From contig NZ_JABSSX010000001.1 of NCBI RefSeq assembly GCF_013280495.1, positions 434,001 to 498,000 on the forward strand: DNA of 64,000 bases. The letters are read 5' to 3'. Source of the DNA: Brevibacterium permense (GTDB lineage Bacteria; Actinomycetota; Actinomycetes; Actinomycetales; Brevibacteriaceae). Positions 1-64,000 of this stretch are shown here, one piece after another; position 1 is the first letter of the stretch; each line of letters starts with the position of its first letter. Under the pieces are notes generated by a model, which worked only from the letters and a program-made list of their open reading frames with translations, was not told the origin of the DNA and made no database searches. A program made the position numbers and the translations under genes.

Positions 1-43
1 TACCGCATAACGTGATACAGCGACGGTAACTCGAGCGCTCAGT
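1..43. repeat. Partial copy of a dispersed 70-bp repeat
   Basis: The stretch from GCATAA at position 5 to about 43 matches the right half of two full 70-bp elements at 5626-5695 and 28048-28117 (shared core GATACAGCGACG). The left half would lie before the window. The right terminal arm is degenerate here (GAGCGCTC instead of GAGCGGTC). No coding potential is seen. Confidence 0.6.
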
Positions 44-119
44 GAAGGAGGACTGAGCCAGTGCGTGCGCTCGCCGCTGCGCTGTGCTGTCGGTGAATCG
101 ACGCAGCGGAACACGCCAC

Positions 120-160
120 TCGCCGAGGCGGGACTCCGGAAAGGGGTCCCGCCTCGGCGA
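120..160. terminator. Perfect 15-bp hairpin, terminator-like
   Basis: TCGCCGAGGCGGGAC (120-134) pairs perfectly with GTCCCGCCTCGGCGA (146-160) around an 11-nt loop. There is no U-tract, as is common for GC-rich actinobacterial terminators. Both arms carry the octamer CGCCGAGG/CCTCGGCG that recurs through the window. It probably ends the transcript of a gene left of the window. The remaining non-coding DNA from 161 to 325 shows nothing else I can support. Confidence 0.6.
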
Positions 161-325
161 TGAGTATTGAGACCTGATCGTTGCAGTTCGCATCTCTGGA
201 AACAGGGAGAACGCGCTTAGAGTAACCAGAGGAACAGCCCGATTCTGACGGTCAACTGCGGAGTCGGTCAGTCCATTTAGACAGTCCTTTCGTACGGTAC
301 TTCATGCGCATTCAAGAAGGTGACG

Positions 326-745
326 ATGATGCTCAGACTGAGTGCGGCCCTCGCCTCGTGCGGTGCCGTCTATGCTGCCTATGTTCTGTTCGACAGCTCC
401 GATTTCGAGGCCGGAACCGTCCGACCATACGATTCGATGTGCGCGGCTTTCGTGCTGATCGCCAGCACGCTCATCATCGCGGCACTGCCCCGAACTCAGA
501 CAGCAAACATTGCTGTGAAGACATTCGGCGGCCTTGCCGTCATCGTTGGACTGGCAACAGCTGTGGCGTCCTGGTCGGTTCCGAGCTCCGGGGCCGCGGA
601 GTACCTTGGGATCATTACTGTGATGTTCGGACTTCCGCTGCTGGGACTGCTGTCGACGGCCTCCGTCCTGGTTGCTTTGGGGATGATCATCGCTAAACTC
701 ATCGCATCAAGAACTGCTGCTGCAGAGCCGACCGGAGACCACTGA
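326..745 (+). CDS. Small integral membrane protein of unknown function
   Basis: About 139 residues, with roughly four hydrophobic segments (near residues 3-20, 38-53, 66-83 and 95-125) and a short polar C-terminal tail. It looks like a four-helix inner-membrane protein. I do not recognise the family. The start was set at ATG 326 because AAGAAGG at 314-320 is a good ribosome site for 326 or for ATG 329; the in-frame GTG at 320 overlaps that site and is less likely. The stop is one base before the next start, so the two genes are probably co-transcribed. Confidence 0.65.
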   Translation: MMLRLSAALASCGAVYAAYVLFDSSDFEAGTVRPYDSMCAAFVLIASTLIIAALPRTQTANIAVKTFGGLAVIVGLATAVASWSVPSSGAAEYLGIITVMFGLPLLGLLSTASVLVALGMIIAKLIASRTAAAEPTGDH

Positions 746-746
746 T

Positions 747-1094
747 ATGACTCCCGAGCAGACTTCACTCATGGAACGAATCCGTGCGCTCATTGCCGAA
801 GAGCCCGTGGTTCGAGAGGTCTCGATGTTCGGAGGCCTCGCGATCATGGTCAACGAGAAGATGATCGTCAGTGCTGGTAAAACGGGCGATTTGCTCGCGC
901 ACATCGATCCCGACCGTCACGATGAGCTCCTCAGACGACCCGAAGCTGCCCAGGCTGAGATGGGAACCGGTCGGGACATGGGGCCCGGATGGATCAACGT
1001 GAGCGCAGCCGCCCTCCGTGATGATGAACCGTTGGCATTCTGGGTCGAGACCGCCCTGGACTTCAACCGGACGGTAACAGGCCAGCACAACTGA
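747..1094 (+). CDS. TfoX/Sxy N-terminal domain protein
   Basis: 115 residues. The N-terminal half holds the TfoX-N signature: a short helix, then VSMFGGLAIMVNEKM (around residues 24-38), followed by the alternating strand/helix pattern of the fold. The C-terminal TfoX domain present in Sxy of gamma-proteobacteria is absent, which is usual for actinobacterial members. In Haemophilus and E. coli Sxy/TfoX activates competence genes with CRP; short stand-alone TfoX-N proteins have no established role, so competence should not be assumed. It starts one base after the stop of the membrane-protein gene upstream. Confidence 0.75.
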   Translation: MTPEQTSLMERIRALIAEEPVVREVSMFGGLAIMVNEKMIVSAGKTGDLLAHIDPDRHDELLRRPEAAQAEMGTGRDMGPGWINVSAAALRDDEPLAFWVETALDFNRTVTGQHN

Positions 1095-1187
1095 GTCCGC
1101 CGCGCGAGCGGTTAGGATCATTCCAACGGTTGCCTGTGCGTCGATGCGCAGATTCACGAACCGGTTCTCAGACTCAAAGGTGTGCGC

Positions 1188-2285
1188 ATGGCGAAGCAGA
1201 ACGATCGGCCGACCCTGGCCACGGTCGCTGCGCGTGCCGGCGTGAGCATCAAAACCGCCTCCCGCGTCCTCAACGGCGAAAAGCACGTTGCCGCCTCGAC
1301 GGCGGAGAAGGTCGAAGCTGCCGCCGAAGAACTCGGATTCCGCCTCAACCCCACGGCCCGACGCTTGCGCGCCGGAGGCCGCTCACCCTATATCGGCGTC
1401 GTCCTCTCCGACGCCGGTGATGCCCTCCAAGCCCGTGCTTTCGCCGCAGTGGAAGTCGAGCTCGCAACCCTCGACCTGCGCCCGGTGGTGACCGTGGTCG
1501 GTGACGACCCGGACCGGGAGGAAGCCTTCCTCGACGAATGCCTCGCCAACGATCTGACCGGGATCATCGTCATCCGCGCACACCCCGAGGCGGCCGAGAC
1601 CTACGCACGGGCCGCCTCGGCGCCGGGCACTCGAATCGTGTCCCTCGACCCGGCCGTCGAAGGCCCAGGAATCAGCATCGTCGCAGGTGATGACCGCGAA
1701 GCGGGACGCCTCGCGGCCGAACAGCTGCTCGCTCACGGGCACATGGCGCTCGGCGTCATCGGCGATCATTCACCCAGCCTCATCACCACCCGCCGACTGC
1801 AGGGAATCCAAGACGCCATCGCCGGTCGCACCGGCGTCGGCTGGCGCGCCTATATGCGCGAGGACGCCCACGACGAAGCCAGCGCGAAGAACGTCGTCGC
1901 CGCCTGGCTCGGCTCGCGCAGCGCACCCGGAGCCCTGATCACCCTGTCCGCCACGGTGACCCAAGGTGCCATCGACGCCTGCCGCCGCCTCGGCGAATGG
2001 CCGGCCCTGGTCGGCATCGACGATTTCCCCACGGCCGAACTCCTCGACGTCACCGTCGTCGATCGCAACGTCGAATCCCTCGCCGCCGAGGCGGTCCGAC
2101 GACTCCGGGTCGGTGTCGAACCCAGCGATGCTGGGGAAGGCGGGGACCGCCTCGGCGAGGGGGATGGCTCGATCGCGGGGGAGGCGAACCGGCGCGATCG
2201 AGTCGACGACGGCGTGCCCGATTTCGACAATGCACTGTGCGTCATCGCTCGTGGCAGCGGCGAAGAGCCGCCGGACACCCGCTGA
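1188..2285 (+). CDS. LacI-family transcriptional repressor
   Basis: About 365 residues. An N-terminal helix-turn-helix (PTLATVAARAGVSIKTASRVLNG, beginning near residue 8) and the hinge helix (LNPTARRLRAG) are typical of LacI/PurR. A periplasmic-binding-protein-like sensor domain follows. ATG 1188 is preferred over GTG 1182 because AAAGG at 1176-1180 is 7 nt upstream of it. The gene lies directly upstream of a sugar ABC importer whose promoter region holds a perfect LacI-type palindrome (2344-2359). It most likely represses that importer, and perhaps itself, until a sugar is bound. Ligand unknown; a pentose is a guess from the similarity of the binding protein to XylF. Confidence 0.88.
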   Translation: MAKQNDRPTLATVAARAGVSIKTASRVLNGEKHVAASTAEKVEAAAEELGFRLNPTARRLRAGGRSPYIGVVLSDAGDALQARAFAAVEVELATLDLRPVVTVVGDDPDREEAFLDECLANDLTGIIVIRAHPEAAETYARAASAPGTRIVSLDPAVEGPGISIVAGDDREAGRLAAEQLLAHGHMALGVIGDHSPSLITTRRLQGIQDAIAGRTGVGWRAYMREDAHDEASAKNVVAAWLGSRSAPGALITLSATVTQGAIDACRRLGEWPALVGIDDFPTAELLDVTVVDRNVESLAAEAVRRLRVGVEPSDAGEGGDRLGEGDGSIAGEANRRDRVDDGVPDFDNALCVIARGSGEEPPDTR

Positions 2286-2304
2286 AGATTTTTTGACGAA
2301 ACAG

Positions 2305-2336
2305 TTGACAGCAGGCGACGTTCGGCGAATCATATT
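2305..2336 (+). promoter_or_regulatory. Candidate promoter of the sugar importer
   Basis: TTGACA at 2305-2310 matches a -35 consensus. An A/T-rich segment at 2328-2336 (AATCATATT) could hold the -10 hexamer; the spacer is 17 nt to AATCAT or 20 nt to CATATT. The LacI-type palindrome begins immediately downstream, where a bound repressor would block initiation. Confidence 0.4.
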
Positions 2337-2343
2337 CAACAGC

Positions 2344-2359
2344 CTGACAACGTTGTCAG
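2344..2359. promoter_or_regulatory. LacI-type operator
   Basis: CTGACAACGTTGTCAG is a perfect 16-bp palindrome with the central CG typical of LacI/PurR/CcpA-class operators. It lies between the repressor gene and the importer gene, just downstream of the candidate promoter and 19 bp before the binding-protein start codon. It is the obvious target of the repressor encoded at 1188-2285. Confidence 0.75.
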
Positions 2360-2378
2360 AAAGATTGAAAGGTTCACA

Positions 2379-3473
2379 ATGAGGCACAACCTTAAGTCCC
2401 ACAAGAAGCTGGCGCTCCTCGGTGCCTCCGTCGCGATCGGTGCTCTTGCACTCAGCGGCTGCGGCAATCAGAAGGGCCAGGGAAACGACGAGGCCGACAG
2501 CGGATCCGGCGGCGACGGGGACGTCACCATCGCGCTGCTGCTGCCCGAGTCGAAGACCACCCGGTACGAGTCACTCGACAAACCGAACTTCGAGAAGTAC
2601 CTCAAAGAAGCCAACCCAGACGCGAAGGTCGAATACCGCAACGCCAATCAGGACGCGACTCAGCAGCAGCAACAGGTTGAAGCGGCCGTGACCGAAGGCG
2701 TCGACGCCATCGTCCTCGACCCCGTCGACGCTTCCGCAGTCTCATCCGCGCTGTCGAAGGCCGAAGCCAAGAAGATCCCGGTCATCGCCTACGACCGCTT
2801 CTTCGAAGGCGCTGACTACTACACCTCGTTCGACAACAAGAAGATCGGCAACCTGCAGGGCCAGGCCGTCCTCGACGGACTCAAGGAAGCCGGAGTCGAC
2901 CCGAAGTCGGGACCTGTCTGGATGGTCAATGGTGATCCGAAGGACCCGAACGCCGCGGACTTCAAGGCCGGCGCGGAAGAGACCCTCAAGGGCGCAGGCG
3001 TGGACATCGCCGCCAGCCACGACACCCTCGACTGGAACCCCGACGACGCCCGCCAGTGGGTCGAAGGTCAGCTGCAGGGGAAGGGTGAGAAGCCGATCGC
3101 GATCTACTCTGCCAACGACGGCACCGCCGGCGGCGTCATCGCCGCAACGAAGAAAGCCAAGGTCGAACCCGTCGTGACCGGTCAGGACGCCGAAGTGGAT
3201 GGACTGCAGAACATTCTCAAGGGTGACCAGTACGCCACGATCTACAAGTCGATCCCACCACAGGCCGAGTTCGCAGCCAAGGCCGCCGTGGCTCTGGCCG
3301 CAGGCGAGGACGTCGATGCAGGGACGACCTACAAGGACACCCCCACGGACTTCGTCGAAGCCAAGGTCGTCACCACCGACACCATCAAAGACATCGTCGG
3401 TGACCAGATCAAGGCCGAGGACATCTGCACCGGCAAGGTGGAGAAGCTCTGTGCCGATGCCGGCGTCAAGTGA
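2379..3473 (+). CDS. Sugar ABC transporter substrate-binding lipoprotein (XylF-like)
   Basis: 364 residues. The N-terminus has a lipoprotein signal (hydrophobic stretch then the lipobox LSGC, Cys at about residue 28), so the mature protein should be anchored outside the membrane. The rest is a type I sugar-binding domain; ALLLPESKTTRYESLDKP and the DPVDASAVSSALSKA region resemble the D-xylose/multiple-monosaccharide group (XylF, ChvE). The start at ATG 2379 follows GAAAGG. It is the first gene of the importer; a hairpin after it may set its level above the ATPase and permease. Sugar specificity cannot be read from sequence alone. Confidence 0.88.
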   Translation: MRHNLKSHKKLALLGASVAIGALALSGCGNQKGQGNDEADSGSGGDGDVTIALLLPESKTTRYESLDKPNFEKYLKEANPDAKVEYRNANQDATQQQQQVEAAVTEGVDAIVLDPVDASAVSSALSKAEAKKIPVIAYDRFFEGADYYTSFDNKKIGNLQGQAVLDGLKEAGVDPKSGPVWMVNGDPKDPNAADFKAGAEETLKGAGVDIAASHDTLDWNPDDARQWVEGQLQGKGEKPIAIYSANDGTAGGVIAATKKAKVEPVVTGQDAEVDGLQNILKGDQYATIYKSIPPQAEFAAKAAVALAAGEDVDAGTTYKDTPTDFVEAKVVTTDTIKDIVGDQIKAEDICTGKVEKLCADAGVK

Positions 3474-3510
3474 GCGCGTGCGCGTTCACAATCTGACGTG
3501 ACCGACCTGG

Positions 3511-3538
3511 AGCCGGCGACCGCCACCGGTCGCCGGCT
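3511..3538 (+). terminator. Intercistronic hairpin after the binding-protein gene
   Basis: AGCCGGCGACC (3511-3521) pairs perfectly with GGTCGCCGGCT (3528-3538) around a 6-nt loop. It lies in the 98-bp gap between the lipoprotein and ATPase genes. Such hairpins commonly cause partial termination or protect the upstream mRNA, giving more binding protein than membrane components. No U-tract follows, so read-through is expected. Confidence 0.6.
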
Positions 3539-3571
3539 GCCGGGGTCAACGACTGCGACAAGTAGGAACAG

Positions 3572-4396
3572 ATGACACCAGAGACACCCGACCCGGCAAC
3601 TGAGGCGACGCGGACGCCGGGCAGCGACAGCGAGCCGGTGCTCGAACTGCGCGGAATCAACAAACGGTTCGGCGCAGTCCAAGCCTTGACCGATATCCAT
3701 CTCAGCGTCGGTCGCGGCGAAGTCGTCGGCCTCGTCGGCGACAACGGCGCCGGAAAATCGACCCTGATCAAGGTCATCGCCGGAGTCCACGCCGCCGATG
3801 ACGGCGACCTTATCATGAACGGGACGGCGCAGAGATTCTCCTCCCCGAAGGATGCACAGAAAGCCGGAGTGGCCACAGTGTTCCAGGATCTGTCCCTGTG
3901 CGAGAACCTCGACGTGGTGGCCAACCTGTTCCTTGGACATGAGAAGACCCGCGGCGGCGTCCTCGACGAAGTGACGATGGAAGCCAAATCCTGGGAGCTG
4001 CTGCGCAGCCTCTCGGCAAAGATCCCGAGCGTGCGCGTACCGATCGCTGCCCTGTCCGGCGGTCAACGTCAGACGGTCGCGATCGCCCGGTCCCTCCTCG
4101 GCGAACCATCTCTGGTCATGCTCGATGAACCGACGGCGGCACTCGGCGTCGCCCAGACGGCCGAGGTGCTCAACCTCATCGAACGGCTCAAGGAACGCGA
4201 TCTCGGCGTGCTGCTCGTCAGCCACAATATGGCCGATGTGCAGGCCGTATGCGACCGGGTGCACGTGCTGCGGCTGGGCAAGGATGCCGGTGATTTCCCT
4301 GGTGACGAGCGCACCGATGTGCTGGTCGCCGCGATCACCGGCGCCAGCGACAATGTCGTGACCAAACGCGCCGCACGGAGGGGTGAGCGTCGATGA
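3572..4396 (+). CDS. Sugar ABC transporter ATP-binding protein, single domain
   Basis: 274 residues with one complete nucleotide-binding domain: Walker A GDNGAGKST (near residue 57), signature LSGGQRQTVAIARSLL (near 160), Walker B LVMLDEPTAAL (near 182) and the H-loop VSHNM (near 215). Most carbohydrate importers of the XylG/RbsA/MglA class carry two fused ATPase domains (about 500 residues); this one is a single domain and presumably dimerises, as in FrcA-like systems. The start has AGGA upstream. Its stop overlaps the permease start by 4 bp (ATGA), implying translational coupling. Confidence 0.9.
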   Translation: MTPETPDPATEATRTPGSDSEPVLELRGINKRFGAVQALTDIHLSVGRGEVVGLVGDNGAGKSTLIKVIAGVHAADDGDLIMNGTAQRFSSPKDAQKAGVATVFQDLSLCENLDVVANLFLGHEKTRGGVLDEVTMEAKSWELLRSLSAKIPSVRVPIAALSGGQRQTVAIARSLLGEPSLVMLDEPTAALGVAQTAEVLNLIERLKERDLGVLLVSHNMADVQAVCDRVHVLRLGKDAGDFPGDERTDVLVAAITGASDNVVTKRAARRGERR

Positions 4397-5604
4397 CCCG
4401 CAATTCCTTCATCACCGATGAGCGGATCTCGTCCGAAGGTGTGATCGGCACCTTCCTCCGCCGGGTCAAAGAGGGGCAGCTGGGGTCGTTCCCGGTCATT
4501 CTCGCTCTCATCGTCATCGTCATCGTGTTCCAGTCGGCCGACTCGAACTTCATTTCTCCGGCCAACCTCGTCAACCTCTCTACTCAGGTCGCGTTCCTCG
4601 CGATCCTGGCTCTCGGCATCAACCTCATCCTGCTCCTCGGCGAGATCGATCTGTCTCTGGCGCAATTGGGCGGTTTGGCCGCCTCGCTGCTCGGAGTTCT
4701 GGTGGTGAGGCAAGGTGTGCCGCCGGCCTTGGCACTGATCATCATGCTGCTGCTCGGCCTGGTCGTCGGTGCGATTCAGGGCTGGTTCTTCGCCGTCGTC
4801 GGCATCCCGGCGTTCGTCGTCACCTTGGCCGGTCTGCTCGCATTCACCGGTCTGACTCTGACGACTCTTGGCACGCAGAAGAACCTGTCGATGTCGGACA
4901 CCTTCGCCTTCGACTTCGCGAGCTTCTACTTCCCGGCGATCTGGGCCTATATCTTCGGAGCCGTCGCGATCATCGGCTTCGGCGGCGGCATCATCTATTC
5001 GAAGATGCGTCGCCACCGCGAAGGCCTCAGCGCTCCGAGCTGGACCTCCGTGATCGTGCGGATCGTGCTGCTGGCCGCGATCGTGTTCGGATTCCTCATC
5101 CTCGTCAATCAGGACTTCGGTCTGGCGATGCCGTTCTTCCTCATGATCGTCATTGCGATCATCATCGACCTCGTGCTGCGCAAGACCCGCTACGGTCGTT
5201 CCATCTACGCCGTCGGCGGCAAGGTCGAAGCCGCCCGGCGCGCCGGCATCCGCGTGACCTGGGTCCGCATCAGCGTGTTCATGGCCGCCGGAGTGTTGGC
5301 CGCACTGTTCGGCTTCATCAAGACCGGAGTGACGACGAATGCGGGATCGACGCTGGTGAGCACGCAGGACCTGCTCAATGCGATCGCTGCAGCCGTCATC
5401 GGCGGCACCTCGCTGTTCGGCGGTCGCGGAACCGCCTGGGCAGCCGTGCTCGGTGCTCTGGTCGTCGGCGCGATCAACAACGGTCTCTACCTCATCGGCT
5501 TCAATTCCGATGCGCAGCAGATCATCACCGCACTCGTGCTGCTCACCGCAGTCGTCATCGATGCGCTCAGCCGCCGCGGCCAGAGGTACGTCGGGCGCGG
5601 GTAG
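4393..5604 (+). CDS. Sugar ABC transporter permease (XylH-like)
   Basis: 403 residues, highly hydrophobic, with about ten membrane helices after a cytoplasmic N-terminus. The central motif GILLLLGEIDLSL-type segment (here NLILLLGEIDLSLAQLGGLA) and the C-terminal segment with AAAVIGGTSLFGGRGT are hallmarks of the BPD_transp_2 (RbsC/XylH) permease family; the length fits XylH. Translation is coupled to the ATPase gene by a 4-bp overlap. It is the last gene of the importer operon; a 70-bp inverted-repeat element follows 21 bp after the stop. Confidence 0.9.
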   Translation: MTRNSFITDERISSEGVIGTFLRRVKEGQLGSFPVILALIVIVIVFQSADSNFISPANLVNLSTQVAFLAILALGINLILLLGEIDLSLAQLGGLAASLLGVLVVRQGVPPALALIIMLLLGLVVGAIQGWFFAVVGIPAFVVTLAGLLAFTGLTLTTLGTQKNLSMSDTFAFDFASFYFPAIWAYIFGAVAIIGFGGGIIYSKMRRHREGLSAPSWTSVIVRIVLLAAIVFGFLILVNQDFGLAMPFFLMIVIAIIIDLVLRKTRYGRSIYAVGGKVEAARRAGIRVTWVRISVFMAAGVLAALFGFIKTGVTTNAGSTLVSTQDLLNAIAAAVIGGTSLFGGRGTAWAAVLGALVVGAINNGLYLIGFNSDAQQIITALVLLTAVVIDALSRRGQRYVGRG

Positions 5605-5625
5605 TGAGGCGTGAAGCTTCCTCTG

Positions 5626-5695
5626 CCGACCGCTCGCCTTAGCATCGAGCGCGCAATGCATAGCTTGATACAGCGACGTTAAGTCGAGCGGTCGG
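5626..5695. repeat. 70-bp dispersed element with terminal inverted repeats, full copy
   Basis: The element begins CCGACCGCTCG (5626-5636) and ends with the exact inverse CGAGCGGTCGG (5685-5695). The interior carries GCATAGCTTGATACAGCGAC. A second full copy of identical length lies at 28048-28117 and a partial one at 1-43. This copy sits immediately downstream of the sugar permease gene. It could act as a transcription-end or mRNA-stability hairpin, or be a miniature mobile repeat. Confidence 0.7.
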
Positions 5696-5745
5696 TGCTG
5701 AGCATCCAAGCAGAGTATGGAGTCGCCCGTGTCCGACGGGGCTGA

Positions 5746-5751
5746 TACAGT
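5746..5751 (+). promoter_or_regulatory. Candidate -10 element of the thiamine operon
   Basis: TACAGT at 5746-5751 fits the actinobacterial TANNNT -10 pattern and would start transcription just before the TPP riboswitch at 5764. No good -35 is visible at 17-18 bp upstream. Confidence 0.35.
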
Positions 5752-5763
5752 CGGAGCCAATGA

Positions 5764-5872
5764 CATGGGGTGCCTCATGAGGATCCGTTCGCACCAAGAC
5801 GCTGCGCACGGAGGACACCGAGGCTGAGAGAACACCCATCGAACCTGATCTGGGCCATACTAGCGAAGGGAT
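5764..5872 (+). promoter_or_regulatory. TPP riboswitch (THI element)
   Basis: Conserved blocks of the thiamine pyrophosphate aptamer are present in order: GGGGTGCC (5767-5774), GGCTGAGA (5822-5829), ACACCC, then GAACCTGATCTGGGCCATAC and TAGCGAAGGGA at the 3' end. The final GAAGGG of the aptamer is also the ribosome-binding site for thiM (ATG at 5877). Ligand binding should therefore hide it directly, giving translational control of thiM and the coupled thiE and thiD. The P3 arm is long, as is common in Actinobacteria. Confidence 0.93.
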
Positions 5873-5876
5873 CGTC

Positions 5877-6800
5877 ATGGTTGACTTCGACCTGCGTTCT
5901 GCGAATGCGCGTCTGCGCGCAAGCAATCCACTAATCCAGTGCATCACGAACACCGTTGTGCAGCAGTTCAGCGCCAACGTGCTCCTGGCCATCGGCGCCT
6001 CTCCGGCGATGCTCGACCATGAGGCCGATGCCGGACAGTTCGCCGGGATCGCCAGCGGAGTCCTCGTCAACTTCGGAACCGCCTCGAACCATCAGCTGCT
6101 CGCCGCCGATGCCGCCATCGACGTCGCCAACGCCGCCGGCAAGCCCTGGGTCCTCGACCCCGTGAGCGTCGGCGCCGTCGATTTCCGCACCTCCCGCATC
6201 CGCCGCGCCGCCGCCGATCACCCGACCGCTATCCGCGGCAATGCCTCCGAGATCGCCGCACTCGCCGGAGTCGGACTCGGTGGTCGTGGAGTCGAATCCA
6301 CCGACGAAGTCGACGCCGTCCTTCCCGCCGCCGCGAAACTGGCCCGAGAAACCGGCGCGATCGTCGCGGTCTCCGGACCCGCCGACGCCGTCGTCGCCCA
6401 CATCGACGGCACCGACCACGTCGCCCGCATCTCCGGCGGCCATGAGTTCATGCCGCTCGTCATCGGCACCGGGTGCTCACTCGGCGCCGTCACCGTTGCC
6501 TACCTGGCCGCCGCCCGTGCCGGACTGGCCGACCCCGACGCCTCGGCCGTCAGCGCTACCGAGCAGTCCGCGAACGGTGGGGCCGCCTCGGCGAAGTTCG
6601 AAGCCGTCGTCGCCGCCCACGCCCACTTCGCGGTCGCCGGGGAACTTGCCGCCGATGGCGCGAAGGGGCCCGGCAGCTACTCGGTGAACTTCCTCGACGC
6701 ACTCCACGCCGTCGACGGTGACCGACTCGCACAGGCGAGAATCGGCCTCGACACGCTCACTTCTGCGAATGAAACCGCCGGCGAAGGCATCCAGGCATGA
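5877..6800 (+). CDS. thiM: Hydroxyethylthiazole kinase
   Basis: 307 residues. ThiM phosphorylates 4-methyl-5-(2-hydroxyethyl)thiazole, so the cell can salvage the thiazole half of thiamine. The opening NPLIQCITNTVVQQFSANVLLA segment, the GNASEIAALAG nucleotide-site motif and the catalytic-Cys loop IGTGCSLGA (near residue 199) are all present. It is about 35 residues longer than the E. coli enzyme, mainly at the C-terminus. The gene is controlled by the TPP riboswitch just upstream and overlaps thiE by 4 bp. No thiC or thiG is in the window. Confidence 0.95.
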   Translation: MVDFDLRSANARLRASNPLIQCITNTVVQQFSANVLLAIGASPAMLDHEADAGQFAGIASGVLVNFGTASNHQLLAADAAIDVANAAGKPWVLDPVSVGAVDFRTSRIRRAAADHPTAIRGNASEIAALAGVGLGGRGVESTDEVDAVLPAAAKLARETGAIVAVSGPADAVVAHIDGTDHVARISGGHEFMPLVIGTGCSLGAVTVAYLAAARAGLADPDASAVSATEQSANGGAASAKFEAVVAAHAHFAVAGELAADGAKGPGSYSVNFLDALHAVDGDRLAQARIGLDTLTSANETAGEGIQA

Positions 6801-7555
6801 CTGCCGGTTCCGCCCACGTCGCTGACAACCCGGCTGATGACAGCGCGACCGTGAACGACCGAGCAGACGCGACCGACCGCTTCGCCGGAATCGACACGCG
6901 CCTCTACCTCGTCACCGACTCCGCGCAATGCGAGGCCGCCGGTCGCAGCGTCGCCGAGACCGTGCAGGCCGCCGTCGCCGGGGGAGTGGGCATCGTCCAG
7001 GTCCGCGACAAAGACATCGACGACGCAGGGTTCTACTCGCTCACCCGCCAGGTCATCGCCGCCGTCGACGCCGCCACCCGCGGCACCGACCGCACGGTTC
7101 CCGTCGTCCTCAACGACCGCGTCGAGGTGGCCCGCCGCCTCATCGGCGAAGGCGAGACCGTGCACATCCACGTCGGCCAAACCGATGCCACCGTCGCCGA
7201 GGTGCGCGCCGCCCTGGGTGCGGCACCGCTCATCGGTCTTTCGGCCGCGAACAGCGACGAATTCGCCGCCGCCCGCAACTCCGGAGTCGTCGATCTCGTC
7301 GGCATCGGACCGGTCTATGACACCTCCACGAAAGCCGACGCCCCCGACGGCATCGGACCGGAGCGCCTCGGGGAGCTGGCGGCAGAAGCCGGCCTCCCTG
7401 CCGTCGCCATCGGCGGCATCACCGCCGACCGTGCCCCCGACCTGCACGGACGTGGACTGATCGGAATCTGTGTGGTCTCGGCGATCTGCCTGGCCGACGA
7501 TCCGAAGTCGGCGGCCGAAGAGCTGCTGGCCGCTTTCACCGGGAGCGACCAGTGA
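6797..7555 (+). CDS. thiE: Thiamine-phosphate synthase
   Basis: 252 residues; condenses hydroxymethylpyrimidine diphosphate with thiazole phosphate to give thiamine phosphate. TIM-barrel motifs are visible: LYLVTDS near residue 36, [13 protein letters not shown] near 70, [10 protein letters not shown] near 107, [13 protein letters not shown] near 126, and [14 protein letters not shown] near 170. The first 33 residues are a non-conserved polar extension; a later start would remove it but lacks a better ribosome site. Overlaps both thiM and thiD by 4 bp, so the three are translationally coupled. Confidence 0.95.
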
Positions 7556-8481
7556 CGACCCGCCCGCCGATCACTTTGTCCATCGCCGGCACCGACCCCT
7601 CCGGCGGCGCCGGAATCCACGCCGACCTCAAGACCTTCACCGCGCGGAAGACCATGGGCACGACCGTCATCACCGCCCTCGTCGCGCAGAACACGCACGG
7701 GGTGTCGCGCGTCTATCCGGTCGACGTCGATTTCGTCGCCGATCAGTTCGATTCCGTGCTCGGCGACCTGCCCGTCGATGCGACGAAATCGGGGATGCTC
7801 GGCAGCCGTGACCTCGTCGAACTCGTTGTCGCCCGCGCCGCCGAAGGCCGGCTCGGCTTCTTCACCGTCGACCCGGTGATGATCGCGACCTCCGGCCACC
7901 GCCTCCTCGAGACCGATGCCGTCGACGCCGTTCGCACCCACCTGCTGCCCGTCGCCGACCTCATCACCCCCAACCTCCCCGAGGCGGCCCTGCTCATCAG
8001 CGATGACGAACCCGAAGCGCAGACGACCGAAGCCATGCGTGACCAGGCCGGACGCCTGCTCGAGCGGGGGCCCGGAGCGGTCCTGCTCAAGGGCGGACAC
8101 GGCAGCGATGACGAGGTCATCGACATCCTCGCCACGAGCGACGGTCAGGTCCGGGAGTTCACCCACCCCCGCGTGACGACGATGAACACGCACGGAACAG
8201 GGTGCACTCTCTCGGCTGCGATCACCGCCGAGGTGGCCGTCCTCGGCCGTGAACGCGCAGCTGCCGCCGGGGGACCTGCCGATCCGGCGGCCCCGACCGG
8301 GAAAGATCGGTCACGCGCGGCGATCGGGTCCGACCTCCTCGGCGAGGCTGTCGGCAATGCCCTCGATTTTCTCGCTCGCGCCCTGAACTCGGCTGCGGAC
8401 TGGCAGCTGAGTCTGGATCCGGAGGGCGCCCACGGACCCGTCGACCACCAGGTCGACATCGTCCGCGATCGACCCGCCTGA
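7552..8481 (+). CDS. thiD: Hydroxymethylpyrimidine/phosphomethylpyrimidine kinase
   Basis: 309 residues, GTG start overlapping the thiE stop. ThiD phosphorylates hydroxymethylpyrimidine twice to feed ThiE. Ribokinase-fold signatures are clear: [20 protein letters not shown] at the N-terminus, the [10 protein letters not shown] segment, LLKGGHG, and the catalytic loop [14 protein letters not shown] (near residue 210). After that loop there is a low-complexity Ala/Gly-rich insert (about residues 225-260) before the final helix, longer than in typical ThiD. Confidence 0.95.
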
Positions 8482-8616
8482 CCGGCCCCGACCCGCCGAA
8501 TCGCCACGTCTGACGAACACCCCGACACACGCACCGCCCTGTCAACCGAAACACCCCGGCACACGCACTACCACGCCATCCGAACCATTACGTCACACGA
8601 GCACAAAGGAGTTCCC
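8482..8616. repeat. Two C-rich 22-bp direct repeats between thiD and tenA
   Basis: ACACCCCGACACACGCACCG begins at 8517 and ACACCCCGGCACACGCACTA at 8551; the 22-bp copies differ at three positions and are spaced 34 bp. The tract is C-rich and poor in G, so the RNA should be unstructured. It could be a Rho-loading region or simply a local duplication. AAAGGAG at 8605-8611 is the tenA ribosome site. Confidence 0.5.
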
Positions 8617-9357
8617 ATGACCGTCACCTTTACCGCCGGCCCACTGACCACCCAGCTGTGGGACCGCGTTCGCCCCATCGTCGAGCAGATCGAAGCCCTG
8701 CCGTTCCTCGCCCAGCTCGCCGACGGCAGCCTCGGTGCGAAGGCGTTCGCCAATTACATCTCGCAGGACAGTCTCTATCTCAACGGGTATGCGAAGGCCA
8801 TGTCGTTCCTGGCCGCGAAGACCGTCGACCGTGACGAATCCCGATTCTGGGCCGGATCTGCCGCCGAGGCGATCACCGTCGAAGAGGAGATGCACGCAGA
8901 GCTGCTCGCCGACGCCCGACTCGCCTCGGCGTTAGAGGAACTCACCGCGGAAGGCTCCCGATTCAAGGCCTCCCCGACGACGCTGGGCTATGTGTCCTTC
9001 CTCGTGGCCACGGCCGCCAGCCGATCCTACGGCGAAGGCGTCGCCTCAGTGCTGCCCTGCTTCTGGGTGTACGCCCACATGGGCAAGGTGCTGGTCGACC
9101 AGGCCGGCCAGATGTCCGATGACCACCCCTACCGCACCTGGGTGCAGACCTACGACTCACCGGAATTCGACGAATCGACCCGGCACGCCGTGCACATCCT
9201 CGAACAGGAACTCGCGAAGGCCCCGAGCGAGGAATCCGCCCGCATGCGAGCCGCCTTCGAACAGGCCTGCGTATACGAACTCCACTTCTGGGCGTCGGCC
9301 CACGCGATGCAGAACTGGGACGTCTCCGTGTTCCTGCCCCAAGAAGTCACCGTCTGA
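8617..9357 (+). CDS. tenA: Thiaminase II / aminopyrimidine aminohydrolase
   Basis: 246 residues, all-helical TenA family. TenA hydrolyses aminomethyl-pyrimidine breakdown products of thiamine to hydroxymethylpyrimidine, which ThiD then phosphorylates. Key features are present: the SQDSLYLNGYAKAM segment with the substrate Asp near residue 48, the catalytic Cys in SVLPCFWVYAHMGK (near residue 148), and the late Glu in CVYELHFWASAHAM. A strong AAAGGAG ribosome site fixes the start. It follows thiM-thiE-thiD, completing a salvage set for both halves of thiamine. Confidence 0.93.
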   Translation: MTVTFTAGPLTTQLWDRVRPIVEQIEALPFLAQLADGSLGAKAFANYISQDSLYLNGYAKAMSFLAAKTVDRDESRFWAGSAAEAITVEEEMHAELLADARLASALEELTAEGSRFKASPTTLGYVSFLVATAASRSYGEGVASVLPCFWVYAHMGKVLVDQAGQMSDDHPYRTWVQTYDSPEFDESTRHAVHILEQELAKAPSEESARMRAAFEQACVYELHFWASAHAMQNWDVSVFLPQEVTV

Positions 9358-9381
9358 TCCCGGGGAGCATCGGATCTCCTT

Positions 9382-9420
9382 CGCCGAGGCGGCCCTGACC
9401 TCTGGTCGGTCACCTCGGCG
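9382..9420. terminator. Inverted octamer pair between convergent genes
   Basis: CGCCGAGG (9382-9389) and CCTCGGCG (9413-9420) are exact inverses around a 23-nt centre that itself contains GACC/GGTC. The hairpin lies between the convergent tenA and DUF1648 genes and could end transcripts from both sides. It has the same octamer arrangement as the hairpin at 120-160. Confidence 0.45.
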
Positions 9421-9515
9421 GGAGGGCGGGAGCGTTCCCACCCCTGCGGTCGGGATGGATTGCAGGGTCACCTCGGCGGGGTGGCCGTCGCCGACGACGT
9501 GGTCACCTCGGCGGG
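9408..9515. repeat. Three copies of GGTCACCTCGGCGGG
   Basis: The identical 15-mer occurs at 9408-9422, 9466-9480 and 9501-9515 (58- and 35-bp spacing). The last copy enters the 3' end of the minus-strand membrane-protein gene and encodes its final residues. Each copy contains the window-wide octamer CCTCGGCG. Confidence 0.8.
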
Positions 9516-10027
9516 GTGAGTCTGTGATAGAAGCGCCAGACGGCGAGTCCCGTGGCGGCGAGGAAGACGGCCGTCGGCACGACGGTCAGCCATTCCGGCA
9601 TCGTCGCCGAGCGAGCTCCCTCGGTGATGATGACGAGGATGGCTGCGATGAGCAGTGCGGTGAGTCCGGCGGTGATGCGCAGGAGTTCCATGAGGCAGTC
9701 GACGAGGTAGGTCTTGTCGCCTCGCTCGATCCAATACTCCTTGTGTGGGGCATTGATGAGCGAGATCGGCAGTTTGGCAATCAACGGCCGGATCGACATG
9801 AGGGTGGGCAGGCCGAGCCCCACGGGCACGAAGATCCCCAGAAGTCCGGCCTTCGACGTCCAGTCGTCGGGCTGACCGCCGGAATCGAAATGGGTGGCCA
9901 CGGTGTCCGGGGCCTGCACCCAGAACCAGACGCAGAACGCGAGGAAGACGAGGATCGAGAGACACGCAAAGATGAGCGCGGCGGTTCCACTCGGTGGGTT
10001 CCGATGCGGTTGAGAAGGGGAAGGCAT
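9503..10027 (-). CDS. DUF1648-type membrane protein
   Basis: 174 residues with about four hydrophobic segments. After the first helix (near residues 18-38) comes PDTVATHFDSGGQPDDWTSK, which matches the DUF1648 signature (LP..VP.HF...G.PD.W.SK) found in small membrane proteins and in SdpI-like immunity proteins. Helices near 58-78, 112-135 and 143-160 follow. No partner toxin is visible nearby. Function unknown; the family assignment rests on that one motif. The gene faces tenA. Confidence 0.7.
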   Translation of the reverse strand: MPSPSQPHRNPPSGTAALIFACLSILVFLAFCVWFWVQAPDTVATHFDSGGQPDDWTSKAGLLGIFVPVGLGLPTLMSIRPLIAKLPISLINAPHKEYWIERGDKTYLVDCLMELLRITAGLTALLIAAILVIITEGARSATMPEWLTVVPTAVFLAATGLAVWRFYHRLTPPR

Positions 10028-10133
10028 GTTGTCACTCTAACAACAGCTGTGCGCAACTGGCCTGCGGCGATCGTCCGGCAGGTTCGCTCCGACTGAGGCA
10101 ACGGAGGTTCGTCCCGGCCGAGGCAGCAGAGCC

Positions 10134-10349
10134 TCAGGCTCGGGATGCGCCCGAGGGATCTTCCGGGTAGTGAGTGAGCGGTCCGAAGGATCCGAGCACA
10201 TGCCAACCGCGGCGCAGGGCGGTCCAGAGGAGCACGTGATCGACCTCGATGAGGGGCACTCGGTCATGCTTCGGGCAGGCGTATCGTCCGATGACGAAGA
10301 CGATCGTCGCGAACATCACTGCGATCATGAATAGAATCAGAAGATCCAT
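10134..10349 (-). CDS. Small membrane-anchored hypothetical protein
   Basis: 71 residues: one N-terminal hydrophobic helix (about residues 2-22), then a polar region with CPKHDR and a short tail. No family is recognised. It lies on the same strand as the DUF1648 gene, 106 bp upstream of it. The AGGG of ...GAGGGGGCCGCC just upstream of its ATG is a possible ribosome site. It could be a spurious frame, but the clean stop and the N-terminal helix favour a real gene. Confidence 0.42.
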   Translation of the reverse strand: MDLLILFMIAVMFATIVFVIGRYACPKHDRVPLIEVDHVLLWTALRRGWHVLGSFGPLTHYPEDPSGASRA

Positions 10350-10500
10350 GGCGGCCCCCTCACACCCTGAGACGAATGCTTCTCTTTCAGTCTCGCCCCA
10401 AAGTACCGAGAAAGATAGGGGTATCCCACCTGGTGAGCGCGAAGGTGATCAAAAGCACGCCGGAGTGAGACGAAGCTCGCTTCAGCGGCCTCAGAAGGCC

Positions 10501-11718
10501 TCAGACGAAGCTCGTGGCCAGGCTCTCGGCGGCGGCGATGACGGACTGCGCGGCAGCGCGTCCCTGCTCGTCGGTGATCGAGGACGGGAAGGTGAAGCGC
10601 ACACTCGTCTGCGCAACCTCGGCGGCGATCCCCAATGCCGTGAGCACATGCGAGGGCTCGTCGGAGCCGACCGCGCAGGCCGAACCACTCGACGCCGTCA
10701 CCCCGCGGCGTTCGAGCTCGAGCAGCACTGCCTCTCCGGAGGTGTGCGAGAAGCAGAACGACGCATGGTTCGGAGTCCGAGTCTCCCGACCGTCAGACCC
10801 GGCCGTGCCCGCCGCGCCTGTGAGGAACGCCCCGGGCACGCTGTCGACAACAGCGGCGATGAACTCATCGCGGACGGCCCGGACTCGATCGGCGGCCTCA
10901 CGCCGCTCCGCCTCGGCGAGTTCGAGGGCCGTGGCGAACGCGACGGCCAGGGCCACGTTCTCCGTGCCCGATCGTCGGCCCGACTCCTGCCCGCCGCCGT
11001 GGATGAGCGGTTCGACGGGGACGCGGGCGCGGATCGCGGCGACCCCGATGCCCTTCGGCGCTCCGACCTTGTGCCCGGCCAGGCTGAGCGCGTCGACGCC
11101 CAACCCGGTCAGCGGCAGCCACCCGGCCGCCTGCACAGCGTCCGTGTGGAAGAGAGCACCGGCCTCATGGGCGATTCCGGCCAGGGTCGGAATGTCCGCG
11201 ACGGTGCCGATCTCATTGTTCGCATAACCCACGGTCACGAGCACGGTGTCGGGGCGCACGGCCGCGGCCAGCGCCTGTTCGGTCACGGTCCCGTCGGAGG
11301 TCGGGGCCACCTCGGTGACGGTGAATCCGTGGACGCGGGCCAGGAACTCGACCGAGGCGAGCACCGCTTCGTGTTCGATGGGGGAGGTGACGATATGTCG
11401 CCGAGGCGGCACCGCGGTCCCGGCCCGACGCTGGGTCTGAGCCCGACCCTGGGTTTGGTGCCCGAGGGCCATGCCGATGATCGCGAGATTGTCCGCCTCG
11501 GTGCCGCCGCTGGTGAATGTGATGTCCGTGGCGCGCATTCCGAGCACCTTCGCCACCCGAGCCCGGGCGTCGGTGAGAGCGTCGGCGGGGCCGCGACCGA
11601 ACTCGTGATGGCTCGACGGATTGCCGAACGCGCCGGCCAGATACGGCCACGCGGCTTCGAGGGCCTCCCGGCGTACGGGGGCCGCGGCCGCGGTGTCGAG
11701 GTAGAGGCGCCCGGTCAT
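10501..11718 (-). CDS. nadS: Cysteine desulfurase of the NAD cluster (NadS-like)
   Basis: 405 residues, class V PLP aminotransferase fold. Motifs: YLDTAAAAPV near the N-terminus, TSGGTEADNLAI (near 69), the HTDAVQAAG segment (near 190), the PLP lysine in SLAGHKVGAPKGIG (near 215) and the persulfide Cys in SSGSACAVGSDEP (near 345). It releases sulfur from cysteine for Fe-S assembly. Being last in a nadA-nadB-nadC string, its likely job is to build the [4Fe-4S] cluster of NadA, as for nadS of corynebacteria and nifS-like genes beside nad genes elsewhere. The start follows the nadC stop by one base. Confidence 0.88.
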   Translation of the reverse strand: MTGRLYLDTAAAAPVRREALEAAWPYLAGAFGNPSSHHEFGRGPADALTDARARVAKVLGMRATDITFTSGGTEADNLAIIGMALGHQTQGRAQTQRRAGTAVPPRRHIVTSPIEHEAVLASVEFLARVHGFTVTEVAPTSDGTVTEQALAAAVRPDTVLVTVGYANNEIGTVADIPTLAGIAHEAGALFHTDAVQAAGWLPLTGLGVDALSLAGHKVGAPKGIGVAAIRARVPVEPLIHGGGQESGRRSGTENVALAVAFATALELAEAERREAADRVRAVRDEFIAAVVDSVPGAFLTGAAGTAGSDGRETRTPNHASFCFSHTSGEAVLLELERRGVTASSGSACAVGSDEPSHVLTALGIAAEVAQTSVRFTFPSSITDEQGRAAAQSVIAAAESLATSFV

Positions 11719-11719
11719 C

Positions 11720-12571
11720 TCAGGCCTCGAGGGTCAGGTCGAGACCGAGATCGATCGCACGGACACTGTGGGTCAGCGCGCCCGATGAGATGACGTCGAC
11801 GCCGGTGGCGGCGATCTCCGGGATCGTCTCCAGGGTGACATTGCCGCTGGCCTCGACGACGGCACGACCATCGATGAGTGCGACGCCGTCGCGCAGCTGA
11901 GCCGGGGTGAAGTTGTCGAGCATGATGACATCGGCGCCGCCGTCGAGCACCGCGGGCACCTGGTCGAGCCGGTCGACCTCGACCTCGATCCTCGTCGTAT
12001 GCGGCAGACGGGCACGGGCGGTGCGGATCGCCTCGGCGACGGACAGCCCGGCACCGGTGAGCACGGCGAGATGATTGTCCTTGGCCATGACCGCATCGGA
12101 GAGCCCGAAACGGTGATTGTGCCCGCCGCCGCAGACCACGGCGTGCTTCTCGAAGGCACGCAGGCCCGGGGTGGTCTTGCGGGTGTCGACGATGCGTGCG
12201 CGCCCGGCAGCGGCATCGACAAAGGCGTAAGTCTGGGTGGCGATTCCGCTCATCCGCTGGCAGAAGTTCAATGCGATCCGCTCGGCCTGCAACACCGCTC
12301 GTGCAGGGCCCGCGACCGTGGCAAGCACCTGACCTGCGGTGAAAGAGTCTCCGTCGGCAGCGGCGAGGTCGACCGTGACGTTCGGGTCGACGAGGGCGAA
12401 GGCGCGGGCGAAGACCTCGATTCCGGCGAGCACCCCGTCGTCGCGGGCACGCAGTTCGGCCCTCGCCGAGGCGGTGGCGGGGATGAAGACCTCGCCGGTG
12501 ATATCGCCCCAGGGCGCGTCTTCGTTGAGGGCTGTGCGCAGTGCGGAATCGATGGTTGATGCGGTCAGCAT
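11720..12571 (-). CDS. nadC: Nicotinate-nucleotide pyrophosphorylase (quinolinate phosphoribosyltransferase)
   Basis: 283 residues. NadC converts quinolinate and PRPP to nicotinate mononucleotide. Signatures: GDITGEVF near residue 20, ERIALNFCQRMSGIAT near 97, DTRKTTPGLR near 128, the VCGGGHNHRFGLSD loop near 145, KDNHL near 165, and the final SSGALTHSVRAIDLGLD. Length fits the family. Its start overlaps the nadB stop by a few bases (nadB ends at 12565). Confidence 0.96.
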   Translation of the reverse strand: MLTASTIDSALRTALNEDAPWGDITGEVFIPATASARAELRARDDGVLAGIEVFARAFALVDPNVTVDLAAADGDSFTAGQVLATVAGPARAVLQAERIALNFCQRMSGIATQTYAFVDAAAGRARIVDTRKTTPGLRAFEKHAVVCGGGHNHRFGLSDAVMAKDNHLAVLTGAGLSVAEAIRTARARLPHTTRIEVEVDRLDQVPAVLDGGADVIMLDNFTPAQLRDGVALIDGRAVVEASGNVTLETIPEIAATGVDVISSGALTHSVRAIDLGLDLTLEA

Positions 12572-14208
12572 GCGGTGGCCTCCTGAAGCAGAGCGGTGGG
12601 CGAAGTGGCGGTGGACGGCGCGGTCGTCGACGACGTGAGTGTCGTGTCGGTGCGGGTATGCGCGCCGAGGCTGTGCTCGCGGGCCAGGGCATGCCGAGCC
12701 ATATGTCCGGCGATGAGGGCGAGATTCGCGGTCTCGAGTGCCTCGATTCGGGCCGCAGCCGGGGCGGTTGGGTGATCATCGGCGTTGCGGGCGCCGTTGG
12801 TGGTGCTGCCGGCATTGCGGGCACCGTTGGTGGTGCTACCGGCATTGCGGGCACCGTCACCGAGGCGGTCGAGCAGGGTCCGCAGCCCCGCGGCCGTGCG
12901 CTCCACACCCAGATGAGCCCAGGTCAGGGCCTGCAGCTCGGTTCGTGTCAGTGCCGTCTGGTGGAATGAACGGAACTGGAGGAGTGGGAGTTCATGGTCT
13001 CTGTTGACCGGCAGTGCGTCGATCGCCGCGGCGGCGCGGTCGGCGAAGACCGCGCCCTCGAGCAGAGAGTTCGAGGCCAGCCGATTGGCGCCGTGGACTC
13101 CGGTGCACGCGACCTCGCCGACGGCGAAGAGTCCCTCGATGCTCGTGCGACCGTCGCGGTCCGTGGCCACCCCGCCCATGAAGTAGTGGGCGGCGGGAGT
13201 GACGGGAATGAGATCCCGGGACAGATCAAGTCCTTGAGAGGCCAGACCGGCGGTGATGCTCGGGAACTTGGCCTTCACATCCGGGACGGCCCGCGCATCG
13301 AGGAAGCACGGACGTCCGTCCTGCTCCGCCTGGCGCCGGTGCAGGGCGAGAGCGACGACATCACGGGAGGCGAGCTCGGCACGATCGTCGACATCAGCCA
13401 TGAAGCGGCGGCCCCGCTCATCGAGGAGGAGAGCGCCGGCACCGCGGACGGCCTCGGAGATGAGGAAGCCGGGGCCGACAAGGGCAGTGGGATGGAACTG
13501 GAAGAACTCGAGATCGGCGACCTCGGCACCGGCACGGATGGCAGCGGCCAAACCGTCTCCGGTAGCAGCTGCAGGGTTCGTCGTGTGTGCGAAGAGCTGT
13601 CCAGCACCGCCGGTGGCCAGCACGATCGCATCGGCAGCCCGGGTCTCGACGCTGCCGTCGCGGAGCACGGTGATCCCGGTGGCTGTGGCGACTTCGGTGG
13701 CTCGACCCGGGCGGCGATCGTCGTCGCTGGTGAGGATGTCGACGAGCATCGTGTCCTCGAGCAGGGTGACTCGCCCTGCGGCGACCTCGGTGCGCAGCTT
13801 CTGCGCCAGGGCGGTGCTGATCGTCTGTCCGGTCGCATCGCCTCCGGAATGGAAGATGCGCGGGTATGAATGCGCCCCCTCCATTCCCCTGGCCCAGACT
13901 CCGGCCGGGTCGGTGTCGAAGTCCACCCCAGCCTCGGCGAGGGAGACGATCGCGTCCGAACCGGCTTCGCAGAGGGTGTGCACGGCTTCCGGATCACAGT
14001 GTCCGGCACCTGCGGTGAGCGTATCGGCGACATGAGCGTCGACCGTGTCATCGGGGCCGATGACACCGGCGATGCCGCCCTGCGCCCACTCGGTGTTCGA
14101 CTCGCCGAGGCGATCCTTCGTCACGAGCGTGACCGTGTGACGGCCCGACAGGCGCAGTGCCGCGGTCAGCCCCGCGATTCCGGAGCCTGCGACGATGACG
14201 CGGCTCAT
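12565..14208 (-). CDS. nadB: L-aspartate oxidase
   Basis: 547 residues; oxidises L-aspartate to iminoaspartate with FAD, feeding NadA. The N-terminal dinucleotide site (VAGSGIAGLTAALRLSG), NTEWAQGGIAGV, the HSGGDATGQTI segment with the family His, LATGGAGQLFAHTTNP and the GRTSIEGLFAVGE motif are all in place. The start is ATG 14208, which overlaps the nadA stop (ATGA); an in-frame upstream extension lies inside nadA and is not conserved. The C-terminal region carries an unusual repeat of the decapeptide NGARNAGSTT (12781-12857) in the linker before the last helices. Confidence 0.95.
   Translation of the reverse strand: MSRVIVAGSGIAGLTAALRLSGRHTVTLVTKDRLGESNTEWAQGGIAGVIGPDDTVDAHVADTLTAGAGHCDPEAVHTLCEAGSDAIVSLAEAGVDFDTDPAGVWARGMEGAHSYPRIFHSGGDATGQTISTALAQKLRTEVAAGRVTLLEDTMLVDILTSDDDRRPGRATEVATATGITVLRDGSVETRAADAIVLATGGAGQLFAHTTNPAAATGDGLAAAIRAGAEVADLEFFQFHPTALVGPGFLISEAVRGAGALLLDERGRRFMADVDDRAELASRDVVALALHRRQAEQDGRPCFLDARAVPDVKAKFPSITAGLASQGLDLSRDLIPVTPAAHYFMGGVATDRDGRTSIEGLFAVGEVACTGVHGANRLASNSLLEGAVFADRAAAAIDALPVNRDHELPLLQFRSFHQTALTRTELQALTWAHLGVERTAAGLRTLLDRLGDGARNAGSTTNGARNAGSTTNGARNADDHPTAPAAARIEALETANLALIAGHMARHALAREHSLGAHTRTDTTLTSSTTAPSTATSPTALLQEATAC
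12781..12857. repeat. 30-bp minisatellite inside nadB
   Basis: Two full 30-bp units (12781-12810 and 12811-12840) and 17 bp of a third (12841-12857), differing by a few bases. On the minus strand they encode two copies of NGARNAGSTT plus NGARNA. Unit length is a multiple of three, so copy changes would keep the nadB frame. Confidence 0.85.
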
Positions 14209-15491
14209 CAGATCCGCGGCTTCGCGGCGAGCATCCGCTCCAGGGACACGCGGGCGGGATCGGCCACCTCGGCGTCGACGGAGATCTGGTTGACGACCTG
14301 TCCGTCGATGAGGGATTCGAGGACCCAAGCGATGTAGCCGGGGTGGATGCGGTACATCGTCGAGCACGGGCAGATGACGGGATCGAGGCAGAAGATCTCA
14401 TGCTGCGGATGCTCGGCTGCCAGCCGCTGGACGAGGTTGATCTCTGTTCCGATGGCGAACGTGGTCGGTTCGGTCGCCTCGGCGATGGCCTTCGTGATGT
14501 ACGCGGTCGACCCGGCTTCATCGGCGGCCTCGACGGTCTCACGCGGGCATTCGGGGTGGACGATCACGCGCACGTCCGGATGGTCGGTGCGGGCCTTGGC
14601 GATCTGGGCCGGGGTGAAGCGCTTGTGCACGGAGCAGAAGCCCTGCCACAGGATGACGCGGGCCTCACTCAGGGTCTGTTCGTCGTTGTTGCCCAGCGGC
14701 CGGGCCGGGTTCCACAGCGGCATCTCGTCCAGACCGATGCCCATGTTCACCGCGGTGTTGCGGCCCAGGTGCTGGTCGGGGAAGAACAGGACGCGCTGTC
14801 CGCGTTCGAAGGCCCATTCCAGGACCACCTCGGCGTTCGAGGAGGTGCACACGATTCCGCCGTTGCGGCCGCAGAAGCCCTTGATCGCGGCCGAGGAATT
14901 CATGTAGGTGACGGGGATGACCGGGACGCGACCGTCGGCATCGGGTTCGGTGCCGAAGAGTTCGGTCAGCTGCTCCCAGCAGTCCTCTACCTGATCGATG
15001 CTGGCCATATCGGCCATCGAACAGCCGGCGGCGAGGTTGGGCAGGATGACCGACTGCTCCGGTTTCGACAGCAGATCGGCGGTCTCGGCCATGAAGTGGA
15101 CACCGCAGAAGACGATGGCTTCGGCCTCCGGATGATTCTGGGCAGCCCGGGCCAGCATGAACGAGTCGCCGATGTAATCGGCGTGTTCGACGACCTCGAC
15201 CCGCTGGTAGTGGTGGCCGAGCATGACGACGCGATCACCGAGGGTGGCCTTGGCGGCGCGGATGCGGGCGTCGAGCTCCTCCGGCGAGGCCTGCTTAAAT
15301 TCGTCGGGAATATCGCCCTGACGTGGAGCGGCGACCGGGATCGGGTCGGCCATCGAGGAACCGGGACCGTAGCCGGGGCGTTCGTCGACGTCCCACGGCG
15401 CATCGAGCAGCTCCGTCGAGCACATGTCGTCGTTCGCGCCCGAAGCAGAGATGTCCTTGAGGGTGAGTTCGATCGAAGCTGTCGTGGTCAT
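14208..15491 (-). CDS. nadA: Quinolinate synthase
   Basis: 427 residues; condenses iminoaspartate with dihydroxyacetone phosphate to quinolinate using a [4Fe-4S] cluster. Seen: VVMLGHHYQRVEVVEHADYIGDS, CGVHFMAETADLL, LAAGCSMAD, VTYMNSSAAIKGFCG, CTSSNAE, FPDQHLGRN, VHPECPRE and DPVICPCSTMYRI, covering the cluster cysteines and substrate residues. The ~75-residue N-terminal extension is typical of actinobacterial NadA. Start set at ATG 15491 (second of two adjacent ATGs), with AAGGA 6-7 nt upstream. First gene of nadA-nadB-nadC-nadS and divergent from panB. Confidence 0.95.
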   Translation of the reverse strand: MTTTASIELTLKDISASGANDDMCSTELLDAPWDVDERPGYGPGSSMADPIPVAAPRQGDIPDEFKQASPEELDARIRAAKATLGDRVVMLGHHYQRVEVVEHADYIGDSFMLARAAQNHPEAEAIVFCGVHFMAETADLLSKPEQSVILPNLAAGCSMADMASIDQVEDCWEQLTELFGTEPDADGRVPVIPVTYMNSSAAIKGFCGRNGGIVCTSSNAEVVLEWAFERGQRVLFFPDQHLGRNTAVNMGIGLDEMPLWNPARPLGNNDEQTLSEARVILWQGFCSVHKRFTPAQIAKARTDHPDVRVIVHPECPRETVEAADEAGSTAYITKAIAEATEPTTFAIGTEINLVQRLAAEHPQHEIFCLDPVICPCSTMYRIHPGYIAWVLESLIDGQVVNQISVDAEVADPARVSLERMLAAKPRI

Positions 15492-15821
15492 CATCGTCCT
15501 TCGCTCGGTGGGCGGAACCCGCGCCTCGCACGAGGTGAAACCGCCCGAAATGTTTTGCGCACTTGTGCGTTTATTTCTTTGCGCAGATTTGAGCTTAATC
15601 CTGGGGGCGGGCAATATACAACTCGGAGGTCGATGGCTCTGCGCTTCGGCGGTCGATGGCTCTGCGCCAGGTGATGCAATAGGCTGTGGTCTGGCTCGCA
15701 ATCCGAGTCGATGCGCACTGCGGTGGGCGCCCCCGTGAGAGTCACCGAGGCTTCGGACCGAAGCGTCGGCCTCGCCCCGCCCGCGCCGGCACCGACGACA
15801 TCGCTTATCCGAAGGATTCTC
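15492..15821. promoter_or_regulatory. Divergent nadA/panB control region
   Basis: 330 bp without a gene. An A/T-richer stretch at 15550-15600 contains the inverted repeat CGCAC-TT-GTGCG and two direct copies of TTTGCGCA; it is well placed for nadA promoter control and may be an NAD-responsive operator, though I cannot match it to a named regulator. Nearer panB lie two identical 17-bp direct repeats (15628-15644 and 15651-15667, GGTCGATGGCTCTGCGC). No riboswitch is recognised. Confidence 0.45.
15628..15667. repeat. 17-bp direct repeat, 23-bp spacing
   Basis: GGTCGATGGCTCTGCGC occurs twice without mismatch, at 15628-15644 and 15651-15667, in the nadA/panB divergent region. The 23-bp period is close to two helical turns, which would suit two regulator molecules on one DNA face. 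Confidence 0.8.
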
Positions 15822-16808
15822 ATGCCCGAAGCGGCACATTCGAACCAGTTCACGTCTTCCTCCACCGCCGACGCTGCGGGCAACGCTGCTGCCGGTGGCA
15901 ATGCCCCGGCCGGCCCCGGCGCGACGGCGGGCCCCGGCACGACGGCGGGCGCCGCCTCGGCGGAGCAGCCGGCCCCGTACGGTGGTCCGGTGTCCGCACC
16001 GGCAGCGCCGCCTCGGCGAATCCGGACCCTCGATCTCATCAAGGCCAAGGCCGAGGGCCGGCGGTGGGCGATGCTGACCAGTTACGACCAGTACACGGCG
16101 GCCCTGTTCGAACAGGCCGGGGTCGAGGCCTTGCTCATCGGCGACTCCGCGGCGAACAACGTCTACGGCCATGCGACCACCCTGCCGGTCACCGTCGACG
16201 AACTCATCCCGCTGGCCCGGGCCGTCGCCTCGGCGACGAGCCGGGCACTCATCGTCGCCGACCTTCCATTCGGCAGCTACGAGGTCTCCGATGAACAGGC
16301 CGTGGCCACGGCCGTGCGATTCATGAAGGAAGCCGGAGTCCACGCGGTCAAACTCGAAGGCGGGGCGCGGATGGCCTCGCGGATCAAGGCGATCACGACG
16401 GCGGGCATCCCGGTCATGGCGCACATCGGCTTCACCCCGCAGGCCGAGCACAACCTCGGCGGCTACAAGGTCCAGGGCCGCGGCGAAGCCGGCACGGCGC
16501 TGCTCGACGACGCCCGCGCCGTCGCCGAGGCGGGCGCTTTCTCCGTGGTCATGGAGATGGTGCCCTCCGGGCTGGCCGGCCAGGTCACTGCCGAACTGAC
16601 GATCCCCACCGTCGGCATCGGCGCCGGTGCCGACTGCGATGCCCAGGTCCTCGTGTGGCAGGACATGGCTGGCCTGCGCACGGGGAAGGCTCCGCGCTTC
16701 GTCAAGCGCTACGCCGACCTGCATTCCGTGCTCACCGAGGCGGTCGGCACCTATGTCGACGAAGTGAAGTCCGGGGTCTTCCCCGAACCCGAGAGGAGCT
16801 TCGACTGA
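15822..16808 (+). CDS. panB: 3-methyl-2-oxobutanoate hydroxymethyltransferase
   Basis: 328 residues; makes ketopantoate from alpha-ketoisovalerate and methylene-tetrahydrofolate, the first committed pantothenate step. Signatures: [33 protein letters not shown] (metal-site Asp), [36 protein letters not shown] and [18 protein letters not shown]. An Ala/Gly/Pro-rich N-terminal tail of about 65 residues precedes the barrel. ATG 15822 has AAGGA 7 nt upstream and is preferred to in-frame starts further up. The stop overlaps the panC start by one base. Confidence 0.95.
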
Positions 16809-17707
16809 TGGAGGTCGGCGGCATCCAAGCACTGCGCCGGTGGCGGGCCGAGCAGTTAGGCCGCGTCGGACTCGTCCCGACGATGGGCGCCCTGCACTCC
16901 GGGCATCAGGCGCTCATGACACGTGCCCGCACCGAATCGGATCTCGTCGTGGCCTCGATCTTCGTCAACCCCCTCCAGTTCGGCGCCGACGAGGACTTCG
17001 TCCAGTACCCGAGGCCGATCGAAGAGGATCTGAAGAAGTGCGAAGAGGCCGGAGTCGACTTCGTCTTCGCTCCGGCGCTGGCCGAGATGTACCCGTCCGC
17101 ACCCGAAGTGCGTGTTGTCGCCGGGCGTATGGGAGCCGTGTTCGAAGGCGCGGCCAGGCCCGGGCACTTCGACGGCGTGCTCACCGTCGTGGCGAAGCTC
17201 TTCACTCTCATCGCCCCCGATGTCACGGTCTTCGGTCTCAAGGACATTCAGCAGTTCGTCCTGGTCAAACGCATGATCGCCGATCTCAACTTCGATATCG
17301 AGCTCATCGGTCTGCCCGTCGTCCGGGACGCCGACGGGTTGGCCATGTCGAGCCGCAACTCCTACCTTGCCGCCGACGATCGAGCCCGTGCCCTGGCGAT
17401 TCCGCGGGCCCTCGATGCCGCCGCCGAGGTGGCCGAACGGGGCCGTGGAACGGCCGAGCCCAGCGCCGGTGGCGGCAGCAGCGGCGGTAGCACAGGTGCA
17501 GGCCTGCCGGCCGCCGTCGAAGCGGCCGCACTCGCCGAACTCGAATCGGCGGCCGAGCGCGGCGATCTCGAGATCATCTACTGCAGCCTCGTCGAGGCCG
17601 CAACCCTGCAGCCGTGCCCACCGGACTTCACAGGGTCCGCACTCCTGCTCGTCTCGGCGACGGTCGGCGGGGCTCATCTCATCGACAATCTGCCGCTGGA
17701 ATTCTGA
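16808..17707 (+). CDS. panC: Pantothenate synthetase
   Basis: 299 residues; joins pantoate and beta-alanine with ATP. Motifs: GLVPTMGALHSGHQALM (with the HxGH ATP site), IFVNPLQFG, PGHFDGVLTVVAKLF, FGLKDIQQFVLVKRM, DGLAMSSRNSYL. A Gly/Ser-rich insert (about residues 215-235) interrupts the C-terminal domain. The start ATG 16808 shares a base with the panB stop. With panB here and coaA at 44881-45918, the window encodes several steps from ketoisovalerate to phosphopantothenate; no panD is seen. Confidence 0.95.
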   Translation: MEVGGIQALRRWRAEQLGRVGLVPTMGALHSGHQALMTRARTESDLVVASIFVNPLQFGADEDFVQYPRPIEEDLKKCEEAGVDFVFAPALAEMYPSAPEVRVVAGRMGAVFEGAARPGHFDGVLTVVAKLFTLIAPDVTVFGLKDIQQFVLVKRMIADLNFDIELIGLPVVRDADGLAMSSRNSYLAADDRARALAIPRALDAAAEVAERGRGTAEPSAGGGSSGGSTGAGLPAAVEAAALAELESAAERGDLEIIYCSLVEAATLQPCPPDFTGSALLLVSATVGGAHLIDNLPLEF

Positions 17708-17832
17708 TGTGAGAGGCGATTGTGATCGGTTTATGACGATTCTATTGAGTGATCGACATATGCCTATGTAACTGACCGAGATGTGGCGACATCTGTGGTT
17801 TCAAATGTCGGCTATCCGTCGCCGGACCCTTG

Positions 17833-17852
17833 TTCTCAGTGTTCTCTGAGAA
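17833..17852. terminator. Weak hairpin after panC
   Basis: TTCTCAG (17833-17839) pairs with CTGAGAA (17846-17852) around 6 nt. It lies about 125 bp after the panC stop in a locally A/T-richer stretch and could be a weak terminator or part of the leader of the next gene. Confidence 0.3.
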
Positions 17853-17918
17853 TAGACTCAAAATCAGCAAGAGGAAATAGAACTTGTCGATTTGCTGAGT
17901 TCGAAGGAGATAAGCGAC

Positions 17919-19337
17919 ATGCAAGGTATGGATATCTGGTCGGTCCTGGCGAAAGTCGGACTGGCAATCGTCATTCTCATCGTCACCTGGATTCTCGCCG
18001 CCATCGTCAAATGGGCGATCGGCAAACTCGTCACCAAGGTCCCCGCTCTGCAGCGGGACGGAAGCAATGGTCAGCAGATCGGCAAATCGGTCGGGCAGAT
18101 CGCCGGACTCGTCATCTGGCTGCTCGGACTCATCGCCGTTCTCCAGCTGTTCAACCTCGATCAGGTGCTCTCTCCGCTGCAGGGTCTGCTCGATGGAATC
18201 TTCGGGTTCCTGCCGAACATCATCGGCGCAGGATTCATCTTCTTCATCGGCTACGTCTTCGCGAAGATCGCCAAACAGCTCGTCCAGACCGCGCTCAATG
18301 CTGTGGATCTGACGAAGCTGACGTCGAAGTTCCGCTCACTCGGCGACAAGGCCACCGGGGTGGCCGAAGGTGCCGGACATGCTCAACCGCAACCCGGTGC
18401 CACCCAGCAGTATCCCGCACAGGGTCAGCCGGGCGGTCAGCCAGGCATGCCGCCGCAGGGTCAGCAGGGCATGCCGCCGCAGGGCGGCCACCCCGGCCAT
18501 GCGCCGAACCCGGACGCGGAGGCGAACGCGAAGATCTCGAACCTCATCGGCAACCTGGTCTTCGGGATCATCATCATCGTCGTTGCGATCTCGGCGCTGC
18601 AGGTTCTCGGCATCAGGGCGATCTCGGAGCCGGCCCAGCAGATGCTCCAGATCTTCCTCAACGCGATCCCGCTCATCATCGCCGCCGGCATCCTGCTGGT
18701 CATCGGCTTCGTCATCGCCAAGTTCCTCGGCAATCTGCTCGAGCAGATCCTCCAGGGCATCGGCACCGACAAAGCCATCAATGAGATCGGGATCGTGCCC
18801 GAAGGCACCAGTGCTTCCAATGTGATCACCCGTCTCGTGCAGGTGGCCATCATGATCTTCTTCGCGATCATGGCCGCTCGGATGCTCGGATTCCCCGAGA
18901 TCACGAACATCCTCAATGAGATCCTCGACCTCGGCGGCAGCGTGCTCTTCGGCGCTGCGATCATCGCCGCAGGATTCCTCATCGCCGCGATCATCGGCAA
19001 GTTCATCACGAACAACCTCGCGTCCAAGGTGCTGCGCTACTCGGCGATCGCCCTGTTCATCGCGATGGGCCTGCGTTACATGGGCCTGGCCGATTCGATC
19101 ATCAACCTCGCCTTCGGAGCCGTCGTCATCGGCGGTGCCGCGGCAGCCGCTCTGGCCTTCGGCCTCGGCGGACGTGACGCGGCCGCGAAGGTGCTCGACA
19201 AGGTCGACCTCGCCGAGGCGGCCGAGAAGCACAATCCCGACGCCGCGGACAGCTCCACCCCGGGGACCGCAACGCCGACCACCGGAAACGGCGGTGGCAG
19301 CGGAAGTGGGGGAGCCTCCTCGGCGAATGAGAGCTGA
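17919..19337 (+). CDS. CmpX/MscS-TM-like polytopic membrane protein
   Basis: 472 residues with repeated membrane modules of the type found in CmpX and the TM-helix repeats next to mechanosensitive channels (for example WILAAIVKWAIGKLV, FLPNIIGAGFIFFIGYVFAKI, IIAAGILLVIGFVIAKFLGNLLEQI). There is no MscS beta-domain, so channel function is not shown. Between the first and second module (about residues 150-197) is a Gln/Pro/Gly-rich low-complexity loop with two GMPPQG repeats. ATG 17919 follows GAAGGAGA at 9 nt. A strong U-tract terminator follows. Confidence 0.75.
   Translation: MQGMDIWSVLAKVGLAIVILIVTWILAAIVKWAIGKLVTKVPALQRDGSNGQQIGKSVGQIAGLVIWLLGLIAVLQLFNLDQVLSPLQGLLDGIFGFLPNIIGAGFIFFIGYVFAKIAKQLVQTALNAVDLTKLTSKFRSLGDKATGVAEGAGHAQPQPGATQQYPAQGQPGGQPGMPPQGQQGMPPQGGHPGHAPNPDAEANAKISNLIGNLVFGIIIIVVAISALQVLGIRAISEPAQQMLQIFLNAIPLIIAAGILLVIGFVIAKFLGNLLEQILQGIGTDKAINEIGIVPEGTSASNVITRLVQVAIMIFFAIMAARMLGFPEITNILNEILDLGGSVLFGAAIIAAGFLIAAIIGKFITNNLASKVLRYSAIALFIAMGLRYMGLADSIINLAFGAVVIGGAAAAALAFGLGGRDAAAKVLDKVDLAEAAEKHNPDAADSSTPGTATPTTGNGGGSGSGGASSANES
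18436..18490 (+). repeat. Short direct repeat encoding GMPPQG units
   Basis: GGCATGCCGCCGCAGGG occurs twice within this stretch, in frame, producing two GMPPQG units inside a Gln/Pro/Gly-rich loop of the CmpX-like protein. It looks like slippage-generated low complexity. Confidence 0.7.
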
Positions 19338-19360
19338 GTGAGCGTCTGCGCACCGAACCG

Positions 19361-19406
19361 AAGGGGCGGGACAGCCGAGGATCGACCTCGGTGCCCCGCC
19401 CCTTTT
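19361..19406 (+). terminator. Rho-independent terminator
   Basis: Outer stem AAGGGGCGGG (19361-19370) with CCCGCCCCTT (19395-19404), inner stem CCGAGG/CCTCGG, then TTTT. It is 24 bp after the CmpX-like gene stop and before the convergent LysE gene. It is one of the few textbook U-tract terminators in the window; the reverse complement starts with AAAA and could also serve the opposite strand. Confidence 0.9.
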
Positions 19407-19428
19407 GTGTGCTCGGGGAGTCCGCGCT

Positions 19429-20202
19429 TCAGAGGGGGATCGCGATGACCGCGATGCCGATGATGAGCAGGATGACGGTGGAGGCGGCTTCGATGACGAA
19501 GTCGGCACTGCGGTGAGCCATCGCCGATGCGGCGAGGCTGGCCAGGCATGCGAGGACGAGCTGGTAGGACAGGAGCACGCCGAGGATCAGAGCGACGAGC
19601 ACCGTGTAGTCGACGCCGGTCGGGGAGGCGGGCACGAGGGTCGGCAGGATCGCGAGGAAGAACAGGCCGACCTTCGGGTTGGACAGCGAGGAGATGATGC
19701 CGCGGCGATAGGACACGAGCGAGCGCAGGTGGCCCCATGAGGTCGTCTCCATGGCGTGGGCGATCTCCGTGACGGGGCCGTCGGGAGTGCCGGAATCGGC
19801 GGACGCTGCGGGCCCGGACGATCCGGCCCTGGCCGATGCGGGCCCGGTCGACGACGCGGGGGAGACATCCGCGGTGGGGTCACCAGCCGCCTCGGCGGCC
19901 TTCAGCTCACGGCGCAGGCGAAGGGCCTGCCGACCGGCGAGGACGCCGAGGAGGCAGAGATAGAGGCCGCCGCCGATCTTGAGCACTTGGACTGCGGCAG
20001 GGTAGACGGTCAGCAGGGCGGAGACGCCGGTGAGCGCGAGGATCATCCAGATCACGGTCCCCGTGGCCGTGCCGAGCGCATAGACGAGCCCGGCCTTGCG
20101 GCGCAGCGAGGACAGGCGGATCGTCAGGATCGTCTCGGGGCCGGGCGTGACGGCAAGCGCGGCCGCGGCTCCGGTGATGGTGAGGATCTCGGGTCCGGTC
20201 AC
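19429..20202 (-). CDS. LysE/RhtB-family amino-acid exporter
   Basis: 257 residues; inner-membrane exporter of the LysE superfamily, with the hallmark N-terminus AALAVTPGPETILTIRLSSLRR-type segment (PGP motif near residue 20) and about six helices. A polar Ala/Ser/Pro-rich loop of about 60 residues (105-165) separates the two halves. The start is GTG 20202 with AAGGAG 4 nt upstream. It is divergent from a LysR-type regulator, the arrangement of lysE-lysG and argO-argP pairs; substrate is probably a basic or other amino acid, not determinable here. Confidence 0.85.
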   Translation of the reverse strand: MTGPEILTITGAAAALAVTPGPETILTIRLSSLRRKAGLVYALGTATGTVIWMILALTGVSALLTVYPAAVQVLKIGGGLYLCLLGVLAGRQALRLRRELKAAEAAGDPTADVSPASSTGPASARAGSSGPAASADSGTPDGPVTEIAHAMETTSWGHLRSLVSYRRGIISSLSNPKVGLFFLAILPTLVPASPTGVDYTVLVALILGVLLSYQLVLACLASLAASAMAHRSADFVIEAASTVILLIIGIAVIAIPL

Positions 20203-20314
20203 GGCACTCCTTCGGGGGTGAGGACGGTCAGCGGGGATGAAGTATCACGGTGGTCTGCGATGTCGGCGGAGCCGAGCACCATTCTGCCGGAAACGATCAA
20301 TCGGGAAAAGCAAT

Positions 20315-20330
20315 TGATCGTGAACGATCA
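20315..20330. promoter_or_regulatory. Palindromic candidate operator for the LysR-type regulator
   Basis: TGATCGTGAACGATCA is a 16-bp inverted repeat (7-bp arms, GA centre) in the 179-bp divergent region between the LysE-family exporter and its LysR-type regulator. A further half-site ACGATCA lies at 20293-20299, about three helical turns away, as expected for LysR-type proteins that bind two sites. Confidence 0.55.
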
Positions 20331-20381
20331 TCAGGTCATGCCTAATGATATTTCGGGTGGTCGGCGACTACTCTTGAGGGC

Positions 20382-21287
20382 ATGTGGGATCTCAATCGTC
20401 TGCGGGTCTGGCGGGCCGTCGCGGCCACCGGCTCCGTGGTCGCCGCGGCGAAGAACCTCAACTACACCCCGGCGACCGTCAGCCAGCACATCACCACCCT
20501 GCAGAAGGCCGTCGGGGCACCGCTCTACCGGCGGTCGGGCCGCGGCATCGAGATCACCGAACTCGGCCGACGCCTGGCCGATGACTCCGCGGAGGTCTTC
20601 ACCGCTGTGAGCCGCCTCGATGATCTGGTCGAGGGATTCCGCAACGTCAGCAGGCCCCGGCTGCGGATCGCGGCGTTCACCTCGTTCAACGCGCGTCTGC
20701 TGCCGGGCATAATCGATGCTGTGGCCCGGGATCATCCGAATCTGCGATTCGACATCCAGCTCAACGAGCCGGCGAAGAATCGGCGCGGGCACTGCCTCAT
20801 CGAGATCCGCGCCGAAGCCCCGCAGGACGGGGAGAACCACCTGCCGGAGATGACGCGGATTCCGCTCTTCGACGATGACTATCGGGTCGTGGTTCCCGAG
20901 GGGCACCGGTTCGCGAGTCGTCAGTCCGTGCCGTTCATCGATCTCGAGGACGAGCACTGGGTCGACTACGACATGTGGGCCGGGCCCTCGAGCAAGGTCG
21001 TCGACCATGCGTGCGCCGCGGCCGGATTCGAACGCAAGAGCTTCGCCGCTTGCGAGGACGACTTCGCGGCATTGGCTCTCATCGCCTCAAACATGGGCAT
21101 CACGGTTCTCCCGCGTCTCTCGACTCTGCAGCTGCCGCCCGGCCTCGTCGCCGTCGACCTCACCGACCCCATCCCGCAGCGCCGAGTCGTCATGCACATC
21201 CGGGAGAAGGACGCCCACCTCCCGCACGTCCGCGCCTTCGCCACCGCGACGGAGGAGGCAGCAGCAACCCACCTCACCACCCCCTAA
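20382..21287 (+). CDS. LysR-type transcriptional regulator
   Basis: 301 residues. N-terminal winged helix-turn-helix (LNRLRVWRAVAATGSVVAAAKNLNYTPATVSQHITTLQKAVG) and a C-terminal substrate-binding domain typical of LysR proteins. It is divergent from the LysE-family exporter, so it most likely activates export in response to intracellular amino acid, as LysG does for lysE. The pairing is suggestive, but sequence alone does not show the ligand. A 25-bp hairpin lies just after the stop. Confidence 0.88.
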   Translation: MWDLNRLRVWRAVAATGSVVAAAKNLNYTPATVSQHITTLQKAVGAPLYRRSGRGIEITELGRRLADDSAEVFTAVSRLDDLVEGFRNVSRPRLRIAAFTSFNARLLPGIIDAVARDHPNLRFDIQLNEPAKNRRGHCLIEIRAEAPQDGENHLPEMTRIPLFDDDYRVVVPEGHRFASRQSVPFIDLEDEHWVDYDMWAGPSSKVVDHACAAAGFERKSFAACEDDFAALALIASNMGITVLPRLSTLQLPPGLVAVDLTDPIPQRRVVMHIREKDAHLPHVRAFATATEEAAATHLTTP

Positions 21288-21290
21288 TTG

Positions 21291-21346
21291 CTACCTGACG
21301 GCGGCCCAGCAACCTGGCGCGAGGTTGCTGGGCCGCCGTCGGGTAG
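21291..21346. terminator. Very long hairpin (25-bp stem) after the LysR gene
   Basis: The arm 21291-21315 (begins CTACCTGACGGCGGCCCAGC) pairs with 21322-21346 over 25 bp with a single G-U pair and a 6-nt loop GGCGCG. It starts 4 bp after the LysR stop and ends 77 bp before guaB3. No U-tract follows. It should be a strong transcription barrier or a mRNA end-protecting structure. Confidence 0.8.
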
Positions 21347-21422
21347 TCCTGGGAGGGGAGATGCGCTGTTCCTCATAGTGGGCTGAGACCTTGTGCCAAG
21401 GGCGGTGGGATAGGCTGTTGGG

Positions 21423-22556
21423 GTGAGTTCTGAAATCGAAATCGGCAGAGGCAAGCGCGGCCGTCGCGCCTATTCGCTCGACGACATCGCCATCGTCCCC
21501 GCTCGGCGCACCCGTGACCCCGAAGACGTGTCCCTGACCTGGCAGATCGACGCCTACCAGTTCGAGCTGCCCTTCATCGGCGCTCCCATGGATTCGGCCA
21601 TGTCGCCGGAGACCGTCATCGCCCTCGGCCGATTCGGCGGGCTCGGCGTCCTCGACCTCGAAGGACTGTGGACTCGGTACGAGGACCCCACCCCGCAGTT
21701 GGCCGAAATCGCCCAGCTGCCGGCAGAGATGGCGACCTCCCGGATGCAGGAGCTCTACTCCGCACCAATCCAGGCCGAACTCATCACCGCTCGCCTCGAG
21801 CAGATCCGCGAAGCCGGAGTCACCGTGGCAGGTGCACTGACTCCGCAGCGGACCCAGGAGTTCTACAAGACCGTCATCGACGCCGGAGTCGACATCTTCG
21901 TCATCCGCGGCACTACGGTCTCGGCCGAGCACGTCTCGACCCACACCGAACCGCTCAACCTCAAGCAGTTCATCTACGAACTCGATGTGCCCGTCATCGT
22001 CGGCGGAGCCGCCACCTACACCGCGGCCCTGCACCTCATGCGCACCGGTGCCGCCGGCGTCCTCGTCGGCTTCGGCGGGGGAGCGGCGGCCACGACTCGC
22101 AAGACCTTGGGCATCCACGCCCCGATGGCCACAGCCGTCGCCGACGTGCACGCCGCCAGGCGCGACTATATGGACGAATCCGGCGGCCGCTACGTCCATG
22201 TCATCGCCGACGGCGGACTCGGCACCAGCGGTGAGATCGTCAAGGCCTTCGGAGTTGGTGCCGATGCCGTCATGCTCGGCACAGCTCTGGCCCGGTCGAC
22301 CGAAGCCCCCGGCCGTGGAATGTACTGGGGCGCCGAAGCCCACCACCCGGACCTGCCGCGCGGCCACCGCGTGGAACTGGGCACCGTGGGCAGCCTCGAA
22401 CAGGTGCTCTTCGGCCCCGGACGCACCGCGATCGGGGAACTCAACCTCGCCGGTGCCCTGCGTCGTGCGCTCGCCACCACCGGCTATCTGGACCTCAAGG
22501 AGTTCCAGCGCGTCGACGTCACCGTCTCGCCGTACCAGACTGGTTCGGTGGTCTGA
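21423..22556 (+). CDS. guaB3: GuaB3-family IMP dehydrogenase-related protein
   Basis: 377 residues, GTG start. TIM-barrel of the IMPDH/GMPR superfamily without the CBS pair. N-terminal RGKRGRRAYSLDDIAIVPARRTRDPEDV and FIGAPMDSAMSPETV match the GuaB3 group, which is widespread in Actinobacteria and Cyanobacteria. The loop that carries the catalytic Cys in true IMPDH is IRGTTVSAEH here, with Thr at that point. Cyanobacterial GuaB3 has been reported to act as a GMP reductase; the actinobacterial role is less clear. The neighbour guaA supports purine (guanine) metabolism. Followed directly by the SURF1 gene. Confidence 0.9.
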   Translation: MSSEIEIGRGKRGRRAYSLDDIAIVPARRTRDPEDVSLTWQIDAYQFELPFIGAPMDSAMSPETVIALGRFGGLGVLDLEGLWTRYEDPTPQLAEIAQLPAEMATSRMQELYSAPIQAELITARLEQIREAGVTVAGALTPQRTQEFYKTVIDAGVDIFVIRGTTVSAEHVSTHTEPLNLKQFIYELDVPVIVGGAATYTAALHLMRTGAAGVLVGFGGGAAATTRKTLGIHAPMATAVADVHAARRDYMDESGGRYVHVIADGGLGTSGEIVKAFGVGADAVMLGTALARSTEAPGRGMYWGAEAHHPDLPRGHRVELGTVGSLEQVLFGPGRTAIGELNLAGALRRALATTGYLDLKEFQRVDVTVSPYQTGSVV

Positions 22557-22557
22557 G

Positions 22558-23589
22558 TTGTTCCGCTTGGCACTGACCCCCAAATGGTTGGGGTCTCTGC
22601 TCCTCGTCCTGGTGCTCGTCACCTGCTTCGTCGGACTCTCCGCGTGGCAGGTCGATCGAGCCCGGTACAAGAACGATGTCACAGCTTCTGCCGGAGTCGA
22701 TGAAGTCAAGGACTTCAACGATGTCATGAATGCGCAAGCTCCGATGCCCGGCATCCTCGCTGACCAGCGCGTCAGACTGTCCGGGCAGTGGATTCCCGAT
22801 GCGCAGGTCGTCGTCCCCGGTCGTATGCAGAACGATGAGTCCGGCTATTGGGTGGTCACGATGTTCGCCCCGGACGGAGCTCGCCTCGGAGATGGTGTCA
22901 CGGTCGCTGATGCCGACGAGAAGACGATCGCGATACCCGTCGTCCGTGGTTTCACCACCGACGAACACACGGCGATGACCTCGGAAGCCCGCGGCGGCCA
23001 GGTCGAACTGACCGCGCGGATCGGACCGATCGAGGGGCCCGTCGAGGGCAATGATCTGCCCGATGGGCAGGTGCGCACCGTCTCGACCTCGCAGATCATC
23101 AACATGTTCCCCGACCTGCTCACATACTCCGGCTTCCTCATTCCCGAAACTGCAGGTGGGGCGGCCGCCTCGGTGGGCACCGACGGCCTCGAACAGGTCC
23201 CGACCACAACTACGCGGGACGAGGGAGGGTTCGATCTGCAGTCGGCGGTCTACGCCCTCGAATGGATCATCTTCGCGGCCATGGCCCTCTACATGTGGTT
23301 CCAGCTGCTGCGCGATGACTACGTCCGGCGCCGACTCGGTGAGGACTCCCAGGATACGGAGAAGAGCGTCGAGTATGTTGTCGTCAAGCCTGCAGGCGAC
23401 GCGACCATCGCCCCCGAGGTGATGTCCGGACTCACCGGATTGCCGGCCCATCGTCACGGCGGGCAGAAACCCGGAAAGAAGTCCGGGAAGAGATCTGCAA
23501 AGACGGGCGGCAAGACAGACGGGTCGACCTCGACCACCGATCCCGCCGACGCCGACCCGACCGACACTTCCACGACCGGAGGAAACTGA
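22558..23589 (+). CDS. SURF1-family cytochrome oxidase assembly protein
   Basis: About 343 residues from a TTG start one base after the guaB3 stop; no ATG or GTG fits better. N-terminal helix (LLLVLVLVTCFVGLSAWQVDRA), a long extracytoplasmic part with VRLSGQWIPDAQVVVPGR and YWVVTMF, and a second helix near ALEWIIFAAMALYMWFQLLRDD: the two-TM SURF1 layout. It helps assemble the aa3-type cytochrome c oxidase. The C-terminal ~70 residues are Lys/Thr/Asp-rich low complexity, common in actinobacterial SURF1. It is followed by the DUF3817 gene. Confidence 0.85.
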   Translation: MFRLALTPKWLGSLLLVLVLVTCFVGLSAWQVDRARYKNDVTASAGVDEVKDFNDVMNAQAPMPGILADQRVRLSGQWIPDAQVVVPGRMQNDESGYWVVTMFAPDGARLGDGVTVADADEKTIAIPVVRGFTTDEHTAMTSEARGGQVELTARIGPIEGPVEGNDLPDGQVRTVSTSQIINMFPDLLTYSGFLIPETAGGAAASVGTDGLEQVPTTTTRDEGGFDLQSAVYALEWIIFAAMALYMWFQLLRDDYVRRRLGEDSQDTEKSVEYVVVKPAGDATIAPEVMSGLTGLPAHRHGGQKPGKKSGKRSAKTGGKTDGSTSTTDPADADPTDTSTTGGN

Positions 23590-23591
23590 GC

Positions 23592-24029
23592 GTGAGCGAA
23601 GAACACGAGTCCTTGGACTCCCGCCCCGACTTCGACGAGAACAACGTGTGGAGCGTCAAGCGCTTCACCTCGGCCCGCAATGCGCTGAAGTTCTACCGGG
23701 TGATGGCGCTCATCACCGGCACGATGCTGCTTATCCTCACGGTCGAGATGATCTACAAATACCTCATCGCCGCCGACCCGGCCTCCGCATTGAACTTCAA
23801 CGGCTTCAACCTCGCCGCGGCTATCGCGATCTGCCACGGCTGGTGCTACGTCGTCTACCTCATCGGCTGCTTCTGGCTCAACCAGCAGATGCGCTGGAGC
23901 CTCGGCCGGTACCTCATCCTCGCACTGGCCGGCGTCGTGCCCGTGATGTCGTTCATCTTGGAGCGCCGCATCCACCGCCAGGTCGACGCCGAGCTCGAAG
24001 CCGCCGTCGTCGTCGCCCCCAAGTCCTGA
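23592..24029 (+). CDS. DUF3817 membrane protein
   Basis: 145 residues, GTG start 2 bp after the SURF1 stop. The family pattern is clear: ALKFYRVMALITGTMLLILTVEMIYKY, then an internal helix ending in ICHGWCYVVYLIGCF, and a third helix before LERRIHRQVDAEL. Three membrane helices. DUF3817 proteins are small actinobacterial membrane proteins of unknown function, commonly found near guaA or integral-membrane genes. Probably co-transcribed with guaB3 and SURF1. Confidence 0.85.
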   Translation: MSEEHESLDSRPDFDENNVWSVKRFTSARNALKFYRVMALITGTMLLILTVEMIYKYLIAADPASALNFNGFNLAAAIAICHGWCYVVYLIGCFWLNQQMRWSLGRYLILALAGVVPVMSFILERRIHRQVDAELEAAVVVAPKS

Positions 24030-24043
24030 GACGGACCCCACCT

Positions 24044-24138
24044 TCGCCGAGGCGGCCCACCGACCCGTGGTCATCCGCGGTGGCGGAACCGGCCCGGCCC
24101 TTCCTCGCCGAGGCGGCCCGCCGACCCGTGTCCGTCCG
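24044..24138. repeat. Imperfect 34-bp direct repeat before guaA
   Basis: Two copies (24044-24077 and 24105-24138) share TCGCCGAGGCGGCCC, then CCGACCCGTG and a TCCG end, with a few differences. Both begin with the extended form of the window-wide octamer. They fill most of the 169-bp gap between the DUF3817 gene and guaA. Confidence 0.75.
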
Positions 24139-24198
24139 CCCTGCGAGGGGGCCTGACCCGAATTCGGGCGTCCGGTCACCGACGCTTAGAATTGGATC

Positions 24199-25782
24199 AT
24201 GACGCAATCCCAGAGCACGCAGGTGCCCCCCGTCCTCGTCGTCGATTTCGGCGCCCAGTACGCCCAGCTCATCGCGCGCCGCATCCGCGAAGCCGGCCTG
24301 TACTCGGAGATCATCGCCCACGACGCCCCGGCGTCCGAGTTCGCCGCGAAGAACCCCATGGCCATCGTGCTCTCCGGGGGACCCTCGAGCGTCAACGACG
24401 CCGGCGCCCCGAGCTTCGACACGTCCGTGTTCGACCTCGGAGTGCCCACGATGGGCATCTGCTACGGCTTCCAGCTCATGTCGACCGCGCTCGGCGGACG
24501 CGTGGCCAAGACCGACAAGCGCGAATACGGATCGACCCCGGTGTCCGTGTCCCAGACCGGCTCGCTGCTCGCCGAGACCCCTGAGAACTACAAGGTCTGG
24601 ATGTCCCACGGGGACTCCGTCGCCGAGGCGCCCGACGGCTTCGACGTCCTCGCCTCCACCCCGGACACTCCCGTCGCGGCCTTCGAATGCGCGGCGAAGA
24701 GGTTCGCCGGCGTGCAGTGGCACCCCGAGGTCCTCCACTCGGAGAACGGGCAGAAGATCCTCGAGAACTTCCTGTTCAACGTCGCCGGCCTCGAAGCCGA
24801 CTGGACGAACGAATCCGTCATCGACGAGCAGGTCGAACTCATCCGCGCCCGCGTCGGCAACAAAAAGGTCATCTGCGGCCTGTCCGGCGGAGTCGACTCC
24901 TCCGTGGCAGCAGCGCTCGTCCACAAGGCCATCGGCGACCAGCTCACCTGCGTGTTCGTCGATCATGGGCTGCTGCGTCAGGACGAACGCGTCCAGGTCG
25001 AGAAGGACTACGTCGATTCGATCGGCGTCCGCCTGGTCACCGTCGATGCGCGTGAGCAGTTCCTGTCCCAGCTCGCCGGGGTCACCGACCCGGAGGAGAA
25101 GCGCAAGATCATCGGCCGCGAGTTCATCCGCACCTTCGAGACCGCTGCCGCCGACCTCGTGCTCGAGGCTCAGGAAGGCGAGGGCGAGGAGATCGCGTTC
25201 CTCGTCCAGGGCACCCTCTACCCCGATGTCGTCGAATCCGGCGGCGGATCGGGCACGGCGAACATCAAGAGCCACCACAATGTCGGCGGTCTGCCCGATG
25301 ACATCCAGTTCCAGCTCATCGAACCCCTGCGCGCCCTGTTCAAGGACGAGGTCCGCGCCATCGGCCGCGAACTCGGCGTGCCCGAGGTCATCGTCTCCCG
25401 CCAGCCGTTCCCCGGCCCCGGACTGGGCATCCGCATCATCGGCGAGGTCACCGAGGAGCGCCTGAACATCCTGCGCAAGGCCGATGCGATCGCCCGCGCA
25501 GAGCTGACGAAGGCCGGCCTCGACGGAGAGATCTGGCAGTGCCCGGTCGTGCTCCTGGCCGATGTCCGCTCCGTCGGCGTCCAGGGCGACGGCCGCACCT
25601 ACGGCCACCCCGTCGTGCTGCGCCCGGTCTCGAGTGAGGACGCGATGACCGCCGACTGGACGCGCATCCCCTACGATGTGCTCTCCGTGATCTCCAACCG
25701 CATCACCAACGAGGTCGACGACATCAACCGCGTCGTCCTCGACGTCACCTCGAAGCCTCCGGGCACGATCGAATGGGAGTGA
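24199..25782 (+). CDS. guaA: GMP synthase (glutamine-hydrolysing)
   Basis: 527 residues; amidates XMP to GMP. Class I amidotransferase at the N-terminus with nucleophile Cys in [10 protein letters not shown] (near 90) and the His/Glu pair in QWHPEV (near 177); ATP-pyrophosphatase domain with [15 protein letters not shown] (near 230); C-terminal dimerisation domain with [12 protein letters not shown] and the end KPPGTIEWE. Full length and intact. Located after guaB3, SURF1 and DUF3817. Confidence 0.97.
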
Positions 25783-25870
25783 TCCTCCGCGACCGTTGAG
25801 GGCACTGCGCGTGTGAACGTGCGGATACCCTCGCCGAGGCGGCCTCGACCGCGACCCCGAATACCGCTCC

Positions 25871-25891
25871 TGAACACCGTTCAGTTACAGT
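25871..25891 (+). promoter_or_regulatory. BioQ-like operator and overlapping -10 of the biotin importer
   Basis: TGAACACCGTTCA (25871-25883) is a perfect 13-bp inverted repeat of the form TGAAC-N3-GTTCA, close to the TGAAC-N3-GTTAC site described for the TetR-type biotin regulator BioQ in corynebacteria. Three bases further is TACAGT (25886-25891), a TANNNT -10. A bound repressor would cover the promoter of bioY. No bioQ gene is in the window. Confidence 0.7.
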
Positions 25892-25961
25892 GGGAGGGTG
25901 CTCGAGGCCGCCTCGGGCGTCCCCGATCACGTCGGGGAGGATCACGACCAATGGAGTACTC

Positions 25962-26618
25962 ATGACACCGACCCACAGCACCACCTCGGCGGGGATCACC
26001 CGTCCTCGCTCGGCCGGCAGCGATATCGCCCTCGTTGCGGTCTTCGCGGCGATGCTCGCGGCCTTTGCGATGATGCCTCCTGTTCCGGTGGGTCCCCTCG
26101 GCGTGCCGATCACTCTGCAGACCTTCGCGATCGCCCTGTGCGGGATGGTCCTCGGACCCTGGCGCGGATTCGCAGCCACCCTGCTCTATGTCGTCCTCGG
26201 TCTCGTCGGACTCCCGATCTTCTCGGGAATGCGCGGCGGAATCGGCGTCCTCGCGGGCCCGAGCGCCGGCTACATCCTCTCCTTCGCGCTCTACGCTCTC
26301 CTCGCCGGACTCATCGCCCGCTGGGCAGTGCGCCGCTTCAGAGGAATGAAGCTCGGTGTGGTGCTGTTCCTCGGCGGCTTCGGCGGCAGTCTCCTGCTCA
26401 ACCACCCGCTGGGCATCCTCGGCATGTCGATCAACGGCGATCTGCCGCTCGGCGTGGCTGCGGTCGCGGACCTCGCCTACTGGCCCGGTGACATTGTGAA
26501 GAACATCCTGGCCGCCTCGGTGGCGGTGCTCATCCACCGTGCGTTCCCCGACATTCTGCGTCGTCGCGGTGTCAGTGTGGAATCGGTTTCGGCCCGTCAG
26601 GAGCAGGACGCCAAGTGA
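25962..26618 (+). CDS. bioY: Biotin ECF transporter substrate-binding subunit
   Basis: 218 residues with six membrane helices. BioY signatures: PPVPVGPLGVPITLQTFAIALCGMVLGPWRG, GLVGLPIFSGMRGGIGVLAGPSAGYILSF and the late DLAYWPGDIVKNILAA. It captures biotin and hands it to the ATPase/EcfT module encoded next. Start ATG 25962 has GGAG 5 nt upstream; the in-frame extension upstream is non-conserved. Its stop overlaps the bioM start (GTGA). Confidence 0.95.
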   Translation: MTPTHSTTSAGITRPRSAGSDIALVAVFAAMLAAFAMMPPVPVGPLGVPITLQTFAIALCGMVLGPWRGFAATLLYVVLGLVGLPIFSGMRGGIGVLAGPSAGYILSFALYALLAGLIARWAVRRFRGMKLGVVLFLGGFGGSLLLNHPLGILGMSINGDLPLGVAAVADLAYWPGDIVKNILAASVAVLIHRAFPDILRRRGVSVESVSARQEQDAK

Positions 26619-27343
26619 CACGTGAGATCCGGCTGAGCGACGTCGGCGTCGGAGTCCTCGATGACGGACCCGACGGCGATGTCGTGCGCCCGATCCTCCA
26701 AGACGTCAATCTCACCCTCACCGAGGATGTCGTCGCCGTCATCGGTGCCAACGGCTCGGGGAAGTCGACCCTGCTGCAGCTGTTCAACGGCCTGGTCACC
26801 GCGAACGCCGGAGAGGTCCTCGTCGACGGTTTCGACCCGCGCAGGCAGGCGGCGAAGGTGCGTTCTCGGGTCGGTTTCGTCTTCACCGATCCGGCCGCGC
26901 AGCTGGTCATGCCGACCCCGATCGAGGACATCGAACTGTCCCTGCGCAAGTCCGTGCCCAAGCGTGAGCGGCGGGCAGCGGCACTGGCGGTGCTCGACGA
27001 GCTCGGCATCGCCGACCTCGCCGAACGGAGCGTCTACGAGCTCTCCGGCGGTCAGCGTCAGCTCGTGGCACTGGCCGCGGTGCTTGCGGTGGATCCGCAG
27101 ATCCTCGTCCTCGACGAGCCGACGACCCTGCTCGACCTGCGCAACAAGGAGCGGCTGCGCGTGCATCTCCAGGAGCTCGTGGCCAGGCGCGGGGTGCGTA
27201 TCATCCTCACCACCCATGACCTCGAGTTCGCGCAGATCGCCCAGCGCGCGATCGTCGTCGACGACGGTCGGATCGTGGCCGATGCCGCCCCCGCCGAGGC
27301 GGTCGCCGCCTACCGAAATCTCATCATGAGCGATACGCCATGA
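26615..27343 (+). CDS. bioM: Biotin ECF transporter ATP-binding subunit
   Basis: 242 residues, GTG start overlapping the bioY stop. Walker A GANGSGKSTLLQLFNGL (near residue 43), Q-loop, signature LSGGQRQLVALAAVLA (near 145), Walker B ILVLDEPTTLLDL and H-loop THDLEF. The single ATPase presumably works as a homodimer with BioN and BioY. Overlaps bioN by 4 bp, so bioY-bioM-bioN is one coupled operon. Confidence 0.94.
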   Translation: MTREIRLSDVGVGVLDDGPDGDVVRPILQDVNLTLTEDVVAVIGANGSGKSTLLQLFNGLVTANAGEVLVDGFDPRRQAAKVRSRVGFVFTDPAAQLVMPTPIEDIELSLRKSVPKRERRAAALAVLDELGIADLAERSVYELSGGQRQLVALAAVLAVDPQILVLDEPTTLLDLRNKERLRVHLQELVARRGVRIILTTHDLEFAQIAQRAIVVDDGRIVADAAPAEAVAAYRNLIMSDTP

Positions 27344-28038
27344 GTGGGAAAGGTCCTGTCGGGGTCGGCCATACCGGCGTTGGTGCCGGTGACACCGGAA
27401 GGACGTGGCGGAAGCACGCCGGCATCAAGGCTCGACCGCAGCTCTTCGGGAAGGTGGCGCATCCTCGGGGATGGCTGCATGCAGTGCCGACGGGAGTGAA
27501 GCTGGCGGTGATCGCCGTCATCGGCATCGTCGCGCTCATCTTCCGCGATGCGGCGATCAACTGGTCGATGTTCGCTGTCCTCGTGGTCCTCGGGCTCACC
27601 GCCCGGCTGCGGGTGAAGCACTTCCTGCGCACCTGGATCTATGTGGCGGTGCTCGTGGCGATCGTCATGGGGCTGCAGTACTTCTTCGAGTCCATGGAGT
27701 CGGGGCTGGCTGTCGGTGGGACCGTGTTCGCCTGCGTGCAGGCAGCATTGATCCTCACCCTGACGGCGTCGGTGGCGCAGCTGCTCGACACATTCACGGT
27801 GCTGGTCTCGCCCTTGCGGTTCTTCGGCGCGAACATCGAGTTGATCGCGCTGGCGGCGAGCCTCATGGTCCGGGCGATCTCCCATATCTCCGGTCTGCTC
27901 GGCGAAGCCGAACGTGCTGTTCGGGCCAGGGGACTGGACTCGAGCATCAAGGCCCGAGTGGTGCCGGCGATCCTGCGGTCGGTGAAATACGCGCAGGACA
28001 CCGGTCGGGCTCTCGACGCCCGCGGCATCGTGGACTGA
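27340..28038 (+). CDS. bioN: Biotin ECF transporter transmembrane subunit (EcfT)
   Basis: 232 residues. After a ~45-residue polar N-terminus there are about five helices. The two coupling-helix motifs with Ala-Arg-Gly (AVRARGLDSS and ALDARGIVD, near the C-terminus) that contact the ATPases of ECF transporters are intact. It completes the biotin importer; no biotin synthesis genes are in the window, which hints that uptake matters to this organism. A 70-bp inverted-repeat element follows 9 bp after the stop. Confidence 0.92.
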   Translation: MSGKGPVGVGHTGVGAGDTGRTWRKHAGIKARPQLFGKVAHPRGWLHAVPTGVKLAVIAVIGIVALIFRDAAINWSMFAVLVVLGLTARLRVKHFLRTWIYVAVLVAIVMGLQYFFESMESGLAVGGTVFACVQAALILTLTASVAQLLDTFTVLVSPLRFFGANIELIALAASLMVRAISHISGLLGEAERAVRARGLDSSIKARVVPAILRSVKYAQDTGRALDARGIVD

Positions 28039-28047
28039 TCGTCTTCG

Positions 28048-28117
28048 CTGACCGCTCGAGTTTCCGTCGATCGCTCATCGCATAGCTTGACACAACGACG
28101 CTGACTTGAGCGGTCGA
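28048..28117. repeat. 70-bp dispersed element with terminal inverted repeats, full copy
   Basis: Same length and layout as the copy at 5626-5695: GACCGCTC near the left end, GAGCGGTC near the right end, and the shared interior GCATAGCTTGA at the same offset (32 bp from the left end). It lies 9 bp after the bioN stop. The two full copies agree at most conserved positions but differ in the left interior. Confidence 0.7.
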
Positions 28118-28233
28118 CGATTCGCCTGCGAGAGTCTGAGCCAGTTGTGAGCCGGGACTCAGCAGAACACCTGGTGGGAGGAGTAGCCTCGGCGAAAGAG
28201 GGGACGAACCCCGCTCGAACCGAAGGAGACATG

Positions 28234-28800
28234 ATGACCGGCACCGAGAACACAGTCCTGTTGGCCATGGACTTCCAGAACGGCATCGCCGGGGACGACG
28301 CCTTCGCCTCGACCGGCGTGCTCGAACGCGCACGTGACGCCGTCGCCGCAGCCCGCAGCCACGACATCCCCGTCGTCTGGGTGCGAGTGGCGCTGCGTGA
28401 GGGGCATCCCGAACTGGCGGCAACGGCATCGTTCGCGCAGATCGCGGCCCACGGCGACCTTGACGAGTCCCATGCCTCGACGAGCATCCACGACGCCCTC
28501 GTTCGGCATCAGGGCGAGCCGATCGTGACCAAGCGACGCATCAGCGCCTTCACCGGCAGCGATCTCGAGGTGCTGCTGCGCGGCTACGGGGCATCGTCTC
28601 TCGTGCTCGCCGGAGTCGCCACGAGCGGAGTGGTGCTCTCGACCGTGCGTCAGGCTGCCGATCTCGACTTCGAGCTCACGGTGCTCTCCGACGCCTGCGC
28701 CGACCGCGACCCCGAGGTCCACACTGTGCTCACCGAGAAGGTGTTCCCCAAGCAGGCGCAGGTGCTCACCGTCGCTGACTGGACGACAAGCCTCGGCTGA
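28234..28800 (+). CDS. Isochorismatase-like hydrolase (expected Cys replaced)
   Basis: About 188 residues with the isochorismatase/cysteine-hydrolase fold. The first Asp (LLAMDFQNG, near residue 11) and the Lys (TKRRISAFTGSDLE, near residue 95) of the usual Asp-Lys-Cys triad are present. The segment that usually carries the nucleophilic Cys reads AGVATSGVVLSTVRQAAD, with Val at that point. It could be a non-cysteine isochorismatase or a family member with altered activity. ATG 28234 is 5 nt after GGAG; ATG 28231 is the alternative. Stand-alone gene; substrate unknown. Confidence 0.8.
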   Translation: MTGTENTVLLAMDFQNGIAGDDAFASTGVLERARDAVAAARSHDIPVVWVRVALREGHPELAATASFAQIAAHGDLDESHASTSIHDALVRHQGEPIVTKRRISAFTGSDLEVLLRGYGASSLVLAGVATSGVVLSTVRQAADLDFELTVLSDACADRDPEVHTVLTEKVFPKQAQVLTVADWTTSLG

Positions 28801-28812
28801 GGCGCCGGAGAC

Positions 28813-29994
28813 CTAGTGGGGCAGTGGATTCTCCAGCCCGTAATTGACCATCGAGCTGAATCCGCGGCCGAGCACCTGCGGCGCAGGATTCTCGATCGCC
28901 CGCGAATAGTGGCCGACGAGCTGTGAGCACACGCTCTTCCAGCTCCTGGCCTGCACCTGTTCACGACCGGCGACCCCGAAGGCCCGCCGTTTCGCTTCGT
29001 CGCCGAGGAGGTCCGCCGCATGCGTTCGCATGGCACGCAAGTCCTTCGGGGTGTAGAGCCACCCGGTGCGCGAGGAGTCGACGAGGTCGAGTGGGCCGCC
29101 TCGGGCGGGAGCGATGACCGGCACCTCGGAGGCCATGGCCTCCTGAATCGTCTGGCAGAAGGTCTCGAGCTCACCCGGGGCGACCATGAGGTCGAAGCTC
29201 GCCACCGCTTGGGCCAGAGCATCCCCACCGAGGAACCCGGTGAAATGAGCCTCCGGCAGCAGCCGGTGCAGACGCGTCCGCCAGGGACCGTCACCGACGA
29301 TGACGACCTTCGCCCCGGGCAGATCGGTGAGCGCGGCAAGGTCTTCGACCTGCTTCTCCGCGGCCAACCTGCCGACGAAGCCGATGATCTTCTCACCATT
29401 CGGAGCAACGCTTCGCCGCCAGGCCCCGGACCGATGACCCGGGTCGAAACGGGAGGAATCGACCCCACGGGCCCATAGTGCCACCTCGGCGACACCGAGG
29501 CTTTGCAGCTGACCGATCGTGTACGACGATGGGGCCAGCGTCAGCGAGGAATGCTGGTGGATATTGCGGACGTGGTTCCACAGCATGGCCTCGATTCCGT
29601 GCATTCCGTACCGGGCGGCATAAGCGGGAACCTCGGTCTGGTAGATCGCCACGGTCGGCAGATTCAGTGCCTGGGCGGCGAGGACGCCGCGCCAGCCGAG
29701 GACGAACGGACTGGCCAGATGGACGACGTCCGGGGCGAAACGCTGCAGCAGCCGGCGGATGCGGGTGACGCCTCCGGGAGCCACGCGGATGCGTCGGTAC
29801 TTCGGCAAGGCAATCGAGGGAACCCGGACGATGCGGGCGCCGGCGACCTCCTTCGGACCGTCCCTGCGCGTGCCCGGAGCGATGACGAGGACCTCGTCGC
29901 CGCGGTCGGCCAGATGGTCGAGGACCCGCAGGAGTGAGTGGGTGACCCCATTCATATTGGGGAGGAAGGATTCTGCAATGATCGCTACTCTCAC
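28813..29994 (-). CDS. GT4-family glycosyltransferase (mannosyltransferase-like)
   Basis: 393 residues, two Rossmann domains. N-terminal RVAIIAESFLPNMNGVTHSLLRVLDHL with the Gly loop, KYRRIRVAPGG, LASPFVLGWRG, IYQTEVPAYAARYG; C-terminal IGFVGRLAAEKQVEDLAAL, VIVGDGPWR, FTGFLGGDALAQAVASFD and a late E-rich motif (TFCQTIQEAMASEVPV). This resembles actinobacterial GDP-mannose-dependent alpha-mannosyltransferases (MgtA/PimB type) acting on cell-envelope glycolipids. Donor and acceptor are inferred from family. Convergent with the isochorismatase-like gene, 12 bp apart. Confidence 0.85.
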   Translation of the reverse strand: MRVAIIAESFLPNMNGVTHSLLRVLDHLADRGDEVLVIAPGTRRDGPKEVAGARIVRVPSIALPKYRRIRVAPGGVTRIRRLLQRFAPDVVHLASPFVLGWRGVLAAQALNLPTVAIYQTEVPAYAARYGMHGIEAMLWNHVRNIHQHSSLTLAPSSYTIGQLQSLGVAEVALWARGVDSSRFDPGHRSGAWRRSVAPNGEKIIGFVGRLAAEKQVEDLAALTDLPGAKVVIVGDGPWRTRLHRLLPEAHFTGFLGGDALAQAVASFDLMVAPGELETFCQTIQEAMASEVPVIAPARGGPLDLVDSSRTGWLYTPKDLRAMRTHAADLLGDEAKRRAFGVAGREQVQARSWKSVCSQLVGHYSRAIENPAPQVLGRGFSSMVNYGLENPLPH

Positions 29995-30240
29995 GAGCCC
30001 CAGCTAAGGCCCGCCGAGTGACGAACGCATGACCCGAAGGCGACAGGTCGGCGACATCTGGCCGAAATCGGTCCGCACTCTGGTGACTGCAGAATGCCAG
30101 GGCCGGTGCCCGGGCGCGCCCCTTCTCGGTGGCTGCTCTCAGTCGCCTCGGTGTCCGGATGATGACCTGTTCGCGACGAGTCTGAACCCCGCGTAAACTG
30201 AGGTGTCGGAAATGCTCGTGCAGCACATGGAACGAGGGGA

Positions 30241-30867
30241 ATGGCCGTGGTCTGGTTCATCGTCGGCGGTTGCGTACTCGCCGCTCTCATCGTTCTCTTC
30301 GTCATCCTCACCGTCCTGCGCTTCAACCAGCTGTCCATGGCCCGGTCGCTGTGCGATGAAGCCAAGCGCCAGCTCATCGGCGAGATCCGCGCCCGCCATG
30401 CCCTCGTGCCGGCCTATATCGGCACCCTCCAGCAGATCGCCGGACAGGACCTGTCCCGGCTGGAACTCGCGCTCGCCTCTGCCGAACGCGCCTCCTTCGA
30501 CCACCGCGGCGCCGCAGCCGAAAACGCCCTGACCGACGCCGTCGATGACGCCGCACTCATCCCCGCGGCGCTGACGGAGAGGTCCCTGACCTCGGAGTCT
30601 GCCCGTTCCCATCAGGCTGCGGTCAATGAGGAGATCGACACGACGATCCAGCTTCTGCACGGTCAGCTGCAGGTGCTCACCGAACGGATCCTCGCCGGCG
30701 CGCGTTTCTACAACACGAACGTCGAGCGCTATCACCGGCAGCGGACGCGACTGGTCTCCCGCCTCTTCGGCGGGGTTTTCAAGCCCCGAGCCCCGTTCAC
30801 CGAGGCGATCGATGACGATGGTGGACTCGGAACGGCGGGCCCCGCCTCGGCGAGGATGACCCGATGA
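30241..30867 (+). CDS. LemA-family membrane-anchored protein
   Basis: 208 residues. One N-terminal helix (VVWFIVGGCVLAALIVLFVILTVL) followed by a long helical region. The LemA pattern is partly visible: RFNQLSMARSLCDEAKRQLIGEIRARHALVPAYI and late ILAGARFYNTNVERYHRQ. LemA proteins are extracytoplasmic helical bundles of unknown function. The stop overlaps truA (ATGA). The last ~30 residues are acidic then Ala/Gly-rich and not conserved. Confidence 0.72.
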   Translation: MAVVWFIVGGCVLAALIVLFVILTVLRFNQLSMARSLCDEAKRQLIGEIRARHALVPAYIGTLQQIAGQDLSRLELALASAERASFDHRGAAAENALTDAVDDAALIPAALTERSLTSESARSHQAAVNEEIDTTIQLLHGQLQVLTERILAGARFYNTNVERYHRQRTRLVSRLFGGVFKPRAPFTEAIDDDGGLGTAGPASARMTR

Positions 30868-31718
30868 CCCGCTTCCGCCTCGATCTGGGCTATCGCGGCA
30901 CGGATTTCCATGGCTGGGCCAAGCAGCCGGGACTGCGCACGGTCCAGGCCGCCGTCGAATCCGGGCTGGAGAGGATCACCGGCACCGAGGTGGACACCGT
31001 CGTCGCCGGCCGCACCGACTCCGGCGTCCATGCCCGCCGTCAGGTCGTGCACATCGATCTGGGCGATGAGGCGATCGGCAAGCTGATCGGCCAGTCGAAT
31101 CGATCCGCCGAGGCGGCCCTCCTGTCACGTCTGCGCGGAGTCCTCATCGCCGGTGAGTTCCACGACATCGTCGTTCACGCGGTGACCGAGGTGCCAGAGG
31201 ACTTCGACGCCCGGTTCTCCGCGCTGTGGCGGTCGTATCAGTACCGGTTGGCCGATCATCGATCATTCATCGACCCGCTGCTGACCCAGGTGACGCCGCG
31301 GCACAAGGGCGAACTCGATGCCGAAGCCATGGCCGAGGCCGCGAGCGAGGTCCAAGGGCTCCACGACTTCCTGCCGTTCTGCAAACCCCGGGAGGGTGCG
31401 ACGACGATCCGCACCCTCTACGAACTGCATGTCTCGCGCGATCAGGATGCTGTGATCACCATCGATCTGCGCGCCGACGCCTTCTGCCATCACATGGTCC
31501 GTGCACTCGTCGGCGGACTGATCAAGGTCGGATCCGGCAATTGGGCGGTGACCCGCCCGGCCGAACTCATCGCCGAGGCGGACGCCGGGCTGACCCCGGA
31601 TGTGCCCATGTTCGTCACGCCTGCCGAAGGACTCGTCCTCACCGAGGTCGGTTATCCGGCACCCGAGGACTATGCGGTTCGCAACGCCCAGACGATGGCC
31701 CGCCGCGACCAGGAATAG
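30864..31718 (+). CDS. truA: tRNA pseudouridine(38-40) synthase
   Basis: 284 residues; converts U38-U40 of the tRNA anticodon arm to pseudouridine. The catalytic Asp lies in VVAGRTDSGVHARRQVVH (near residue 52); also LDLGYRGTDFHGWAKQPG at the N-terminus, WRSYQYRL, and FCHHMVRALVGGLIKVG. Length is normal. Overlaps the LemA-family gene by 4 bp. In many actinobacteria truA follows rplQ, but here it does not. Confidence 0.95.
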   Translation: MTRFRLDLGYRGTDFHGWAKQPGLRTVQAAVESGLERITGTEVDTVVAGRTDSGVHARRQVVHIDLGDEAIGKLIGQSNRSAEAALLSRLRGVLIAGEFHDIVVHAVTEVPEDFDARFSALWRSYQYRLADHRSFIDPLLTQVTPRHKGELDAEAMAEAASEVQGLHDFLPFCKPREGATTIRTLYELHVSRDQDAVITIDLRADAFCHHMVRALVGGLIKVGSGNWAVTRPAELIAEADAGLTPDVPMFVTPAEGLVLTEVGYPAPEDYAVRNAQTMARRDQE

Positions 31719-31796
31719 GCCGACGGTTCGGCGGGTCGTCGGCAGAAGCATCAATCCGCAGCATCAAGCCGCCTTATATCGCACGAGTCGCGATCA

Positions 31797-31839
31797 TGTG
31801 AGAATTCCTCTTTCCAGTTGTGAGAATCCTGTGTAGATT
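31797..31839 (+). promoter_or_regulatory. Phased direct repeats and promoter before the 5'-nucleotidase
   Basis: TGTGAGAAT occurs at 31797-31805 and 31819-31827, exactly 22 bp (two turns) apart, as for response regulators of the PhoB/PhoP type that bind direct repeats. TAGATT at 31834-31839 fits a -10; TTTCCA at 31811-31816 with a 17-bp spacer could be a weak -35. Phosphate-starvation control would suit a secreted 5'-nucleotidase, but the regulator is not shown. Confidence 0.5.
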
Positions 31840-31949
31840 CACACTTAAGTAACTTTCAGTTCGCATTGGCACTGCAGGATGGAATCGGTCTTCATCCCCA
31901 CCGGCACGGTTGATGTGCGCCTCACTGAACGATCGAAGGAACCGAATAC

Positions 31950-34499
31950 ATGTCGAAATTTGTGACCAAAGTGCTGGCCACGGGCGCCGCAGTGTCGATG
32001 CTGGCTCTGCCCGGCCTCGCGCCTGCCTTCGGGGCACCCTCTCTGGGCCACGGAAACTCCACCGACGACAGCGCTACGGCACCGAGTCAAGCGGCTCCCG
32101 CGGACCCCGACGAGTCGTCGAACGATTCGACCGAAGGCAAGTCCGCGGCGTCGGACAACGCCGGCGACGAGCAGGATTCCGGCAGCGATGCGCAGTCGGC
32201 GCCCGAGGGCACCAAAGTTCAGCTGCTCAATATCACCGACTTCCACGGACGCATCTCCGAGGCAGGCACTCAGGTCGCCTCGGTCGTCGAAGATGAGCGG
32301 GCGAAGTTCGGCACCGGCGGCGACAACGCAGGCACCGCTGTTCTTTCGACCGGTGACAACATCGGAGCGTCGACCTACACCTCCTCGTCGCAGAACGACA
32401 CACCCACGCTCGATGTGCTCGACGCGATCGGCGTCCAGGCCTCTGCTGTCGGCAACCACGAATTCGACAAAGGCATCGATGACCTCACAGGACGAGTGAG
32501 CGACGAAGCCGACTTCCCGTACTCGGCGGCCAATGTCTACGACAAGGGAACTCAGAACGTCGTCGACGGCCTCGACGAGTACTCCATCGTCGACGTGTCG
32601 GGAGTCAAGATCGCCGTCATCGGCGTCGTCACCAAGGACACCGCCTCACTCGTCTCACCGGACGGCATCGCCGACCTCGACTTCGGTGACCCCACGGACG
32701 CAGTCAACCGCGTCGCCGACGATCTCGAGAACCTGCCCGAGGACGAACGACCGGATATGACGGTCGTCGAGGCCCACCTCGGCGCGTCGTCGACCGAGAG
32801 CCTGGAAGACGCGAAGGCGTCGAACGCGGAGTTCAAGAAGCTCGTCACCGAGGCCGACGCCTCGGTCGACGCCCTGTTCACCGGCCACACCCATATGCCG
32901 TATGCCTTCGAAGCACCGGTGCCCGGAGAATCCGATCGCACCCGTCCCGTCATCGAGGCCGGCAGCTACGGCGAATACGTCGGGCAGGTGACCATGAGAG
33001 TCGACGGCAACAGCGACTGGCAGGCCAGCGGCATCGATCTCATCGAGACCGAGGGCAAGAGCTATGACTCCGAGGTCGTCGGCAAGGTCGCCGGCATCGT
33101 CAGCGACGCAGAGGAGAAGGCCAAGGAGCTCGGCTCCGATGTCTCGGGGACGATCAGCGAGGACATCACGCGCGCATCGAAGGACGGCAAGGAAGACCGC
33201 GGTGCCGAGTCCACGTTGGGCAACCTCGTCGCGGATGCGCTCAAGGAAGGCGTCGAAGAGACCCAGCTGGAAGAGGCCGACTTCGGCATTACGAACCCCG
33301 GCGGTCTGCGCGCGGACCTCCTCTGCGACGACATCTACAACAACGAGGACGAGTGCGAAGTCACCGTTGCCGAACTCAACAGCGTGCTTCCCTTCGCGAA
33401 CGACCACGGTGTCGTGACGATGAAGGGCGAGGACGTCATCGGCCTCTTCGAAGAGCAGTGGCAGCCCGACGGTGCGTCCCGACCGTTCCTCCACCTGGGG
33501 ATCTCCGATGACCTCGACGTCGTCTACGACACCGAAGCCGACAAGGGCGAGCACGTGAAGTCCGTCAAGGTCGATGGCAAGGACATCGACCCGAAGAAGG
33601 ACTACCGGGTCGCGACGCTCAGCTTCCTCGCCGCCGGTGGTGACAACTTCACCTCCTTCGCCAAGGGCGATTTCGAACAGTCGGGGCTCACCGACTTCGA
33701 GACCTGGGAGAACTACTTCAACAAGCACCAGGCCGAAGACAAGGATGTCACTCCCGACAAGAACGAACGCCAGGCCGATGCGGCCAAGGACGTCATCGAC
33801 AGCGGCGACCTGAGCGCGGAGCTGACCGGTCCGAAGGCCATCAAGCCCGGTGAGAGCGCAGATTTCGCGCTCAGGACGAATGCGAAGTCCGAGGTCGCAG
33901 GCCCCATCGACGTCACCGTCGACCTGCCGGCAGGCTATACCGCCGAGGTGGCCGCGCAGTCCGAGTCCCGGTCTGCTTCCAGCAGCGCCACCAAGGGCAG
34001 GGCCCCTGAGGTCAGCGCCGAGGCGGCCAAGACCATCACCCTCGATTCGATCCCGGCGGGGGAGTCCGAGACTGCTGTGACGGTGACCGCGCCGAAGGAC
34101 GCTTCCGGTGAGGTGACCGTCAAGGCCAGCGTCCAGGCAAATGTCGACGGTCCGTGGTGGGACGACAACCCGCTGCCTCTGGCGCATGAGTTCGAAGCCA
34201 CAGCGGCAGTCGGTGACGATGCGAACGCCTCGGCCGGCGATGACGGTTCCGCCGACGGCGGGGACGACGCTGCCGGTGGCTCGGACGGTTCGTCGAACGC
34301 CGGCGGTGCTGATGCGTCGGCCGACGGCGGTTCGGCCGATGGCTCCGGGGCTGATGCGAACGGTTCGAAGGACGGCGGCGACCTGCCGCGTACCGGCTTC
34401 GAGACCTTCAACATCGTCGCCGCCGCCCTCGCACTCATCGTCGCCGGTACCACCACGGTCACGATCGTCCGCCGCCGCAAGCTCAGTCTCCAGAACTGA
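31950..34499 (+). CDS. Wall-anchored 5'-nucleotidase/UDP-sugar hydrolase (LPxTG)
   Basis: 849 residues. Sec signal peptide (hydrophobic core near 8-25, AxA-like GAP), acidic linker, metallophosphatase domain with ITDFHGR (near 93), STGDN, AVGNHEFDKG and the GHTHMPY metal ligands (near 310), then a 5'-nucleotidase C-terminal domain with ITNPGGLRADLL (near 448). A Gly/Asp/Ser-rich stalk leads to a sortase signal LPRTG (near residue 811), a hydrophobic span and an RRRK tail. It should hydrolyse nucleotides outside the cell to free phosphate. No sortase gene is in the window. Confidence 0.93.
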   Translation: MSKFVTKVLATGAAVSMLALPGLAPAFGAPSLGHGNSTDDSATAPSQAAPADPDESSNDSTEGKSAASDNAGDEQDSGSDAQSAPEGTKVQLLNITDFHGRISEAGTQVASVVEDERAKFGTGGDNAGTAVLSTGDNIGASTYTSSSQNDTPTLDVLDAIGVQASAVGNHEFDKGIDDLTGRVSDEADFPYSAANVYDKGTQNVVDGLDEYSIVDVSGVKIAVIGVVTKDTASLVSPDGIADLDFGDPTDAVNRVADDLENLPEDERPDMTVVEAHLGASSTESLEDAKASNAEFKKLVTEADASVDALFTGHTHMPYAFEAPVPGESDRTRPVIEAGSYGEYVGQVTMRVDGNSDWQASGIDLIETEGKSYDSEVVGKVAGIVSDAEEKAKELGSDVSGTISEDITRASKDGKEDRGAESTLGNLVADALKEGVEETQLEEADFGITNPGGLRADLLCDDIYNNEDECEVTVAELNSVLPFANDHGVVTMKGEDVIGLFEEQWQPDGASRPFLHLGISDDLDVVYDTEADKGEHVKSVKVDGKDIDPKKDYRVATLSFLAAGGDNFTSFAKGDFEQSGLTDFETWENYFNKHQAEDKDVTPDKNERQADAAKDVIDSGDLSAELTGPKAIKPGESADFALRTNAKSEVAGPIDVTVDLPAGYTAEVAAQSESRSASSSATKGRAPEVSAEAAKTITLDSIPAGESETAVTVTAPKDASGEVTVKASVQANVDGPWWDDNPLPLAHEFEATAAVGDDANASAGDDGSADGGDDAAGGSDGSSNAGGADASADGGSADGSGADANGSKDGGDLPRTGFETFNIVAAALALIVAGTTTVTIVRRRKLSLQN

Positions 34500-34518
34500 G
34501 CCAGGCTGGCGTCAGACC

Positions 34519-34551
34519 GGCGGGCTGGAGAGTTCATCTCTCCGGCCCGCC
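34519..34551. terminator. Hairpin between convergent genes
   Basis: GGCGGGCTGGAGAG (34519-34532) pairs with CTCTCCGGCCCGCC (34538-34551) with one G-U pair and a 5-nt loop. It lies 20 bp after the 5'-nucleotidase stop and about 140 bp before the stop of the convergent membrane-protein gene. Confidence 0.8.
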
Positions 34552-34689
34552 GTCGTATTCAGGCACATTTCTCGCTGGGCCATCCCGCACCCTGAGCGTC
34601 ATCTCCGCCCGGTAGTCGCACGTCGCACCGATGCAAAGGGGCGTTGTGTCGCTGCGGGGGTGGTTTGCGAGGAAGGGTGGGTGGTAACC

Positions 34690-36942
34690 CTACCGGTGCG
34701 TGATGCCCGCAGTATCGGGAGTGCTGCGTTGCGTCGGCGAGACCGGCGGGCGACCGGCGCGGAAAGTCTCGAGGTGTGTGAGCACCGGGACGAGGAAGAG
34801 GATGCCGACGGCCGGCACGACGATTCCCGAGTCGTTGATGAGAGTGCCGACTCCCAGCAGAATCGCGAGGCTGATCATCGCCGCCCTCAGCAGTGGGATC
34901 CGCAGGTAGGCGTCCTGAAGCCCGTGCAGTCGGAAGCGCGCTGGATCGAGGGCCATCCAGAACACGCCGATGATGACCAGCGGCAGCACCAGAGTCATCC
35001 ACGACTGGGTGAGGATGTCGATGTTCATCCCGATCTTTCGAGCCAGAACGCTGAGCGCCTGACCGCTGATGATCGAGTCGAAGAACCGTCCGAAGTGCGT
35101 GCGCTGATCAGCCGGGCGCAGCCAGTCGAGGAACAGCACGGTGAGCATGACGAACCCGGCGATGCCCACCGTCAGCCCCAGCCGTTTGAGCGAGAACCGG
35201 ATGCTCGCAGCGGACAGCACGAGGTAGGCGACTCCGATGATGAGGGTCGGCACGGATCCGAATTTCGTGCCCAGACCGGGTGCGGCGAGGATGACGCAGG
35301 AGACGAGCACGGGAAGGGTGACGATGAGGACCCGATGCAGCGGCTTGGCCACCAGAGACGCGAACCCGGCGACCGCCAACAGCAGCGCACAGCAGTACAG
35401 CGCCAGCGCCGAGTTCCCGATCCCGTAGAACCGGGAGGCGATGAGCAGGGGCTCACCCAACAGCGTCGACATCTGCAGCTGGGATCCGGTGACGACGTCG
35501 TAGGCGAGGACGGCCACGGTCACGGTGGACACGAAGAGCACCGGCCCGAACTTATGCCGCCGCCAGGGGCCGAGCAGCGCCAGCACCCCGAGCAGCAGCG
35601 CCCACCCGGCCAAGGCTCCGAGCATCGCGATGTCCGGATTCGTCGCCCGCTCCCACGGCACGGTATTGACCAGATACGTCGAGATCGGCATCGCCGCGAA
35701 TACGACACCGAGGCGGTACGACCCGGAATGGACGAGCTCCCGGTGGTTCTTCCGCATGAACCACGCCAAGGCCAACAGTCCGATCATGAGCACGGCGACC
35801 ACGGGGAAGAACCACGTCGACAGATCGTTCTGCGTCTTCACCGCAACCTGCCGGTCGAGCACCGCCTGATAGCGCGAATGCCAATCGGACCCGTGCGCCC
35901 CCGAGGTCATCGGCGCCCCGGCCGCATTGTCCATCTCCTCGGCACCGGACAGTGCCACGAGCGTCGGTGCCAGGTCGGGCACCTGCACCAGTCCCGGCTG
36001 CCGCGTCGACGAGGAGGTGAGCAGTCCCGCCTGCTCGCCCGGGGCGACCATCATCGTCGCCTGCATCGACGACCCTTCATGCGTGCCGTCGGCGATCGAT
36101 GAGAATACCACGGGAACCCGCCCCTCGCCGAGGCGGTTCGGCCGATTTGCGCTCATCCATCCCGTCGATTCGAGGATGTCCCCGACCTGAGCGTCGAGAT
36201 TCTTCAGCGAGTAGCCGTCGGCGGCGGTATTGCCGAGATCGACGAGGGTGAGCTCGCCGTCCGCGGCCGATTTCGCGACGTCCGTGCCCAGGTCGGACCC
36301 GACGGGCGACCAGTTCTCGACGCGGCCGGTTGGGGTGGCCGCGGCGATGGCGGCACCGCTGCCGAATGCGCGGATATCGGGCACTGCCTCGGCCAGCGCC
36401 CCGAGGGAGGCATCGTAGTTGTCGCCGCGTGCCACCTGCGCGTACACGTCCCAATCGGCGACCCAGCCGTCGAGCGGAGAGGCCGGTTCGCGGCACTGGT
36501 CACGGGGTTCGTCGGCGGCTCGCCGCCCTGATCCGAGCCCCAGCCAGCCGTCGACCGGGCAGCTCGTCGAGCGCACGCTGCGCGGAGTGATCGTCCCGAT
36601 CTGCCCGCTCTTCATCATCACCCACAGGTGCGGTGTGGTGCGCGGATCGAGATCCTCGAAGCTGAATCCGGAGACGTTGATCGACACGACCCCGGGATTC
36701 TCCGAGGCGGCCCCACCGCCGTCGTCGTCCGTGGCCGGAGCCGTGCCACCGTTCCCGCCTGCCGCCTGAGCGTCGGCCCGAGCCGACGCGCCCACGGCCG
36801 CATTCGCGCCCGCAGCAGCATCCGCGTTCGAGCCCGCGCCCGGGACCGCCTGCCCGGCTTGGGGCAGGCCGAGGACGAACAGGGCAATGGCCAGGATCCC
36901 GAGCAGAACCCGGGCGGCGGGGGAGGTCACGGGGGCTCTCAT
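34690..36942 (-). CDS. Polytopic membrane protein with extracytoplasmic phosphatase-superfamily-like domain (paralogue A)
   Basis: 750 residues. Signal peptide or first helix (near residues 12-30), Ala-rich linker, then an extracytoplasmic domain to about residue 355 with INVSGFSFEDLDPRTTPHLW and STSCPVDGWLGLGSG. The D...TP start and the T/S-CP..GWL..G.G motif recall the alkaline phosphatase superfamily, but the full metal-ligand set is not evident. The rest has about ten helices with SRFYGIGN, FLDWLRPADQRTHFGRFFD and NDSGIVVP. Homologous throughout to the next gene upstream (36939-39404). Function unknown; likely cell-envelope related. Its start overlaps the upstream paralogue's stop (ATGA). 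Confidence 0.75.
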   Translation of the reverse strand: MRAPVTSPAARVLLGILAIALFVLGLPQAGQAVPGAGSNADAAAGANAAVGASARADAQAAGGNGGTAPATDDDGGGAASENPGVVSINVSGFSFEDLDPRTTPHLWVMMKSGQIGTITPRSVRSTSCPVDGWLGLGSGRRAADEPRDQCREPASPLDGWVADWDVYAQVARGDNYDASLGALAEAVPDIRAFGSGAAIAAATPTGRVENWSPVGSDLGTDVAKSAADGELTLVDLGNTAADGYSLKNLDAQVGDILESTGWMSANRPNRLGEGRVPVVFSSIADGTHEGSSMQATMMVAPGEQAGLLTSSSTRQPGLVQVPDLAPTLVALSGAEEMDNAAGAPMTSGAHGSDWHSRYQAVLDRQVAVKTQNDLSTWFFPVVAVLMIGLLALAWFMRKNHRELVHSGSYRLGVVFAAMPISTYLVNTVPWERATNPDIAMLGALAGWALLLGVLALLGPWRRHKFGPVLFVSTVTVAVLAYDVVTGSQLQMSTLLGEPLLIASRFYGIGNSALALYCCALLLAVAGFASLVAKPLHRVLIVTLPVLVSCVILAAPGLGTKFGSVPTLIIGVAYLVLSAASIRFSLKRLGLTVGIAGFVMLTVLFLDWLRPADQRTHFGRFFDSIISGQALSVLARKIGMNIDILTQSWMTLVLPLVIIGVFWMALDPARFRLHGLQDAYLRIPLLRAAMISLAILLGVGTLINDSGIVVPAVGILFLVPVLTHLETFRAGRPPVSPTQRSTPDTAGITHR

Positions 36943-39404
36943 CGGTGAGCCTCCTCGGCGTGTTCAGCACTGAGCGCCAGCAGGAAGGGCAGCAGAACCA
37001 TGGCTCCGGTCGAGGGCACGGCGATCCCGGAATCGGTGAGCACGAGCCCGACGCCCAGTCCGGTGACGGCGGCGAGGAATCCATAGTGCAGGTCGGAGTC
37101 GGTGAAGAGCTGGGGGAGGCGTCCTCGCCACTTGTTGACCAGGCGCCCGGTCCGGCTGCCGGCGTGGACGTGGGGGAAGTGGAGGAGGTAGCGGAGGAAG
37201 ATGAGGATCGCGATGGCCGCAAGCGGGGTGACGATGGCCAGGGCCGGGTTGACCTGGATGATGTGGAGGTTCGCGCCGAGCTTGCGGCCGACGACCTGCA
37301 GGGCCTCACCGGTGACGATCTGGTCGAAGAACGTGCCGAAATGTGAGCGTGCCCCGGCCGGGCGCAGCCAGTCGAGGAAGGCGATGCCGATGAGCACGGC
37401 CAGCGAAGACAGACCGATGAGGGCGAGGCGCAGCAGAGTCAGTCGGATCTTCGACAGCAGCGCCAGCAGGACCATGAGACCGGCGAGGATGGCGATCGTG
37501 CCGCCGAACTTCGCACCCCAGGAGGGGTTGCCGGAGACGAACACGGCGGCCAGCCCGACGACGACCGGCACGATGATCACTGCTCGTCGGTGCCCGCGTG
37601 CCCGCAGCCACGAGACCATCAGCCCAAGGAAGATGAAGAGGCTGACGATGAAGATCGCCGCACCCTGATTGCCGAGTCCGTAGTAACGGCCGCCGACGAT
37701 CGGGTTGTAGCCGAGCAGCGAGTTCGCCTGCAGATGGGACCCGGTGGCCAGGTCGGCGGCGAGGATGAGCAGGTTCGGCCCGGCCAGGGCGCCGACCCGT
37801 CCTCGCCAGGTCCGACCCCATGGCGGGATGAGGGCGAGAACGAACAGAACGGCGGCCGTGCCGATGACCGAGAGGAACAGACCGAGCCCGGGATCGGCCA
37901 TCCTCGACCAGGGGAGGAGCCCGGCGAGGAACGCTCCCATCGGCAGGGAGGCAACGCCCAGGGACACCCAGCCGAGGAAGCGGTGGACGTGGGACGCTCG
38001 GGTGGCACCGCCTCGGCGGCCGAGGATGGAGGGGTTGAGCAGGACCGCGCACGCGATGAAGAGGATGTAGAAGATGACGTCGAGGGTGATGGAGAACGTC
38101 GAGAGATTCTGACGGATCGTCGTCGACTTCTGCGCCTCGGCGACGAGATCGTCGATGCGCTGCTGCGGATCATCATCGGTCGGGGTGGAGTCGAAGCCGA
38201 CGGCGCGCGGGGAATCGACACCGAGGACATCGAGGATGCCCGGCGCCAGATCGGTGATCTGCAGCAGCCCCGGGGTACGGGTCGTCGCCGACGACAGGGA
38301 CCCGGGTTCGAAGCCGGGTCCGGACGCGATGAACGCGCGCAGCTGCGGCAGACCGGAACTGTCACCGAGGCCGGCGACGATGATCGTCGGATCTGCGGCC
38401 CCGTCCTTCGCGTTCTCCCGCACTTCCTGCAGCCGCACGCCGAGGCGGCGGTCGGCTTCAGCGACGCGGGTCTCCCGGTCGTAGTTCGGCGGAACGGTAT
38501 AGGAGTAGTTCGGGATCGGGTCGAACAGCCAGGAGCGGAGGCCGATCGCGCCGAGGTCGACGACGCCGAGGCGGCAATCCGTGGCCAACGCATCCTCCGT
38601 GAAGTTCGTCACCACACCGTCTTCGTCCGCGGCGGCATAAGCTGCGCCGGGACCTTCGGCTGCGACGCAGGGTTCGAGCAGAGAGTCCGCATCGGCCGCG
38701 TCGGTGCCGGCGGGCACGGTGCTGCCGGCTTCTGTGACGGCGCGCGCCAGCATGCCATAGTCGACGGAGTAGCCGGAGCCGATATTGGGCTCCTTGACCG
38801 CATCGAAACCCTCGATCCGAGCCGCCGTCGTTCCGGCCGCGGATTCGGCGTCATGAGCTTCATCACTGTTCGCCGTCTCCTTCGCCGAGGCGGCCCCGTC
38901 CTCGGCGTCCACGGAACCGTCCGTGGTGGGGGCGATCATCGTCGGGCAGCGGGCCGAGTCATCGGGGTCGGCATCCTCGGCGATGGGGGAGGGGCCGGCC
39001 TGCGCACGGGCACCCGCGCCGAAGGACAGCCAACCGGAGGCGGGACAGGTGGCCGAGCCGATCGTGCGTACGTTGAGGTTCGCTGCCGCGCCCTCGGAGA
39101 GCAGATGAAAGAGGTTCGGAGTGCGCTCGGGGTCGATATCATCGATGGTCAGACCCGGAATGCCGAAGACGACCGTCTGCCCGGCCGGGGGCCTGCTGGT
39201 GTCAGTGGACTGCGCGGAGGACGCATTCGCGTCGGCCGAACCGTCGGTCGGTGCCATGCTGTCCGTTGATGCCGAGCCGTCGGTTGATGCCGGCGCGGAG
39301 GAGGCGCCGAGTCCGAGGCCCGCCGTCAGGAGCCCGACCAGGAGACCCAGCATCAGGATTCTCAATGCGGGAAGTCGGAAGGGCAGGCTGGAGTGAGTCG
39401 GCAC
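36939..39404 (-). CDS. Polytopic membrane protein with extracytoplasmic phosphatase-superfamily-like domain (paralogue B)
   Basis: 821 residues, same architecture as paralogue A. N-terminal helix (near 10-35), then FGIPGLTIDDIDPERTPNLFHLL and IGSATCPASGWLSFGAG, a longer extracytoplasmic domain with an Asp/Glu/Ala-rich insert, the ITDLAPGILDVLGV segment, and about ten helices carrying GRYYGLGN, FLDWLRPAGARSHFGTFFD and LTDSGIAVP. These shared motifs show a tandem duplication. The pair lies immediately upstream of, and divergent from, rplM. I do not recognise a named function. Confidence 0.75.
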   Translation of the reverse strand: MPTHSSLPFRLPALRILMLGLLVGLLTAGLGLGASSAPASTDGSASTDSMAPTDGSADANASSAQSTDTSRPPAGQTVVFGIPGLTIDDIDPERTPNLFHLLSEGAAANLNVRTIGSATCPASGWLSFGAGARAQAGPSPIAEDADPDDSARCPTMIAPTTDGSVDAEDGAASAKETANSDEAHDAESAAGTTAARIEGFDAVKEPNIGSGYSVDYGMLARAVTEAGSTVPAGTDAADADSLLEPCVAAEGPGAAYAAADEDGVVTNFTEDALATDCRLGVVDLGAIGLRSWLFDPIPNYSYTVPPNYDRETRVAEADRRLGVRLQEVRENAKDGAADPTIIVAGLGDSSGLPQLRAFIASGPGFEPGSLSSATTRTPGLLQITDLAPGILDVLGVDSPRAVGFDSTPTDDDPQQRIDDLVAEAQKSTTIRQNLSTFSITLDVIFYILFIACAVLLNPSILGRRGGATRASHVHRFLGWVSLGVASLPMGAFLAGLLPWSRMADPGLGLFLSVIGTAAVLFVLALIPPWGRTWRGRVGALAGPNLLILAADLATGSHLQANSLLGYNPIVGGRYYGLGNQGAAIFIVSLFIFLGLMVSWLRARGHRRAVIIVPVVVGLAAVFVSGNPSWGAKFGGTIAILAGLMVLLALLSKIRLTLLRLALIGLSSLAVLIGIAFLDWLRPAGARSHFGTFFDQIVTGEALQVVGRKLGANLHIIQVNPALAIVTPLAAIAILIFLRYLLHFPHVHAGSRTGRLVNKWRGRLPQLFTDSDLHYGFLAAVTGLGVGLVLTDSGIAVPSTGAMVLLPFLLALSAEHAEEAHR

Positions 39405-39673
39405 AGATCAATACTATCGGCTCGGGTTTCGAGCAGCCCTGAGACCGCTCTGGGCGTTTGCTCCCCGGGCCTGAGGGCATGTATATTTGATTGTCGTTGT
39501 GTGTGCTTGTCGCACTCCCTTACATAGCCTCATGCGTTGCAGGCCCGTAGGTGAGGGGAATGCGTCGATAGGTTCACCCGATTGAAGACAACCAGCGCTT
39601 GAGACCCATTGGACTCACGACCCGATGAGGATCCGGCGCTGCACTGAACACAGATACGAAAAGAAGGCTACTT
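39405..39673. promoter_or_regulatory. Leader region of rplM
   Basis: 269 bp between the divergent membrane-protein genes and rplM. It is less GC-rich near 39480-39500 (GTATATTTGATTGTCG), the most likely promoter area. The long leader before a ribosomal-protein operon could hold an autoregulatory RNA structure, but I cannot fold it reliably or match it to a known leader. AAGAAGG at 39660-39666 is the rplM ribosome site. Confidence 0.35.
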
Positions 39674-40117
39674 TTGCGTACGTATACAGCTAAGTCCGGT
39701 GACGTTGAGCACCAGTGGCACGTCATCGACGCCACTGACCAGGTGCTCGGTCGCCTTGCTTCGCAGGTTGCACGCCTCCTGCGCGGCAAGCACAAGACCA
39801 CGTTCACTCCGAACACCGACACCGGTGACTTCGTCATCATCATCAACGCCGACAAGGTCGCGCTGACAGGTGCGAAGCTCGAGAAGAAGCGCGCTTACCG
39901 CCACTCCGGATACCCCGGCGGCCTCAAGAGCGTGAACTACGCCGAGCTCCTCGCCACCCACCCCGAGCGTGCAGTCGAAAAGGCTGTCGCCGGTATGGTC
40001 CCGAAGACTCGTCTCGGACGTGCCCAGATGCAGAAGCTGAAGGTCTATGCAGGTGCCGAGCACCCGCACGCCGCTCAGAATCCGCAGCCGTACGAACTCA
40101 GCCAGGTCGCGCAGTAA
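39674..40117 (+). CDS. rplM: 50S ribosomal protein L13
   Basis: 147 residues. TTG start ([29 protein letters not shown]) with AAGAAGG 7 nt upstream. Conserved [22 protein letters not shown] and the [20 protein letters not shown] segment are present. L13 initiates 50S assembly. It forms the usual two-gene unit with rpsI, 32 bp downstream. Confidence 0.98.
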
Positions 40118-40149
40118 GCGCCTGAGCTCTAGACATACCGAGGAGAACC

Positions 40150-40659
40150 GTGGCTGATACCACCAACGCGACAGAAACTGTCGAAGAAGAGATCACCGAA
40201 TACACTTCCGAGACTCCCGCATCCGCTGGCCTGGGCGAAAGCACCGCCGGTGGACGTGGACAGTCCCTGACCGCTCCCGGCAACGGAGTCGGCCGCCGCA
40301 AGCAGGCAATTGCTCGTGTGCGCCTCGTCCCCGGCACCGGTGAGTGGACCATCAACGGACGTACTCTCGAGGAGTACTTCCCGAACAAGCTGCACCAGCA
40401 GCTCGTCAACGAGCCCTTCACCCTGCTGGACCTGGGCGGACGTTTCGACGTCATCGTCCGGATCTCCGGCGGTGGACCCTCCGGCCAGGCCGGCGCCGTC
40501 CGCCTGGGCGTGGCTCGTTCGCTCAACCAGATCGACGCGGAGTCCAACCGTGCCGAGCTGAAGAAGGCCGGATACCTCAGCCGCGATGCTCGCGTTCCTG
40601 AGCGCAAGAAGGCCGGTCTCAAGAAGGCCCGTAAGGCACCTCAGTTCTCGAAGCGCTGA
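40150..40659 (+). CDS. rpsI: 30S ribosomal protein S9
   Basis: 169 residues, GTG start with GAGGAG upstream. An acidic Thr/Glu-rich N-terminal tail of about 45 residues, common in actinobacterial S9, precedes the conserved [30 protein letters not shown] domain. The C-terminus ends [12 protein letters not shown], the tail that reaches the P-site tRNA. A hairpin terminator follows at about 75 bp. Confidence 0.98.
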
Positions 40660-40734
40660 TCTCGCTGGCGAACCGACTGCGGCTGGTCTGCCACTGAGTC
40701 GCAGTCATCGACAGTTCAGCATCATGAACATGAG

Positions 40735-40767
40735 AATGCGGTCCCGAACCAGGTTCGGGGCCGCATT
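40735..40767 (+). terminator. Terminator of rplM-rpsI
   Basis: AATGCGGTCCCGAA (40735-40748) pairs with TTCGGGGCCGCATT (40754-40767) around a 5-nt loop with one G-U pair, followed by TCTCAT. Placed 75 bp after rpsI. Confidence 0.85.
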
Positions 40768-41059
40768 TCTCATATCCGGACTCATCTCACACGGTCACTG
40801 ACGTGGTCGGCGTTGCGCGCGACCGCGGCTGCGGTCGGGTGTGCCGCCTCGGCGCATAGTCCGTCGTTCAAGGCGACGCACATCTTTCGAGCTGTGCACC
40901 GCACGATAAGCGCGCTCGGCCTTGAACGGACACTCGCGACGCCGCGATCACAACGGCCGTGGCTGCGGGTGTGCCGCCTCGGTGAGGGTGCCGACATCAC
41001 GAGCGACACCCAGTGGATCGACTAAGATCGACTCCGACATTGACGAAAGGATCTCCACT
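40768..41059. other. Non-coding gap before glmM with short imperfect repeat
   Basis: No gene is supported here. GACCGC/GCGGTC (40821-40836) forms a 6-bp hairpin. The phrase GGGTGTGCCGCCTCGG occurs near 40837-40852 and again near 40968-40983, each preceded by a GGCTGCG run, so about 130 bp apart. AAAGGA at 41046-41051 is the glmM ribosome site. Confidence 0.5.
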
Positions 41060-42412
41060 ATGTCTCGACTCTTCGGCACCGATGGAGTGCGCGGACTGGC
41101 CAATCGCGATATCTCGGCCAAACTCGCCCTCCAGCTCTCGGTCGCAGGTTCACGTGTGCTCAGCCGCGGCTGGACGGGTGAGAAGCGCCCCTTCGCCGTG
41201 GTCGGACGTGATACCCGCGTGTCCGGTGAATTCCTCTCCGCCGCACTGAGCGCCGGAATCGCCTCGACAGGAGTCGACGTCCTCGACGCGGGCATGCTGC
41301 CGACGCCGGGCATCGCCCAGGTCGTCAAGGACACCGGCGCCGCCTTCGGCGTCGTGATCTCCGCCTCTCACAACCCCATGCCTGACAACGGCATCAAGTT
41401 CTTCGCCGCGGGAGGCACGAAGCTCGACGACGCGGTCGAAGACGAGATCCTCGCGATCTTCGATGAGGACTGGGACCGTCCGACCGGCGCGGACGTCGGC
41501 CGCATCTCGCGCTACCCGGCCGCTGCAGACGAGTACACCGAGCACCTGGTGCGCTGTGTCGACGCTGACAATGTGCGCCCGCTGTCGGGACTCAAGGTCG
41601 TCGTCGACTGCGCTCACGGTGCGGCGTCCATCGTCGGACCCGCCGCCCTGCGCCAGGCCGGCGCCGAAGTCATCGTCTCCGCCGCCGAACCCGACGGCTT
41701 CAACATCAACGACGGTGTGGGATCGACCCACCTCGGACCGCTGCAGCGCCTCGTCGTCGAGACCCAGTCCGATCTGGGCGTGGCTTTCGACGGTGACGCC
41801 GATCGCTGCCTGGCCGTGGATTCGCTGGGGCGGGTCGTCAACGGCGACCAGGTCATGGGCATCCTGGCGATCGGGCTCAAGGAGCTCGGTGAGCTGCGCG
41901 GCAACACCCTCGTCACGACCGTCATGTCGAACCTGGGCTTGACGCAGGCGATGGACAAATACGGCATCGAGACCGTGCAGACCGCTGTCGGCGACCGGTA
42001 TGTGCTCGAGCGGATGCTCGCCGACGGGTATGCGCTCGGCGGGGAGCAGTCCGGACACGTGCTCATGCTCGATCACGGCACCACCGGCGACGGAGTGCAG
42101 ACCGCCCTGCATCTGATGAAGCGGATGGCCGATGCCAAGCGCACCTTGGCCGACCTCGCCGCGGAGATCCCGCAGCTGCCGCAGGCGCTCGTCAACGTCA
42201 AGGGCGTGGACAAGAACAACGTCGATCACCCGCAGGTCGCCGCCGAGGTGGCCGCTGTCGAGGCCGAACTCGCCGACACCGGTCGCGTGCTGCTGCGCGC
42301 CTCGGGCACGGAGCCGCTCATCCGGGTCATGGTCGAAGCCGCCACCGAGGATGCCGCCTCCGCCCAGGCCGAGCGCCTGGCCGCGTCGGTCAAGGAGCAC
42401 CTCGCGCTGTAA
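41060..42412 (+). CDS. glmM: Phosphoglucosamine mutase
   Basis: 450 residues; interconverts glucosamine-6-phosphate and glucosamine-1-phosphate for UDP-GlcNAc and peptidoglycan. Start at ATG 41060 (SRLFGTDGVRGLANRD). The phosphoserine loop is VISASHNPMPDNGIKFF (near residue 103); the metal loop is VAFDGDADRCLAVD (near 240); the sugar loop GGEQSGHV (near 328) and the phosphate-binding RASGTEPLIRVM (near 412) are intact. GlmS, which supplies its substrate, is encoded at 46171-48045. Confidence 0.97.
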   Translation: MSRLFGTDGVRGLANRDISAKLALQLSVAGSRVLSRGWTGEKRPFAVVGRDTRVSGEFLSAALSAGIASTGVDVLDAGMLPTPGIAQVVKDTGAAFGVVISASHNPMPDNGIKFFAAGGTKLDDAVEDEILAIFDEDWDRPTGADVGRISRYPAAADEYTEHLVRCVDADNVRPLSGLKVVVDCAHGAASIVGPAALRQAGAEVIVSAAEPDGFNINDGVGSTHLGPLQRLVVETQSDLGVAFDGDADRCLAVDSLGRVVNGDQVMGILAIGLKELGELRGNTLVTTVMSNLGLTQAMDKYGIETVQTAVGDRYVLERMLADGYALGGEQSGHVLMLDHGTTGDGVQTALHLMKRMADAKRTLADLAAEIPQLPQALVNVKGVDKNNVDHPQVAAEVAAVEAELADTGRVLLRASGTEPLIRVMVEAATEDAASAQAERLAASVKEHLAL

Positions 42413-42457
42413 ACGCCGAGTCACCGGCTCCGGCGTGCGTTGCGGGGCGCCCCTCGC

Positions 42458-42523
42458 TCGATCAAGGGCTCGCTCAGATATGTCGCAGTCTTCCGCACCA
42501 TATTCGAGCGGGCCCTTGATCGA
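42458..42523. terminator. Long inverted repeat after glmM
   Basis: TCGATCAAGGGCTCGCTC (42458-42475) pairs with GAGCGGGCCCTTGATCGA (42506-42523) with one G-U pair; inside, ATATG and CATAT can extend the stem. The 18-bp arms lie 45 bp after the glmM stop and may end its transcript. Confidence 0.7.
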
Positions 42524-42643
42524 CGTTGGGAGGCGTCAGGTTTGCCGAGGGCGCAGTGCCGCGCCGATCGCCGGTTTCAGAGGGGCCCTGCCGTGGCGAC
42601 CATGGGGCTGAACGACCTTCTGCCGCGGCGTTGGCCAGTCAAC

Positions 42644-42691
42644 TGTGCGCAGATTGCACAATTTCGCCTCGAAACCGGCAATCTGCGCACA
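42644..42691. terminator. Inverted repeat after the ABC exporter gene
   Basis: TGTGCGCAGATTGC (42644-42657) is a perfect 14-bp inverse of GCAATCTGCGCACA (42678-42691); the 20-nt centre has its own TTTCG/CGAAA stem. It is 75 bp beyond the stop of the minus-strand ABC exporter gene and probably terminates it. Confidence 0.7.
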
Positions 42692-42765
42692 CTTAACTCG
42701 AGGAAGTCTCTGACCCTGCGGCGTCGGAGCAGGGCTCGCACCGAGAGTGGTTCAGCGTCGCGCCC

Positions 42766-44628
42766 TCAGCTCGAGGCGAACTGGGTGGCGTAGAGCTCGG
42801 CATAGCGACCGCCGCGGCCGACCAGCTCCTCGTGAGTGCCCTTCTCGATGATGCGACCGGCCTCGACGACGAGGATCGTGTCGGCCTGCCGGATCGTCGA
42901 CAGACGGTGGGCGATGACCAGAGCCGTCCGCCCGTGCATCGCCTGGGCCAGGGCACGCTGGATCGCGGCCTCATTCGTCGAATCCAACGCCGAGGTGGCC
43001 TCATCGAGCACGACGATCTCCGGAGACGCCAGCAGCATCCGGGCGATGGTCAGGCGCTGACGCTCGCCTCCGGAGAGACGATACCCGCGTTCGCCGACGA
43101 CGGTGTCCAGTCCATCGGGAAGCGCATCGATGACGCCTTTCAGCTGTGCCCGGTCGATGGCATCGAGCATCTGCTCCTCGGTGGCATCGGGATTGACCAG
43201 CGCCAGGTTGGCCCGGATCGACTCGTGGAAGACATGTCCGTCCTGGGTGACGACGCCGACGGCCTCGCGCAGATCGGCGAACGACAGATCGCGAACATCG
43301 ACTCCGCCGATGGTGATCGTGCCGCCCGTGACGTCGTAGAGCCGCGGCAGCAGTGACGCGATCGTCGACTTTCCCGCACCCGAGGATCCGACGAGGGCAA
43401 CGGTGTGCCCGGCGGGGATCGTGAAGCTCAGGTCGTGGAGAACCTGATCGCCGCCGCGGGTGTCGAGTACGGAGACGTCTTCGAGGCTGGCCAGGCTGAC
43501 CTGCGCGGCGCTGGGGTAGGCGAAGTCGACGTGATCGAACTGCACATCCAGCCCGCCGGCTGGCAGAGCCTTCGGCTGCGACGGTTCCTTGAAGTACGGC
43601 ACGAGGTCGAGGATCTCGAACACCCGCTGGAACGACACCACTGCGCTCTGGATGTCCAGGCGCGCGTTGGCGAGCATCGTCAGCGGCGTGTAGAGCCGGG
43701 TCAGCAGCAGTGCCAGGGTCACAACCTGACCAGCGTTGAGGTTGCCGACGACGGCCTGTGCCCCGCCGACGCCGTAGACGAGAGCCAGCGCCAGGGCGGA
43801 GACCAGAGTCAGCGAGGACACGAACGTGGACTGCAGCATCGCGACCTTGACCCCGATATCGCGGACCTGGCCGGCGCGGTCGGCGAACTCCTCGTTCTCC
43901 TGGCGGGGATTGCCGAAGAGTTTGACCAGGGTGGCACCGGCGGCGGAGAAGCGCTCGGTCATGCGGGTCGACATGTCTGCGGAATTGTTGGCCGCTTCGA
44001 ACTGCAGGGATGCGAGCTTTCCGCTGAGCATTCGGGTGGGGATGATGAACAGCGGCAGCAGCAGGATCGACAGCACGGTCACCTGCCATGAGATCGTGAC
44101 CATGACGCCGACTGTCAGGGCCAGGGAGACGAAGTTCGACACGATGCCGGACAGGGTGTTCGAAAACGCCCGCTGCGCACCGATCACATCCGTATTCAGT
44201 CGGGAGACCAGGGCGCCGGTGCGGGTGCGGTTGAAGAATGCGATCGGCATCGACTGGACGTGATCATAGACGGCCGTGCGCAGATCGAAGATGAGTCCCT
44301 CGCCGATCCGTGCGGACAGGTACCGGTTCGTGATCGAGATGGCCGCATCGGCGATGGCCAACCCGCCGATGGCCACGGCCAGCCACACGACCGTGGACAC
44401 GGGCCCGCCGCCGGTGATCGCGTTGACGACGTCGCCGGCGAGCACCGGGTTGAGGACGCCGATGCCCGCGGTGAGTACGGACAGCAGCAGGAAGATGATG
44501 AGTTTGCGCTTGTGCCGGGTCGCATACCCGGCGATCCGCTTGTAGATGCCCGGTTGGATGCGCGTCTCGGGGGTCTTCTTGCTCTTAACCGAGGAGTACA
44601 TGAGGTGATGTGCGGACGGCACGCTCAT
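42766..44628 (-). CDS. ABC exporter, fused membrane and ATPase domains
   Basis: 620 residues: six-helix exporter domain (about 30-330) and a C-terminal ATPase with Walker A VGSSGAGKSTIASLLPRLY, Q-loop VTQDGHVF, signature YRLSGGERQRLTIARMLL, Walker B EIVVLDEATSALDS and H-loop IAHRLSTI. This is the MsbA/LmrA-like half-transporter type that works as a homodimer. Start at ATG 44628, preceded by AAAGGGA; an in-frame upstream extension is not conserved. Substrate unknown (lipid or drug are family possibilities). Confidence 0.92.
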   Translation of the reverse strand: MSVPSAHHLMYSSVKSKKTPETRIQPGIYKRIAGYATRHKRKLIIFLLLSVLTAGIGVLNPVLAGDVVNAITGGGPVSTVVWLAVAIGGLAIADAAISITNRYLSARIGEGLIFDLRTAVYDHVQSMPIAFFNRTRTGALVSRLNTDVIGAQRAFSNTLSGIVSNFVSLALTVGVMVTISWQVTVLSILLLPLFIIPTRMLSGKLASLQFEAANNSADMSTRMTERFSAAGATLVKLFGNPRQENEEFADRAGQVRDIGVKVAMLQSTFVSSLTLVSALALALVYGVGGAQAVVGNLNAGQVVTLALLLTRLYTPLTMLANARLDIQSAVVSFQRVFEILDLVPYFKEPSQPKALPAGGLDVQFDHVDFAYPSAAQVSLASLEDVSVLDTRGGDQVLHDLSFTIPAGHTVALVGSSGAGKSTIASLLPRLYDVTGGTITIGGVDVRDLSFADLREAVGVVTQDGHVFHESIRANLALVNPDATEEQMLDAIDRAQLKGVIDALPDGLDTVVGERGYRLSGGERQRLTIARMLLASPEIVVLDEATSALDSTNEAAIQRALAQAMHGRTALVIAHRLSTIRQADTILVVEAGRIIEKGTHEELVGRGGRYAELYATQFASS

Positions 44629-44750
44629 ACTGGGTCCCTTTCTGCTGCCGAAACGACCGAGCATGCACGGGGGATCCCGTGACGGTGCGAGGATCGCTCG
44701 CATCCGGTCGCCGCCGTGGGCGGGTGGCCTGTCGGCGGTGAGTAGTTCAG

Positions 44751-44763
44751 TGCACACTGTGCA
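44751..44763. promoter_or_regulatory. Palindrome upstream of the ABC exporter
   Basis: TGCACACTGTGCA is a perfect 13-bp inverted repeat about 125 bp upstream of the exporter start codon. On the minus strand it overlaps TTGCAC, a possible -35. It may be an operator for a regulator not encoded nearby. Confidence 0.4.
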
Positions 44764-44880
44764 ACCGCCAGAGCGGTGAAACTATTTCCTCACCGCCCGG
44801 CGACTCTAGTCACTGGTCCCAACACAAGCTCGCCGAGGCGGCCGCCCCGTCCGAGGTCCCAGACCCACCAGCGACTACCG

Positions 44881-45918
44881 TCACAGCTTCCGCAGCTGCA
44901 CCTTCCGGATCGTGTGGTCGGAGGATTTGTGGAGCACAAGATCGGCTCGGCCGCGGCTGGGCTGGACGTTCTCGCGCAGGTTCGGGAAGTTGATGGAGTC
45001 CCAGATCTCCGTGGCCAAGGTGATTGCTTCGTCGTCGTCGAGCTGCGAGTACCGGTGGAAGTAGGAATCCTCGTCCTGGAACGCACCGTGCTTGAGTTTG
45101 AGGAACCGCGAGATGTACCACTGGCGGATATCACGGGAGCGCGCATCGACGTAGACGGAGAAGTCGAAGTAGTCGCTGATGGCCAAGCCCACGGTCCCGT
45201 CCTGACGGGGGCGGGCGGGTTGGAGGACGTTGAGGCCCTCGACGATGAGGACATCGGGGGAGCGCACGACCACCTCGGCGCCGGGAACGATGTCATAGGT
45301 GTGGTGCGAATACACAGGCGCACGGACCTCGGGGGCCCCGGATTTCACGGCGGAGATGAACTTGAGCAGCTTGCGCCGGTCGTAGGATTCGGGGAATCCC
45401 TTCCGCCCGTTGAGGCGGCGCCGGTCGAGTTCGGCATTGGGGTAGAGGAATCCGTCGGTGGTGATGAGCTCGACGCGCGGAGTGTCGGGCCAGCGGGCGA
45501 GCAGCTCGCGCAGCACACGCGCCGTCGTCGACTTGCCCACGGCCACCGATCCGGCGACGCCGATGACGAAGGGCGTGCGCTTGGCATCCTGCGGTTCCAG
45601 CCCGCGCTCGTGCAGCGGAGAGAAGAACTCCCTGGTCAGGTCGTGCTTCGCCCGCTGTGCGGAGACGTAGAGGTTGAGCAGCCGTGACAGGGGCAGATAG
45701 ACCTGGGCCACCTCGTCGAGGTTCATCCGGTCGCCGAGTCCGCGCAGCCGTTCGATGTCGCGCTGCTTCAGCGGAAGCGGCGTGGCCTGGGCGAGCGTGC
45801 CCCACACCTCCCGGTCGAATTCCCAGAACGGGGACGTCGTGTCCGGTTCGCTGCGCCGGGCGGTATTGAGTCCGGCGAGCTTGCGCGCACGGTCCAATTG
45901 AGGGTCGACATGGCTCAT
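44881..45918 (-). CDS. coaA: Pantothenate kinase, type I
   Basis: 345 residues; phosphorylates pantothenate, the first CoA step. N-terminal [17 protein letters not shown]-loop [17 protein letters not shown] (near residue 120), [28 protein letters not shown], and [12 protein letters not shown] are diagnostic of CoaA. The N-terminus is about 25 residues longer than in E. coli. The stop lies 252 bp upstream of the exporter start, so it is probably transcribed separately. Confidence 0.96.
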
Positions 45919-45942
45919 TCCCCCATTGTGTCATGCGTCATG

Positions 45943-46032
45943 TTCGCCACCCGCGTCAGGTCTTCGCCACCCGCCCCAGGTCGGCGAAAGCACCCCACCC
46001 TCACCGAGGCGGCCCCACCCTCACCGAGGTGA
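45943..46032. repeat. Two adjacent pairs of 20-bp tandem repeats upstream of glmS
   Basis: First pair: TTCGCCACCCGC..CAGGTC at 45943-45962 and 45963-45982. Second pair: CCCCACCCTCACCGAGG with 3 more bases at 45993-46012 and 46013-46032. Both have a 20-bp period and few differences. They occupy the coaA/glmS divergent region. Confidence 0.85.
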
Positions 46033-46108
46033 CCGTTCCGTCTCCGGCCCCGTCAGGTGTGCCCCGACCGTCCCCTCCCGCGCCCGCGTGCGCGTGCAGT
46101 TCGTCACG

Positions 46109-46137
46109 TTGACCCGATCGTGACTCGCCGGAATACC
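46109..46137 (+). promoter_or_regulatory. Candidate glmS promoter
   Basis: TTGACC (46109-46114) and AATACC (46132-46137) are separated by 17 bp, giving a start near 46144 and a short leader to the glmS ATG at 46171. There is no room for a glmS ribozyme, which Actinobacteria usually lack. Confidence 0.45.
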
Positions 46138-46170
46138 CGAGATCGGCTATCAGTGCGTAAAATCTCCCTC

Positions 46171-48045
46171 ATGTGTGGAATCGTTGGCTATGTATCCAAG
46201 GCCCCCGTTGACAATGCCGACCACTCGGCTCTCGATGTTGTGCTCGGCGGCCTGAAGAGGCTCGAGTACCGCGGCTACGACTCGGCCGGCGTCGCGCTCG
46301 TGACGCCCGACGGTCAGCTCGCCTCGGCGAAGAAGGCCGGAAAGTTCTCCGCCCTGACCGAGGAGATCGAGGCCAACCCGCTGCCCGCTGCGCAGACCGG
46401 AATCGGCCACACCCGCTGGGCCACCCACGGTGGACCCACCGACCTCAACGCCCACCCGCACCTGGCCGACGGCGGCAAGCTCGCGCTCATCCACAACGGG
46501 ATCATCGAGAACTTCGCCCACCTGAAGAAGGACCTCGTCGCCGAGGGCGTCGAGTTCCTCTCCGAGACCGACACCGAGGTGGCCGCCGCCCAGCTGGCGA
46601 AGAACTACAAGGCGACCGGCGACCTCACCGCCGCGATGCGCAAGACCGCCACCGAACTCGAAGGTGCGTTCACCCTGCTCGCCGTCCACGCCGATGCTCC
46701 CGGTCAGGTCGTCGCCGCACGCCGGAACTCGCCGCTGGTCATCGGCCTCGGTGAGGGCGAGAACTTCCTCGGCTCCGACGTCGCCGCGTTCATCGACTAC
46801 ACTCGCACAGCCGTCGAGATCGGCCAGGACGAAGTCGTCACCATCACCCCGGAGACGGTCACGATCACGGACACCGAAGGCAACCCTGTCGAGGGCGAGC
46901 AGTTCGAGGTCGACTGGGACACCGCCTCGGCGGAGAAGGGCGGCTTCGCGTCCTTCATGGACAAGGAGATCCACGATCAGCCGCAGGCCGTGGCCGATAC
47001 GCTGCTCGGCCGTCTCGACACCGAGGGCCGCCTGACGCTGGACGAGATGCACATCGATGAGAACGTGCTCAAGTCCGTGGACAAGATCGTCGTCATCGCC
47101 TGCGGCACCGCAGCGTACGCCGGTCAGGTCGCGAAGTACGCGATCGAGCACTGGTGCCGCATCCCCACCGAGGTGGAGCTGGCCCACGAATTCCGCTATC
47201 GGGATCCGGTGGTCACGGAGAAGACGCTCGTCGTGGCGATCTCGCAGTCCGGTGAGACCATGGACACGATCATGGCCGTCCGCCATGCACGTCAGCAGGG
47301 TGCGAAGGTCATCGCGATCTGCAACACCTTCGGCTCGACGATTCCGCGCGAATCCGATGCCGCCCTCTACACCCACGCCGGCCCGGAGATCGCCGTGGCC
47401 TCGACGAAGGCCTTCCTGTCGCAGGTCGTCGCCTGCTACCTGCTCGGCCTCTACCTCGCCCAGCTGCGGGGGAACAAATTCCGCGACGAGATCGGCACGA
47501 TCCTGGGCGAGCTGCAGTCGATCCCTGCGAAGATCCAGCACATCCTCGACGAGACGAAGTCGCAGGTCCTCGCGCTGGCCGACCGCAACCAGGACGTCGG
47601 CTCGGTGCTGTTCCTCGGCCGTCACGTCGGCTACCCGGTGGCGATGGAGGGTGCGCTCAAGCTCAAGGAGCTCGCGTACATCCACGCCGAGGGCTTCGCC
47701 GCCGGTGAGCTCAAGCACGGACCGATCGCGCTCATCGACGACGGTCAGCTCGTCATCATCGTCGTCCCGTCCAAGCGCGGCCGGGATTCGCTGCATGCGA
47801 AGGTCATCTCGAACATCCAGGAAGTCCGCGCCCGCGGTGCGAACACCGTCGTCATCGCCGAGGAAGGCGACGAAGAGGTCGATCAGTTCGCCTCCGAGGT
47901 CATCTACGTGCCCGAGACGACGACGCTCATGGCACCGCTGCTGACGACGCTTCCGCTGCAGATCTTCGCGATGGAGCTGGCCACGGCCAAGGGCCTCGAC
48001 GTCGACCAGCCGCGCAACCTCGCGAAGTCGGTCACGGTCGAATGA
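46171..48045 (+). CDS. glmS: Glutamine-fructose-6-phosphate aminotransferase (isomerising)
   Basis: 624 residues; makes glucosamine-6-phosphate, the entry to UDP-GlcNAc. After Met removal Cys1 of MCGIVGYV is the glutaminase nucleophile. Also HTRWATHGGPTDLNAHPH, HNGIIENF, then two SIS domains (IACGTAAYAGQVAKYAIEHW and HVGYPVAMEGALKLKELAY) and the C-terminal end NLAKSVTVE. ATG 46171 is certain since Cys must follow the initiator Met; the longer in-frame extension upstream is excluded. Confidence 0.98.
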   Translation: MCGIVGYVSKAPVDNADHSALDVVLGGLKRLEYRGYDSAGVALVTPDGQLASAKKAGKFSALTEEIEANPLPAAQTGIGHTRWATHGGPTDLNAHPHLADGGKLALIHNGIIENFAHLKKDLVAEGVEFLSETDTEVAAAQLAKNYKATGDLTAAMRKTATELEGAFTLLAVHADAPGQVVAARRNSPLVIGLGEGENFLGSDVAAFIDYTRTAVEIGQDEVVTITPETVTITDTEGNPVEGEQFEVDWDTASAEKGGFASFMDKEIHDQPQAVADTLLGRLDTEGRLTLDEMHIDENVLKSVDKIVVIACGTAAYAGQVAKYAIEHWCRIPTEVELAHEFRYRDPVVTEKTLVVAISQSGETMDTIMAVRHARQQGAKVIAICNTFGSTIPRESDAALYTHAGPEIAVASTKAFLSQVVACYLLGLYLAQLRGNKFRDEIGTILGELQSIPAKIQHILDETKSQVLALADRNQDVGSVLFLGRHVGYPVAMEGALKLKELAYIHAEGFAAGELKHGPIALIDDGQLVIIVVPSKRGRDSLHAKVISNIQEVRARGANTVVIAEEGDEEVDQFASEVIYVPETTTLMAPLLTTLPLQIFAMELATAKGLDVDQPRNLAKSVTVE

Positions 48046-48117
48046 TCCGCCGCGGTGTCGGGCGCGACAACGGTCGGTCCGACATCTGAGCGGGTCGGGT
48101 ATCTGGGGAGGACCAGT

Positions 48118-48588
48118 ATGGCGATTCTAGGGATCGGCACTGACATCGCCGACGTGCCGCGCTTCGCGGAGCACATCGAACGCGTGCCCGAGCTGCTCGA
48201 CCGTCTGCTCACCCCCGGGGAGCAGCTCAAACGCAACGGCAAACGCCGGACGGATGCCTCCTTGGCGGCGCGGTTCTCCGCGAAGGAGGCGCTGAAGAAA
48301 GCGATCGGCTTCCCCGGATGGCTGCCGTGGCAATCCGCCGAGGTGGTCCCCGCGAGGTCCGGTGCGCCGAGTTTCCGTCTGCGCGGGCTCGTGCTCGAGC
48401 ACTTCCGTGCCATCGGCGGGACGAACATCCACCTGTCGATCACCCACGATGCGCACCTGACGATGACTTTCGTCATCGCCGAGGGCGACGGGCCCTCATT
48501 GAGCCCCGGCATCGAAGGTGCCGCTGAGCACTTCACCCACTCGATGTACGGTAAGGGCGCTCGTCTGGGCGTGATGCCGGAGCAGTAG
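48118..48588 (+). CDS. acpS: Holo-[acyl-carrier-protein] synthase
   Basis: 156 residues; transfers phosphopantetheine from CoA to acyl carrier protein. The metal-site GIGTDIADVPRFAEH (Asp near residue 9) and RFSAKEALKKAIG (Glu near 58) motifs are present, as is HLSITHDAHLTMTFVIAE. The C-terminal ~35 residues beyond the core are not conserved. ATG 48118 follows GGGGAGGA. It follows glmS at 72 bp, as in the conserved actinobacterial glmS-acpS-nnr-alr-tsa order, which is interrupted after this gene. Confidence 0.93.
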   Translation: MAILGIGTDIADVPRFAEHIERVPELLDRLLTPGEQLKRNGKRRTDASLAARFSAKEALKKAIGFPGWLPWQSAEVVPARSGAPSFRLRGLVLEHFRAIGGTNIHLSITHDAHLTMTFVIAEGDGPSLSPGIEGAAEHFTHSMYGKGARLGVMPEQ

Positions 48589-48626
48589 CCGGTCAGACAG
48601 ACAGAGACTTTGTCGGCTCGGCCGGC

Positions 48627-49397
48627 TCATGCCCTGGTGTCTGAACGGTTGAGGGTCCATGTCGTCACAATGACGATCACTGTTGTGGCCGCTGCCGAGA
48701 CGCCCGCGACGAGTCCAGCAGTGCCCGCCGAGATCCCTGCCGCATCGCACGCGGTATTGCTCGCCTCGACCAGCGACGTTCCGAGCTGTGTCGCATAGGT
48801 CGCGGTGGCGTACGGAACCGCAATGATCGCTGTCATATCGGTCAGCAATGCGGTGGTTGAGACGCCCGTGGCGACCAAGGCGACGGCCACCGGAGCCGCG
48901 AACGACCGGAAGTACATCGACAGCCCCGACTGCAGGGCTGCGACCGGTACGCTGGCGATGATCACGAGGACGCTGCTGACTACGTATCTGCCAGGCAGCA
49001 TGCCGGGCAGATCGAAGGCGATCTTGCCGAACCCCACGACGGTGAGGACGAGCACGACCTGCATGAGGGCGGAGAGGATCGCGACTGCGGCGGCCTTGCT
49101 GAGCACCATAGCCGATGTCGGCACCGAGGTGCTCATGAGAGCGTTCCAGTTGCCGTTCCTGTGCTCGGTGCGCCAGGTCAGCGATGCGAGGATGGCGATG
49201 CCGACGGGCAGGAGCGCCATCCCGTAGAACCCGATCGACCGGATCCACAGGGTGTACCAGCCGTCGTCGAGACCGCCGTCCGAGGCGACCGAGCTCATCG
49301 ATCCGGACGCGACGGCGATGACGGGCAGCAGGATGACGACGGCCCATGACAGCGACCGTTGGAGTTTGACGAATTCGACGCTCACGTACTTCATCAC
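48627..49397 (-). CDS. ABC-2 type permease of a lantibiotic-immunity-like transporter
   Basis: 256 residues with about six helices and a short N-terminal cytoplasmic segment (MMKYVSVEFVKLQRSLSWAVV) typical of ABC-2 permeases such as LanFEG immunity and BcrB-like proteins. The final residues NRSDTRA are polar. The start lies directly after the stop of the preceding permease gene. Part of a five-gene unit: histidine kinase, response regulator, ATPase, two permeases. Confidence 0.8.
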   Translation of the reverse strand: MMKYVSVEFVKLQRSLSWAVVILLPVIAVASGSMSSVASDGGLDDGWYTLWIRSIGFYGMALLPVGIAILASLTWRTEHRNGNWNALMSTSVPTSAMVLSKAAAVAILSALMQVVLVLTVVGFGKIAFDLPGMLPGRYVVSSVLVIIASVPVAALQSGLSMYFRSFAAPVAVALVATGVSTTALLTDMTAIIAVPYATATYATQLGTSLVEASNTACDAAGISAGTAGLVAGVSAAATTVIVIVTTWTLNRSDTRA

Positions 49398-50153
49398 TCA
49401 TGCCTCCCGGCGATCGAAGCGTGCGGTGATCAGTGTGAATAGTCCGGCCCCTGCCAGCCCCAGTGCCAAGACACTGAGGTACGGGATATCGAGGTAGACG
49501 AGGTCTGTTCCGACGTAGTCGGCGGGGACGACCAGGGAGTAGTACCCCCACGGCGTCAGCATCACCAGCCATTCCGGCAGAGCCGAAGCGAACACGGCGA
49601 TGAACAGTCCGATGACGGCGATGCCCATGCACACCAGCTGGTTCTCGATCACGGCGGACAGCAGAAGGTGCACCCCGAGGACAGCCAGATTCACGACGAT
49701 GATGGCTGTGGTGTAGCCGAGCCACTGTTCGACCGGCACCGGCGACGCGATGCCGACTCCGAACCCGATGGCGACGAGGATGAGGCTCTGCGCCAGCGTC
49801 GATGTGGTGACGAGGACACCAAGGGCTGCGAACTTCGCCCGACACAACCTGCCCGGAGTCACTCCCGAGGTCTCCGATAGCAGCCAGCCGTTGCCCGAAT
49901 GCTCGGCTTCGACCTGCCGGCTGGCGATGGCCGCGATGATCAAGGGCGAGATCAGACCTGCTGAGAACCCGAGACCGGCCAAGAGGATCTTCCACGCGAA
50001 TCCGGCAGGATCGCTGAGATCATTCGCCATCCCCGATGCCAGGCCGCGGAATGCTGTCAGCCCGACGACTCCGGACAGGAGGACGAGTGTCAGCAGCCCC
50101 AGCCGCAGGTGACGCATCTTGGCGAATTCGTTGGCGATTATTCTCATGCTCAC
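49398..50153 (-). CDS. ABC-2 type permease of a lantibiotic-immunity-like transporter
   Basis: 251 residues, six-helix pattern, N-terminus MRIIANEFAKMRHLRLGLLTLVLLSGV resembling the second permease (same ABC-2 organisation, weak similarity). The GTG at 50153 overlaps the ATPase stop (GTGA); the in-frame ATG at 50147 is the alternative start. It presumably forms a heterodimer with the next permease. Function likely export of, or immunity to, a peptide or antibiotic. Confidence 0.8.
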   Translation of the reverse strand: MSMRIIANEFAKMRHLRLGLLTLVLLSGVVGLTAFRGLASGMANDLSDPAGFAWKILLAGLGFSAGLISPLIIAAIASRQVEAEHSGNGWLLSETSGVTPGRLCRAKFAALGVLVTTSTLAQSLILVAIGFGVGIASPVPVEQWLGYTTAIIVVNLAVLGVHLLLSAVIENQLVCMGIAVIGLFIAVFASALPEWLVMLTPWGYYSLVVPADYVGTDLVYLDIPYLSVLALGLAGAGLFTLITARFDRREA

Positions 50154-51055
50154 AGCCCGCCTCCCTTGGTCAGATCGATGAAGACGTCCTCGAGAGTCTG
50201 CTCGTCCCGCCGCACCTCGAACACGTCGATGCCGGCATGGACGAGAACAGACACCGCCTGCGCGGTCGAGCCATCGTCGGCATTCGTGATTCGCGTTGTC
50301 CTGCCGTCGGAGCGGCAGTCGAGCTGCTGCCCGAGAATCGACTGTGCGCTGCGAGGGTCGGAGGACTCGATGATTATGTCCGGAGTCGACGCTGCCATCA
50401 GTTCGGCACGCGTTCCTTGGAAGAGGAGACGCCCCTCGGACAGGATTCCGAGCATCGTCGCTGTCTTATCGATCTCACCGAGAAGATGACTGGAGACCAT
50501 GACGGTGACACCGGAGGAAGCGAGGCTGCGCAGCAGCTCGCGGATCTCCTCGATGCCGGCCGGATCGAGGCCGTTTGTCGGTTCGTCGAGGATGAGCAGC
50601 TGCGGCTGCCTGGCCAAGGCGAGTGCGATGCCCATTCGCTGTTTCATTCCCAGAGAGTAGTTGCGGACCCGCTTGCCCATCTGGTCCCGCATTCGCACGG
50701 TGTCGACAGCCCACTCGATCTGCCGTTGCGGAAGGTCGAGCAGACGCTGCATGATCCGCATGTTCTCCCGACCCGTGAGGTGCCCGTACCCCGGAGGGGA
50801 CTCGATGAGGGAGCCGACATGGCGCAGCAGACCACGTCGCGAGGCGCGAGTCATCGGCTGTCCCAGAACCTGCACTTTCCCCAGAGTCGGGCGAATGAGT
50901 GAGAGCAGCATCTTCATCGTCGTCGACTTGCCGGACCCGTTGGGGCCTAGGAATCCGTAGACGCAGCCCTGTGGGACGCGAAGACTGAGATCGTCGACGA
51001 CGGTGCGGGATCCGTACCGTTTGGTCAGATGACTGGTTTCGATCACTGTGTCCAT
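50150..51055 (-). CDS. ABC transporter ATPase (BcrA/lantibiotic-immunity type)
   Basis: 301 residues. ATPase domain: Walker A GPNGSGKSTTMKMLL (near 38), NYSLGMKQRMGIALALARQPQLLILDEPTNGLDP (signature and Walker B; near 138), VSSHLLGEIDKTATMLG (H-loop). The extra C-terminal domain of about 90 residues is typical of BcrA-like ATPases. ATG 51055 is preferred; GGAG lies close upstream. A 112-bp gap with two palindromes separates it from the response-regulator stop, the only sizeable gap within the unit. Confidence 0.9.
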   Translation of the reverse strand: MDTVIETSHLTKRYGSRTVVDDLSLRVPQGCVYGFLGPNGSGKSTTMKMLLSLIRPTLGKVQVLGQPMTRASRRGLLRHVGSLIESPPGYGHLTGRENMRIMQRLLDLPQRQIEWAVDTVRMRDQMGKRVRNYSLGMKQRMGIALALARQPQLLILDEPTNGLDPAGIEEIRELLRSLASSGVTVMVSSHLLGEIDKTATMLGILSEGRLLFQGTRAELMAASTPDIIIESSDPRSAQSILGQQLDCRSDGRTTRITNADDGSTAQAVSVLVHAGIDVFEVRRDEQTLEDVFIDLTKGGGL

Positions 51056-51113
51056 GTCTCCACTGTCGCGAAGACGGGCGGTGCCGCACATCGCCCGGCA
51101 GACATATTCTGCG

Positions 51114-51133
51114 CCTATGTCTCACGGCATAGG
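51114..51133. promoter_or_regulatory. Inverted repeat before the ABC genes
   Basis: CCTATG-N8-CATAGG (51114-51133) sits 59 bp upstream of the ATPase start codon (minus strand). The layout fits a binding site for the adjacent NarL/LuxR-type response regulator. Confidence 0.5.
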
Positions 51134-51146
51134 GGAGTGAAACCGC

Positions 51147-51163
51147 TGCCGTCAGTGACGGCA
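51147..51163. promoter_or_regulatory. 17-bp palindrome after the response-regulator gene
   Basis: TGCCGTCAGTGACGGCA is a perfect 17-bp inverted repeat, 5 bp beyond the response-regulator stop codon and 33 bp from the CCTATG repeat. It could be an operator or a small terminator stem (8 bp, 1-nt centre); the tiny centre favours a protein site. Confidence 0.5.
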
Positions 51164-51167
51164 CCGG

Positions 51168-51833
51168 TCAGTTCGCGCGGACCAAGCCGGAGTTGAACGC
51201 GGCGATGACGATCTGCACGCGGTCTCGGGCATCGAGCTTCGTGAGGATGTTGCTGACGTGGACTTTGACGGTTCCCGGTGCCAGAACGAGCGCCTCGGCG
51301 ATCTCAGCGTTGGACAGTCCCTGAGCGACGAGGCGGACCACGTCCTTCTCTCGGGCGGTCAGTTCCGCCAGCGCATCATCGTCTCCCGTCTGGACCGTCT
51401 GAACGGCACCGGAGGAGGTGAAGCGTTTGAGCAGTCGGCGCGTCGTGCTCGGCGCCACGACGGAGTCTCCGTCATGGATGTGCCTGATGGCGGAGACGAG
51501 CTCCTCGGTGCTCGCGTCCTTGAGGAGGAACCCACTGGCTCCCGCGCGCAGAGCCTCGTATACGTATTCGTCGAGGTCGAACGTCGTGAGGATGAGGACC
51601 TTGGGAGGATGCTCGAGTGAGCGGATGAGCCTTGTGGCCTCGACCCCGTTCATCGACGGCATGCGCACATCCATGACGACGACGTCGAATTCCTCTTGGT
51701 GCACCAGCTCATAGGCCCCGGCTCCGTTCTCGGCAGATCCGGCGATGGTGAGACCCGGCTGGCCGCCCAGAATCATCTCGAAGCCTCTGCGGATCATCTC
51801 CTGATCATCGACGAGGAGCAGGCGAATGGTCAT
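51168..51833 (-). CDS. NarL/LuxR-family response regulator
   Basis: 221 residues. Receiver domain with LLLVDDQEMIRRGF (acidic pair), phospho-acceptor Asp in FDVVVMDVRMPSMNG (near residue 54), LTTFDLDEYVYEAL with Thr, KDAS Lys; C-terminal LuxR helix-turn-helix ELTAREKDVVRLVAQGLSNAEIAEALVLAPGTVKVHVSNILTKL. Overlaps the kinase gene by 4 bp. Expected to control the ABC transporter downstream. Confidence 0.93.
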   Translation of the reverse strand: MTIRLLLVDDQEMIRRGFEMILGGQPGLTIAGSAENGAGAYELVHQEEFDVVVMDVRMPSMNGVEATRLIRSLEHPPKVLILTTFDLDEYVYEALRAGASGFLLKDASTEELVSAIRHIHDGDSVVAPSTTRRLLKRFTSSGAVQTVQTGDDDALAELTAREKDVVRLVAQGLSNAEIAEALVLAPGTVKVHVSNILTKLDARDRVQIVIAAFNSGLVRAN

Positions 51834-53065
51834 GATTGGCCGCCTCCCACCGGCAGACAGGCGTGGACTTCGAAACCTCGGGAGCCGCGTGACCCCGTGT
51901 GCAGAGTCCCGCCGTAGGCATTGACTCTCTCACGCATGCCGACGAGACCATGACCGCTATGTCTGTTCCCAGGGTCCGGCTTCTGCGAGGTTCCGTCATC
52001 GGTGATGCGGACGACCACCTCGCTGCTGCTCTGCTCGATGACGATGTTCACCTCCGTCAGCTGTGGTCCGGCGTGCTTGTGCACGTTGGTCAGCGCCTCT
52101 TGGACGATGCGGTACACCGTCAGGCTCAGGCCCGCTGAGAGCGCAAGGTGCTCACCGCGGTGGTCGAAGCTGATCGGCAGTCCTGCCTTCCGGGACTCCA
52201 CGACAAGCTGTCCGAGCTCAGCGATCCCAGGTTGGGGAGCCTCCTCGGCGGATTGACCCGAACGCAGCACGGCGAGCATGCTGCGCATCTCTTGGAGGGC
52301 ATTGCGGCCGGTATCCCGAACATCTTCCATCGCACTCTTCGCCTGGGCCGGCTGGGTCTCGACGGTGGCCACAGCCCCATCGGCAAGGACGGAGACGACG
52401 CTGAGGCTGTGCGAGACGACATCATGGATTTCGCGGGCGATGCGTTCGCGTTCCTGTGCGGCGATGATCTGCTCCTGGGCCCGTGCTTCGCGTTCGAGCT
52501 GCTCGGCTCGTTCACGAAGGCTGCGCACATGGTCGCGTCGGATTCTCACCAGCGCACCCCACGTGCCGGTCCAGATGGTGATTGCGATGAGCACGCCGAC
52601 GTCTCCGACCGACATGAATTCTGCACGGACCGGGGCCGCAGTGGCGATGATGAGGATGGTGATGACCGCTGCTGTCGCGGGAACGGAGACGTTCCAACGG
52701 AAACGCGACGACAGCGTGTACAGGGCGAAGAGGATCATGACGTCGGCGATCATCAACTCGATGCCGACAGCAAGATGAACGGCCGCGACGACGGAGATGG
52801 CGGCGAAGACCGCGAGCGGATACCTGTGCCGGATCAGGTACGGGGCGCAGAGGCCGATTGAGAAGAGGACTCCGGTGCCCGGCCACATGCCCTCGGGTAC
52901 GGACGCGAACTGAATCGGCAGGTTGTAGACGAATACGGCGACGGCGATGACCGAGTTGATGAGGATCGGATGAGCCTCGACCCACGATCGGATGGAGTCA
53001 TAACGACGATGCCCGCTGAGCCGTGAGCCAGCAGGTGGCGAAGGACTGCTCCATCGTTGCCTCAT
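51830..53065 (-). CDS. Sensor histidine kinase (HisKA_3/DesK-NarX type)
   Basis: 411 residues. About five or six helices in the first 165 residues form the sensor, with no large external domain, as in intramembrane-sensing kinases. A coiled-coil-like segment (SLRERAEQLEREARAQEQ) leads to the phospho-acceptor His in ERIAREIHDVVSHSLSVV (near 208) and the ATPase motifs QEALTNVHKHAG and GHGLVGMRERVNAYGG. ATG 53065 is preferred over an upstream in-frame start because helical sequence begins just after it. Likely senses envelope stress or an antimicrobial peptide. Confidence 0.88.
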   Translation of the reverse strand: MRQRWSSPSPPAGSRLSGHRRYDSIRSWVEAHPILINSVIAVAVFVYNLPIQFASVPEGMWPGTGVLFSIGLCAPYLIRHRYPLAVFAAISVVAAVHLAVGIELMIADVMILFALYTLSSRFRWNVSVPATAAVITILIIATAAPVRAEFMSVGDVGVLIAITIWTGTWGALVRIRRDHVRSLRERAEQLEREARAQEQIIAAQERERIAREIHDVVSHSLSVVSVLADGAVATVETQPAQAKSAMEDVRDTGRNALQEMRSMLAVLRSGQSAEEAPQPGIAELGQLVVESRKAGLPISFDHRGEHLALSAGLSLTVYRIVQEALTNVHKHAGPQLTEVNIVIEQSSSEVVVRITDDGTSQKPDPGNRHSGHGLVGMRERVNAYGGTLHTGSRGSRGFEVHACLPVGGGQS

Positions 53066-53224
53066 CAACTCAAGCCTAACGTGACCCGCCCAGCGCCGAG
53101 GTGGGGAGACCTCGCTGGCTCCGACAAGGATGGGGCGGTAGTGCAGACGTGCATTGACGTCGCCACGGTCGTGGCTCGGCGTCGCATGCGGAATGGGCTT
53201 CCCGACCCGCAAGGAGAATGACTA

Positions 53225-53642
53225 TCAGTTCGTGGTCCGGAGCAGTCCTGCCTCTGTTCGGCGGAACCCAGACGAATCGCGATAGAAGGCGTCAAGGCGA
53301 GGTTCATAGTCGACGTGGACCCATTCGCAACCTGCAGCTTTGGCTTCATCAATCAGAGTAAGGACAAGGACTCTTCCAATACCGCGCCTCTGATGATCAG
53401 GGTGAACAGTTGCGTCGAGCACGAAAGCGTGGGCGCCGCCGTCCCAACGAGCGTGGACGAACCCCGATCAGCTCGTCGTCAGATAACGCGCCGATCCACG
53501 TCAGGCTGTGCCGTTGCAGACGCGCGGCCCACGGTTTCACCTCGTTGCATGAGTATCCGAACGCTCGTGCATGGAGCTCAGACAGGTGGGCGTCATCAAC
53601 AGCAAATCGCGCACGGAATTCTATGTCCTGGGCCCTGACCAT
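53225..53642 (-). pseudogene. GNAT-family acetyltransferase, frameshifted
   Basis: The N-terminal part (VRAQDIEFRARFAVDDAHLSEL...SDDELIG, from ATG 53642) and the C-terminal part (LDATVHPDHQRRGIGRVLVLTLIDEA...FYRDSSGFRR) of one GNAT protein are in different frames. Joining them needs removal of one G in the run of four at 53462-53465 (C run on the plus strand), which restores GFVHARWDGGAHAFVLDATV. The acetyl-CoA loop QRRGIG is intact. The gene is either a recent pseudogene or the run has a sequencing error; without the shift it would be about 139 residues. Confidence 0.8.
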
Positions 53643-53748
53643 CAGTATGACCGATAGGTCAACATGGTGAGCTTCGCTGAATTCTCTGGCAGCAGCACAG
53701 AACCGGGAACCCCTGGCACAGTCGCTCCCGATCTGGGAGAATTGATGC

Positions 53749-54054
53749 ATGGAATCTGCGGTGCTACTCGACACTGACGCAATCAGAGATGCTTGCGAAA
53801 GATTCGGTGTGGAACGGCTTCGCATTTTCGGGTCCGTGCTCACGGATCGGTTCAATCCGGAGACCAGCGACATCGACTTCCTCGTCACCTTTCAACCGGA
53901 GCGGGACAATCTGTACTACGACTACTTCGATCTGAAGGCTGAGCTGGAGCGGATCGTCGGACGTCGAGTCGATCTGGTCATGGAACGCTCGGTGAAGAAC
54001 CCTTTCTTCAAGGCGGCCGTGTTCGAGAGTGCACAGGACGTGTATGCAGCGTGA
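53749..54054 (+). CDS. mntA: MNT-domain nucleotidyltransferase (MntA antitoxin)
   Basis: 101 residues, minimal nucleotidyltransferase. The catalytic motif is complete: RLRIFGSVLTDRFNPETSDIDFLVTF (GSx10DxD, near residues 27-45), plus a later Asp in VGRRVDLVM. In HepT/MntA type VII systems the MntA enzyme AMPylates a tyrosine of the HEPN toxin and silences it. It overlaps the HEPN gene (stop at 54054, next start at 54044), which signals a coupled pair. The region is a little poorer in GC than its neighbours, hinting at acquisition. Confidence 0.92.
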   Translation: MESAVLLDTDAIRDACERFGVERLRIFGSVLTDRFNPETSDIDFLVTFQPERDNLYYDYFDLKAELERIVGRRVDLVMERSVKNPFFKAAVFESAQDVYAA

Positions 54055-54403
54055 TACGGGCGCACATCTCTGGGACGCTGCTGAAGCGGCCAAGCTGGTC
54101 CGTGAGTTCGCTGGAGGCAAGACCGAAGCGGAATTCAATTCCGATCTCATCGTTCGCTCAGCAATCGAGCGCCAACTGGAGATTCTGGGTGAGGCGCTGA
54201 AGCGCCTCCGCAGAGACGATGCTGACACCGCTGCTCGAGTGCCCGGACTCGATCGAATCGTTGGGCTACGGAATGTCCTTGCCCATGAATACGGCGACAT
54301 CAACTACGAAATACTCTGGCTGGCGACCACAACCGAAATCCCCGGCCTGATCACGATCCTCAATGAGCTCGTCGATGAGGCCAGAGGTGCTGCGGGACTG
54401 TAG
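54044..54403 (+). CDS. hepT: HEPN-domain ribonuclease toxin (HepT)
   Basis: 119 residues, all-helical DUF86/HEPN. The RX4HXY motif is intact as RNVLAHEY (near residue 74): the Arg and His are the RNase residues and the Tyr is the target of MntA AMPylation in characterised pairs. Start ATG 54044 lies inside the end of mntA. Together they form a standard type VII toxin-antitoxin module. The target RNA is not known from sequence. Confidence 0.92.
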   Translation: MQRDTGAHLWDAAEAAKLVREFAGGKTEAEFNSDLIVRSAIERQLEILGEALKRLRRDDADTAARVPGLDRIVGLRNVLAHEYGDINYEILWLATTTEIPGLITILNELVDEARGAAGL

Positions 54404-54527
54404 CGGTACCAGTGCGAAGACTGCTGATCGATCACTGCCGACGGTAGACTTGTGCGTAATGCGCGGATTTCCAGGAAGGTTGATCGGCCCCAATCCGCCT
54501 GTGCTTGGTGGGGATTAGACTCGCTCT

Positions 54528-55874
54528 ATGAGTTCACTCCCCAACGACACCGGTACGACCGCCACCACCACCGCAGACACCGACGAAACCACCGCAGACG
54601 ACACCGTCACCCCCACGATCCCAGATCCCGCCGAGGCGGCCGCCTCCCAGGTACACCTGCCCACCGCCGATGACGCGCACGACATCGCGCCCGGTCTGGT
54701 CACCCTGCGCCGTGCCCTGCACGAGAACGTCGAGGTGGGACTCGACCTGCCGGTGACGCAGAAACTCGTCCTCGACGCCATCGATGGCCTCGACGTCGAG
54801 GTGAGCACGGGTGAGAGGCTGTCGTCGATCGTCGTCGTCCTGCGCGGCGGCGCGAGGAAGAAGGACTCGACCGGGGTCGTGCCCGCCGTGCTCCTGCGCG
54901 GGGACATGGACGGACTGCCCGTCACCGAGGCGACCGGATTCGACTTCGCGGCCACCTCGGGGAGGATGCACGCCTGCGGCCACGACCTGCACACCGCCGG
55001 GCTCGTCGGCGCGCTCAAACTCCTCCACCGCGACCGCGACTCCCTGGCCGGCGACGTCGTGTTCATGTTCCAACCCGGCGAAGAGGGCTATGACGGGGCC
55101 GGGAAGATGATCGACGAAGGCGTCCTCGACGCCGCGGGTCCCCGCGTCAAAGCCGCCTTCGGCATCCACGTCTCCGCCGACGCCGACCTCGGGGTCGCCA
55201 GTTCCCGCCCCGGGTCGTACATGGCGGCGTTTTCGAAGATGACGATCACCGTGAACGGCAAGGGCACGCACGCCTCGCGCCCGGCCACCGGCAAGGACCC
55301 CATTCAGGTCGGGGCCATGCTCGTGGGCCAGCTGCAGGAATACGTCACCCGCCGCTTCGACATCTTCGACCCGCTCGTGATCACCGTCGGCCAGTTCAAC
55401 GGCGGCACCGCTCCCAATGTCGTCCCCGACTTCGCGACCTTGGTCGTCAGTGTGCGCACGTTCTCTGAAGCTGTGACCTCCCGCGCCGAGGCGGAGCTGC
55501 CTCAGCTCGTTCGTGATCTCGTCGCCGCCCATGGTCTGAGCGCCGACGTCGAGTACGAGCAGATCCTGCCGCCGACGATCAACGACGACGCTGAAGCCGA
55601 GTTCTTCCTCTCCACCTTCACCGACCTCTTCGGCGAGGAGCGGACCGTGCGCAAGGCGAATCCGCTGCCCGGTTCCGAGGACTTCTCCCGTGTGCTCGAC
55701 GCCGTGCCCGGAGCTTATGGACACTTCGGAGTCGCCCTGCCGAACCTGCCGGTCGAAGAACGCGAGGCCAACCATTCCCCACGCGCCCGCCACAGCGACG
55801 ACGGTCTTGCCGACCAGGCTCTGTTCCTCGCTCATCTGGCGGGGCGTCGGCTGGCGCAGCTGTCCGAGGGCTGA
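54528..55874 (+). CDS. M20-family amidohydrolase/peptidase
   Basis: 448 residues. Metal ligands and catalytic motifs of the M20 aminoacylase/HipO group: LLRGDMDGLPV, MHACGHDLHTAGLVG (near 145), VFMFQPGEEGYDG (near 180), FGIHVSAD, then the dimerisation domain and the late GSEDFSRVLDAVPGAYGHFG. N-terminal ~45 residues are Thr/Asp-rich and not conserved. Likely removes acyl groups from amino acids; exact substrate unknown. It follows the TA pair and precedes nnr. Confidence 0.88.
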   Translation: MSSLPNDTGTTATTTADTDETTADDTVTPTIPDPAEAAASQVHLPTADDAHDIAPGLVTLRRALHENVEVGLDLPVTQKLVLDAIDGLDVEVSTGERLSSIVVVLRGGARKKDSTGVVPAVLLRGDMDGLPVTEATGFDFAATSGRMHACGHDLHTAGLVGALKLLHRDRDSLAGDVVFMFQPGEEGYDGAGKMIDEGVLDAAGPRVKAAFGIHVSADADLGVASSRPGSYMAAFSKMTITVNGKGTHASRPATGKDPIQVGAMLVGQLQEYVTRRFDIFDPLVITVGQFNGGTAPNVVPDFATLVVSVRTFSEAVTSRAEAELPQLVRDLVAAHGLSADVEYEQILPPTINDDAEAEFFLSTFTDLFGEERTVRKANPLPGSEDFSRVLDAVPGAYGHFGVALPNLPVEEREANHSPRARHSDDGLADQALFLAHLAGRRLAQLSEG

Positions 55875-55979
55875 ACGCCCGACCCCTGGCCTGGACGGTG
55901 GAAACGGCATACGGTGCAGGGATAGGTCCCGTGCAGGGCGACGTCGTATCAGGAGCAGAGTTGTGAAGAGGAATAGTCG

Positions 55980-57509
55980 ATGAGCGTGTACGCCTACCCG
56001 AGTGAAACCATCAGGGAGGCCGAAAAGCCGCTGCTCGAGGCCGACATCCCGCTCATGGCCCGAGCTGCGCGAGCACTCGCGAACAGCGCGGCGGCCATGC
56101 TGAAGGCCGACCACGGACAGGTCACCGGCACCCGCGTGAGCGTACTGGCCGGGCCGGGCAACAACGCCGGGGACGCACTCTTCGCCGCGGCGACTCTGGG
56201 AAGGCGCGGTGCCGCCGTCACGGTCATCACCCTCTTCGATCGCACTCACGACGATGGACTGGCCGCGGCACGAAGCGCCGGTGCGCAGGTGATCGCGTTC
56301 GACTCGGCCGAGGCCGATGCGGCCCGGGCCGACGCTCTGCGCGAACTCTCCCGCGCCGTTCTCGTCCTCGACGGCATCCTCGGCACGGGCGGTCGGCGCG
56401 GACTGCCTGATCACATCTCCTCACTTATCGCCGATTGGGCCCCGCACCGGACCTGCCGCCTCATCGCCGTCGACGTCCCCTCCGACCTCGACCCGAACCA
56501 CACCGGGGCAGAGAAACGACTCCACGCCGACCGCACTGTGACCTTCGGCGGCCTCAAGGCCGAACTCATCGATCCGCGTGTGGACGAGTTCATCGGAACC
56601 ATCGACGTCATGGATATCGGCCTCGGCCTCGACCCCAGCTCGGCCGCCGCGGAGCTGCTCGATCATGAAGATCTCGTCGCCGGATTCCCGCGCCCCGATG
56701 CGACCGGGCACAAGTACTCCCGCGGTGTCACCGGGGTCCTCGCCGGCTCCGAGGACTACCCGGGCGCGGGCGTGCTCACCACCACCTCGGCGGTGAACAC
56801 CGGAGCCGGGATGGTCCGTTACCTCGGCTCCCCGCTCGTCGCCGAATACGTCCTCGGCCTCCACCCCGAGGTCGTCAACGCCTCTGGCCGCATCGACTCC
56901 GTCGTCCTCGGCCCGGGCGATCCCGAGTCCGAATTCGTGCAGGGCGTCGCCGAGGCGCTGGCCGGCAACCGCACACCGGTCGTCGTCGACGCAGGCGGCC
57001 TCGACATGATCGCCCGCGCGGAATCGATGGCAGGCACCTGGCTGGCCGACCGCCCGCTCATCATCACCCCGCACGCCGCCGAGCTGGCACGGCTGCTCAG
57101 CCGCCTCCTCGGCGAGATCATCACCGCCGGTCGGATCGGGGCGAACCCGATGCGGTGGGCGCAGCGAGCCGCGCAGCTGACCGGCGCGATCGTCCTGCTC
57201 AAGGGCCATCACACGGTCATCGCCGCCCCCGACGGGCACGTCGTTCTGCCTGCACCGGGGCCAGGCACCCTCGCCACAGCGGGCTCCGGGGACGTGCTCG
57301 CCGGGATCCTCGGCACGCTCGCCGCGATCACCGCCGCCCACGGCCGCTACGACAGCGACGATCGGACGCGTCCACCCCGTGAGTGGGCTCGTCTGGCCGG
57401 ACTCGGAGTGCTGCTGCACAACGAGGCCGGCCGGCGCGCGGTGACCGCGTCCGGATTCGCCGATGCCCTCGCCGAGGTGGTCGGCGAACTCATCCACGGC
57501 ACCGACTGA
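55980..57509 (+). CDS. nnr: Bifunctional NAD(P)H-hydrate repair enzyme
   Basis: 509 residues. N-terminal epimerase (YjeF_N) with SVLAGPGNNAGDALFAAATL and VLDGILGTGGRRG; C-terminal dehydratase with GHKYSRGVTGVLAGSEDYPGAG, LVVDAGG-type segment and TAGSGDVLAGILGTLAAI (nucleotide site). It repairs hydrated NAD(P)H, using ADP or ATP. Part of the glmS-acpS-nnr-alr-tsa gene order. It has a full-length fusion as in E. coli YjeF. Confidence 0.95.
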   Translation: MSVYAYPSETIREAEKPLLEADIPLMARAARALANSAAAMLKADHGQVTGTRVSVLAGPGNNAGDALFAAATLGRRGAAVTVITLFDRTHDDGLAAARSAGAQVIAFDSAEADAARADALRELSRAVLVLDGILGTGGRRGLPDHISSLIADWAPHRTCRLIAVDVPSDLDPNHTGAEKRLHADRTVTFGGLKAELIDPRVDEFIGTIDVMDIGLGLDPSSAAAELLDHEDLVAGFPRPDATGHKYSRGVTGVLAGSEDYPGAGVLTTTSAVNTGAGMVRYLGSPLVAEYVLGLHPEVVNASGRIDSVVLGPGDPESEFVQGVAEALAGNRTPVVVDAGGLDMIARAESMAGTWLADRPLIITPHAAELARLLSRLLGEIITAGRIGANPMRWAQRAAQLTGAIVLLKGHHTVIAAPDGHVVLPAPGPGTLATAGSGDVLAGILGTLAAITAAHGRYDSDDRTRPPREWARLAGLGVLLHNEAGRRAVTASGFADALAEVVGELIHGTD

Positions 57510-57524
57510 ATCCGCTCACCCACT

Positions 57525-58202
57525 TCAGTGGATGAGGATCTGCGTCTTCGTCGTGCCCTCCCACTTCATCGCCTTGACGAGGCTGGACTCGTACATCGAC
57601 ACACAGCCGGCGGTCTTCATCGACTCTGTGTTCGCATGCAGGAAGATCGCCGATCCCTTCCCCGGTGTGCGAGCCTCGTTGTAGCCGATGACCTGGGCAT
57701 ACTTGTACGGCTTCGGCTGGTAGAGGGATTCACCCTCGTACCCTTCGGACTTCCGCTGCATCGTGTTGTATCCCTCGGCCTTCGTCGCGTCACCGTCGAC
57801 CCAGACATGATCGCGGGTGACCTTCGTCCACGGCTTGCCCAACCCGGGATTCGCCGAGGTGCCGAATCCATTGCGCATCCAGAACACACCCTTCGGGGTC
57901 TTGCCGTCACCTTCCCGTTTGCTCGACGTGCTGCCGTTGTAGCCGAGGCGGGCCTTGAACGGGCCGCTGTCGCGGACGTACCGGTGGCCGGACTTCTTGC
58001 ACAGGTAGATATCGGCGGTGGTCGTCGACCGCTGCTTGACCTCGATGGCCTTCGCGGCCGTCACCGAGCTGTTTGCCTCAATGCCGGTGCAGTACTTCGC
58101 GGCTGCCTCGGCGGGATCGGTCTGTCCGATCACGGTGAGGCCCGCCGCGAACAGGACAGCCGTGATCACCATTGCGAGGATACGGGCTGGTGTGGTGTGC
58201 AT
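57525..58202 (-). CDS. Secreted L,D-transpeptidase (YkuD family)
   Basis: 225 residues. Sec signal peptide (near residues 5-34, AEAAA cleavage region). The YkuD pattern is visible: GPFKARLG with DGKTPKGVFWM (near 100), the HANTESMKTAGCVSMYES motif with catalytic His and Cys (near 190-203). It would form 3-3 peptidoglycan cross-links or attach proteins. The core is smaller than mycobacterial Ldt and has no Ig or LysM domain. Antisense to the operon flow between nnr and alr, and divergent from alr (152 bp). Confidence 0.85.
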   Translation of the reverse strand: MHTTPARILAMVITAVLFAAGLTVIGQTDPAEAAAKYCTGIEANSSVTAAKAIEVKQRSTTTADIYLCKKSGHRYVRDSGPFKARLGYNGSTSSKREGDGKTPKGVFWMRNGFGTSANPGLGKPWTKVTRDHVWVDGDATKAEGYNTMQRKSEGYEGESLYQPKPYKYAQVIGYNEARTPGKGSAIFLHANTESMKTAGCVSMYESSLVKAMKWEGTTKTQILIH

Positions 58203-58353
58203 GATGTCTCCTACTTCATCGAATGGCTCGTCGAGCCGGTCTTCGCCGACACGTCGTCGGCTGCACCTGCGACACCGGCGCCGGAGCCGAAGGCCGCGGG
58301 GGATCAGCGTAGCGAAGGTGCTGGTCGGCGGGGGTCGGCGGTAGTCTTATCCA

Positions 58354-59568
58354 GTGACATCTTTCGACATCCCCGAGGCTCTCGTCCGGGCCGAGATCGA
58401 CGAGGCGGCCCTGTGCGACAACGCCGCCGTCCTCGCCGATCGCCTCTCTCCTGCCCGCCTCAAATGCGTCGTCAAAGCCAACGCCTACGGCCACGGCATC
58501 GACCTCGTCGCACCCGCTCTCTTCTCGGCAGGCTGGCGCGAGTTCTGTGTGGCCACGATCCCCGAAGCCCTTCGTCTGCGCAGCCTGCTCGGCCCAGAAG
58601 CGCAGATCCTCGCCTGGCTCTACGGACCGACCACCGACCTCGACGAGGCGGTGCGCGCCGACATCGAACTGGGGATTTCGACGGTCGGCGCCCTCGACCG
58701 ACTCGCCGAGGCGGCCCGCCGCACCGGCGTCACGGCCCGAGCCCATCTCAAGATCGACACCGGACTCGGCCGCAACGGTCTGTCCCCGGAAGCACTCGTC
58801 CGTGCCTTCGACTGGCTGCGCCGCCACGTCGAAGACAGCCACACCGACGACTCTGGGAACCCCGAGGCCGGAGCCGATATCCGCGTCGTCGGGATCATGA
58901 GCCACTTCGCGGTCGCCGACGAACCCGAACGTCCAGAGACCGCAGCACAGAGCGCGGTCTTCTCCTCTGCCCACGGGCAGCTTCGGGCCGTCCTCGACAC
59001 CGCGGACGGCCGCCTCGGCGAATCGGATGACCTGGATGTGCACATCGCGAACTCACCGGGAGCGCTCACCCTGGGTCCGTGCCCGGGCACCTCGGCGAGG
59101 GTGGGGCTCGCTCTCTACGGCCTGTCCCCGCTCGAAGACGGGGATCCGGCGGCCCTCGGGCTCCGGCCGGTCATGCGGCTGACCTCCAGCGTCATCAATC
59201 TCAAGGACATTCCCGCAGGTCACGGCGCCTCCTACGGGCTGACATTCACCGCCGCGACCGATACCCGGTTCGCGCTCGTGCCCGGTGGGTACGGGGACGG
59301 ACTGCCGCGGGCGGCCTCGAATCGCGCCGAGGTGGCCATCCGGGGTCGTCGTTACCCCGTCGTCGGGCGTATCGCCATGGATCAGATGATCATCGACATC
59401 GGTGCTGGCAACGATGAGGTCGCCATGGGCGACGAGGTCGTCATCTTCGGCCCCGGTGGGCCGAGCGCGGCCGAATGGGGGACCTGGGCGAACACGATCA
59501 ACTACGAGATCGTCACCCAGCTCAGCGCCCGCGTCGACCGGGTCGCCCGGAAGGGGGACGGCCGATGA
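58354..59568 (+). CDS. alr: Alanine racemase
   Basis: 404 residues, GTG start; makes D-alanine for peptidoglycan. PLP lysine in CVVKANAYGHGIDLVA (near residue 43), LKIDTGLGRNG, MSHFAVADEP, the catalytic Tyr loop GHGASYGLTFTAATDTRFALVPGGYGDGLPR (near 295), and VGRIAMDQMIIDIG. Overlaps tsaE by 4 bp. The divergent L,D-transpeptidase gene shares its upstream region. Confidence 0.97.
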   Translation: MTSFDIPEALVRAEIDEAALCDNAAVLADRLSPARLKCVVKANAYGHGIDLVAPALFSAGWREFCVATIPEALRLRSLLGPEAQILAWLYGPTTDLDEAVRADIELGISTVGALDRLAEAARRTGVTARAHLKIDTGLGRNGLSPEALVRAFDWLRRHVEDSHTDDSGNPEAGADIRVVGIMSHFAVADEPERPETAAQSAVFSSAHGQLRAVLDTADGRLGESDDLDVHIANSPGALTLGPCPGTSARVGLALYGLSPLEDGDPAALGLRPVMRLTSSVINLKDIPAGHGASYGLTFTAATDTRFALVPGGYGDGLPRAASNRAEVAIRGRRYPVVGRIAMDQMIIDIGAGNDEVAMGDEVVIFGPGGPSAAEWGTWANTINYEIVTQLSARVDRVARKGDGR

Positions 59569-60170
59569 GGGTCCATCTCGAGTCCTTGGAGCAGATGCGC
59601 TCGTTCGCTGGCGCCCTGGCCGAGCATCTGCACGCCGGCGACCTGCTCATCCTCACGGGCAACCTCGGTGCGGGGAAGACGACGTTCACGCAGTCGCTGG
59701 GCAAAGCCCTCGATGTGGCCGGGCGGATCACCTCGCCGACGTTCGTCATCGCCCGCGAGCACCCGTCGCGCTCGGGCGGGCCTGCCCTCGTTCACGTCGA
59801 TGCGTATCGGTTGGCAGACGGGGAGGAGCTCGAAGATCTCGACCTCGACTCCGAACTGGATGAGTCGATCACGGTGGTCGAATGGGGAGCCGGCCTGGCC
59901 GAGCAGCTCAGCAGCGATCACCTCGACATCACCATCACCCCGGTGTGGGACGAAGACGCAGGGGACGATGAGTTGGTCGGTGTGGACGACGAGGACGAGG
60001 CGGAGGACGAACGGCGCACCGTCGACCTCACCGGCCGCGGGGATGCCTGGGCCGAGCGCATGCCGGCGGTTGAGGCCGCTGTCTCGGCACTGGCGGGCGT
60101 GCGAGTCGACGACCCGGCCTCTGCAGATCTGCCTGCCGAGGACTTCGCGGATGAGGGAGACGAATCATGA
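59565..60170 (+). CDS. tsaE: tRNA t6A synthesis ATPase TsaE
   Basis: 201 residues. Walker A LTGNLGAGKTTFTQ (near 32), SPTFVIARE, HVDAYRLADGEELEDL, and VVEWGAGLAEQL. Works with TsaB and TsaD to make threonylcarbamoyl-adenosine at tRNA position 37. After the core there is an acidic insert (about 130-155) rich in Asp/Glu, longer than in most TsaE. Start at ATG 59565, overlapping the alr stop; the frame upstream of it is inside alr and non-conserved. Overlaps tsaB by 4 bp. Confidence 0.95.
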   Translation: MRVHLESLEQMRSFAGALAEHLHAGDLLILTGNLGAGKTTFTQSLGKALDVAGRITSPTFVIAREHPSRSGGPALVHVDAYRLADGEELEDLDLDSELDESITVVEWGAGLAEQLSSDHLDITITPVWDEDAGDDELVGVDDEDEAEDERRTVDLTGRGDAWAERMPAVEAAVSALAGVRVDDPASADLPAEDFADEGDES

Positions 60171-60901
60171 TCATTCTGGCCATCGACACCTCGCAGTCGG
60201 CCTCTGTGGCCCTCGTGGATACGGACGCCGGTTCGGTCATCGCCGCTGAACAGGCCGATGACCAGCGTCGACACGTTGAGTTCATCGGTCCTGCGCTCGC
60301 CGGCGTGCTCACCGAGGATGCCCGACCCGAACTCGTCGTCGTCGGCATCGGGCCCGGACCCTTCACCGGTCTGCGGGTGGGTATCGCCGCCGGAATCGCG
60401 GTCGGTCAGGCCCGCGGGATTCCCGTCAAGGGCCTGCTGTCCCAAGCCGCAATCGCCGAAGAGTTCGCCCGCAGTGCCGAAGGCTCTCCAGCACTTGCGT
60501 CGGAGGTCGCCTCGCCCGCCGCGGACGCCTCCGGCCACCCCGTTCTCATCGCCTCTGATGCCCGCCGCAAAGAGGTCTATTTCAGCGTCTATGACTCCGC
60601 CGACGCCAGACTGAACGCGGGACCGTTCGTGGCCAAACCGGCCGAGGTTGCTTCAGTTCTCGCCGACAACGGCTGCCGGCTCGACACGATCGATCAGAAG
60701 CTCGGCCGCGGATTCCTCCTCTATCCGGACATCCTCGGAGCGTCGAGCACCGAGTCCCTCACCGATCCTCGTGCCGAATATCTTGCCTTCGCGGCGGCAC
60801 GGGAACTCACCGCCGGCCGAGACCTTGCCGACCCGATCCCCGAATACCTGCGAGAACCCGATGCGAAAGCGACCCCGGTACGTGAGAGCTCATTGAAATG
60901 A
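60167..60901 (+). CDS. tsaB: tRNA t6A synthesis protein TsaB
   Basis: 244 residues, actin-like fold paralogue of TsaD. N-terminal ILAIDTSQSASVALVD, the helix IGPGPFTGLRVGIAAGIAVGQA (near 62), and LIASDARRKEVYFSVYD. It supports TsaD rather than catalysing. Overlaps tsaE and rimI by 4 bp each, so tsaE-tsaB-rimI is a coupled set. Confidence 0.95.
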   Translation: MIILAIDTSQSASVALVDTDAGSVIAAEQADDQRRHVEFIGPALAGVLTEDARPELVVVGIGPGPFTGLRVGIAAGIAVGQARGIPVKGLLSQAAIAEEFARSAEGSPALASEVASPAADASGHPVLIASDARRKEVYFSVYDSADARLNAGPFVAKPAEVASVLADNGCRLDTIDQKLGRGFLLYPDILGASSTESLTDPRAEYLAFAAARELTAGRDLADPIPEYLREPDAKATPVRESSLK

Positions 60902-61404
60902 CCTCCACGACCGTCGCCGAGCTTCCCTGGTGGGACCTCGCCGAGGTGGCCGACCACGATGCGGCGATCTTCGGTCCGACCGCATGGACGCTCGGCTACT
61001 ACTGGTCGGTCAAGGCGCAGAACGGCACGGTCATGCTCGCCGCCAAGACCGCCTCGGCGGGGGAAACGGATGTGGACGGCGCAGCCACGGTTAGTGAGTT
61101 CGCCGCCTCGGCGGGGGAGTTGGCAGGGTGGATCGTCATGTCGGGGGCCGGTGCGGAAGCCGATGTGATGACGATCGCCACCACCGAGGCTGCGCGCGGC
61201 ACAGGCATCGGACGTGCCTTGCTGCAGGCCGGAATCGATTGGGCGAAGGAACGCGGCTGCGAGGTCGTCCACCTCGAGGTCGACGAACGCAATGCTGCGG
61301 CGCTGGGGATGTACGCATCCTTCGGGTTCGAAGAATGGGGGCGGCGCCCGGACTACTATCCGGGCGCCGCGGGAATTCTCATGCGGCTGCGGATCGGCGA
61401 CTGA
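60898..61404 (+). CDS. rimI: Ribosomal protein alanine acetyltransferase (RimI-type GNAT)
   Basis: 168 residues. GNAT fold with acetyl-CoA site ARGTGIGRALLQAGIDWAKERG (near 98-118) and VHLEVDERNAAALGMYASFGFEEWGRRPDYYPG (near 120-155). This is the RimI signature (EVDERN..A..LY..FGF). Between the third and fourth strand sits a low-complexity insert (near 45-70). Located beside tsaB as in most actinobacteria; the tsaD that normally follows is displaced by three genes. Confidence 0.92.
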   Translation: MTSTTVAELPWWDLAEVADHDAAIFGPTAWTLGYYWSVKAQNGTVMLAAKTASAGETDVDGAATVSEFAASAGELAGWIVMSGAGAEADVMTIATTEAARGTGIGRALLQAGIDWAKERGCEVVHLEVDERNAAALGMYASFGFEEWGRRPDYYPGAAGILMRLRIGD

Positions 61405-61422
61405 TCCTTCTCAAATGGCACC

Positions 61423-62061
61423 CTAGGCGACCGGAACCGTGCGCTGCTCGGTCGCCTCGGTGAGGTCGACGAGCAGCGCTCCGTTGAGTCGGAAGGCCTC
61501 CATCGTCTCGTCGATGACGATCTGCTCGTCACCGCCGGTCGCCGCTACCTGGTCGAGGAGTCGGCGGTAGGCGTCTTTGTACGGCTTGGTCTTGCCGAGC
61601 TCAGCGAAATCCCACATCGTCAGCGAGGTCGCCGGCAGACTGTAGTGCCGGCCCATGAGGGTGCCGATCGCCTGACCGCCGGAGAGGTCCCCGAGGTAGC
61701 GCGTGTAGTGGTGGGCGATGACCTGTTCGGCCCGTTCGAGTCCCGAAAGGTGCGCGGCATAGGCGGTGGCACTGGGCATGACAGGCAGCTCGGTGCCGTC
61801 GAGCGCGGCCTGGTCGGCAGCGATGCGGTCGGCCCGGAACAGACGGGCGTCGAAGAACGGCGCGAAGACCGGATCCTCGGCGAACTCCCGTGACTTCGAC
61901 TCGAGCACGCCGTAGATGACGTCGTACTGCTTGAGCAGGAGGGCGTAGGCCCTTGCGTCGAGGCGTCCTTCCATGAGGTCGACCATGAATGTGGTGTGTT
62001 CGACCTCGTCGTGGATGGTGGCGGTGCTGGCTTTGAGGCGAGCGGAGAACGGTTCAGACAT
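61423..62061 (-). CDS. hmuO: Heme oxygenase
   Basis: About 212 residues, HO-1-type. Proximal His in ATIHDEVEHTTFM (near residue 16), GRLDARAYALLLKQYDVIYGVLE, and the distal helix motif YLGDLSGGQAIGTLM (near 125). It opens heme to biliverdin, CO and iron. ATG 62061 is preferred over an in-frame extension running up through the iron box. The DtxR-type box at 62131-62149, about 70 bp upstream, indicates induction under iron limitation, as for hmuO of Corynebacterium diphtheriae. Confidence 0.93.
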   Translation of the reverse strand: MSEPFSARLKASTATIHDEVEHTTFMVDLMEGRLDARAYALLLKQYDVIYGVLESKSREFAEDPVFAPFFDARLFRADRIAADQAALDGTELPVMPSATAYAAHLSGLERAEQVIAHHYTRYLGDLSGGQAIGTLMGRHYSLPATSLTMWDFAELGKTKPYKDAYRRLLDQVAATGGDEQIVIDETMEAFRLNGALLVDLTEATEQRTVPVA

Positions 62062-62130
62062 GATGGGGAGTGCGGCCAACCGAATGCTGGTCTGCCGCCC
62101 AGGCGGTGTGATCGGCATCATTGCGTATCT

Positions 62131-62149
62131 ATAGCTTAGCCTAACCTGA
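62131..62149. promoter_or_regulatory. DtxR/IdeR iron box
   Basis: This 19-mer (ATAGCTTAGCCTAACCTGA) matches the DtxR consensus TTAGGTTAGCCTAACCTAA at 16 of 19 positions, with an intact TTAGCCTAACC core. It lies between the divergent heme oxygenase and aldo/keto reductase genes. With iron bound, a DtxR-like repressor should block the heme oxygenase promoter; it may also affect the divergent gene. Confidence 0.9.
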
Positions 62150-62207
62150 GTTTCGGGAGGTGGTCCTGCCCCGAAGCCGTGGAGGTCAAACGGGTAGTCT
62201 AAAGGGT

Positions 62208-63155
62208 ATGACACGTGTGCAACTGGCAGATACCGATCTCTTCGTCCACCCTCTTCAGCTTGGCGGCAACCCCTTCGGCTGGGGTGCGGATCGGGATCAG
62301 AGCTTCGCTGTCCTCGACGCCTATGCCGAGGCAGGCGGAAACTTCATCGACACCGCCGATGCGTATTCGGCCTGGGTCGAGGGGAACTCGGGCGGAGAGT
62401 CCGAAACGATCATCGGCGAATGGATGAAGGCTCGCGGCAATCGCGACGAGATGGTCATCGCCACCAAGGTCGGCATGCACCCGAAGGGGCAGGGCCTCGA
62501 TCCGGCGAACATCCGCAACTGCGTCGACGACTCGCTGCGCCGACTCGGCACCGACCACATAGATGTCTACTATGCCCACAGAGACGATGACGACGTCGAC
62601 CAGGTCGCCGTCGCCGAGACCTTCGACGCGCTCGTCCGGTCCGGCAAGGTCAGCTACCTCGGGGCATCGAACTTCAGCCTCGAGCGACTGCAGAAAGCCC
62701 GGAAGATCTCGACGAAGTTCTCGCTTGCCTGCTATCGAGTCGTCCAGGACCGGTTCAACCTCGTCTCTCGTGCCGCCGTCGATCCGCAGAAGCAGGCGTA
62801 CCTGCGATCTGAAGGGATGGCCGAACTGCCCTTCCACTCACTGGCCTCCGGTTTCCTCACCGGCAAGCACACCGGCGGCGACGCCACCGGCAGCGTCCGC
62901 GGTGACCGTGTCGCCGATTTCGTCGACGACCAGAAAGCCCTCGGTGCCCTCGAAATCCTCCACGATGTCGCCGCCGACCACGGTGCAACGATGACGGCCA
63001 CGGCGATCGCGTGGCAGCTCACTCACGATTTCATCCCCTCGACGATCGCCTCGGCACGCGTGCCCGAACAGCTCACCGAGCTGCTCGCCGGAACGGAGAT
63101 GCAGCTGAGTCCTGATCAGAAGGCTGCCCTCGACGGAGCCTGGGTGGAAGCATGA
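62208..63155 (+). CDS. Aldo/keto reductase
   Basis: 315 residues, TIM barrel. Catalytic Asp and Tyr in GGNFIDTADAYSAW (near 45-55), Lys in MVIATKVGM (near 88), and His in YYAHRDDD (near 123). SNFSLERLQKA and the late STIASARVPEQLTELL NADP-binding segment are typical. Start ATG 62208 follows AAAGGG. Divergent from the iron-regulated heme oxygenase, and coupled to the SRPBCC gene by 4 bp. Substrate unknown. Confidence 0.9.
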   Translation: MTRVQLADTDLFVHPLQLGGNPFGWGADRDQSFAVLDAYAEAGGNFIDTADAYSAWVEGNSGGESETIIGEWMKARGNRDEMVIATKVGMHPKGQGLDPANIRNCVDDSLRRLGTDHIDVYYAHRDDDDVDQVAVAETFDALVRSGKVSYLGASNFSLERLQKARKISTKFSLACYRVVQDRFNLVSRAAVDPQKQAYLRSEGMAELPFHSLASGFLTGKHTGGDATGSVRGDRVADFVDDQKALGALEILHDVAADHGATMTATAIAWQLTHDFIPSTIASARVPEQLTELLAGTEMQLSPDQKAALDGAWVEA

Positions 63156-63727
63156 GTGCGATCAGCCCGCGCCTGGTCACCTGGGAGAACGGCACCGACC
63201 TCGTCATCGAGCTGCTCCTGGCCCGCGACGTCGAAACGGTGTGGAACGCACTGACCGATGCCGAGAGCGCACGGGCATGGTTCGCGCCGTTCCGCCTCGG
63301 CGATGAGACGGCTGCGGGGGAGTCCGATACGGCTGACGAAATTGACGCCGACGCACCCGCGTCCCGGCCGATTACGTTTGCGCTCGAGGACATCGATCTG
63401 AATGGATCTGTCCTCAGCTGCGAGGACTTCGATCACGTGCTGCTCGAACTCGACGACTTCGGAGTGCTCGGTCTCCGCGTACTGCCGATCGAGGGGGAGA
63501 CCGGTCAGGAGACCCTGCTCGTGTTCACCCATACCGCGCCTGATGCCGATACCGCCCGCGGTCAGGCCGCCGAGGTGGGGCCGATGTGGGATACGCATCT
63601 GCGGCTGTTCGCCCGCACCCTCGGTGTGGACATCGCCGAGGTGACCGAACCGGAACTCGTGGCCGTCTACTCCGACCTCGATCTCGAAGTCGCGGAGTCC
63701 GCCGACGCCCGGGAGGACGGATCATGA
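63152..63727 (+). CDS. SRPBCC (AHSA1-type) domain protein
   Basis: 191 residues. [27 protein letters not shown] near the start is the typical SRPBCC/AHSA1 helix-grip signature; a strand-rich core and a C-terminal helix ([17 protein letters not shown]) follow. The middle has a short acidic insert ([15 protein letters not shown]). Start overlaps the aldo/keto reductase stop and the stop overlaps tsaD. Such proteins bind hydrophobic ligands or aid chaperones; no specific role can be set. Confidence 0.78.
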
Positions 63728-64000
63728 GCGACCCACTCGTCCTCGGCATCGAATCCTCGTGTGACGAAACCGGGGTCGGCATCGTCCGCGGCCGCACGCT
63801 GCTGACGAACACCGTGTCCTCGTCGATGGACGAACACGTCCGCTTCGGCGGAGTCGTGCCCGAAGTCGCCTCCCGCGCACATGTGCAGGCCATCGGCCCG
63901 GCCATCGCCTCTGCCTGTGAGACCGCCGAGGTGGAGCTGTCCGATATCGACGCCGTCGCCGTGACCGCCGGACCGGGTCTCTCCGGTGCGCTCATGGTCG
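63724..64000 (+). CDS. tsaD: tRNA t6A synthase TsaD, 5' part (runs off the window)
   Basis: About 92 residues visible, from ATG 63724. The TsaD N-terminus is clear: [38 protein letters not shown] and the metal/substrate region [16 protein letters not shown]. The HxxxH metal motif that normally follows lies beyond the end. It catalyses threonylcarbamoyl transfer to A37 of tRNA with TsaB and TsaE, encoded at 59565-60901. Separated here from rimI by heme oxygenase, an aldo/keto reductase and an SRPBCC gene. Confidence 0.95.

Follow-up and report, generated by a model that had tools for sequence, protein, structure and literature searches.

Two adjacent genes in the genome of Brevibacterium permense, located within the 64,000-nucleotide stretch of DNA analysed here (the window), are proposed, with a probability of roughly 0.6, to encode GT-C_B-type transferases, each of which would polymerise or attach a lipid-linked glycan outside the membrane. 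In the list of open reading frames, the 5' gene of the pair, Q2 (positions 36939-39404, minus strand), has a GTG start and a length of 821 aa; its 3' paralog, Q1 (34690-36942, minus strand), starts with ATG and comprises 750 aa. Over its full length (36939..39404), Q2 is composed of a signal anchor, a degenerate outer domain featuring the fold of the alkaline phosphatase (ALP) superfamily, and a SEDS/WaaL-like membrane domain. The architecture and the conserved membrane-domain residues of Q1 are identical in kind. Neither protein matched a Pfam or NCBIfam family above cut-off, in agreement with a previous sequence-only reading of the region, which had recognised no name for them. A literature search among open papers likewise returned no description of this family, referred to as ALP/TM in the following, or of the steA-linked glycan genes described below.

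Both open reading frames (750 and 821 residues) were found as the sequence-only reading had given them, including the 4-bp overlap. This overlap is formed by the letters ATGA (36939..36942, minus strand), in which the TGA stop codon of Q2 lies over the ATG start codon of Q1, suggesting translational coupling of the two genes. In a two-sequence comparison, Q1 and Q2 share 27% identity over almost their whole length (E-value 2e-68). Both genes are present in 38 of the 38 Brevibacterium loci examined, and, in a simple start-codon scan, at least 34 of these showed the overlap of exactly 4 bp, the remaining four being ambiguous. Among the matches listed for Q2, the closest named one originates from B. 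iodinum (97%). In two trees, the Q1 rows and the Q2 rows of Brevibacterium represented sister clades (support values of 88 and 0.97), and the pair therefore most likely arose by duplication inside this lineage. Outside Brevibacterium, the ALP/TM gene is mostly present in a single copy. Two genomes of another family feature the order ALP/TM, MraY/WecA-like gene, ALP/TM (L222, 5801-11909; L223, 4466-11387), the two copies being non-sister in the tree, and a second copy in family f21 (loci L135, L137, and L138) is located beside GHL10 glycosyl-hydrolase-like and EF-G2 genes.

The pair is flanked by the divergent rplM-rpsI genes and by a convergent gene (31950-34499, plus strand) for a 5'-nucleotidase that resembles UshA and carries an LPXTG-type cell-wall anchor of Gram-positive bacteria; this neighbour was clustered as the same one in 31 of the 38 Brevibacterium loci. 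Furthermore, a GT4 glycosyltransferase gene is located close to the pair (28813-29994, minus strand). The sole Rfam match within the window was a TPP riboswitch (5756-5889, plus strand), and a scan for promoters and terminators yielded nothing informative.

Since a full-length Foldseek search returned no match below an E-value of 0.001, the two domains were searched separately. The outer domain of Q2 (residues 70-410; 38175..39197, minus strand) was taken from an AlphaFold2 model based on an 82-row alignment (pLDDT 84.9, pTM 0.86). In the VIA comparison, it matched nucleotide pyrophosphatases (NPP), phosphoglycerate mutases (iPGM), and sulfatases with Z values of 17-18 over 210-244 residues, and a profile match to the pyrophosphatase 7mw8 (E-value 1.5e-4) was also obtained, indicating the common alpha/beta fold of the ALP superfamily. 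The Asp/His metal site of the superfamily is missing throughout the 82 rows. At position 83, aligned with the first metal Asp of NPP, 81 of the 82 rows show P, S, G, or A, and none shows Asp; no column contains His in more than 32 rows; and a DHG-type motif is absent from the domain, as it is from those relatives in other families that retain the first Asp. Due to the loss of the metal-site His and the first metal Asp, the outer domain is probably not a phosphatase, and the degenerate alkaline-phosphatase-type module postulated from the letters alone was thus borne out by model, fold comparison, and ligand loss. Position 119, which by sequence would be equivalent to the likely nucleophile, is Thr or Ser in 73 of 82 rows; judging from the aligned rows, this residue would be what is left of an ALP catalytic apparatus that is otherwise gone. 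C120 and C153 are near-invariant, which suggests a disulphide bond between them.

These observations bear on a different explanation, namely that catalysis resides in the ALP domain, which would modify an envelope glycan or lipid as a phosphotransferase or phosphodiesterase, comparable to LtaS, EptA, or the GPI ethanolamine-phosphate transferases, with the membrane domain serving as its anchor. The combination of an ALP domain and a membrane part is indeed known from phosphotransferases, and besides the fold and the Thr/Ser at position 119, an IDG-like first Asp persists in certain relatives that belong to other families of the phylum. However, this Asp is missing in the Actinomycetia rows, neither a conserved His nor a DHG-type motif is available to such an enzyme, and conservation is strongest in the membrane domain, so that catalysis by the ALP domain is considered unlikely. 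An identity as GPI ethanolamine-phosphate transferase was dropped because the metal ligands are lacking; that the fold lists gave no prominent chain of this type excludes nothing by itself.

Structures of YejM/PbgA were also among the chains that Foldseek matched to the outer domain, as was 6v8q. YejM/PbgA carries an ALP-type domain on a membrane domain and regulates LPS synthesis, and the ALP/TM proteins could correspondingly be non-catalytic sensors or regulators of envelope synthesis, all the more as the regulators SteA and SteB adjoin the putative ancestral locus of the family (see below). Against this stand the membrane part of YejM, which is much smaller than that of Q1 and Q2 and unlike the SEDS/WaaL match, and the almost complete conservation of D, R, and H on the predicted outer face across the phylum, which is more typical of an enzyme; a purely regulatory role accordingly appears improbable. 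In general, an ALP fold placed outside on a membrane domain is shared with LtaS, EptA, the GPI ethanolamine-phosphate transferases, and YejM/PbgA, whereas the ALP/TM proteins differ from all of these in having lost the metal ligands and in possessing a larger, SEDS/WaaL-like membrane domain.

The membrane domain of Q2 (residues 431-821; 36942..38114, minus strand), whose counterpart in Q1 is encoded at 34693..35829 (minus strand), was modelled alone with a pLDDT of 89.4 and a pTM of 0.90. Foldseek placed RodA (6pl6) first with a probability of 0.91, all others listed reaching at most 0.12. In the VIA comparison, the top eight chains were all RodA, FtsW, or WaaL, with Z values between 8.5 and 11.2 over 222-258 residues (4.5-5.9 Å), followed by the next unrelated chain at 6.5. 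The best of these was the SEDS structure 6bar (RodA/FtsW; GT119, PF01098; Z 11.2, 222 residues, 4.5 Å), and WaaL (7tpg; GT121 and others, PF04932) was matched with a Z of 9.2 over 258 residues. Helical models may reach Z values of 9-11 by common arrangement, and because the values obtained lie below the caution level of about 13 for helical bundles, the match to the SEDS/WaaL-like GT-C_B fold is regarded as strong, not final, and is held with moderate certainty; the argument for a transferase combines this fold with the gene context. The sequence-only reading had counted ten helices; a multi-helix membrane part was indeed found, but 11-12 helices fit better, the predicted topology comprising one extra helix followed by ten membrane helices. 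A ten-helix core with five outer loops would, by this prediction, correspond to the SEDS count.

Comparison of profiles pointed in the same direction only weakly. In hmmscan, Q1 and Q2 matched neither the SEDS (PF01098) nor the Wzy_C (PF04932) model of Pfam. With hhalign, the ALP/TM profile scored 83% against Wzy_C and 75% when 104 sequences were used; the aligned part spans just about 45 columns, limited to the last two helices, and column-shuffled controls reached 71% (30% with 104 sequences). The value for SEDS was 2.5%, and those for the GT87, MptB-like, and MurJ-like profiles were at most 0.5%. Further differences from SEDS proteins are the signal anchor and the extra helix before the core, and the fusion to an ALP-fold outer domain, which also sets the family apart from WaaL/Wzy_C, whereas SEDS proteins pair with a penicillin-binding protein. 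The family was therefore assigned to neither the SEDS proteins, the O-antigen ligases, nor the ALP enzymes, each of these assignments lacking a defining feature. The fold search that the sequence-only reading had called for thus confirmed an ALP fold outside, but the working part is likely the SEDS/WaaL-like membrane domain and not the ALP domain.

The conservation pattern of the membrane domain is in line with a catalytic function on the outer face. D551, R573, G576, and G630 are invariant in all 104 sequences from the phylum, followed by D678 and D791 (102/104 each), H688 (101/104), and R707 (100/104). Conserved residues are located chiefly in a 25-residue loop (554-578) and in a long loop (680-719), and the positive-inside rule predicts the loops with near-invariant residues to lie outside. 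The first conserved segment (residues 551-579; 37668..37754, minus strand) represents a predicted outer loop with the pattern D-x3-G-S-x-L-Q...G-R573-(F/Y)-Y-G576-x-G-N579, and the second (residues 678-708; 37281..37373, minus strand) a long predicted outer loop with D678-W-x-R681-P...R686-x-H688-x-G...R707-K708. The motifs quoted in the sequence-only reading were confirmed, and relatives strongly conserve them, with C120, W125, G131, R133, R573-x-x-G576-x-G-N579, D678-W-x-R-P..R-x-H688-x-G, and N-D791-S-G kept. Their appearance as an active site, also suggested there, held up; their supposed position within membrane helices did not, most of them falling into predicted outer-face loops. By topology prediction, R573, D678, R681, H688, and R707 are all placed in outer loops, the long one near the C-terminus, a predicted arrangement that would resemble that of SEDS proteins. 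In GT-C_B/GT-C1 enzymes, the conserved residues face outward: Arg serves the diphosphate, and Asp/His lie within an extended outer loop close to the C-terminus (PMC10920833, PMC10449877). The Arg and His pattern in the predicted outer loops of ALP/TM resembles that of O-Lig, a likeness to WaaL (PMC10920833). The loop 678-708 is proposed to be the equivalent of the conserved SEDS/WaaL loop.

Sampling of 198 genomes from the class and 149 from the phylum Actinomycetota detected relatives of ALP/TM in 78 and 60, respectively; the best 80 loci of a contig profile scan were all actinobacterial. Across several families of the class, six loci share the order steA, steB, PNPT (a MraY/WecA-like protein of 270-300 aa), MurJ-like, GT4, ALP/TM, pyrG, and nudix, usually followed by xerD. 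In other families of the phylum, the same steA-pyrG frame encloses GT2/GT4 and PNPT-like genes in varying order, and in other actinomycetes ALP/TM resides within a cluster of serS, pheA, DUF4446, and GT87 genes, ALP/TM itself, and MptB-like and GT2 genes. The place next to steA-steB (PF12555, PF11382) is proposed to be the ancestral one of the ALP/TM gene. The envelope role suggested by the sequence-only reading fits these neighbourhoods of steA-steB, glycosyltransferase, MurJ-like, and PNPT-like genes, the last two of which resemble the MraY and MurJ supply steps of SEDS enzymes; taken together, the neighbours have the look of a full route to a lipid-linked sugar.

Linkage to genes for lipid-linked glycans, together with the polytopic membrane domain and its conserved charged residues, would also suit a transporter, scramblase, or flippase of such a glycan, or a carrier-recycling protein. 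Most steA-type loci of the Actinomycetia, however, already contain a MurJ-like flippase, the membrane fold is SEDS/WaaL-like with no transporter prominent in the fold search, and the conserved residues lie on one predicted face; transport is thus given little probability compared with the proposed transferase function.

The Brevibacterium steA locus (L147) encodes steA, steB, a PNPT-like protein, a MurJ-like protein, a GT4, and a second GT4-like protein. It contains no ALP/TM gene, the Q1/Q2 pair adjoining rplM instead, and the rest of the machine is likely encoded elsewhere in the genome, outside the window. The second, divergent GT4-like gene of this locus (C22; L147, 5308-6444, minus strand) occupies precisely the slot that ALP/TM has in other families, with the GT4 gene on one side and pyrG on the other. 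The PNPT-like gene (L147, 9416-10285) scored 18.5 bits for PF00953, under the cut-off of 27; its product nevertheless contains the motifs DD, N..N.LD, and GD.GAN in order, with D85, D86, N169, N172, D175, G225, D226, G228, and N230 invariant in seven members. Its best PDB match was MraY (8tlu, E-value 0.014), and it is accordingly regarded as a putative distant relative of MraY/WecA.

Although often far apart in the genome, ALP/TM and PNPT-like genes co-occur. Both were detected in 72 of the 198 genomes, ALP/TM only in 6, the PNPT-like gene only in 9, and neither in 111 (Fisher p 3e-36 by genome, the genomes not being independent); by family, the corresponding numbers were 21 with both, 2 and 2 with a single one, and 16 with neither (p 2e-7). 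The genomes with a single one of the two genes weigh against the proposed transferase pathway, as do the distant MraY/WecA assignment of the PNPT-like protein and some ALP/TM neighbourhoods (serS-pheA-GT87, EF-G2-GHL10, rplM) that have no flippase gene adjacent. SteA was present in 73 of the 78 ALP/TM genomes and also occurred without an ALP/TM gene in 33 of the sampled genomes. Seven large genomes of family f23 (G039, G057, G123, G133, G153, G163, and G173) have kept the MraY/WecA-like gene and show no ALP/TM match; another protein may have taken its place there. The genome from which the window originates contains two SEDS genes of its own, a further difference between ALP/TM and SEDS, and returned no match to the Wzy_C polymerase/ligase model, which leaves the outer-face step of the pathway otherwise unfilled.

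Paralogy, both folds, loss of the metal ligands, residue conservation, neighbourhoods, and co-occurrence are computed results; catalysis, substrate, residue roles, and the reason for two copies are deduced from them. On this basis, the following sequence of steps can be proposed. The MraY/WecA-like PNPT would load a sugar phosphate onto polyprenyl phosphate, GT4 or GT2 enzymes would lengthen the lipid-linked glycan, and the MurJ-like flippase would turn it outward. The ALP/TM protein would then move the glycan from the diphospholipid to a growing chain or a wall acceptor. We infer that R573, R681, and R707 may hold the diphosphate, and that H688 or D678 may activate the acceptor in a metal-free reaction. 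Penicillin-binding proteins have a partner or docking role for SEDS enzymes, and the ALP domain might similarly provide a glycan- or acceptor-binding or docking platform. In Brevibacterium, the duplicated copies would perhaps divide the labour as polymerase and ligase, or form a heterodimer.

The proposed ancestral position of ALP/TM next to steA-steB points to a product that would be a glycan of the septum or cell wall. In Corynebacterium and Mycobacterium, SteA and SteB regulate how the cell wall is hydrolysed during separation (PMC6705760, PMC12977500), which makes a septal or wall glycan a natural guess; the passages found in the SteAB papers make no mention of the glycan genes. Much of the Actinomycetota may possess an undescribed second lipid-II-like pathway, to which we assign even odds, consisting of MraY-like initiation, GT4/GT2 enzymes, a MurJ-like flippase, and a SEDS/WaaL-like transferase whose phosphatase domain is dead. 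Its product would be a septal or wall glycan linked to the cell separation that SteAB controls.

The analysis turns nameless proteins of many genomes into parts of a testable pathway with named residues. If the proposal is true, ALP/TM would establish a new family of GT-C_B glycosyltransferases in which the domains are paired in an unusual way. In that case, the step that an envelope glycan pathway takes on the outer face would also become known across the Actinomycetota, and SteA-SteB would gain a concrete biochemical partner.
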